38,094 bases of DNA, from positions 1 to 38,094 of the forward strand of contig QOAQ01000154.1 in NCBI GenBank assembly GCA_003972955.1. The letters are read 5' to 3'. A program made the translations under genes and the position numbers. The stretch comes from Aquificaceae bacterium (GTDB taxonomy: Bacteria; Pseudomonadota; Gammaproteobacteria; Thiotrichales; Thiotrichaceae). This document shows positions 1 through 38,094 of the stretch, in pieces (the stretch's first letter is position 1; each line of letters opens with the position of its first letter). Below the pieces are notes generated by a model. The model was not told the origin of the DNA, did no database searches, and worked only from the letters and a program-made list of their open reading frames with translations.

Positions 1-2
1 GT

Positions 3-266
3 GCGGCTGATTTTTATCAACCTCAACTAGATGCATCGGCTGCCTTGCCGCAATATGCCTCCGCAGATTACCGTCTAGCAGAATTTGATGCTTATACACT
101 AGGTGCAACCTATCGCTGGGGAGAGCCTAATCATCGTCAATGGTGGGTGACGGGAGAGGCGTATACACAAAAACCAACCAAGCTTTCTTTAACCACTGGG
201 CAGTCAGGTTTTGATGCAAACCCTGGATTTAATGCGGTTATGTTATCAATCGGTGTGAAGTTTTAA
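3..266 (+). CDS. DUF3570-like outer membrane protein, C-terminal fragment (5' truncated)
   Basis: Frame open from window start (AADFYQPQLDASAALPQYASADYRLAEFDAYTLGATYRW...); beta-barrel-like C-terminus ending in F; sits directly before apbE. Confidence 0.6.
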   Translation, partial: AADFYQPQLDASAALPQYASADYRLAEFDAYTLGATYRWGEPNHRQWWVTGEAYTQKPTKLSLTTGQSGFDANPGFNAVMLSIGVKF

Positions 267-268
267 GC

Positions 269-1171
269 ATGGCAGGAGAGCATATAGGCAAGATACGCTT
301 TGAAATACAAGGGTCTGTTGTTATCGGTCATTTTAGCGCAATGGCAAACCCTTGTTCTATTTTTATTGAGCATCAAGACCATGTGAGTATTCAAAAAGCC
401 ATCTATCGCATGGCGCAAGAAGTCTGGCGTATTGAGCAAAAATATTCCCGTTATCTATCGGCTTCCACCCTAGATAATATCAATCATGCCAATGGCGAGC
501 CTGTTTTAATTGATGAGGAAACCTATCATTTATTACAGCTTTCCGATGTGCTTTGGCAAGAAAGCAAGGGGAAATTTGATATTAGTAGTGGCATCTTCCG
601 CACCCTTTGGCATTTTAATCAACAGCAATCCATCCCAACGCAACAGCAAGTGGATGAGATATTAGCCTTTGTTGGCTGGGAGAAAATTAAATACGATCAG
701 CAACACATTACCCTACCCCAAGGGATGCAGATTGATTTTGGTGGTATTGGTAAAGAATACGCCGCAGATTTATGTGCCGCACTCGCGCCAGCGTCATTAG
801 GGCAGAGTGTATTGGTGAATCTTGGCGGTGATGTGGTAGCAAAAGGCGCAAGAGCCGATAATTCGCCGTGGAAAATTGGTATCGAAACCAAACAAGGCGG
901 CGGTAAAGTCTGGAAAGAGATACCCCTTGCAAAAGGCGCAATAGCAACCTCTGGCGATGTCTATAAATCAATACGCTATAACGGCACACGATACGGACAT
1001 ATTATCAATGCCCTTACAGGCTTCCCCGTTACTAACTCCCCGCGCACCGTTACCATCGCCGCACCTAATTGTACCGAAGCAGGAATGCTATCCACATTAG
1101 CTATTTTACAAGGTGAAAATGCCGAAACTTTTTTACAAGAAAAAGACCGCCCTTATTGGGTGCAACGATAA
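269..1171 (+). CDS. apbE: FAD:protein FMN transferase (ApbE family)
   Basis: Motifs YSRYLSASTLDNIN, IDFGGIGKEYAADL, NLGGDVVAKG, HIINALTGFPV typical of ApbE. Confidence 0.85.
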   Translation: MAGEHIGKIRFEIQGSVVIGHFSAMANPCSIFIEHQDHVSIQKAIYRMAQEVWRIEQKYSRYLSASTLDNINHANGEPVLIDEETYHLLQLSDVLWQESKGKFDISSGIFRTLWHFNQQQSIPTQQQVDEILAFVGWEKIKYDQQHITLPQGMQIDFGGIGKEYAADLCAALAPASLGQSVLVNLGGDVVAKGARADNSPWKIGIETKQGGGKVWKEIPLAKGAIATSGDVYKSIRYNGTRYGHIINALTGFPVTNSPRTVTIAAPNCTEAGMLSTLAILQGENAETFLQEKDRPYWVQR

Positions 1172-1189
1172 GTTGCTCATTATCTTCTA

Positions 1190-1368
1190 ATACTCCTGAA
1201 TTCGTGAGGCAACTACGGTATGATGAACAAGCTATTGATTCCACAGTGATTTAAAAAATACCCGCTTAACCTATGGGTGAAGCTAAGATTTTTTAATTTC
1301 ACTGTGAAACCAATATCTTATCCCTCATATCCGCATTTGCCTCACGGATTCTTATATTGCGGGAGTAT
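1190..1368. repeat. MITE-like palindromic repeat, copy 1
   Basis: Imperfect terminal inverted repeats atactcctgaattcgtgaggcaa ... ttgcctcacggattc...ggagtat; internal inverted repeat ttccacagtgatttaaaaaa/ttttttaatttcactgtgaaa; reverse-complement relative at 36690-36849. Confidence 0.85.
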
Positions 1369-1408
1369 TAATGTCGCTATTCTAATTATTTAGCCAAAGT
1401 AACTATCT

Positions 1409-1843
1409 ATGAAAAAGACTTTATACCTTAATGTTGTTGATACTCATCATGAGATTTTTCATGGTGAAATAACAGAAGTTACTGTCTCAGGAGAGATGGG
1501 TGGTTTTACTGTTTTTCTTGGTCATGCCCCGCTTCTTTCATCTTTAAAACCTGGAGAAATGCATTACTCGACCATCAGTGGTGAGCAAGAAAGTTTATTT
1601 GTTTCAGGTGGCATTGTCGAAGTACAGCCTAATTTAGTAACGGTCTTGGCTGATACGATTATTCGGACGGAAGAGTTAGATGCAGAAGCAGCGAAAGCAT
1701 CGATGGATCACGCGAAAGAAAAGCTAAAAACCGCTATAGTCGGCAGTAAAGCGTATGAAGAAATGCAACGTGAGATGGAAATAATGAAGGCATTAATCAA
1801 TTTATCAAAAACAACAAACCGACTTAGAATTAGGCGATATTAG
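1409..1843 (+). CDS. atpC: F0F1 ATP synthase epsilon subunit, solitary
   Basis: LNVVDTHHEIFHGEITEVTVSGEMGGFTVFLGHAPLLSSLKPG...SGGIVEVQPNLVTVLADT matches the AtpC family. Confidence 0.88.
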   Translation: MKKTLYLNVVDTHHEIFHGEITEVTVSGEMGGFTVFLGHAPLLSSLKPGEMHYSTISGEQESLFVSGGIVEVQPNLVTVLADTIIRTEELDAEAAKASMDHAKEKLKTAIVGSKAYEEMQREMEIMKALINLSKTTNRLRIRRY

Positions 1844-1849
1844 GGTATT

Positions 1850-2971
1850 TCATAGTCTCTTAGCCGTCGTAATATGTTTAATATCACAAGTAATTTGTCG
1901 CCCTTTAGGAATGGTAATACCAGGTGCGGTCAATGTCCCTGCAAAAACTCTCGCCTGTTCTTCGAGTAATGCACCTAAAAATCTCCCCTGATAATCACGC
2001 ACACCGTTGGCGGTATTAATGCGTATGGGTTTATTATCTGGGCGATAGTCCATCATAATCGTTGCAAATGCAGCACTTTCTCGCTGAAAAAATGAGAATT
2101 GATACGGACCGTGAATAAGAAAAACTTCCTCCTCCACTAAGCAGCGGTATAACACCAGATCATGCAGTAGACTGCTGTTTTTATCGACCACTGAAAATTC
2201 TACTTTTGCACCATCGTATAACTGAATATTTTCTCCTAAGACGCTATAGCGAACCACGCAATACGCCCCAATACGACATCCTGCACCAATTATAGAGCCT
2301 TCTATAATAGCGCTGGGATGAATCTCTGCGCTGGGATGAATCTGTTTCCAAGCTAGCGATATGCGTTTTTTTAAGTTGGTGTTTCGGCGTGAGAACAATG
2401 CTTTTAGCCAACTGAATGGCGAATATTTTAAGTGTTGCTTAAGATTGGCAAAAATAGCGATTTGATTGGCAAATAAGACATCATGATCACAGTTATAAGG
2501 CATAAGTAATGCAAGTGGAGTGCTATTTATATCGGGCGGGGTTAATGATATTGGGGAATGCGTGGGAGTCGATAGCTCCTCCAATGTGATTAATAATGTT
2601 TCAATAGAGGCATCAATAACGGAGCCTTCATTTTGAGAGGCTGTATTTTTTATCGCAATAATAGGAAGTGTGATTAATCCATCGGTGCCAAGATAATGAC
2701 TATGGCTGTAGTAATCACGAATGGCTTGTTCTGATAGTTGTAATTTAAAATGAAGTTGCTCGGCATTGCCATGATAGCTTTGAATAGCCTGCTTAATCGC
2801 CTGTAAGCCTGAGTAATCAAAAATTAACGCATCACCCAAACTGACTGACCATGTTTTGAGCGGTTTTTTATTGATCGTTATCAAGGTGTGTTGATGATGG
2901 TCTTTAATCGGCTGACAGAGTAAACGGCGTGATTGAAGTGCAGGAGAAAGCACTTCTTGGGAAAAACTCAT
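1850..2971 (-). CDS. Left-handed beta-helix (hexapeptide repeat) nucleotidyltransferase/acyltransferase-like protein
   Basis: IHPSAEIHPSAIIEGSIIGAGCRIGAYCVVRYSVLGENIQLYDGAKVEFSVV hexapeptide repeats; 4-nt overlap with upstream gene. Confidence 0.6.
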   Translation of the reverse strand: MSFSQEVLSPALQSRRLLCQPIKDHHQHTLITINKKPLKTWSVSLGDALIFDYSGLQAIKQAIQSYHGNAEQLHFKLQLSEQAIRDYYSHSHYLGTDGLITLPIIAIKNTASQNEGSVIDASIETLLITLEELSTPTHSPISLTPPDINSTPLALLMPYNCDHDVLFANQIAIFANLKQHLKYSPFSWLKALFSRRNTNLKKRISLAWKQIHPSAEIHPSAIIEGSIIGAGCRIGAYCVVRYSVLGENIQLYDGAKVEFSVVDKNSSLLHDLVLYRCLVEEEVFLIHGPYQFSFFQRESAAFATIMMDYRPDNKPIRINTANGVRDYQGRFLGALLEEQARVFAGTLTAPGITIPKGRQITCDIKHITTAKRL

Positions 2972-3708
2972 AGTTTAAGTGTTGTTGCAGAAGGTGTGCG
3001 CCGTAAAATCTGCCATATACCTGTTATCAGAATTAAAACCGCAATCCATTGATAAAAACCAATACCAAAGTAGATATTCGCTATTTGTTCACGCCAAAAC
3101 TCTAAGCCAAAACGTAGTAAGCCATAGAGTGCGAAAACAATAAATAAACGCCGACCTGCGTATAGGTTTTTCTCATGCAAATGTTGAATAAGATAGAAGA
3201 TAGCAAACAGCCCAATCGCTTCAAAATATTGTACGGGAATACGCGATAAACCATCGCCAAAGTCCAGCCCCCATGAGGCTTCTTTACCGTAACAACAATG
3301 TTGAAAAATACAGCCAATGCGTCCAATTGCCATCATTGCGATTGAGCCTCTGGCAAAACCATCACTGGTATCAAAATGATTGTGTGTAATTTTTTTATAG
3401 ACGACAACAAAAAGAAATGATGCCAAAATCCCACCCATTACCGTTTTAGGGGTAATAGGTGTTACCAGCGTAAGCTGCTCTACTAAACCACCAGAGAAAA
3501 AAGCAGGGACAGCAGAACCGATTAGCGCACCGCTAAAAGCAACCGCGAGCAAGCTCCAGCGTTGCACGGGAGTGATTGCCCATGTTTCAGAGTCGCGTCG
3601 AATCAACCAGCCACCAATCAACATCGCAAGGATGACAAAGAACTGATACGTTAAACGACTACCTGCGCTCAATATTTCTTGGTGATGATGAAGAAGATTA
3701 GTATCCAC
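2968..3708 (-). CDS. Prolipoprotein diacylglyceryl transferase (Lgt)-family paralog
   Basis: Multi-TM; MMAIGRIGCIFQHCCYGKEASWGLDFGDGLSRIPVQYFEAIG and GLLRFGLEFWREQ resemble the Lgt fold signature. Confidence 0.65.
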   Translation of the reverse strand: MDTNLLHHHQEILSAGSRLTYQFFVILAMLIGGWLIRRDSETWAITPVQRWSLLAVAFSGALIGSAVPAFFSGGLVEQLTLVTPITPKTVMGGILASFLFVVVYKKITHNHFDTSDGFARGSIAMMAIGRIGCIFQHCCYGKEASWGLDFGDGLSRIPVQYFEAIGLFAIFYLIQHLHEKNLYAGRRLFIVFALYGLLRFGLEFWREQIANIYFGIGFYQWIAVLILITGIWQILRRTPSATTLKL

Positions 3709-3714
3709 TTGATA

Positions 3715-3855
3715 TTATCTAAATGGAACAGAACAACCCATGATAGATGCAACCGCAATGGCTACTCCCAAGACTGCAATCGTTAATAAGATATTAGTGA
3801 ACAGTGACGGCTTTTGTGAAAGCTTGTCATTTAGTGATAATTCAGTGTTTTTCAT
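3715..3855 (-). CDS. Small single-TM protein (46 aa), not in ORF track
   Basis: MKNTELSLNDKLSQKPSLFTNILLTIAVLGVAIAVASIMGCSVPFR*; strong SD aaggaggt 5 nt before ATG; stop 6 nt before the Lgt-like start. Confidence 0.75.
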   Translation of the reverse strand: MKNTELSLNDKLSQKPSLFTNILLTIAVLGVAIAVASIMGCSVPFR

Positions 3856-3967
3856 GCTACCTCCTTGTGGTTCGTCTTTTGATTATATACCGAGTATAGA
3901 AAACAGCAACGTCCATGTAATGCCTCATAAAAATGAGGTCTATAGTCTTTCACATATTAAATTTCTA

Positions 3968-4019
3968 TTCCCTTCGACTCCGCTCAGGGAACCAGCTCCC
4001 TGAGCGGAGTCGAAGGGAA
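3968..4019. repeat. REP-like hairpin (perfect 23-bp arms)
   Basis: ttcccttcgactccgctcaggga-accagc-tccctgagcggagtcgaagggaa. Confidence 0.85.
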
Positions 4020-4053
4020 ATTATTTAAGTGAATATCTATAGCATATAAGCGC

Positions 4054-4132
4054 GTAGCCTGTGTTGAGTGTGCGAAACACAGGTTTTGTAGATTGATTAT
4101 ATTCCCGCGTTTCGTACCTCAACGCAGGCTAC
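4054..4132. repeat. MITE-like palindromic element
   Basis: Terminal inverted repeats gtagcctgtgttgag / ctcaacgcaggctac (14/15). Confidence 0.7.
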
Positions 4133-4134
4133 CT

Positions 4135-5283
4135 TTAAGAATGGGGCGATGTTGTTGCGGTTGAGGCATTTTTAGTGTTGTCAGCAACTTTTCTTTTCGG
4201 AGCAAATTTATTTAATAAAAAGGCAATAATGCCACCAATGATAAGAATTGAAATAGAAAGAATAGGTCTTGCACTAAACCATGCGATTGCAATGACAAAC
4301 GAGCCTAAAATAAGTGTAAGCACACCTGCAATGACGCTTTTTACTCCACTCAGTAAGGGCCCAATGACAGGAATATAATCTGCAAAACCTGTGAAATAAT
4401 TCAAAATTCCAGAAAAGCTGAGAAACATAACAAACAGCCCAGTAAAGCGTAATATCCATGTTAATGTTGTATTGTTTGCTTGCTCATCTGCAAAAATCTT
4501 AGTAGCAGGAACAATGCCCTGTCGCACAAAAGATAAGGATTTATTATTTTCAGTGGTAAAGTCAGTCAAGTATTTGTTTGCAGATGCTGCGGCAATACTA
4601 TAGATACCTTCAGCGGCTGTTTTGTAGCTGATTTTAACATCGCCAATGCTAGGTTGATTGACATCTTTACCTATAAATAAAAAACTTTTATGGTTTTTAG
4701 CATTATTAATGGTATCTGGAAATGATGATAAACCTAAGGTGTTAGAAAATGGTATCTTAGCAAGCACACTTTTTGAGAGTATGTAGTCACCAATCTTTGC
4801 TTCTGTTGAAAATATCTCATTTGGGTAAGGAAAAGATGGGTTGTAATGCGCCTCTGATTCCTTGAATGTACTTGAGTCTATGGGTTCGGATGACCATTCC
4901 TTAGAGTACTCATAACTTGTTTCATGTTTAGATTCAGCCCTGCTGTGTTGCTTCCATTGATACATCTCCACAATACGTTGTAGCGCCAGACTATTGCTAG
5001 AGGAGATATTAAACTCAGGGTCTTTTGCGGGCGATGTTGCGCTGACTTTACCTTGAATAAGAACCGCTTTTTTATCTAAATCAGGATGAATTTTTGTATC
5101 GGGCAGGGTGGTTATCGCCTGTTGCATTTCATAAAGTGCATCCATTTGATCCACACTTCTGCCTTCGTTAACCCAAAGACCAATGCTAGAGATAAAGAGA
5201 AATAAAAAACCAAAAACAGCACTTGCTCCTGTATTTTTTGGTCGCCCAAATCCTGTAATATTACTTAAAAGTCCCATGATCAC
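4135..5283 (-). CDS. TMEM43 family protein
   Basis: SIGLWVNEGRSVDQ, SNSLALQRIVEMYQWKQ, C-terminal TM cluster LTWILRFTGLFVMFLSFSGILNYF as in the TMEM43/LUMA family. Confidence 0.75.
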   Translation of the reverse strand: MIMGLLSNITGFGRPKNTGASAVFGFLFLFISSIGLWVNEGRSVDQMDALYEMQQAITTLPDTKIHPDLDKKAVLIQGKVSATSPAKDPEFNISSSNSLALQRIVEMYQWKQHSRAESKHETSYEYSKEWSSEPIDSSTFKESEAHYNPSFPYPNEIFSTEAKIGDYILSKSVLAKIPFSNTLGLSSFPDTINNAKNHKSFLFIGKDVNQPSIGDVKISYKTAAEGIYSIAAASANKYLTDFTTENNKSLSFVRQGIVPATKIFADEQANNTTLTWILRFTGLFVMFLSFSGILNYFTGFADYIPVIGPLLSGVKSVIAGVLTLILGSFVIAIAWFSARPILSISILIIGGIIAFLLNKFAPKRKVADNTKNASTATTSPHS

Positions 5284-5499
5284 TCCCTCCTTTTTTTAGC
5301 TTAACTAATTTTTAATCAGTTTCAATTATTGCACCATGAAAGGTATTAATAATAAGGATTATTGGTATCAATCCTTATATAGGCATTCCTAATGGATACA
5401 CGGGATATTTTAATAAAGAATATTTTCCAGACTGTGATCAATTCCCCTTTTTATCATTTTTTAGCATGTGTGGGGGGGCGTATGTGTTCCTTAATACTA

Positions 5500-5664
5500 C
5501 TAAGCGGAGCAAGTGATATAAAGAGCAAGTAAAGCAAGCAAGATAATACCGACGATAACACCTAAAATAATGAGTAGCACTTTGCCAATTTTAAAGAGTG
5601 TCGATGTGCGAGGAGAGGAGGTGCTTTCTTTGTTATTACTGCTCAGTGGTATCTTGTCGGTCAT
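5500..5664 (-). CDS. Small single-TM protein (54 aa), not in ORF track
   Basis: MTDKIPLSSNNKESTSSPRTSTLFKIGKVLLIILGVIVGIILLALLALYITCSA*; overlaps 3' end of the desaturase gene by 29 nt in another frame. Confidence 0.6.
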   Translation of the reverse strand: MTDKIPLSSNNKESTSSPRTSTLFKIGKVLLIILGVIVGIILLALLALYITCSA

Positions 5665-6472
5665 GGCTTTTCTCAAAAAAGGGGTTAATTAAATGTGCGT
5701 ATTGAATGCGTGGACTGTTAGCGTCTAACTCTATGTGATTCCAGCTTAACCATGGCTTGTTATGATGCTCCCAGTGTAAGCCATTATTAAAAAATAGTGT
5801 GTTAAAGCGTTTATTTGCATAAGTACAAATAGGCTCTTCCGCTATGGGTGGGTGTTGACCATAGTTATGCAGTGAGGTGAAGACCCAGCCAAAATAGATC
5901 AGTAAAAAATAGAGTATTAAGGCTTTTAGGCTAACCAACGCTAAGATAATTATACATATAAATAAAGCCATTTTTTGTGGTTGAATACGGGTTTTAATAG
6001 GCGCTAACTCTCCCCAAGCGGGATCAAAAGGGTTTGGGGAGCGGATTAGCCGTAGCACTTGCCGTAGCCAAGCGAAGCAATAATTCCAAACGGAATACGC
6101 TGTTTTTGTACCCTTGGAGAAATGCCAAGTGGATGAAAAATCATTTAGTCCATTGCTATAAGTATGATGATTAAAATGATGCACACGGTAGCCATCAAAG
6201 GGCATGCCTAATAATAAACTAAAGAGTATATTGATGGGCGTAGGATATTTTTTTTGTAAATGCACACATTCATGGAAGAAGATATGAACGCTAAAACTTA
6301 ATAAAATACTCGCTACAAGGATCAATAGAAAAGAGATGAAATAATGATTACTAGAATAAGCGAGTAGAAAAAAAATAAACTCTAGCAAGGGGAAAATGCT
6401 AAGTCGCCACGGGAAAGGCTTGTTGTGTTTATCCTTTATCTTTGTTTTCATTTTATCGCCTTGTTTTGACAC
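5636..6472 (-). CDS. Fatty acid desaturase family membrane protein
   Basis: His boxes HECVH, HHFNHH, LHWEHHNKPWLSW; multiple TM segments. Confidence 0.75.
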   Translation of the reverse strand: MSKQGDKMKTKIKDKHNKPFPWRLSIFPLLEFIFFLLAYSSNHYFISFLLILVASILLSFSVHIFFHECVHLQKKYPTPINILFSLLLGMPFDGYRVHHFNHHTYSNGLNDFSSTWHFSKGTKTAYSVWNYCFAWLRQVLRLIRSPNPFDPAWGELAPIKTRIQPQKMALFICIIILALVSLKALILYFLLIYFGWVFTSLHNYGQHPPIAEEPICTYANKRFNTLFFNNGLHWEHHNKPWLSWNHIELDANSPRIQYAHLINPFFEKSHDRQDTTEQ

Positions 6473-6517
6473 TCTTCACCTGAATTAAAAGTAGTTTACA
6501 CTTTTTTAATCGTAGGC

Positions 6518-6596
6518 GTAGGGTCGGTGAAGTTTACGGAACCGACCAAGTTCGAGCAGTATCATGGTCGGTTTCGCAAAGCTACACCGACCCTAC
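6518..6596. repeat. MITE-like palindromic element
   Basis: gtagggtcggtg ... caccgaccctac terminal inverted repeat; inner aaccgacca / tggtcggtt. Confidence 0.75.
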
Positions 6597-6620
6597 AAAA
6601 GAGAATAGCTCTAGCGTTAC

Positions 6621-6641
6621 GAGCCGACACCGTGTCGGCTC
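6621..6641. repeat. Perfect hairpin gagccgacac-c-gtgtcggctc (terminator-like on + strand)
   Basis: 10-bp arms followed by catttttct on the + strand. Confidence 0.55.
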
Positions 6642-6658
6642 ATTTTTCTAGACAGCAA

Positions 6659-7777
6659 TCAATGCAATGCTAAAAAAGCACGTTCTAAATCGGCTCTTAA
6701 ATCATCTGCATTTTCTAAGCCAAAACATAATCTTACCAGTCCTGTATTAATACCCATATCACGCTTTTCGCTATCACAAAGTGAGGCATGACTGCCTGAC
6801 CACGGTTGTGCCACCATTGAGCTGACACACGCCATTCCTGTGCCTGTATCAAAGAGTGATAAGGCATCTCTAAACAACACATAATGTTGTTGATACGCTT
6901 CGCTAAAGTCAAAAAAGAGTATCCCGCCATAGTGTTGTAATTGTTTTGTGGATGTTTCTGGCAGGTAGATCTTTTTTACCTCGTCTCGTGTTTTAAGAAA
7001 TTGGTATAAGTCTTCTGTAATACGCACATGCTCACGCATACGAATAGGGAAGGTGTGTAGGCTACGGCGTAATAGCCATGCGCTATTGGGATCTAAAATT
7101 GCGCCTGAATAAAAGCGGGATTGCAGTAAATTATCTGCTAATTGCGCGTCATTTGTGGCAATAAATCCGCCCATCACATCGCTGTGTCCTGATATATATT
7201 TGGTGGCGCTGGCTAATGAGAGGTGTGCGCCACATTGTAGTGGTTTTTGAAACAGAGGGGTTGCCCACGTATTGTCAACCACCACTAAGGCTTGAGGATT
7301 TTTTTGTGCGGTAATATCGGCGACTTCTTGAATCGGAATGGTTTTTAGAAAAGGGTTGGTTGGTGTTTCAAATAACACCATTGAGACGTTATCAGGAATT
7401 TCCTCACGCCCTGCACGGGTGGATAAATCTAAAATAGAAAGGGTTAGATTCATCTGCTCGGCGTAGCGTTGAAACAGTTTATAACTGCATCCATAAATAT
7501 ACTGATTAATCACCAGATGATCACCAGGGCGCAGTTGTTGTAAGACCAGCATAATGGCCGACATGCCCGTCGTAGTGCTGACCACCTGCTTGCATTCTTC
7601 TAATAAAGCCAGTGCACCTTCAAACTCTACGCTATTGGGGTTACTTTTGCGGGTATAGAAATAGGGTGAGTCGGCAGTAAAAGCACTGTTTTGGTAGATA
7701 GGGGTAGCAACAGGATGCGTTTTGGCATTGTCGATGCGAAAGTGGAGCGCTTGTGTTTCAGCGTTTTGATTTTTCAT
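6659..7777 (-). CDS. Cys/Met metabolism PLP-dependent enzyme (cystathionine gamma-synthase family)
   Basis: TPIYQNSAF, VVVDNTWATPLFQKPLQCGAHLSLASATKYISGHSDVMGG PLP-Lys motif. The track start at 7861 lies inside a palindromic repeat; M at 7777 (MKNQNAETQALHFRID) is preferred. Confidence 0.85.
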   Translation of the reverse strand: MKNQNAETQALHFRIDNAKTHPVATPIYQNSAFTADSPYFYTRKSNPNSVEFEGALALLEECKQVVSTTTGMSAIMLVLQQLRPGDHLVINQYIYGCSYKLFQRYAEQMNLTLSILDLSTRAGREEIPDNVSMVLFETPTNPFLKTIPIQEVADITAQKNPQALVVVDNTWATPLFQKPLQCGAHLSLASATKYISGHSDVMGGFIATNDAQLADNLLQSRFYSGAILDPNSAWLLRRSLHTFPIRMREHVRITEDLYQFLKTRDEVKKIYLPETSTKQLQHYGGILFFDFSEAYQQHYVLFRDALSLFDTGTGMACVSSMVAQPWSGSHASLCDSEKRDMGINTGLVRLCFGLENADDLRADLERAFLALH

Positions 7778-7803
7778 AGTGAGGGTATCTAATATTAATA
7801 AGT

Positions 7804-7873
7804 GTAGGGTGGGTAATCTTCTCTGCCCACCAAATCCCTGCAACTGGTGGGCAAAAAACACTGCCCACCCTAC
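7804..7873. repeat. MITE-like palindromic element
   Basis: gtagggtgggtaa...ctgcccacc / ggtgggcaaaaaacactgcccaccctac inverted repeat. Confidence 0.75.
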
Positions 7874-7979
7874 AAAGGAGATTTAATAAATGAATATCTA
7901 TAGAACAAAATATCACATCATAATTTTTAGCTGGTTACGAGGCTCCAGCCTCCTAGAATAACGTAACCCGACCTACAGC

Positions 7980-9320
7980 TTATAAAAAGCTAACAGGATA
8001 ATGCGCTCGGTCTAATACTTCTAAAGGTTGATATTCACAGTCTGAATCCCAGCTAATAATAATGCCTGTTTCCTTGTCGGAACGGCGCGAGACGATAAAG
8101 CGATCTAGCCTCTTTGAGAGTTCTTTGACGACGGTAAATTCATCATTTAGCGAGTGAATGAGTAAGCTATCTTTGCCACCATTCCCTTTGCTTTGTAAAA
8201 TATGTGCGCTTTGGACTTCATCTGTCCAGTTGATTTGTAGTTGTTTTGTTGTGGGTGTTTTCTGTATTGACAATGGCTTGTTGATCATTGGCTCAATAAT
8301 AGGTGATTGCGTCCCGCATTGCGTACAACAGGAGTGCTTATCAAGATTCTGTAGCGTGGCATGTAGCCCATAACGCTTTACTAACACCGTACCACAGGAT
8401 TGACAGGCGGTATTATTTAAGTCGGCTTCATAGGCATTGCCGAGGTAAATATGCGTCATTCCTTTGGCTAGGGCTAATTTGCGTGCGCGTTTGAGGGTGG
8501 TAATATCGGTGCGTTCAACATGGGTGTATTGGTAGGCTGGGTGAAACGCGACAAAGTGCAGTGGCACATCTGCCCCTACATTTTCAATCACCCAGTCAAT
8601 GGTTTGTTCAATATCTTCATCTTGATCATTTAATTCAGGAATCACCAGTTGGCTTAGTTCTAAATACGCCCCTGAATCGGCGATCTGTTTGATGCGCTCA
8701 AGCACGGGTTGTAGTTTGGCTTTGGTGTGTTTTTGATAAAATTCGGCATTTAAAGATTTGAGTGATAGGCTAAAAATATCAATACATTCTAATAGCTCAT
8801 TAACAGGCGCTTCCTCGATATAGAAGGCGGATTTATACAGTGTTTTAATACCATTTTTTTGTGCGAGTGTGGAGGTTTTTACCACAAATTCATGCCAGAC
8901 CACAGGGTCGTTATAAGTCCACGAAATAATAGGAATATCGTTTTCCAGACACATTTCAACCAATTGCTCGGGGGTGTAATGGCGCACTATTTTATGATCA
9001 AGATGCTGAATTTGTGAGGTTTCCCAATTTTGACAAAAGGAACACGCCATCATACAGCCGACATTACCCATGCTTAAAATTCTTGCACCAGGGCTGAAGT
9101 GATTAACCGCTTCTGTTTCAATTATTTCTTCTGTCGCTGCCAGTGATTGTCCGTAGTTAAAGCTACGAATTTCGCCCTTTACCGTGCCCCGCACGCCACA
9201 AAAACCCATGCGATCATTTTTAGGACGGCAATGACGTGGGCATAAACGGCATTCAGCACGTTCATCATTAAAGGGAATCCAGTGTTGTGCAGGTCGGCTT
9301 AACGGGGTGACTGTTGGCAT
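7980..9320 (-). CDS. amrS: AmmeMemoRadiSam system radical SAM enzyme (AmrS-like) with C-terminal extension
   Basis: CRLCPRHCRPKNDRMGFCGVRG; SMGNVGCMMACSFCQNWETSQ (CxxxCxxC-type cluster); IISWTYNDPVVWHEF; C-terminal CxxC pairs. Confidence 0.82.
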   Translation of the reverse strand: MPTVTPLSRPAQHWIPFNDERAECRLCPRHCRPKNDRMGFCGVRGTVKGEIRSFNYGQSLAATEEIIETEAVNHFSPGARILSMGNVGCMMACSFCQNWETSQIQHLDHKIVRHYTPEQLVEMCLENDIPIISWTYNDPVVWHEFVVKTSTLAQKNGIKTLYKSAFYIEEAPVNELLECIDIFSLSLKSLNAEFYQKHTKAKLQPVLERIKQIADSGAYLELSQLVIPELNDQDEDIEQTIDWVIENVGADVPLHFVAFHPAYQYTHVERTDITTLKRARKLALAKGMTHIYLGNAYEADLNNTACQSCGTVLVKRYGLHATLQNLDKHSCCTQCGTQSPIIEPMINKPLSIQKTPTTKQLQINWTDEVQSAHILQSKGNGGKDSLLIHSLNDEFTVVKELSKRLDRFIVSRRSDKETGIIISWDSDCEYQPLEVLDRAHYPVSFL

Positions 9321-9322
9321 TT

Positions 9323-9922
9323 TTATGTTCTCTTCGCTTTTTTGATCAGACTAAAAAACAGTGTATCAAAAACAGCTCTTTCAAAGGGGGGAGAGGTTTC
9401 AACAAACGCGCATGATAAAGAAGTCAGGCAATCAAGCCCAGCATAATAGTTAGCCATCTTAGGCGTACCTGATTGTTGTTGCGCGATCTCTTGGTATGCT
9501 TTCCAATGTACTGTTAAAGGTAAGGCATTAAGCTGTTGTTGGGGGGATTCTATTGCCTGTTGTTTGGATCGTTCTATAAAGAAAGGCATCGCTTTGGTTT
9601 CGACCCAGAGTGAGGTATTGCTATGAGCTAAGGGTAAATGGCGCAAGGCTTCCCATGGTTCGAGTGCAATTAAACTATCGAGTTGACCCGTAGGAATCCC
9701 TTGTCCTAATACGCTTAAGGTGTCTTTACTGATTCTAAATTCGGCATAGACAGACCCTAATGATTGTGCGCCACCTTTGTGAATGGTGAACTGACAGTGG
9801 TATCCAGAACTAATAATAAATTCTGCTAACACCTTAGCAAGACTGTTAATTCCCTGCCCGCCAATGCCTGCAATGATGAGGTTAACGGTCTTCGCTATTC
9901 GGGGGTTCGACATAAGGATCAA
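9323..9922 (-). CDS. iorB: Indolepyruvate:ferredoxin oxidoreductase beta subunit
   Basis: NLIIAGIGGQGINSLAKVLAEFIISSGYHCQFTIHKGGAQSLGSVYAEFRIS; directly after iorA. Confidence 0.82.
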   Translation of the reverse strand: MILMSNPRIAKTVNLIIAGIGGQGINSLAKVLAEFIISSGYHCQFTIHKGGAQSLGSVYAEFRISKDTLSVLGQGIPTGQLDSLIALEPWEALRHLPLAHSNTSLWVETKAMPFFIERSKQQAIESPQQQLNALPLTVHWKAYQEIAQQQSGTPKMANYYAGLDCLTSLSCAFVETSPPFERAVFDTLFFSLIKKAKRT

Positions 9923-11699
9923 TCACCTCTATGGCATTATTGGGACATACATCCAAGCAAGCGGTGCAACGACGGCAACGAGTTAAATCAATCTGTAATG
10001 TTTTATCGACTGCTTTAATAATCGCAGGACATTGCAATTTTTCATAACACAGCGTGCAACCAGCACACAGATCATTATGGATAAATAAACGTCGTTCTTT
10101 AAAACGGCGCAATGCTTCGGTATTAGGCTGTAGGGCGCAGTCTCCTTGCACCCAAATGGCTTTTACACCCTTTATTTTAGCGGCAGTTTGAATGGCTTCT
10201 GTTAATTCTGAGGAGATAAAGGCATTGACCTTAAAGATGGTTTGAACCCCGATCCCTTCTAGTAGCTTGCCTAAATCTGTTTTGTCTGAGGAGGTAGGCG
10301 AGTCTTGATGCCCTGTCATTGCGACACTGCGATTATCAAAAATAATATGGGTAAGATTGATATTATTTTCTACCGCGCTTTGCAAAGAGATTAATCCGCC
10401 ATGAAAAAAACTGCCTTCTCCACCCGTAGAAACCAGTGCTTGATCTGGTAATAAGTGCGCGATTCCTTGCGAAATACCGATCCCTGCATTCATACACAAT
10501 AACCAGTCGGTACGATGCGGTGGCAAGGAGGAGCATCCAATATCACCGCCAATAATGCCATCACCTATCGCCGCATCAATGCCATAAAAAGAAGAACGAT
10601 GCGGACAACCTTCACAAAAACTACCTGCGCGTTCTGGGCAGTCTATTTTCAGTGATAATGCGTTATGGGGCTGGGTGACGTTAAATATTTTAGAAAAATA
10701 ATCACTCAATAAGCTACTAGACAATTCTCCCCAAGCGGGAAAAATATCTTTACCTTGTATCTCACAGCTTACTTTGCCAAAGGCTTCGCGTTTGATCATG
10801 GTTTCTAAAAAACCATCCTGATCTTCGGCGATAATAATTTTGTTCTTATGCTGTGCAAATTGCATAAAATCAGCAAGATTAAGCGGATAGCTTAATTCAA
10901 TATTAAGCAGGTGAAGCTGTGCGCTTAAACCGAGTGATTCAATGACTTCATAGCAGACGCTATAACTTGCCCCGCGTGTCACAATGCCAATGCGGGCTTG
11001 GGGATTGAAATGTGTACTAAAGAGTTGCTGAGATTGCTGATGCAGTGTTTGTAAGCGTAATAGATGATCACGATGATTACGCACCGCTTTTGCACCGACA
11101 TTAATCAAATTTTCAGGATCTTTTTTAAAGACAAAAGGACGTTTTTTGTGTGTTTCTGGCTGGCGGGTAATGAGACTAGATTGATACGCAATTCTTCCTG
11201 CAACAAACACTAATACGGGCAACTGTAGTTGTTCTGAGATGCTAAACGCTTGTTTGACGCACTTATAAACACCCTGCACCGTGGCGGGTTCTAATAAGGG
11301 CAGATTAAATTGCGGCGCATACCAATGAACATCTTCCTCCCCTGTGCTGGTGCGCGCTCCTGGGTCAGTGCCAACGACAATAACCATACCGCCCTTAATT
11401 TTACAAACCGCAGAATAGTTAAGAGGGTCTGCCGCAATATTTAATCCCACATGCTTCATTACCACTAAGGAGCGCGCTCCGCACAAACTCGCCCCCATAC
11501 AGGAAAGAGCCGCGATATGTTCATTTAAGGCGTGATTAATGAGATAGTTATACTGGTTTTTTTCGGCATCTAAAACGTTAATGACGCGATTCACAGGAGA
11601 ACCAGGATAGTGAGCGACATAATCAACCCCCGCATCCTGAGCCGCCCACGCAATGGCATCATTGCCATCGGCAAACAAAGTAGGGTGTGTATCAGTCAT
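9882..11699 (-). CDS. iorA: Indolepyruvate:ferredoxin oxidoreductase alpha subunit
   Basis: DYVAHYPGSPVNRVINVL, CPERAGSFCEGCPHRSSFYGID, GDIGCSSLPP, C-terminal 2x[4Fe-4S] CAGCTLCYEKLQCP / CRRCTACLDVCP. Confidence 0.88.
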   Translation of the reverse strand: MTDTHPTLFADGNDAIAWAAQDAGVDYVAHYPGSPVNRVINVLDAEKNQYNYLINHALNEHIAALSCMGASLCGARSLVVMKHVGLNIAADPLNYSAVCKIKGGMVIVVGTDPGARTSTGEEDVHWYAPQFNLPLLEPATVQGVYKCVKQAFSISEQLQLPVLVFVAGRIAYQSSLITRQPETHKKRPFVFKKDPENLINVGAKAVRNHRDHLLRLQTLHQQSQQLFSTHFNPQARIGIVTRGASYSVCYEVIESLGLSAQLHLLNIELSYPLNLADFMQFAQHKNKIIIAEDQDGFLETMIKREAFGKVSCEIQGKDIFPAWGELSSSLLSDYFSKIFNVTQPHNALSLKIDCPERAGSFCEGCPHRSSFYGIDAAIGDGIIGGDIGCSSLPPHRTDWLLCMNAGIGISQGIAHLLPDQALVSTGGEGSFFHGGLISLQSAVENNINLTHIIFDNRSVAMTGHQDSPTSSDKTDLGKLLEGIGVQTIFKVNAFISSELTEAIQTAAKIKGVKAIWVQGDCALQPNTEALRRFKERRLFIHNDLCAGCTLCYEKLQCPAIIKAVDKTLQIDLTRCRRCTACLDVCPNNAIEVIDPYVEPPNSEDR

Positions 11700-11991
11700 T
11701 TGTTATAGGGTTTGTATTTTTAAGCATAAAGCGTTCAAAAATAAAACTACCAAAAGGGATAAAAGCTGCGAATAAAGCAATCATCCATTTTGCCAAGGTG
11801 ATCTGATTTTTACTAAGGGATGAGGTGAGGATAAAGACATATCCTAGAAATGCCATGCCATGAATCGGGCCCATTATGCGAACGGCTTCAGGGTAGCCAT
11901 AATAGTATTTCAATGGCAAAGCGATTAGCACTAATAAGACAAGCGTTGTGCCTTCAATAAGTGCGGCTTTGCGTAGTGTGTTTATTGTCAA
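11692..11991 (-). CDS. DUF3817 domain small membrane protein
   Basis: LRKAALIEGTTLVLLVLIALPLKYYYGYPEAVRIMGPIHGMAFLGYVFIL; 8-nt overlap with iorA. Confidence 0.75.
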   Translation of the reverse strand: MTINTLRKAALIEGTTLVLLVLIALPLKYYYGYPEAVRIMGPIHGMAFLGYVFILTSSLSKNQITLAKWMIALFAAFIPFGSFIFERFMLKNTNPITND

Positions 11992-12123
11992 AATTGATTT
12001 CCTGAATAGTAAAAGCGTAGCATAGCAGAATGTTTTGCTTGATCCATTTCTCTTGTCATATAAATATGTTTAAATCTTTTTCCTAGCTTCCCATCTTAAT
12101 AGCACGAGTACATTTGGAGTGAA

Positions 12124-12912
12124 ATGATGTTTTCACATATCAAAGAAGATGTTTCCTGCGTCTTCGACCGCGACCCTGCGGCACGTAATACGTTTGAGAT
12201 TTTAACAACCTACCCTGGCGTTCATGCAACGATCACCCATCGAATTTCTCATGCTTTATGGGAGAAAGGTTTTAAGTGGTTGGCAAGGGTGCTTTCTAAT
12301 GTTGCGCGTTTATTTACGGGTATCGAAATTCATCCTAGTGCTGAGATTGGACGGCGCTTTTTTATTGATCATGGTATGGGGGTGGTGATCGGTGAGACGG
12401 CTGAAATTGGTGATGATTGTACCTTGTATCATGGGGTTACTTTAGGCGGGACAAGTTGGCAAGAGGGCAAGCGTCATCCTACCTTGGGGAATAATGTGGT
12501 GATAGGGGCAGGGGCTAAAATACTTGGTCCAATTATGATTAATGATGGTGCGCGGGTAGGTTCGAATGCGGTGGTGGTAAAGGAGGTGCGGACAAATACC
12601 ACGGTTGTGGGTGTGCCTGCTCGTGAGGTTGTGCCACGCTCTGATAAACAGAGAAAGCGTGAAGATTTAGCCAGAAAAATGGGCTTTGATGCCTATGGTG
12701 CAACGCAGGATATGTCTGATCCTGTGTCCAATACGGTCAATAGAATGCTGGATCATATCCATAAAATGGATGAGCGCATGGATAAAATGTGTACGCAAAT
12801 ACGTCGCTTAGGAGGAAAACTGGAATTAGAGCCATTGCCACAAATAAAAGCAGAAGGCTTTGATGATGGGGTAGAGAGCAATAAGCACGAGATAGATTGT
12901 GGTAATACTTGA
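12124..12912 (+). CDS. cysE: Serine O-acetyltransferase
   Basis: [62 protein letters not shown]. Confidence 0.93.
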
Positions 12913-12937
12913 CTGCCTTTGTCAGGTATTCTACTAT
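12905..12937 (+). promoter_or_regulatory. iscR promoter with overlapping IscR type-1 site
   Basis: ATACTTGACTGCCTTTGTCAGGTAT (12905-12929) agrees with ATASYYGACTRWWWYAGTCRRSTAT at 22/25; TTGACT - 17 nt - TACTAT. Confidence 0.75.
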
Positions 12938-12949
12938 GCAAGCATTAGC

Positions 12950-12980
12950 AAATACTGATAAACGAAAGGTATCAGTGTTT
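12950..12980. other. Palindrome/hairpin in the predicted iscR 5' UTR
   Basis: aaatactgata-aacgaaagg-tatcagtgttt, 10/11 matched arms. Confidence 0.6.
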
Positions 12981-13069
12981 ACCCCCAAAGAATATCCCTA
13001 CAATGGGTTATGAGAGTCTATAGCTCGTTGAAAATAGAGATAGACAATGCTGCGGAGAATGATTCTTCT

Positions 13070-13525
13070 ATGAAATTAACTACCAAAGGCCGTTATGCTG
13101 TAACTGCGATGCTAGATATATCGTTGCATTGTGATGACAAGCCCGTTTCGCTGGCTGAGATTTCAGAGCGTCAAGATATTTCTCTTTCTTACCTAGAACA
13201 ACTTTTTTCTAAATTACGTAAGCAAGGTCTAGTGAGTAGTATGCGCGGGCCAGGCGGTGGTTATCGTTTAAGCCGTGCGCCATCTAAAATAGCGGTTTCT
13301 GAAATTATTATGGCGGTTGATGAAAATGTCGATTTCTCTAATTGTGGTGGCAAAGGAAACTGTCAGCAAGATGAGCGTTGTTTAACCCATAATTTATGGA
13401 TGGATTTAAGTCGTCGCATTCAATCGTTTCTTGATGATATTTCTCTTGAGGAGATGATGTCGCACCGTGATGTATTAGAAGTGGCGGCAAGACAAGATGA
13501 TGAAAAAGTATTAAAACAAGCCTAG
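13070..13525 (+). CDS. iscR: Fe-S cluster assembly transcriptional regulator IscR
   Basis: [20 protein letters not shown]...[31 protein letters not shown], Cys motif [17 protein letters not shown]. Track start 13010 is probably too early. Confidence 0.93.
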
Positions 13526-13580
13526 CAAGCTGTTAGCAAATAAACTTATTAGCAAGCATATTATAAAAGGATTGCCAATT

Positions 13581-14804
13581 ATGAGCGAGTTAAAAACCCC
13601 AATCTATCTGGATTATTCTGCAACCACACCCGTTGATAAACGTGTTGCCGAAAAAATGATGCAGTATTTAACATTAGACGGTGTTTTTGGTAACCCCGCA
13701 TCAAATAGTCATTCTTTTGGATGGGCAAGTGATGACGCGGTAAAGGCAGCGCGTGCCGATGTCGCCGCACTTATAAATGCTGACTCGCGTGAAATCGTCT
13801 GGACAAGTGGTGCAACAGAATCTGATAACTTAGCCATCAAAGGTGCAGCGCACTTTAACCAGCGTCGTGGCAAACACATCATCACCATGAAAACAGAGCA
13901 TAAGGCGGTATTAGATACCTGTCGTCAGCTAGAGCGTGAGGGCTTTGAGGTGACGTATCTTGACCCTAAAGATAATGGTTTATTAGATTTAGACGTGTTT
14001 AAAGCAGCCATACGAGATGACACCACAGTTGTTTCAATTATGCACGTAAACAATGAGATAGGGGTTATCCAAGATATAAAAGCCATTGGTGAAATCTGTC
14101 GTGAGAAGAAAATAGTCTTTCATGTCGATGCCGCACAAAGCGCAGGTAAAGTAGCGATTGATATGGATGAGTTAAAAGTCGATATGATGAGCTTCTCGGC
14201 ACATAAAATATACGGTCCAAAAGGCATTGGTGCATTATATGTGCGTCGTAAACCGCGTGTGCGTATCGAAGCACAAATGCACGGCGGTGGACATGAGCGC
14301 GGTATGCGTTCGGGCACCTTAGCAACTCATCAAATTGTGGGTATGGGAGAAGCCTTCCGTTTAGCCAAAGAAGAAATGGAAAGTGATAACGAGCGTATCC
14401 TTGCCTTGCGTAATCGTTTATACGACGGCTTTAAGGATATGGAAGAAGTCTATGTAAACGGCGATTTAGAACAGCGTATAGCAGGCAACTTAAATATCAG
14501 CTTTAACCATGTTGAAGGTGAAAGTTTAATGATGTCGCTGAAAGGTATAGCCGTATCATCAGGGTCAGCCTGTACTAGCGCCAGCTTAGAACCAAGTTAT
14601 GTATTACGCGCCTTAGGACGTAATGATGAGTTAGCACATAGCTCCTTACGCTTCACCTTAGGACGTTTTTCGACAGAAGAAGAAGTAGATTATGCCATTA
14701 AAGAAACACGCAAAGCCGTTGAAAAGCTACGTGATCTTTCACCACTCTGGGATATGTACAAAGAAGGTATTGATTTAAGTAGCGTTGAGTGGGCTGCACA
14801 TTAA
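13581..14804 (+). CDS. iscS: Cysteine desulfurase IscS
   Basis: [25 protein letters not shown]...[20 protein letters not shown]...[21 protein letters not shown]. Confidence 0.96.
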
Positions 14805-14854
14805 TACATCATCATGAATTTAGAATTTAACTGAATATTTAAGAGGTAAATAAC

Positions 14855-15232
14855 ATGGCATACGGTGACAAGGTAATCGATCATTACGAAAATCCACGCA
14901 ATGTAGGGACGTTAGATAAAGACGCTAAAAACATAGGCACGGGCATGGTTGGTGCGCCAGCATGTGGTGACGTTATGAAACTACAAATTGAAGTAGGCGA
15001 TGATGGTGTCATTAAAGATGCTAAATTCAAAACTTACGGCTGTGGTTCTGCGATTGCTTCTTCTAGTCTTTTAACCGAATGGGTAAAAGGCAAAACATTA
15101 GACGAAGCAAAAGAAATTAAAAATACTGAAATTGCAGAAGAGCTAGAGTTGCCTCCTGTAAAAGTACATTGCTCTGTACTTGCAGAAGACGCAATTAAAG
15201 CAGCAATTGATGATTTTCAGAGTAAGCAGTAA
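14855..15232 (+). CDS. iscU: Fe-S scaffold IscU
   Basis: MAYGDKVIDHYENPRNVGTLDKDA...GAPACGDVMKLQI...TYGCGSAIASSSL...LPPVKVHCSVLAEDAIKAA. Confidence 0.96.
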   Translation: MAYGDKVIDHYENPRNVGTLDKDAKNIGTGMVGAPACGDVMKLQIEVGDDGVIKDAKFKTYGCGSAIASSSLLTEWVKGKTLDEAKEIKNTEIAEELELPPVKVHCSVLAEDAIKAAIDDFQSKQ

Positions 15233-15254
15233 TCATTAAAAAGAGGTAACTCAC

Positions 15255-15578
15255 ATGGCAATTACATTAACGGAAGTAGCCGCTGAACGCGTGAATTCTT
15301 TTTTAGAAAACCGTGGCAAAGGGGTAGGTTTGCGCTTAGGTGTAAAAACACACGGTTGTTCGGGGATGGCGTATGTCATGGAATTTGCCGATGAGATAGA
15401 TGAGCACGACAGCGTTTTTGAAAGTCATGGTGTTAAATTAATTGTCGATCCTAAAAGCCTTGTTTATTTAGATGGTACAGAGATGGACTTCGCCAAAGAT
15501 GGTTTAAATGAAGGCTTTAAGTTCACTAACCCAAATGAAAGCGGTAGTTGTGGTTGTGGCGAAAGCTTTACGGTTTAG
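15255..15578 (+). CDS. iscA: Fe-S assembly protein IscA
   Basis: [20 protein letters not shown] ... [16 protein letters not shown]. Confidence 0.95.
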
Positions 15579-15587
15579 GGATTACCA

Positions 15588-16133
15588 ATGCCTTTAGATT
15601 TCAAACAGAATTTTTTTGAGCTATTTTCCTTACCTGTTCAATATTCGCTGGATAAGCAATTATTAGCCAAAAACTTTCGTACATTGCAAACAGAATATCA
15701 CCCCGACCGTTTTGCCAATGGCAACGAACAAGAGCGACGCATTGCAGTACAAAGCACGGGCTACATTAATGAAGCAAACGAAACATTAAAATCTCCCCGT
15801 TTGCGTGCGCGTTATTTGCTTACACTGCATCAAGTTGATTTTGATGATGAGCGTGATACCACGCACGATATGCATTTTTTAATGGATCAAATGGAAAAGC
15901 GTGAAGCCTTAGAAAGTGCCGCACAATCTGCTGATCCTTTAGATGCAGTGGATACAATCGCCAAGCAAGTCAAGCAAGAGCAAGATGAGATTGAAGCGGC
16001 GTTTGCAAAACATCTAGCAGAAAAGAATTTAGTCGAAGCAAAAGAAGCGGTTCTAAAAATGAAGTTTTATGAGCGTCTCGCTAATGAAGTGAAAAGCTTG
16101 CAAGAAAAGCTTGAAGATGAAATATTTGCCTAA
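15588..16133 (+). CDS. hscB: Fe-S co-chaperone HscB
   Basis: FFELFSLPVQYSLDKQLLAKNFRTLQTEYHPDRF; J-domain HPD. Confidence 0.93.
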   Translation: MPLDFKQNFFELFSLPVQYSLDKQLLAKNFRTLQTEYHPDRFANGNEQERRIAVQSTGYINEANETLKSPRLRARYLLTLHQVDFDDERDTTHDMHFLMDQMEKREALESAAQSADPLDAVDTIAKQVKQEQDEIEAAFAKHLAEKNLVEAKEAVLKMKFYERLANEVKSLQEKLEDEIFA

Positions 16134-16222
16134 GGAATGTGCATGAAATAACTTCGACAGACGCTATCTGAATGGTTAGAATGCCCGCCAAATCCCCACG
16201 TTATCCCTGTAGATAAAATATT

Positions 16223-18094
16223 ATGGCTTTACTGCAAATATCAGAACCTGGTATGTCAACCGCTCCCCATGAGCATCGTCTCGCTGCTGGCATTGATCTT
16301 GGCACAACAAACTCCCTCGTTGCTGCGGTACGCAGTGGTGAGGCAAGCACTTTAGCTGATGAAAAGGGGGAGCATTTACTTCCTTCAGTCGTGCGCTATC
16401 TGCCAGATGGTCGCGTCGTTGTTGGCTCAGAAGCGAAAGCTGTGGAAGTGACTGATTTAAACAACACCATATCCTCTGCCAAGCGTTTATTAGGACGCGG
16501 TATTGACGATATAAAAACACTGGCAGGCAGACTGCCGTATGAGTTTGCAGACAGTGACTCACAAGTCCCCAAAATTCACACCGTCGCGGGCGACATTTCC
16601 GCGATTGAAGTCTCTGCGGAGATACTAAAAACACTTAAAGCCCGCGCAGAAAATACCTTAGGGGGCGATTTAAAAGGTGTGGTAATTACTGTTCCCGCTT
16701 ATTTTGATGATGCACAACGTCAAGCAACCAAAGATGCGGCACGTTTGGCCGACTTAACTGTATATCGCCTATTAAATGAGCCAACAGCCGCCGCAGTCGC
16801 TTATGGTTTAGATCAAGATGAAGACTTTGATGAAAAAATAATAGCGGTCTATGATTTAGGTGGTGGCACGTTTGATATTTCTATTTTGCGTTTAAATAGA
16901 GGCGTGTTCGAGGTACTGGCAACAGGAGGGGACTCTGCGCTAGGAGGCGATGATTTCGATCATATTATTGCCGAATGGATACTACAACAGCAGGGTGAGC
17001 ACGCGAGCAATGATCCCCAAAAATTACGCGAGGTTTTAGTCGAAGCCCGTAGAGTGAAAGAAGCACTGAGTTTATCTGACACAGTTAATGTCAGCATAAA
17101 TGATTGGAGTGATACATTTACCGCGGAACAATTTGCAGAATTAGCCGAGCCATTAGTAAAGAAAACCCTGTTTGCCTGTCGTCGCGCATTACGTGATGCG
17201 GATATTGATAAAGACGAGGTGATGGATGTCGTCATGGTCGGTGGCTCAACCCGTATGCCGATTATTCGTGAGCGGGTAGGGGAGTTCTTTGCAAGACCGC
17301 CTTTGGTTGATATTGACCCTGATAAAGTCGTTGCGGTGGGCGCAGCCATTCAAGCGGATTTATTAGCGGGTAATAAGCCTGATACCGAAATGCTCCTGCT
17401 CGATGTGATTCCCTTATCGTTAGGTTTAGAAACCTACGGGGGCTTAGTCGAAAAGGTTATTGCGCGAAATACCACCATTCCGATTACGCGCGCACAAGAA
17501 TTTACTACCTTCAAAGACAGTCAAAATGCCATGACTATTCATGTCTTACAAGGTGAACGTGAAACCGTTGAAGAAAACCGCTCCTTAGCGAAATTTACAC
17601 TGCGTGATATTCCGCCAATGGTAGCAGGTGCGGCACGTATTAAAGTAACGTTTCAGGTCGATGCAGACGGTTTGCTTAATGTCACCGCAGAAGAAGAAAC
17701 CACAGGTGCAAAATCGAGTATTGAAGTAAAGCCTTCCTACGGTTTAAGTGATACCGAAATTGAAACCATGATTACCGATTCAATGGTCAATGCAAAAGCA
17801 GATATGGAAGCACGTAAACTACGTGAGCAACAGGTCGAAGCCGATAGAACAATTGAAGCATTAGATTCTGCCATGCAAAGCGATGCGGATACTTTGCTCT
17901 CTGATGATGAGCGAAATGTGCTGCTAAAGGCGCGTGAGGCATTGGTTTTAGCAAAAGAATCAGCAAATACCGACAGCATAAAAGATGCCATTAAAGCGAT
18001 GGAAACTGCAGCCGAGTTTTATGTTGCGCGTCGTATGGATGGAAATATCCGCACCGCAATGGCGGGACAGAACATTGATAAATTTAAAGAGTAA
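16223..18094 (+). CDS. hscA: Fe-S chaperone HscA (Hsp70 family)
   Basis: [50 protein letters not shown]; the exact start (16223 or 16253) is uncertain. Confidence 0.94.
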
Positions 18095-18111
18095 CAAAAG
18101 GTCAAACGACG

Positions 18112-18450
18112 ATGCCACAAATTATATTCCTACCACATGAAGAAATAACACCAGAAGGTGCAGTAGTAGAAGCAGAAACAGGGATGACAATCTGTGATGC
18201 CGCACTAGCAGCAGGTATCGAAATCGAACATGCCTGTGAAAAATCTTGTGCCTGTACCACCTGTCATGTCTATATACGCGAAGGTTTTGATTCGTTAGAA
18301 GAAGCCACCGACCTAGAAGAAGATTATCTCGATAAAGCATGGGGCGTTGATCCCGACTCACGTTTAAGTTGTCAAGCGAAAGTCGCCAAAGATGATCTTG
18401 TGGTCGAAATACCCAAGTACACCATCAACATGGTCTCTGAGAACCATTAG
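18112..18450 (+). CDS. fdx: ISC system [2Fe-2S] ferredoxin
   Basis: CDAALAAGIEIEHACEKSCACTTCHVYIREGFDSL ... DSRLSCQAKV. Confidence 0.95.
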   Translation: MPQIIFLPHEEITPEGAVVEAETGMTICDAALAAGIEIEHACEKSCACTTCHVYIREGFDSLEEATDLEEDYLDKAWGVDPDSRLSCQAKVAKDDLVVEIPKYTINMVSENH

Positions 18451-18459
18451 GAATAAATC

Positions 18460-18660
18460 ATGGAATTAAAATGGACAGATACGCTGGATATAGCACTAGA
18501 CTTAATTGATGCTCACCCTGACGTAGACCCACGTTATATACGTTTTACCGATTTGCACCAGTGGGTAACAGAGTTAGAAAATTTTAAGGATGACCCAGAA
18601 CGCTCGAATGAGAAAATATTAGAAGCTATTCAGATGATGTGGTTGGAAGAGAATGATTAG
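18460..18660 (+). CDS. iscX: Fe-S assembly protein IscX
   Basis: [39 protein letters not shown]...IQMMWLEE. Confidence 0.93.
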
Positions 18661-18668
18661 TTCTTATC

Positions 18669-19682
18669 TTATCCTCCCGTAGAGCTCATATGACGGAAGA
18701 TGAGAGGTTGTTCATCTAATATAAACTCATGTCCTTTAGGTTTAATATCCATCGATTGGATAAGTGCGTGACGTAGTGGTGTGTCATCAAGTGGGTTAGC
18801 ACGAACGACTCGGCGAAGATCAACAGAATGTTCTTGCCCTAAACACAGTAATAAACGACCTTCCGCAGTCAGGCGTACTCGATTACAACTATCACAAAAA
18901 TTATGACTGTGTGGAGAGATAAAGCCCACGCGTGATGAACCTTGATTTAGTTGATAATAACGTGATGGGCCACCTGTTTTATCACTGCTACGAATTAAAG
19001 AGTGTTGCTGACGAATATCTGCTTTTATTTGTTCGCTTGAGTAATAAGATTCGGCTCGGTCATGTTCAGTAATAACACCTAATGGCATTTCTTCAATAAA
19101 GCTAATATCAATGCCACGTTCTTCCACATACTGGATGAGATCAAGTATTTCATCGTCATTTCTATTTTTAAGAATAACCGTATTGAGTTTAATTGCTTTG
19201 AAATTAGCTTTAATGGCAGCATCAATTCCTGATAATGTTTTTTCGATCTTGCCATTGCGGGTTAGCTCTTTAAAACGGTCTTTTTGTAAGGTATCTAAGC
19301 TGATATTAATACGTGTCACGCCTGCATCTTTTAAAGGCTGAGCAAAGCGTTCGAGCTGCGTACCATTAGTTGTAATGGTTAAATCATCTAAGCCTTCTAG
19401 TTTTCCTAGCGCTTGAAATACGCTAATAATCCCCGTGCGGGTGAGTGGCTCGCCACCTGTAATACGTATTTTATTAACCCCTAAATCCACGGCGGTTGTA
19501 CCGATGCGTATCATTTCTTCTAAGGTGAGAAGTTGTTCGCGGGGTACAAATGTCATATCTTCAGACATGCAATAAACACAACGTAAATCACAACGATCAG
19601 TGGCTGACATGCGTAAGTAGCTTACCTTGCGTCCGAATCGATCGATTAATTGTGTTTTATTTTTGCTTTCTTTCGCAGTCAT
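18669..19682 (-). CDS. moaA: GTP 3',8-cyclase MoaA
   Basis: DRFGRKVSYLRMSATDRCDLRCVYCM; CDSCNRVRLTAEGRLLLCLG; C-terminal GG. Confidence 0.95.
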   Translation of the reverse strand: MTAKESKNKTQLIDRFGRKVSYLRMSATDRCDLRCVYCMSEDMTFVPREQLLTLEEMIRIGTTAVDLGVNKIRITGGEPLTRTGIISVFQALGKLEGLDDLTITTNGTQLERFAQPLKDAGVTRINISLDTLQKDRFKELTRNGKIEKTLSGIDAAIKANFKAIKLNTVILKNRNDDEILDLIQYVEERGIDISFIEEMPLGVITEHDRAESYYSSEQIKADIRQQHSLIRSSDKTGGPSRYYQLNQGSSRVGFISPHSHNFCDSCNRVRLTAEGRLLLCLGQEHSVDLRRVVRANPLDDTPLRHALIQSMDIKPKGHEFILDEQPLIFRHMSSTGG

Positions 19683-19790
19683 TCGCTGATTTTTTTACCA
19701 TGAAATTAGATTCTTCTAATTATAATCTAGTAGAGCATTTTTTAATATAGATCTATATCAAGTAAGATTTTTCAAGCGCTTTGTATCAAA

Positions 19791-20030
19791 TCAAATAGAA
19801 AGTAAGAAATGGCATAAAGATTGGAGACTTTTATGCAGTAAATATAAGGCAAAGAGGATGAGTATTGCTAAAATTATATAGCTACCTGTTTCAGAAAAAG
19901 CTGCATTGAAGATGATGACGCATCCTGTTTCTTTAAAGCTGTTGAAAACATGAATAATTAAAGTGGGTAGAGGCACTAAGAGAATAAAACTGAGAATACC
20001 ATTGAGTAGATTTTTTGTTTTTTGTGTCAT
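19791..20030 (-). CDS. Hypothetical small membrane protein (79 aa)
   Basis: Two hydrophobic segments; no RBS of note; hypothetical only. Confidence 0.45.
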   Translation of the reverse strand: MTQKTKNLLNGILSFILLVPLPTLIIHVFNSFKETGCVIIFNAAFSETGSYIILAILILFALYLLHKSLQSLCHFLLSI

Positions 20031-20082
20031 GAGAGGCTATTTATTATTTTTTGTTATTAGCGAGGGAGGTAATGCTGTCAAT

Positions 20083-20142
20083 CACCCTTCGACAAGCTCA
20101 GAGAGCTAGTTAAATTCGATAAGCTCAGGAGGCTAGTTAAAT
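20083..20142. repeat. REP-like element with two tandem imperfect 27-nt units
   Basis: tcgacaagctcagagagctagttaaat / tcgataagctcaggaggctagttaaat. Confidence 0.65.
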
Positions 20143-20251
20143 TACAGATTGATACAATGACCTAGCGAGGGTAGTTATTATAGAGCTTGAGGAGTGAAAT
20201 AAAGCTGAATAGCGGAGAGATAAGAAGTAGATTTAAAGTATCGTTGATGGG

Positions 20252-20274
20252 AGGGGCTAAAATATCTAGCCCCT
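20252..20274. terminator. Hairpin between converging/adjacent transcripts, possible terminator
   Basis: aggggcta-aaatatc-tagcccct; tatttgtt tail on + strand only. Confidence 0.35.
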
Positions 20275-20283
20275 ATTTGTTCC

Positions 20284-20868
20284 TTAGTTAGTAAATTTTA
20301 CCCAAGGGTATTCTTTATCATCTTTAACTCGACTCCAGAATAAAATACCTGAGTTACGCCAAGGATCAAGAATAATACTATTGCTAACTGTATCGCCTTT
20401 TGCTGAGACAGCTAAGGTGTTGTGTTCTTTCCAATAATTTCTTCTAAAGGCAACGGCGTGATGAAAGTCTAGTGTTCTCAAGGGTTTTTTGCCTAATTGC
20501 TTGCCCATGTCGCGTGTCCATTGCCAGCATAATCCATTTTTTCTATAGCCATAATTTACCAATACATTTTGCAATAAGGGTGGGGAGACAAGACCATATT
20601 GATTGGCAAGTACCTTAGGATACATGACCGCTTCACGCGCAACGAAAGATGCTTCTTTTGGGTCAATATTGGGGCCAAGTGACATAATGGCTTTTTGTAG
20701 CGCAAGAATTTTATTTTGCTCCGCGGAATCTATTGCAGAAACGGTGGTGATTTTTCTTTTTGTATCATAATGAACATTATTATAACGAACATTAGTACAA
20801 GCACTAAAAAGTAGCAGTGTTGATAAAATAATTCCTAAGCGTATGAATTTTTGATAGCTAAGTGTCAT
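20284..20868 (-). CDS. Putative lipoprotein of unknown function
   Basis: Lipobox-like LLLFSAC after basic N-terminus; ATGA overlap with ubiG. Confidence 0.6.
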
Positions 20869-21599
20869 GAAAGTTGCTCTTTAGTAAAATGCATTAAATA
20901 ATTAACATCGACATTGTTACCAAGTTTATAACTTTGAAACAATGGGTTGTAAGTCATGCCAGTAATATTTTCTAATTTCAATCCTTTTTCTCTTGCCCAT
21001 GCCTCTAATTCGGATGGACGAATAAATTTTGCGTACTCATGGGTTCCTTTCGGTAGCATATTAAGTACATATTCTGCACCGACAATAGCAAAGGCAAAAG
21101 ATTTAGGATTACGGTTAATGGTAGAAAAGAAGATATGCCCGTCGGGTTTAACTAATCGACTACAGGCAGCGATGATAGAACTAGGGTCGGGTACATGCTC
21201 TAGCATCTCGAGGCAGGTAACAATATCGTATTGCCCTGCTTGTTCTTCTGCAATTTCTTCGGCAGTGATTTGTCGATAATCGATCTCTACATTTGCTTCA
21301 AGACTGTGTAATCTTGCGACAGACAAGGGGGCTTCTCCCATATCGATACCAGTCACCTGTGCGCCACGTAATGCCATGCTTTCTGACAAAATACCGCCAC
21401 CACAGCCAACATCAATAATTTTTTTGTCTTTTAAACCGTGTGCATGTTGTTCAATATAGCCTAAACGCAACGGGTTTATTTCATGTAAGGGTTTGAATTC
21501 ACTGTTTGTATCCCACCAGCGATGCGCTAATGCTTCAAATTTTTGGATTTCGTTTTTATCAACATTCATATCAATAGTTTGCATTTCGAGTTTCCACAC
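20865..21599 (-). CDS. ubiG: Bifunctional ubiquinone O-methyltransferase UbiG
   Basis: [61 protein letters not shown]; start uncertain ([11 protein letters not shown] is internal). Confidence 0.93.
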
Positions 21600-21691
21600 G
21601 ATTTTATGGCTAAGTACGTTATTATATCGTGATTAGATGCGATATAGAAATATTGGTATAAGAACTTAACTTTTAAGGGTGATAATTTACA

Positions 21692-22240
21692 ATGTGGCGC
21701 TTTTTAATAGGAATATTTTTAGTACAGATAGCAACCGTTGCTTTGGTGTTGCTATCGCCAGACTTGCAGGGCTTTGGGTGGCTAAGACTAGCCGTTCCCA
21801 TTGTTATTATTGGTTTTTTTACTGCATTTTGGTTTCAGTCTCTCGCCAAATATAAAAGTAAAAAAGAAGTTGAAAGCCTAAAAGGTCAGCACTTAAAAGA
21901 AAAAGCTAAAATTCAATTAAATGCTGAACGAGCAAAAACAAGGTTGGTGAAACAAACGCAAAAACAGATTGCAAGAGAGGCAAAAGTCACCCATGCAAAA
22001 GCGAACTTTAAAGTAGGCGCTGCTTTTGCTGCTGCAATCGGCGCAGGTGCGCTTATGTTGATAACAGAGTTGTTTACGTTTGGTTTGCTTACATTAAGTA
22101 CCGCTGGGGGAGCTTTGGGTGGCTATATTTTACGAGCCAGACGTGGCAATGGTTTATTAGCGAAAAGCGAGCCAAAAGTTATTAAGATCAAATCAAGTGC
22201 TGCCAAAGAAAAGCGTTTGCAGCAGGATGTCAAAAAATGA
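21692..22240 (+). CDS. Conserved-looking membrane protein, unknown function
   Basis: Two N-terminal TM, Lys-rich coiled-coil, TM hairpin GAAFAAAIGAGALMLITELFTFGLLTLSTAGGALGGYI; 4-nt overlap with next gene. Confidence 0.55.
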   Translation: MWRFLIGIFLVQIATVALVLLSPDLQGFGWLRLAVPIVIIGFFTAFWFQSLAKYKSKKEVESLKGQHLKEKAKIQLNAERAKTRLVKQTQKQIAREAKVTHAKANFKVGAAFAAAIGAGALMLITELFTFGLLTLSTAGGALGGYILRARRGNGLLAKSEPKVIKIKSSAAKEKRLQQDVKK

Positions 22241-22734
22241 ATATACGTCTTGCAAACATTGATGATCAGGAGGCATTGGTTGATATATATAATCAAGCCA
22301 TTACGGCAGGTCAAAAAACAGCCGATACAGAGTGGGTTACGCTAGAGAGTCGTCGCGCTTGGTTTGATGATCATCCTGCTGAGCAATATCCACTATTAGT
22401 TGCAGAAATAGATCATGTGATTGCAGGTTATCTAACCATTAGTGGCTATCGCACAGGGCGTTTGGCATTACGATACACTGGTGAGGTGAGTTATTATATC
22501 CACTTTGATTATCATCGGCAGGGAGTTGGGTCGAGCCTTATGGAACATGCGATTGCGCTTTGTCCCTCCATTCAAATTAAAACACTTATTGCTATTTTAA
22601 TGGACTGTAATCAGGGAAGTATTGGGCTACTGAAAAAATATGGCTTTAAAGAGTGGGGGCATATGCCAAAGATAGCTGATTATGATGGGCTAGAGGTGGG
22701 GCAACTTTATTATGGTTTGCGGGTGGATGATTAA
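22237..22734 (+). CDS. GNAT family N-acetyltransferase (phosphinothricin acetyltransferase-like)
   Basis: IRLANIDDQEALVDIYNQAI...EVSYYIHFDYHRQGVGSSLMEHAI...GSIGLLKKYGFKEWGHMPKIADYDG. Confidence 0.8.
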   Translation: MNIRLANIDDQEALVDIYNQAITAGQKTADTEWVTLESRRAWFDDHPAEQYPLLVAEIDHVIAGYLTISGYRTGRLALRYTGEVSYYIHFDYHRQGVGSSLMEHAIALCPSIQIKTLIAILMDCNQGSIGLLKKYGFKEWGHMPKIADYDGLEVGQLYYGLRVDD

Positions 22735-22737
22735 ACG

Positions 22738-22765
22738 GTAGAGACAAGACATGCCTTGTCTCTAC
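22738..22765. repeat. Dispersed-repeat-like hairpin between convergent genes
   Basis: gtagagacaag-acatgc-cttgtctctac, perfect 11-bp arms. Confidence 0.7.
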
Positions 22766-22778
22766 GACAAAAAATGAA

Positions 22779-24020
22779 CTACTTCAGCATAAGAGAAACA
22801 ACACCATCTGCTAACTTAGGCTCAAACCATGTTGATTTAGGGGGCATAACATCGTTGTTATCTGCCACGCTCATTAAATCTTCCATGCGTGTGGCGAAAA
22901 TAGAAAAGGCAACCGCCATTTCGCCGCTATCAACACGTTTTTCTAAACCTTCTAAACCACGAATCCCACCCACAAAATCAATGCGGTCATCGGTGCGAGG
23001 GTCACTAATTCCTAAAATTGGATCAATCAGATTTTTTGCTAAACGGCTAATATCAAGTTTAGCAACAGGATCGTCGTCATTGATAAGGTCATCATTTAGC
23101 ACAAGGTGATACCATTGCTTATCCATATACATACCGTACTCTGATACTTGAGTCGGTTTAACGGGTGTATCACTTTTAGTAACAGTAAAGTTTTCGCTAA
23201 TTTTGGCGATAAATTCATCCGCAGATAAACCATTTAGGTCTTTAATCACACGGTTGTAATCAAAAATCTTCATTTCATGATGTGGAAAAGCGACGGTTAA
23301 AAAATAATCCCAAGGCGCTTCACCTGCTTTAAGATCAGAATTTTTGCGACGCTCCGCACAAATACGCGAGGCAGATGCAGAGCGATGATGACCATCGGCA
23401 ATGTAGATTGCTTTCATTGCATTAAACGCATCGGTTAATTGTTGGATAAGCGCATTATCATCAATCACCCATAAGGTATGTTGAACACCATCGTCGGCAG
23501 TCACATCCATATCAGGTGTTGCGGAGCTTACTGTCGCGAGAATAGTATCGACCTCAGGTGCGCTAGGATAGGCAAGTAAAACAGGCCCTGTTTGTGCATT
23601 AACGGCATCAATTTGGCGTACACGATCATCTTCTTTTACAGGACGTGTGTATTCATGCTTACGGATACGATTAGTATCGTAGTCGTCAACCGATGCACCT
23701 GCGACTAAACCCGTCTGCACAATATCGTCCATAATGAGACGGTAAGCATAGTAGCAAGGTTTATCATCTTGCTTTAATACGCCTTCAGAAATCATTTTTT
23801 CAAGATTTTCAGCCGCTTTCGCATACACTTCTGGGCTATAAGGGTCAGTCCCTTCAGGAAGGTCAATTTCTGGTTTAGATATATGTAGAAAACTCCATGG
23901 TTTGCCCTCGGCACGTTCGCGAGCTTCAGCGGTGTTTAACACATCATAAGGAGGAGCAACAACATCATCAGCACGACCTGTTGCAGGGCGTAAGCCACGA
24001 AAAGGAGAAATTAAATCCAT
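22779..24020 (-). CDS. DUF1015 family protein
   Basis: ISPFRGLRPATGRADDVVAPPYDVLNTAEAREL-like N-terminus, YIADGHHRSASA; start at MDLISPF rather than track 24035. Confidence 0.85.
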   Translation of the reverse strand: MDLISPFRGLRPATGRADDVVAPPYDVLNTAEARERAEGKPWSFLHISKPEIDLPEGTDPYSPEVYAKAAENLEKMISEGVLKQDDKPCYYAYRLIMDDIVQTGLVAGASVDDYDTNRIRKHEYTRPVKEDDRVRQIDAVNAQTGPVLLAYPSAPEVDTILATVSSATPDMDVTADDGVQHTLWVIDDNALIQQLTDAFNAMKAIYIADGHHRSASASRICAERRKNSDLKAGEAPWDYFLTVAFPHHEMKIFDYNRVIKDLNGLSADEFIAKISENFTVTKSDTPVKPTQVSEYGMYMDKQWYHLVLNDDLINDDDPVAKLDISRLAKNLIDPILGISDPRTDDRIDFVGGIRGLEGLEKRVDSGEMAVAFSIFATRMEDLMSVADNNDVMPPKSTWFEPKLADGVVSLMLK

Positions 24021-24138
24021 AATAATAAGTCTCATCAGTAAGGCAGGGTGGACGTTATTATAGGGGAATAAATATTTATTTCTGAGGTATTTTTAATACC
24101 AACTATTTTGGACAATACTTGGTATTTGCGTTGTGCGT

Positions 24139-24363
24139 CTAATCAAAATCAAAAACATCTGATAAGCGACGTTCTAAGGCTTTTTGTTCAAGGTAGTCTT
24201 CAATATTACGACGGATAATGTGTGCCTTGAGGCGCTTGGATTCTTTTTTCTTTGTGTTTTCTTCTTCTAATTCTAATTCGTTAATTTCCAGATCAGTAAT
24301 CTCTTCTAAGTCTTCGATATTTGCGTCAATGGGCAGTTGCTCTGCCTCTTGTAGTGGGCGCAT
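24139..24363 (-). CDS. PA3496-like small acidic/basic protein
   Basis: C-terminal RRNIEDYLEQKALERRLSDVFDFD resembles PA3496 family. Confidence 0.5.
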   Translation of the reverse strand: MRPLQEAEQLPIDANIEDLEEITDLEINELELEEENTKKKESKRLKAHIIRRNIEDYLEQKALERRLSDVFDFD

Positions 24364-24564
24364 TATGGTTTCCCCGTAATTATGGTGTGTTTTTGTAGAA
24401 TCATGCTCAAGTAAAGCCCTTACTGAGTATGATTATTTCTATGTAATAGATGTACTTACTAGATATTACGTATTATTGATGATGGTAGCTGAATGCTGGA
24501 TGAGTAAATAGATTAAAAAACAAACAAGACGGTAAAAGATTTGATAGCAGTATAAAACAGGCAT

Positions 24565-24594
24565 AAAAAAACCAGCTAAGAAGCTGGTTTTTTT
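24565..24594 (-). terminator. Rho-independent terminator of the tRNA unit
   Basis: aaaaaaaccagct-aaga-agctggttttttt. Confidence 0.85.
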
Positions 24595-24602
24595 ATGAAA
24601 TA

Positions 24603-24679
24603 TGGCGCGCTGGGGAGGATTCGAACCCCCGACCCTCTGGTTCGTAGCCAGATACTCTATCCAACTGAGCTACCAGCGC
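24603..24679 (-). tRNA. tRNA-Arg (anticodon ACG)
   Basis: GCGCTGG acceptor pairs CCAGCGC; TCTGG-CTACGAA-CCAGA anticodon arm; GGTTCGAATCC; encoded CCA. Confidence 0.95.
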
Positions 24680-24775
24680 ATTGAAGACGGCGCATTTTCT
24701 CTGTTTTTATTCACTAAGTCAACTAAATTAATAGTAGGTTCAGTTAATAAAAACTGCAATCCATCATCGACATAA

Positions 24776-24867
24776 TGGCGGAGAAGGAGGGATTCGAACC
24801 CTCGATCCGGGATAAACCAGATACTCCCTTAGCAGGGGAGCGCCTTCGGCCTCTCGGCCACTTCTCC
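24776..24867 (-). tRNA. tRNA-Ser (anticodon GCT)
   Basis: GGAGAAGTGGCCGAGAGGCCGAAGGCGCTCCCCTGCTAAGGGAG...GGTTCGAATCCCTCCTTCTCCGCCA; long variable arm. Confidence 0.95.
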
Positions 24868-25042
24868 AATTATGCAACTCAAGTTTATATAAAGTGCTAT
24901 CGTGCTAAAACAGCTATAAATTTGAGAGGTGGAAGGATACAGGTCTATGGTCTTTAGGTAAAGAGTCTAAAAGCAGAAAATTGTATTTTTTATGTGATAA
25001 AAAAGTAGGGGGTAGTGCTTGCTTGTGGTTTGTATTATTACC

Positions 25043-25116
25043 TGCACCCTTCACTTCGACTTTGCTCAGTACAGGCGACAAGCTCAGGGTGTTAGTTTCC
25101 TGAGCTTGTCGAAGGG
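25043..25116. repeat. REP-like element, composite with hairpin
   Basis: gcacccttcacttcgactttgctcagtacaggcgacaagctcagggtg...; hairpin cgacaagctcagg/cctgagcttgtcg. Confidence 0.75.
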
Positions 25117-25123
25117 GATGATT

Positions 25124-25564
25124 TTAGTTTTTAAACACAATAGCCGTTTTAGACATCCGATCATGGAATGCGAGTTTATTTTTATCAAACAAAAGCCATA
25201 AGTACCCTGCTGCTAGTGGTATCCAACTGACGATGGAGTATATGTAGCGGATAAAGGCTTGTTTCCAGTTAATAGCTTGTCCGTCGAAGCTGATGACTTT
25301 TAGCTTCCATGCGCGCATTCCTAGGGTTTGTCCGCCATGTGTCCAGAACCAACCAAAGAAGAGGTAGCCAAGGGCTAAGAGATACACAAAGAATAGTTTA
25401 GCCACAAGGCTACCTTTGGCGACGTTTTCTATGCCCGTTATGCTGGTGAGGGTGAGCATGGAGATAAAACCCACCACTAATAAAACCGAGCCAAAGAGTA
25501 AAAAATCGTAAAACATGGCTGCGACACGTTTGGCAAATGTGGCAGGGGTAGCGGAGTCACTCAT
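25124..25564 (-). CDS. RDD family membrane protein
   Basis: AKRVAAMFYDFLLFGSVL; HGGQTLGMRAWKLKVIS; RYIYSIVSWIPLAAGYLWLLFDKNKLAFHDRMSKTAIV. Confidence 0.85.
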   Translation of the reverse strand: MSDSATPATFAKRVAAMFYDFLLFGSVLLVVGFISMLTLTSITGIENVAKGSLVAKLFFVYLLALGYLFFGWFWTHGGQTLGMRAWKLKVISFDGQAINWKQAFIRYIYSIVSWIPLAAGYLWLLFDKNKLAFHDRMSKTAIVFKN

Positions 25565-25567
25565 TTG

Positions 25568-26149
25568 TTAGTCCATATTAATAAAGTTTTGCAACATATC
25601 ATGACCATGTTGACTGAGTATAGATTCGGGGTGAAATTGTACGCCTTCGAGTGGGTATTCTTTATGGCGCACTCCCATAATCTCGTCGATTTCACCTGCT
25701 GCGGTTTCTGTCCATGCGGTTATTTCTAGGCAGTCGGGGAGTGTTTCTTTTTCGATGACAAGAGAGTGGTAGCGCGTTGCTTCAAAAGGATTGCTTAATC
25801 CTGCAAATACGCCCGTATCGGTATGGTGCATCATCGATGTTTTTCCGTGCATAACTTCTTTTGCGCGGATGATATTACCACCAAAGGCTTGTCCTATGGA
25901 TTGATGCCCTAAACATACGCCAAACAGGGGTAGTTTACCTGCATATTGTTTGATGACCTCTAGTGAGATACCTGCCTCTGTGGGTGTGCAAGGACCTGGG
26001 GAAATAATAATACGTTCGGGTGCTAGCGTATCAATATCTTCAAGGGTGATTTCATCGTTGCGTTTTACCAAAACATCAGCGCCTAACTCACCTAAGTATT
26101 GCACTAGGTTGTAGGTGAAGGAGTCGTAGTTATCAATCATTAATATCAT
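25568..26149 (-). CDS. trpG: Anthranilate synthase component II (glutamine amidotransferase)
   Basis: [51 protein letters not shown]. Confidence 0.93.
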
Positions 26150-26161
26150 TGTCTTATCCTC

Positions 26162-27643
26162 CTATCGGTGCGCGCCATCAATACCCGCAAGGGCTTGTTC
26201 GACGGCTTGAAAAATTGCACGGGCTTTGTTCATGGTTTCTTTCCATTCCATGTCTGGCACGGAGTCATAAACAATACCTGCACCTGCTTGAATATTAAGT
26301 GTGTTATCTTTAATAACAGCGGTGCGGATAGCAATAGCGGTGTCCATATTACCGTTCCAAGCAAGGTAGCCGATAGCGCCTGAGTAGATGCCACGCTTAA
26401 CAGGCTCTAACTCGTCGATAATTTCCATCGCACGTATTTTAGGTGCGCCACTGACCGTTCCTGCGGGGAAGGTAGCACGTAAAACATCTATTGCACTCAT
26501 ATTAGGAACAATTTTGCCAACAACATTAGAGACGATGTGCATCACGTGGGAGTAGCGTTCGATAAACATTTTATCAGTGAGTTTGACGCTACCAATTTGA
26601 CTCACGCGTCCTGCATCGTTACGACCCAGATCGATTAACATTAAATGTTCAGCTAATTCTTTGGGGTCGTTTAATAGCTCTTCTTCCATTGCTTTGTCGT
26701 GGGCTTTATCACGACCGCGTTTGCGTGTACCTGCAATGGGGCGCACGGTAATTTCTTCGTCTTCAAGACGTACTAATATCTCAGGTGATGATCCTATAAT
26801 TTGGAATTCATCTAAATTGAGAAAGTACATATAAGGTGACGGATTTAATGAGCGTAAGGCGCGGTATAAGTCAATAGGGGGCGCTTTAAAAGGAATGCTT
26901 AGGCGTTGCGATAAAACCACCTGCATAATATCGCCCGCGGCAATATACTCCTTTGCTTTGGCGACGGCTTCTTTAAAACCTGTTTCGGTGAAGCCTGAGC
27001 TAAAGTCATCCTCGGTTATTTTTTGTGATAATTTGGCGGGTTGATAACCTCGAATAGGCTCGCGTAATTTGCGCTCTAAAAAATTCAACCGTGATAAAGC
27101 CTGTTCGTACTGGTCTTTTTGCGCATGGACGATAAGGTACAATTTACCTTTGAGGTTATCAAATACCACGACTTCATCGGATAGCATGAGTAAAATATCA
27201 GGCGTATTGATGATGTCATCTTTGCGGGGGCTTTGTGCTAATTTTGGCTCGACATAGCGAATGGTATCATAGCCAAAATAACCTACCAGACCACCACTAA
27301 AACGAGGCAGTCCATCAATTTCAGGGACATTGATTTTCTCTTGATACGCTTCGATCCACGCAAGTGGGTCAGCAACCGTTTCTGAGCTGATGACTTTCCA
27401 GTTTTCAGTGACTTCAACTTGTTTATCACGAATACGAATAATGGTGCTGGCAGGTAAGCCTATAATGGAGTAGCGACCCCATTTTTCACCGCCATGAACG
27501 GATTCAAAGAGATAGGAAAAAGGTGCATTAGCAAGTTTGAGATAGGTACTGACAGGAGTATCAAGATCAGCTAAAACTTCGCGCATTAGGGGAATGCGAT
27601 TAAAGCCTTGCTGTAAATAATGTTCAAATGTTTCTTTTTTCAT
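26162..27643 (-). CDS. trpE: Anthranilate synthase component I
   Basis: [66 protein letters not shown]. Confidence 0.95.
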
Positions 27644-27697
27644 GGGAATAAACCTGCATAAAAAGGTAAAAAATAAGCGTAAAGGGGTGTGTTAGTG

Positions 27698-27754
27698 TTA
27701 GCTACACCATCGCCAGTTTTGTTGCCAATTTTTATACAGGTTTATTTTCATCAT
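27698..27754 (-). CDS. trpL: Trp-rich trp operon leader peptide (18 aa)
   Basis: MMKINLYKNWQQNWRWCS* with 3 Trp codons; start overlaps gph stop (TAATG), 54 nt before trpE. Confidence 0.75.
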   Translation of the reverse strand: MMKINLYKNWQQNWRWCS

Positions 27755-28434
27755 TAAGCCGTTTTAATTAAGTTGCGTAATTCTATCATAGAGTCTATCA
27801 CAGCGTCAGGCTTATAGTGACGAATATCCTCACCATGATTGTAGCCATACGACATACAGATAATATCAAAACCTGCCGCACGTGCGGCTTTAACATCTGA
27901 CTGCGAATCACCTAGCATCAGAGACTCTTCAGGCTTAACGCCTAGCTCTTTTGCACCATGTAAAAGTGGTAAAGGGTCAGGTTTTTTCTTTTCCAACGTG
28001 TCGCCACTAATGATGATTTCAAACTCATCAAAAATACCAAGATCACGTAGAATAGGGTGAGTAAAACGCTCCACTTTATTGGTGATACAACCAATTTTCA
28101 TTCCCGTTGATTGAAGAAAGGCTAAACCTTCTTTAACACCAGGATAAAGCGTACTGCGCTTGGCGTTGTTGACAGCATACAGCTTTTCAAAAATAGGCAT
28201 TGCTTTTGCAAAGATTGCCTCATCGTGAGGCGCATCAAGGTCATTTGCGATAGCACGTTCCATTAAGCGTACAACCCCATTGCCAACCCACTGACGAATC
28301 CTTGGCTCACCACGTTCAGGCAAGCCAATTTCTTTGAGCGTTTCTTCAACACACCAAGCAAGATCAGGGACGGAGTCAACCAGTGTTCCGTCCACGTCGA
28401 TCATAATGAGTTTTGGATTAAATAGTTTACTCAT
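27754..28434 (-). CDS. gph: Phosphoglycolate phosphatase
   Basis: LIMIDVDGTLVDSVPDLAWCVEETL; HAD motifs; rpe-gph synteny. Confidence 0.93.
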   Translation of the reverse strand: MSKLFNPKLIMIDVDGTLVDSVPDLAWCVEETLKEIGLPERGEPRIRQWVGNGVVRLMERAIANDLDAPHDEAIFAKAMPIFEKLYAVNNAKRSTLYPGVKEGLAFLQSTGMKIGCITNKVERFTHPILRDLGIFDEFEIIISGDTLEKKKPDPLPLLHGAKELGVKPEESLMLGDSQSDVKAARAAGFDIICMSYGYNHGEDIRHYKPDAVIDSMIELRNLIKTA

Positions 28435-29132
28435 TAAACATTTGCCGCCGCTAATTCGGCACGGAATTTGCCACAGATGGTTTGGTAATCGTTCTCATCA
28501 TCAGCACCAACTGCACCGAAGATAGCAGAACCTGCGACAAACATATCTGCACCTGCTTCTTTGATTTCTCTGATATTGTTGTCTTTAACACCGCCATCAA
28601 CTTCTAAGCGAATATCAAAACCAGAATCATCAATTAATTTACGCACTTGCTTTAATTTTGTAAGCGTTGAGGGAATAAAGCTCTGTCCGCCAAACCCTGG
28701 GTTTACCGACATAAGTAGGATAAGGTCAACTTTATCCATAACATACTCAAGAATATCCAAAGGAGTAGCAGGGTTAAAAACAAGCCCCGCTTTACACCCT
28801 AGCTCACGAATCATTTGTAAAGTACGGTCTACATGCTCGGATGCTTCAGGGTGAAATGAAATATAGGTTGCGCCAGCTTCAGCAAAATCAGGGATGATGC
28901 GGTCAACAGGCTTTACCATAAGGTGAACATCAATATCTGCGGTAACGCCATGTTTGCGTAAGGCATCACACACCAAGGGACCTATGGTGAGGTTAGGTAC
29001 ATAGTGATTATCCATTACATCAAAATGAACAACATCAGCGCCTGATTTGATGACATTATCAACCTCTTCACCCAAACGGGCAAAGTCAGCGGAAAGTATA
29101 GAAGGAGCGATTAAATCGGTTTGTCTAGCCAT
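28434..29132 (-). CDS. rpe: Ribulose-phosphate 3-epimerase
   Basis: [73 protein letters not shown]. Confidence 0.96.
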
Positions 29133-29244
29133 GGTGTAACTCCAGAAAATCTGAAAAAAAGATGAACTCTACATGAAAAACAGGTGATTTTCAGTAACAG
29201 TATTGTTATTTTGGGACAGTTCCTAAGGGAATAAGTCTTGATAT

Positions 29245-30168
29245 TTATTTTTTTAGAAACGGATCATAGCTCCTAGCATACTTTTTTGACTCTTTAATCA
29301 TAAAGTCTTGAAATTGCTTGGCGGCAGGTGGTAGTTTTTTATCCTTTCTCTTAACGATATGCCAATGACGTTGAATGGGGAGTCGATTAACATCAAGAAT
29401 CACCAATTTTTTTGCCTCTAACTCAAGTTTTATACTGTGTAGAGAGACGATTCCTAAGCCTAGCCCTGCTATAACAGCATGTTTGATGGCTTCATTGCTT
29501 CCCATTTCTAATGTGCTTTTTAGTTCTTGATGTTGTGCTTTGAAAAAAGAGTTGATGGTTGCGCGTGTGCCTGAGCCTTGTTCTCGTACAATAAATTCAT
29601 GTGTGGCAATATCTTTGAATGAGATATTGCGTTTATTTACGCAGGGGTGGTCGGTATGTGCGATAACACACAGCGGGTTGGGAATTAAAGGTTCAGACAC
29701 CAGCCCTGATTTTGGTGGTGGCTCGCCCATTAAGACAATATCAGGTTCAAAATTTTGCAGTTGTTTAATTAATTTTTCTCGGTTAGTAATTTTTAGCACA
29801 ACCTTAATGTTTTTATTTTCTTTGGAGAAACAAGCAATCATCTGGGTGATGAGGTGATTGGAGGTAGTTGTTGCCGATACTTTTATGCGTCCTCGGTGTA
29901 AATCCTTTATTTCATGGGTTGCTTCTATTAAGTCGTCATAATCAATTGTGAGTTTATGGCTGTACTGGTGAAAATCTTTTCCTGTTTCTGTTAACGCGAT
30001 ACGCTTTCCTTGTCGTTCAAATAATACAATTCCCGTATTTGATTCCAGTTGTTTTATTTGCATGGAAACCGCAGGTTGGGTCATATGTAATTTCTCTGCG
30101 GCTAAGGAATAGCTACCTAATTGAACAATCGCATCCACGATTTGTAGTTGTCTAATGGTTATATGCAT
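29245..30168 (-). CDS. cbbR: LysR-type regulator, CbbR-like
   Basis: MHITIRQLQIVDAIVQLGSYSLAAEKLHMTQPAVSMQIKQLESNTGIVLFERQGKRI; divergent from cbbM; start at MHITIRQ preferred over track 30177. Confidence 0.85.
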   Translation of the reverse strand: MHITIRQLQIVDAIVQLGSYSLAAEKLHMTQPAVSMQIKQLESNTGIVLFERQGKRIALTETGKDFHQYSHKLTIDYDDLIEATHEIKDLHRGRIKVSATTTSNHLITQMIACFSKENKNIKVVLKITNREKLIKQLQNFEPDIVLMGEPPPKSGLVSEPLIPNPLCVIAHTDHPCVNKRNISFKDIATHEFIVREQGSGTRATINSFFKAQHQELKSTLEMGSNEAIKHAVIAGLGLGIVSLHSIKLELEAKKLVILDVNRLPIQRHWHIVKRKDKKLPPAAKQFQDFMIKESKKYARSYDPFLKK

Positions 30169-30176
30169 AATCACCA

Positions 30177-30223
30177 TTATAAGTTTTTCTTATAAAAAGT
30201 TAAGTTAAAATAGCTTTTACTTA
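30177..30223. promoter_or_regulatory. Probable CbbR operator region (two palindromes)
   Basis: TTATAAG-ttttt-CTTATAA (30177-30195) and TAAGTtAAAA-tagc-TTTTACTTA (30201-30223), followed by a TATAGT -10-like box at 30237. Confidence 0.6.
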
Positions 30224-30313
30224 TTAATAATTTCAGTATAGTGTGCTCATGTTTTAGAGTTGATCGTTATTTTTACAATATTAATGAATCATTACTACTC
30301 TAATCACCCCAAT

Positions 30314-30341
30314 ACAGATAACCTTATCTGTTTGTTTTTTA
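30314..30341 (+). other. Terminator-like hairpin + U-tract in cbbM leader
   Basis: acagata-acct-tatctgt followed by ttgttttttat, just upstream of SD gaaaggag. Confidence 0.5.
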
Positions 30342-30360
30342 TATTTGAAAGGAGTTCCAA

Positions 30361-31737
30361 ATGGATCAGTCGGGTCGTTATGCAGACTTAAGTCTTGATG
30401 AAGATACGTTAATTGCAGAAGGGAAGCATATTCTTGTTGCTTACACAATGGAGCCAAATGGCCCTGGTTACTTAGAAGCAGCAGCTCACTTTGCAGCAGA
30501 GTCTTCAACCGGTACAAACGTAGAAGTTTCTACCACAGACGATTTCACCAAAGGCGTTGACGCTTTAGTTTATGAAATCGACGAAGCAAAAGGCATTATG
30601 AAAATTGCCTACCCTAACGAATTATTTGACCGTAATGTAATAGACGGTCGTGCAATGATCGTTTCATTCCTAACACTTGTTATTGGTAATAACCAAGGCA
30701 TGGGTGATATTGCAAACGCTCAAATGCAAGATTTTTATATGCCACCTGCAATGCTTGCATTATTTGATGGCCCTGCAAAATCAATTAATGATCTATGGAC
30801 ATTATTAGGTCGTGATCATGAAAACGGTGGTTACATCGCTGGTACTATTATCAAGCCTAAGCTTGGTTTACGTCCTGAGCCATTTGCTGAAGCAGCTTAC
30901 CAGTTCTGGCTAGGTGGTGACTTTATCAAGAATGATGAGCCACAAGGAAACCAAGTTTTCTGTCCACTTAAGAAAGTACTTCCTCTCGTACATGATGCAA
31001 TGAAACGTGCACAAGATGAGACGGGTGAAGCTAAACTATTCTCTTTGAATATCACAGCTGATGACCATTACGAAATGTGTGCTCGTGCTGATTTCGGATT
31101 AGAAACATTTGGTGAAGATGCACCTCGTTTAGCCTTCTTGGTAGACGGTTTTGTGGGTGGCCCTGGTATGGTGACAACAGCACGTCGCCAGTACCCATCA
31201 CAATATTTACATTACCATCGTGCAGGTCATGGCATGATTACATCACCTTCATCTAAGCGTGGTTACACAGCTTATATCTTAGCTAAAATGTCTCGTTTAA
31301 TGGGTGCTTCTGGTATCCACGTAGGCACAATGGGTTATGGTAAAATGGAAGGTGGTGCTGATGATAAGATCATCGCATACATGATTGAGCGTGATGAGTG
31401 TCAAGGGCCTTTCTACTACCAGAAATGGCATGGAATGAAGCCAACGACTCCAATCGTTTCTGGTGGCATGAACGCACTTCGTCTACCTGGATTCTTCGAG
31501 AACCTAGGTCACGGTAATGTAATCAATACCTCTGGTGGTGGTTCATACGGTCACATCGACAGCCCTGCTGACGGTGCTATCTCATTGAAGCAATCTTACC
31601 AGTGTTACACTGAAGGTGCTGACCCTATTGAATTTGCAAAAGAGCATAAAGAATTTGCACGTGCATTTGAGTCATTCCCAGGTGATGCTGACCAGATATT
31701 CCCAGGTTGGAGAGATAAGCTAGGCGTTCATAAGTAA
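30361..31737 (+). CDS. cbbM: Ribulose-1,5-bisphosphate carboxylase/oxygenase form II
   Basis: [12 protein letters not shown]...[77 protein letters not shown]. Confidence 0.97.
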
Positions 31738-31770
31738 ACAATTATTACTTTTGAGTTTTTAGGTTAAGAG

Positions 31771-31798
31771 AAAGCCCCGTTTTTCGGGGCTTTTTTAT
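31771..31798 (+). terminator. Rho-independent terminator after cbbM
   Basis: aaagccccg-tttt-tcggggcttttttatt. Confidence 0.9.
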
Positions 31799-32043
31799 TA
31801 AACTATTCATTGTTTTAATAGTTTCTAAAGCCTGTTTTATTAAAAAAGACATGCTAATGGAAACTATTTACATGGATTAGGAACGCGCATGGAATAACTT
31901 CCAGAATTTCTAACACAGAATTTTTATTTCAGATTAGATGAGCTCATAAGGCGCATAGTTACTCTACGCAACGAATGAGATCATTTAAGCTAGAGATTGG
32001 GAAGTTGTTTTATGCTCATTCCCCAAATACAGGATAAAGCGCT

Positions 32044-32853
32044 ATGAGCGACATTGATATTGAACAATACAATATAACAGAAGAACCTTTTTACCATGCA
32101 CAGGGTGATGAAGTTAAATGGTATCAAGCAGCCTACGATGCACGTCTGCCTGTTATGGTTAAAGGGCCGACGGGTTGTGGTAAATCCCGTTTTATCGAGC
32201 ACATGGCCTATAAACTTGGCAAGCCATTAATTACCGTTGCTTGTAATGAAGATATGACCGCCTCCGATTTAGTCGGTCGTTATTTGCTTGATGCGAATGG
32301 TACACGCTGGTTAGATGGCCCTTTGACGATTGCCGCTCGTATCGGCGCAATTTGTTACTTGGATGAAGTGGTGGAAGCACGTCAAGATACTACCGTTGTT
32401 ATTCACCCCTTAACCGATCACCGCCGTACATTACCTTTGGATAAAAAAGGTGAGACAGTCACTGCACACCCTGATTTTCAATTAGTGATTTCTTATAATC
32501 CTGGTTATCAAAGTTTGATGAAAGAACTAAAGCAATCCACTAAACAGCGTTTTGTCGCAATGGACTTTGACTATGCTCCCGCAAAAGTTGAGGAAGGCAT
32601 TGTTGAAAAAGAAGCAGGTGTTGACGCTGAAACGGCAAAAAAACTGGTTAAAATTGGTGCTGTTGCTCGAAATTTAAAGGGTCATGGCTTAGACGAAGGT
32701 ATCTCTACCCGTTTATTAGTTTATGCAGCAAGCCTAATGAATCAAGGTATCAATGCACAAGATGCTTGTAAAATGGCACTAGTACGTCCTATTACGGATG
32801 ATGCAGATATTCGTCAAACCTTAGATCATGCTATTGATACTATTTTTGCATAA
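32044..32853 (+). CDS. cbbQ: RuBisCO activation AAA+ ATPase CbbQ (MoxR family)
   Basis: RLPVMVKGPTGCGKSRFIEHMAYKLGKPLITVACNEDMTASDLVGRYLLD; ICYLDEVVEARQDTTVVIHPLTDHRRTLP. Confidence 0.93.
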   Translation: MSDIDIEQYNITEEPFYHAQGDEVKWYQAAYDARLPVMVKGPTGCGKSRFIEHMAYKLGKPLITVACNEDMTASDLVGRYLLDANGTRWLDGPLTIAARIGAICYLDEVVEARQDTTVVIHPLTDHRRTLPLDKKGETVTAHPDFQLVISYNPGYQSLMKELKQSTKQRFVAMDFDYAPAKVEEGIVEKEAGVDAETAKKLVKIGAVARNLKGHGLDEGISTRLLVYAASLMNQGINAQDACKMALVRPITDDADIRQTLDHAIDTIFA

Positions 32854-32868
32854 GGAACTCTTTAGTAT

Positions 32869-32921
32869 CCGCATCCTTCACTTCGACTTCGCTCAGTACA
32901 GGCGATAAGCTTAGGGTGCGG
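32869..32921. repeat. REP-like element between cbbQ and cbbO
   Basis: ccgcatccttcacttcgacttcgctcagtacaggcgataagcttagggtgcgg; same family as 25043-25091. Confidence 0.75.
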
Positions 32922-33017
32922 TAGTAAAGCACAAAACCACAGATTGATACTATTAGCAACTATCTGAGCAGTTATCATTATTTAACTGTAAATATCTAAA
33001 AAACCAGTAAAAATAAT

Positions 33018-35321
33018 ATGACCACTATAGCCGAAGAAAAAACGCTCCCCCCAGAGCTTCTCGCGTTTCGTAATAAGCTTAAATGTAGTTTTGAGCAGAT
33101 TGATGATGTCTTTGAAGACTGTATTCGTGACGCACAAAGGCGATTAACCAATAAAGGCGTTGAAGATTACCTAAAAGGCGCATCACTTATTTGTATGATC
33201 GGTCGTGGTGTCGAGCCAGTTTTACAATTTATGGAAGTTATTCCTGAGTTGGCAGGTAGGATTGGTGAGGACGTTATCAAGCAGGTTGCTGATGGTGTGT
33301 GGGAAGTGTCTCGTACACCGAATGGTGTGGCGATTCCTCCTTTTATGGCAGTTTTGCAAGAGGCAGGTCGTCGCCTTGGTAGTCAAGATCAGTTCAATCA
33401 TTATATGGATATTCTTTTCGATATGATGGCGCGTACCACAGGCTCAATTCATGGTCATCACACCACCATGCCAAGCCCTGGTCTGCCTGACTTATTAAAT
33501 CAAATACCTTACTTATTAAGCCAAATTTCGCTCGACGGTTTACGCAACTGGGTAGATTACGGCATTCGCAACTACAATAATCACCCTGAGCGTCAAAAAG
33601 ACTATTTTACCCTGCAATCTGCCGATGCGCGGGCGATGTTACAGCGTGAGCGTCATGGTACGCTGTTTGCAGATAATGAGCGAAATCTGGCTACTTACCT
33701 GCAAGCCTTGTGGAAAGATAAAGATTACCTAGTGCCATATTCAACAGGCTTTGATGAGCTACGCCAACCTGTACCATATTACGACAAGCTCGGTATGCGT
33801 ATCCCTGATGTCTATGATGATGTATTGGATAGCGAAGGAAATACGCTAGTAAAAGGTATTGATCGTTACCGTGCAGTGTTAGCACATATGGTGGCGCATC
33901 GCCGTTGGAGTGGGCAAATGGTGGCGGATAACTTTAGTCCATTTCAGCGCATTTCTATCGAAATTTTAGAAGACTCACGGGTTGAGTATCTCGCCATACA
34001 AGAATATCCAGGCTTGAGAAATTTATGGCTTTCTTTGCATCCTGTCCCTGTCGAAGGTGAATGTAATGAAAAAGGTGTTTCCTGTATACGCCATCGTCTT
34101 GCAATGTTGTCTTATGCGATTTTAAATAAAGATCACGGCTATCAAGATAAAGATATTCTAATGACTGTTAAAGCATTTCACGAGTTGATGCAGAAGTCGC
34201 AAGAAACAGGTGAGCCAACAGCAACAAAAGATATGATAGACCTCGGTTTATCTTATATCACTAGAACCCGCCGCCAAGAAGATCAAGCCGCACGGGTTTA
34301 TTTTGACAATACCATTGTTGATTATCGTGATGATAATCGTCGCCTGTGGGTGTTTATCGAAGATGGTGATGAAGAAGAGCAGTTTGATAATAAACCACAA
34401 AAAACGGAGGAGGAAGAGCTACATGCACTGCCACCACGTCATTATCCAGAATGGGACTATAATACAAAGAGTTACCGTCCAGACTGGGTGAGTTTATATG
34501 AAAGTTTACACCCTTCTGGAAACCCCGCCGATATTGATCGTATACTCGAAAAGCACGCGGCATTGGCGAAAAAGCTAAAACAAATTCTTGATATGTTGAA
34601 GCCACAACATTATGTGCGTGTACGTTATCAAGAAGAAGGAAGCGAGCTTGATTTAGATGTGGCAATTCGTTCCTTAATTGATTTCAAAAGTGGCGCACAA
34701 CCTGACCCGCGTATCAACATGAGCCACAAACACGATGGGCGCGATATAGCCGTGACCTTATTGCTCGATTTATCCGCATCACTTGAGGATATACCACACG
34801 GCAGTACGCAAACCTTATTAGAACTTAGTCAAGAAGCGGTGTCTTTATTAGGTTGGGCGATTGATAAATTAGATGATAAATTCTCCATTGGTGGCTTCTT
34901 CTCTAATACACGCCATGATGTGAAATATCTACACATGAAAGGCTTTACTGAGTCTTGGGATGATCAAGTAAAAGCACGTATCGCCAAGATGGAAGCAGGC
35001 TTTTCAACCCGTATGGGCGCAGCAATACGCCATGCAGGTCATTATCTCGGCAAGCAAAAAGCAGATAAAAAATTACTCTTGATCCTAACCGATGGCGAGC
35101 CTGCTGATATTGATGTAGACGATGCGAAGTTACTGATTAAAGATGCCTATAAAGCCACTACAGAGCTAGATATGGATGGTATTTATACGCATTGTATTAG
35201 CCTAGACCCAAATGCTGATGAGTACGTTAGTGATATATTTGGATCACATTACACAGTGATTGATAATGTCAGTCGTTTGCCTGAAAAATTACCGCAATTA
35301 TTTTTGTCATTGACAAAATAG
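33018..35321 (+). CDS. cbbO: RuBisCO activation VWA-domain protein CbbO
   Basis: C-terminal VWA/MIDAS DGRDIAVTLLLDLSASLED; SIGGFFSNTRHDVKY; LILTDGEPADIDV; adjacent to cbbQ. Confidence 0.92.
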   Translation: MTTIAEEKTLPPELLAFRNKLKCSFEQIDDVFEDCIRDAQRRLTNKGVEDYLKGASLICMIGRGVEPVLQFMEVIPELAGRIGEDVIKQVADGVWEVSRTPNGVAIPPFMAVLQEAGRRLGSQDQFNHYMDILFDMMARTTGSIHGHHTTMPSPGLPDLLNQIPYLLSQISLDGLRNWVDYGIRNYNNHPERQKDYFTLQSADARAMLQRERHGTLFADNERNLATYLQALWKDKDYLVPYSTGFDELRQPVPYYDKLGMRIPDVYDDVLDSEGNTLVKGIDRYRAVLAHMVAHRRWSGQMVADNFSPFQRISIEILEDSRVEYLAIQEYPGLRNLWLSLHPVPVEGECNEKGVSCIRHRLAMLSYAILNKDHGYQDKDILMTVKAFHELMQKSQETGEPTATKDMIDLGLSYITRTRRQEDQAARVYFDNTIVDYRDDNRRLWVFIEDGDEEEQFDNKPQKTEEEELHALPPRHYPEWDYNTKSYRPDWVSLYESLHPSGNPADIDRILEKHAALAKKLKQILDMLKPQHYVRVRYQEEGSELDLDVAIRSLIDFKSGAQPDPRINMSHKHDGRDIAVTLLLDLSASLEDIPHGSTQTLLELSQEAVSLLGWAIDKLDDKFSIGGFFSNTRHDVKYLHMKGFTESWDDQVKARIAKMEAGFSTRMGAAIRHAGHYLGKQKADKKLLLILTDGEPADIDVDDAKLLIKDAYKATTELDMDGIYTHCISLDPNADEYVSDIFGSHYTVIDNVSRLPEKLPQLFLSLTK

Positions 35322-35347
35322 TGTTTTTTTTACGTTGAGATGTTTGA

Positions 35348-35752
35348 ATGAAAAATACCATTAAACTCACTATTCCTTTTTCCTTTAAAGGCGTAGATTA
35401 CAAACCCTCTTCAGTGATTGATCTGGATACTTTTCTTTTAGGCGATCAGAATTTAGATGCCTTATTTCAAATAGTAGCCACTGAAAATAAAATTAGTAAC
35501 TACTCGTATGAGTATGAAGTGCTAGAAGCATCACCTAAAATTTTTAGTGACCCTACCGGCATGGCATGTGATTTTTTATCGGGTGATTCTTTTGATTTCG
35601 AAGGCTTTAAGCATTATAAAAATAAAGCACAAGCATTGACTATTTTGCAAGATATAGCCAAAAACACCTTGGAAATTGATGATCTTGAAGCGCATCAAAA
35701 CTTAAAGCAAGCATTGTGGGAAGCGTATAAAGCAGGGCGAGATATGGTGTAA
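35348..35752 (+). CDS. Uncharacterised 134-aa protein downstream of cbbO
   Basis: Intact ORF 26 nt after cbbO with upstream gttgagatg; no family recognised. Confidence 0.65.
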   Translation: MKNTIKLTIPFSFKGVDYKPSSVIDLDTFLLGDQNLDALFQIVATENKISNYSYEYEVLEASPKIFSDPTGMACDFLSGDSFDFEGFKHYKNKAQALTILQDIAKNTLEIDDLEAHQNLKQALWEAYKAGRDMV

Positions 35753-35825
35753 AATGTCACCATCGCTTAGTAAGGTATACGAAATAACGTCCTAATCTGG
35801 GTTGCCAACTTAAAGCAGGACGCAA

Positions 35826-35931
35826 CTCGTTCCCGCGCTCCAGCGTGGGAATGCAGGTTGAACGCTCCAGCGTTCCGAACGCAACGCTGGAGCGTTGCAA
35901 GCTGCATTCCCACCGAGACGGTGGAAACGAG
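35826..35931. repeat. MITE-like palindromic element
   Basis: ctcgttcccgcgctccagcgtgggaatgcag ... ctgcattcccaccgagacggtggaaacgag; inner aacgctccagcgtt/aacgctggagcgtt. Confidence 0.8.
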
Positions 35932-35958
35932 ATTATTCGTGAATTTTTTTAGGTTTTT

Positions 35959-36576
35959 TTAGAAAGTAGATAACTCAATACCAACACTCAGCATATTAAT
36001 ATCTGTTTCTTCTGTATTGCTAGTTTCAATACTTGGCAAGCGTTCCCATTCTGCGCGTAACTTCATTGACTCGCTAAGATTTACTTTTGCACCTACTCCG
36101 TAAGTTAAGCCTGTGCCACTTTTTTTGCTATCCGTGTTTTCACTTGTCCAACGAGAAAATCCCGCTTTTCCAAAGATACCAAACTGATCATTAATAGGGA
36201 GGTTGGCGACACCTGCGACAGATAATGCAGAAATATCGGATGCTGCGCCTGCTTTATGTAAATCACCAATACTGGTATAGGCGGCTTCTGCACTCAATAA
36301 TTCATTAATCTTATAACCTGCAAATGCTTTCCATGAGCTGTCTTTATCTGCACAGCCTTTTGTAATCTCACAATAATTATCGGCTTCTGATGCACCAAAA
36401 GATCCGCCAAAATAGATTCTCTCCATCATACCTGTGGCAGTATTTGTTGCATCGACATAGGCAGCAGAGGCTTTGGCATAGTTGAAAGGGTTTGAAGGAA
36501 GGTCTGCATAAACATTAGAAAATAATGGAAATACAGCGAGTGCAATTAATGCTTTTAGTTTATTATTTGTTTTCAT
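35959..36576 (-). CDS. Outer membrane beta-barrel (OmpA-like) porin family protein
   Basis: Signal peptide MKTNNKLKALIALAVFPLFSNVYA; GGSFGASEADNYCEITKGC...; alternating strands, C-terminal F. Confidence 0.75.
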   Translation of the reverse strand: MKTNNKLKALIALAVFPLFSNVYADLPSNPFNYAKASAAYVDATNTATGMMERIYFGGSFGASEADNYCEITKGCADKDSSWKAFAGYKINELLSAEAAYTSIGDLHKAGAASDISALSVAGVANLPINDQFGIFGKAGFSRWTSENTDSKKSGTGLTYGVGAKVNLSESMKLRAEWERLPSIETSNTEETDINMLSVGIELSTF

Positions 36577-36689
36577 AATAGGGGGTCACAAATTATTATT
36601 ATTATTTAGGGGGGTGTTACGATGATTATCTTATGAAATGTAGATAGGTGTTGTAAATTAAAAATTGATAAGTGGGCTTGGCAATTTAT

Positions 36690-36849
36690 AGTATCCTGAA
36701 TCCGTGAGGTTAATGCGGATATGAGGGGCAAGATATTGTTTTCACAGTGGAATTAAAAAATCTTAGCTTCACCCGTAGGTTAAGCGGGTATTTTTTAAAC
36801 CGCTGTGGAATCAATAGCTTGTGGCTCATGCCGTAGTAACCAGGAGTAT
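36690..36849. repeat. MITE-like palindromic repeat, copy 2 (inverted relative to copy 1)
   Basis: Reverse complement aligns along its length with 1190-1368 (shared cacaagctattgattccacag..tttaaaaaatacccgcttaacctaygggtgaagctaagattttttaatt..). Confidence 0.85.
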
Positions 36850-36962
36850 AAAATAAAACGCTACACTTCATCTGCTGACAGGTGGTGATTATTTATTTTG
36901 ATTGAAAAGTCACGTATAATGCGCGGAAGCTTTAATTATAAAAAAACAGAAGAAGGCTAAAT

Positions 36963-37718
36963 ATGTTCGAATTTATCACTGCTGGGGGACTTATGATGGT
37001 TCCTATCATCATAATTTCAATTATCGCAATGGCTATCATTGCTGCGTTATTTATTTCTTTAAATAGTAAACGCGTCATTCCCGAGGGGACAACGAATATT
37101 GCACGAAAACTTGCTATATCGGGGAATGCAACACCTGCACAAATAGGAAAATTGCGAGATAGTTCGTTATTGGGGGAAGTACTAGCGACAGGCTTAGAGA
37201 ATGCTAAATTACCACGTCATGCACTGAAAGAAAGTATCGAAGAAACGGGTCGCCATGTTATTCATGCAATGGATAAATATATGACAACGCTTGGTACAGT
37301 TGCAGCAATAGCGCCTTTGCTGGGATTATTGGGAACGGTTGTTGGAATGATTAATGTCTTTAGTGTGATTACAACTCAAGGTGTTGGTAGTCCAACAGAA
37401 TTAGCAGGGGGTATCTCTCAAGCATTGATTACGACAGCAGCAGGTATCTCGGTTGCTGTGCCAGCACTCATTTTTCATCGTTATTTTCGCGGTAAGATTA
37501 ATGATTATGCGATAGAAATGGAGAAAGAAACCATGAAGCTGATTGAAACAATCAATCGTAAATCTTCAGCTCCTGCATCAGTGGCTAATATTACTTCAGC
37601 CCAAGGTGTCGATGCACCTAACCCTAGCGCAGCCGTTCAAGCAGCAAAGAAAAAACTAATGGCTCAGCAACAAGCAAATGCTAGACAGCAAGCTAAAGCT
37701 AAAGGTAATGTGGCATGA
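36963..37718 (+). CDS. exbB: MotA/TolQ/ExbB proton channel family protein
   Basis: MFEFITAGGLMMVPIIIISIIAMAIIAALF; TLGTVAAIAPLLGLLGTVVGMINVF; GISQALITTAAGISVAVPALI. Confidence 0.9.
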   Translation: MFEFITAGGLMMVPIIIISIIAMAIIAALFISLNSKRVIPEGTTNIARKLAISGNATPAQIGKLRDSSLLGEVLATGLENAKLPRHALKESIEETGRHVIHAMDKYMTTLGTVAAIAPLLGLLGTVVGMINVFSVITTQGVGSPTELAGGISQALITTAAGISVAVPALIFHRYFRGKINDYAIEMEKETMKLIETINRKSSAPASVANITSAQGVDAPNPSAAVQAAKKKLMAQQQANARQQAKAKGNVA

Positions 37719-38094
37719 ATTTTCGTCAGCACGTTAGCGATGATGTGGAGGTTAGTTTAACCCCATTAATAGATGTAGTCTTTTTACTGTTAATCTTTTT
37801 TATGATTACCACTACCTTTGACCGTGACGCTAAAATTAAAATAGACTTACCAACAACGGAAAGTGCCGCTCCAGTGGCAGAATCAAATACTTTAGAATTA
37901 CTGATTGATAGCCAAGGGCGCTATTATGTCGATGGGCTTGAAGTGTTAAATAATAAACCTGAGACCTTGTTTAAGGCGATGAGTCAGGCGCTAGACAAAC
38001 GCGGCAATAACCCACCTTTAGTGATTAGTGCCGATGCGCATTCAAATTATCAATCAGTTGTGACGGCAATGGATATTGCAGGAAGATTGGGTTT
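37715..38094 (+). CDS. exbD: ExbD/TolR biopolymer transport protein (3' truncated)
   Basis: MNFRQHVSDDVEVSLTPLIDVVFLLLIFFMITTTF...; ATGA overlap with exbB; open to window end. Confidence 0.9.
   Translation, partial: MNFRQHVSDDVEVSLTPLIDVVFLLLIFFMITTTFDRDAKIKIDLPTTESAAPVAESNTLELLIDSQGRYYVDGLEVLNNKPETLFKAMSQALDKRGNNPPLVISADAHSNYQSVVTAMDIAGRLG

Follow-up and report, generated by a model that had tools for sequence, protein, structure and literature searches.

A tryptophan-codon leader ORF with a predicted Shine-Dalgarno-sequestering helix upstream of trpE in Thiotrichaceae

The gph-trpE junction and its leader ORF

The stretch of DNA analysed here (the window, 38,094 nt) comes from a Thiotrichaceae MAG of 1.78 Mb that is 70% complete and whose nearest named relatives are MAGs labelled Leucothrix, Cocleimonas and Thiotrichaceae. 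On the minus strand, a cbbR-like regulator, rpe, gph, a short ORF, trpE, trpG and an RDD-family protein follow one another in this order (Table 1). NCBIfam models supported the gene names gph and trpE that had been assigned in a preliminary description of the sequence, and identified rpe (TIGR01163). The spacing between trpE and trpG is 12 nt, and the two genes are probably co-transcribed. The rpe-gph-trpE segment adjoins a carbon-fixation cluster (29245–35752) containing the cbbR-like regulator, form II RuBisCO (PRK13475), a CbbQ-type AAA protein and a large VWA-domain protein. Genes for tRNA-Arg(ACG) and tRNA-Ser(GCT) are located downstream of the trp genes, at 24603–24679 and 24776–24867.

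The short ORF directly precedes the gene for the first step of Trp synthesis. Its extent, its three Trp codons in 18 and its distance of 54 nt from the leader stop to the trpE ATG (27643) were all found in the sequence as the preliminary description had stated. The end of gph reads GCTTAATG, in which a single A is shared by the gph stop codon TAA (27756–27754) and the first leader ATG (27754); a second in-frame ATG at 27751 is an alternative start. The leader has no good Shine-Dalgarno sequence (SD) of its own. Among the 446 ATG ORFs of 8–30 aa in the window, at least three Trp residues occur in 3 and a WxW arrangement in 2. A pattern search for exact WRW leaders in the source genome returned the trpE copy only, and a search for a second such leader with two mismatches allowed gave 29 matches versus 23 in the control, which is close to chance.

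The segment TGG CGA TGG (27715–27707 in the window) is nearly invariant in nucleotides in most leaders of those families that have WRW, the Arg codon being almost always CGA. The tRNA expected to read this codon is tRNA-Arg(ACG). Slow decoding might account for the invariance, as might base pairing between CGATGG and a segment further downstream.

Table 1. Features of the gph-trpG segment of the window, with the support for each.
Feature	Position	Strand	Support or remark
gph, phosphoglycolate phosphatase	27754..28434	-	PRK13222.1-2, TIGR01449; stop overlaps leader start
-10-like TAGACT, extended TGTGATAGACT, candidate own promoter	27792..27797	-	consensus match only
Trp leader ORF MMKINLYKNWQQNWRWCS, 18 aa	27754..27698	-	kept in Thiotrichaceae and further families
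Anti-SD arm AATAAACCTGTATAAAAA, inside leader ORF	27729..27746	-	fold, duplex, covariation
Leader Trp codons W10, W14, W16	27727-27725, 27715-27713, 27709-27707	-	
Inner weak hairpin GGTGT...ACACC (27708-27704 / 27690-27686)	27686..27708	-	fold; last Trp codon/stop region
SD-side arm TTTTTATGCAGGTTTATT, holds trpE SD AGG at 27655-27653	27647..27664	-	fold, duplex, covariation
trpE, anthranilate synthase component I, predicted regulated gene	26162..27643	-	TIGR00564, 577 bits (cutoff 517.7)
trpG/pabA, glutamine amidotransferase subunit	25568..26149	-	trpG_papA TIGR00566

Predicted pairing between the leader and the trpE Shine-Dalgarno sequence

Folding of the gph-trpE region, a check proposed in the preliminary description, brought out a strong leader/SD helix that the description had missed. 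The predicted folding energy of the region (161 nt) is -30.9 kcal/mol (z = -2.83), with 2 of 200 shuffles equal or better, and its minimum free energy (MFE) structure contains a main helix of 18 bp in which the two arms listed in Table 1 pair nearly perfectly. The anti-SD arm spans leader nucleotides 9–26, so that its 3' end lies 1 nt ahead of the first Trp codon; the SD AGG pairs with CCU at leader nucleotides 15–17, 10 nt before that codon. In the free window leader the trpE SD is predicted to be completely hidden (P(SD unpaired) 0.00), and several further genes of the window likewise have a predicted hidden SD. These helix structures are thermodynamic predictions. The weak GGTGT...ACACC stem that had been singled out earlier does exist; it is not the main element, however, and sits in the loop of the 18-bp helix. 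Comparable inner stems are present in several relatives.

The trpE upstream regions of 52 Thiotrichaceae loci were compared, covering genera g1 to g8 with the window in g1 (g1a being the window plus L003). A strict filter requiring a terminal W-cluster recovered a W-cluster leader in 35 of the 52 loci. By eye, leader and helix are present in about 40 of 52, single-Trp and less regular forms included; some family leaders (L012, L020, L025 and L030) have a single Trp only, and 11 loci contain no recognisable leader or element. Conservation of the ORF and its Trp codons in relatives, on which the preliminary description had made its proposal depend, is borne out by these counts.

The sequence of the arms varies between genera while their complementarity is kept. 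The arms are complementary in the window (AACCTGTATAAAAA/TTTTTATGCAGGTT), in g2 (TTCCGAATAAAACG/CGTTTTATTTGGAA) and in g4 (CAATAAAACAA/TTGTTTTATTG), and arms taken from different genera do not pair. Across 35 arm pairs, two-sided compensatory changes were found in 12 of 15 base pairs, and 84.6% of cells are paired versus 61.4% in shuffles; sliding the arm alignment by one column reduced pairing to about 50%, and it reached at most 53% when slid. The covariation alignment was registered by the pairing itself, and a fairer energy test was therefore performed in which the 5' arm is fixed by the first Trp codon only, the 30 nt before that codon being compared with the 30 nt before trpE. In this Trp-anchored test, the energies were -12.8 kcal/mol for a locus's own segments, -6.95 kcal/mol for between-genera swaps and -6.8 kcal/mol for dinucleotide shuffles; the p value of about 1e-16 is only a guide because the genomes are not independent.

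The trpE SD is more open in leaderless loci, P(SD unpaired) being 0.13 in 40 leader-bearing loci versus 0.48 in the 11 leaderless ones (p = 5e-6); a hidden SD therefore goes with the leader. The loop between the helix arms is very variable in both length and content. This comparative sequence evidence argues strongly that the leader element is real and functional. In nine g5 loci (L007, L008, L010, L011, L014, L032, L033, L035 and L036), a strongly conserved small hairpin of the GTCTTTTGAAAAAAAGAC type directly follows the leader stop codon, without a U-tract.

Promoter-like boxes were identified as consensus matches and mark candidate starts only; scanning of this interval in the window for terminator and promoter consensus sequences yielded chance-level counts. 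The TAGACT box of the window falls within the 3' end of gph and precedes the second leader ATG by 40 nt. Most leaders of g1a, g2, g6 and g8 have TAGACT (once TAAACT) 27–43 nt before the leader ATG, inside gph where gph abuts and in other sequence where it does not, and no -10-like box was found in g7 and some other members. In most g5 loci, TAAACT, TAAAAT or TACACT is placed 6–9 nt before the leader ATG (for example in L007, L008, L010 and L036), which suggests that g5 leaders would be nearly leaderless transcripts with the Trp sensor as their first ORF. Six g2 genomes (L019, L039, L040, L043, L044 and L047) retain the TAGACT promoter-like box and have trpE behind a different upstream sequence with neither a leader nor an SD helix; rearrangement seems to have removed the attenuator from these genomes.

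Ribosome position and probable control of trpE translation

The effect of a ribosome on the leader was modelled by making a stretch of RNA unpairable, from 13 nt upstream of the P site to 15 nt past the first base of that site. In footprint-constrained folding of the window leader, the SD is open with the A site at codons 3–10 (0.60) or 11 (0.59) and closed from codon 12 on (0.03, then 0.00), codons 14 and 16 and the stop codon included. The outcome is identical for 5' footprints of 10–18 nt. The first Trp is codon 10 and thus sits near the downstream edge of the SD-release zone. Among the 35 family leaders, the modelled ribosome frees the SD in 28 when placed at the first Trp codon and in 7 when placed at the stop codon. 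In L004–L006, which belong to the same genus, the first Trp codon is too far downstream, past the release zone for one stalled ribosome, so that a second ribosome would have to initiate at the leader start or queue close to it.

The leader is very probably a cis-acting, ribosome-mediated translational attenuator of trpE. Computation shows the leader and the helix, the coevolution of the helix across genera and its association with the leader, the scarcity of terminators, and the codon position at which a modelled ribosome frees the SD; that ribosomes really stall, which way trpE responds, where the promoter lies and whether polarity occurs are what we infer. In free mRNA, or when the leader is read fast, the segment before the first Trp codon would pair with the trpE SD and block initiation. 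Under a shortage of charged tRNA-Trp, a ribosome would stall with the first Trp codon (codon 10) in its A site and its footprint over the anti-SD arm, exposing the SD and allowing trpE, probably together with trpG, to be translated. When Trp is plentiful, the ribosome would reach the stop codon, the helix would re-form and trpE would be turned off. Untranslated trpE mRNA may then face Rho or decay; Rho polarity is plausible in this scheme and not required by it.

Classical transcription attenuation of the E. coli type, in which full translation of the leader leads to a terminator and stalling to an antiterminator, would also account for a leader with clustered Trp codons, and the window does have a T-rich run between the leader and trpE. 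This explanation is nevertheless improbable. No terminator between leader and trpE was scored in the window interval, in agreement with the preliminary description, which had noted no obvious strong GC-rich hairpin plus U-tract. A scan that detects the E. coli trp terminator, its positive control, found hairpins resembling terminators in 2 of the 35 family leaders (0.5 expected) and in 1 of 33 leaders of other families; isolated terminator-like matches are those in L004 and L023. Rfam scans, at the gathering threshold and with E up to 5, returned no Trp_leader or other family at this locus, chance matches only, and for the window no T-box, its matches being the two tRNAs only. Moreover, the coevolving helix ends on the SD beside the ATG and no U-tract follows it.

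A second explanation is that the primary switch is Rho-dependent attenuation in the leader or early trpE, the helix being a by-product. The lack of an intrinsic terminator is compatible with this, and there is a precedent in E. coli toiL-topAI, where translation is under the control of a uORF and its repression is followed by intragenic Rho termination (PMC12121999). In topAI, however, Rho is a consequence and not the switch, and such a role as secondary amplifier fits translational attenuation as well. The precise coevolution of the anti-SD and SD arms is in turn explained by control of initiation, which leaves Rho as the primary switch a slim chance. Of the non-canonical or Rho-dependent mechanism contemplated in the preliminary description, the non-canonical part is supported, most likely as SD sequestration, whereas Rho would be at most secondary, by polarity.

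The preliminary description also considered leader translation to be coupled to gph. The overlap is real and recurs in other genera: an upstream ORF touches or overlaps the leader in several g1, g2, g6 and g7 loci, as it does in the window, and no such ORF is found in most others. Coupling is not essential, because the leader persists in many relatives without an abutting ORF; in the window, where the leader lacks a good SD of its own, coupling to gph may help. It is very improbable that the leader ORF senses no Trp and serves mainly to bring ribosomes to trpE, by coupling or by reinitiation from gph: the TAATG overlap and its counterparts in related genomes fit such a role, as does the general function in reinitiation that has been proposed for leader ORFs (PMC4833913), but Trp codons persist in 35 leaders that differ widely in sequence, as well as in leaders from 25 further families, the leader is retained where no ORF abuts, tens of nucleotides separate its stop codon from trpE, and a strongly hidden SD would oppose simple reinitiation.

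Known leaders and other Gammaproteobacteria

The trp leader is the standard example of attenuation at the level of transcription: in E. coli, trpL, a short leader ORF with clustered Trp codons upstream of trpE, senses charged tRNA-Trp. The window leader resembles trpL in having a sensor of clustered Trp codons. It differs in that no terminator/antiterminator pair is present, the predicted output is access to the trpE SD and Rfam finds no match.

Translational attenuation of the proposed kind has its closest outline in erm-type attenuators, which comprise a leader ORF and a helix hiding a downstream SD that is exposed by a stalled ribosome (PMC13236596). In the window, too, a downstream SD is sequestered by pairing with the leader region, and a pause at the sensor codon is predicted to free the SD while a pause at the stop codon is not. 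The predicted signal, in contrast, is a lack of charged tRNA rather than a drug-bound ribosome, and the regulated gene is a biosynthetic one. Mycobacterial polycysteine leaderless uORFs are reported to act by translation attenuation of biosynthetic genes (Canestrari 2020, cited in PMC13236596). They share with the window leader a short upstream ORF containing codons for the amino acid concerned, and g5 leaders would be near-leaderless too; the differences are that Trp and trpE in Gammaproteobacteria are involved here and that a defined, coevolving anti-SD arm lies inside the ORF. For the actinobacterial LEU element, the run of Leu codons itself is predicted to pair with the leuA SD, with a pseudoknot, and classical, terminator-containing trp attenuators have been predicted in Actinobacteria (PMC1262725). 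The LEU element is similar in its predicted pairing of an end-product leader ORF with the SD of the first biosynthetic gene, whereas in the window it is the arm just upstream of the Trp codons, and not the codon run, that pairs with the SD. Attenuation of Pseudomonas putida trpE and trpGDC has been reported (Olekhnovich and Gussin 2001, cited in PMC8297930 and PMC13367071). It likewise concerns a stand-alone trpE in a gammaproteobacterium and may be the same device.

The principle is thus already known from erm leaders, mycobacterial cys uORFs and the LEU element; for trp, no description of translational attenuation of trpE was found in the literature searched, outside which most subscription papers lie. 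If the reading is true, a large part of Gammaproteobacteria shares the Trp-codon sensor but uses SD exposure as its output, and trp regulation offers a natural series on how attenuation switches between transcription and translation. It would also explain why terminator-based searches and Rfam miss such leaders. Translational attenuation further gives simple and precise mutational predictions.

The strict filter was also applied to 102 other gammaproteobacterial trpE loci, where it recovered W-cluster leaders in 33 loci from 25 families. The SD is paired to the leader in the MFE structure of 28 of these 33 (21 families), against about 11 under the null; L148, L149 and L156, in which it is not so paired, are probably chance ORFs. 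The Trp-anchored energy test was positive for these other families as well (-14.8 vs -9.4). In the ribosome model, a single ribosome placed at the first Trp codon is enough to open the SD in just 4 of the 33 leaders, so the mechanism in other families is less certain than that of the window; an added initiating ribosome raises the mean P(SD unpaired) from 0.27 to 0.43. In all, at least 21 sampled families besides Thiotrichaceae have Trp-rich leaders with a predicted sequestered SD, and in the model a second ribosome is usually needed there.

A broader view, which we regard as evenly poised between right and wrong, is that translational attenuation is the general trp control of non-enteric Gammaproteobacteria with a stand-alone trpE. 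The older form would have its anti-SD arm near the leader start, held open by queued or initiating ribosomes; it would have been compacted in Thiotrichaceae to a single-ribosome switch and become near-leaderless in g5.

No comparable Trp-cluster leader was found upstream of trpE in SUP05/Thioglobus, Moraxella or Psychrobacter, and occasional short W-containing ORFs before Moraxella trpE were set aside. Very Trp-rich short ORFs precede trpE in L074, an Endozoicomonas record (MSHSVSSLPTFWRWQSWP), whose fold does not pair the leader region with the trpE upstream region, and in L076 (VTLLITSGIQWSWRWRRWQR), whose fold does.
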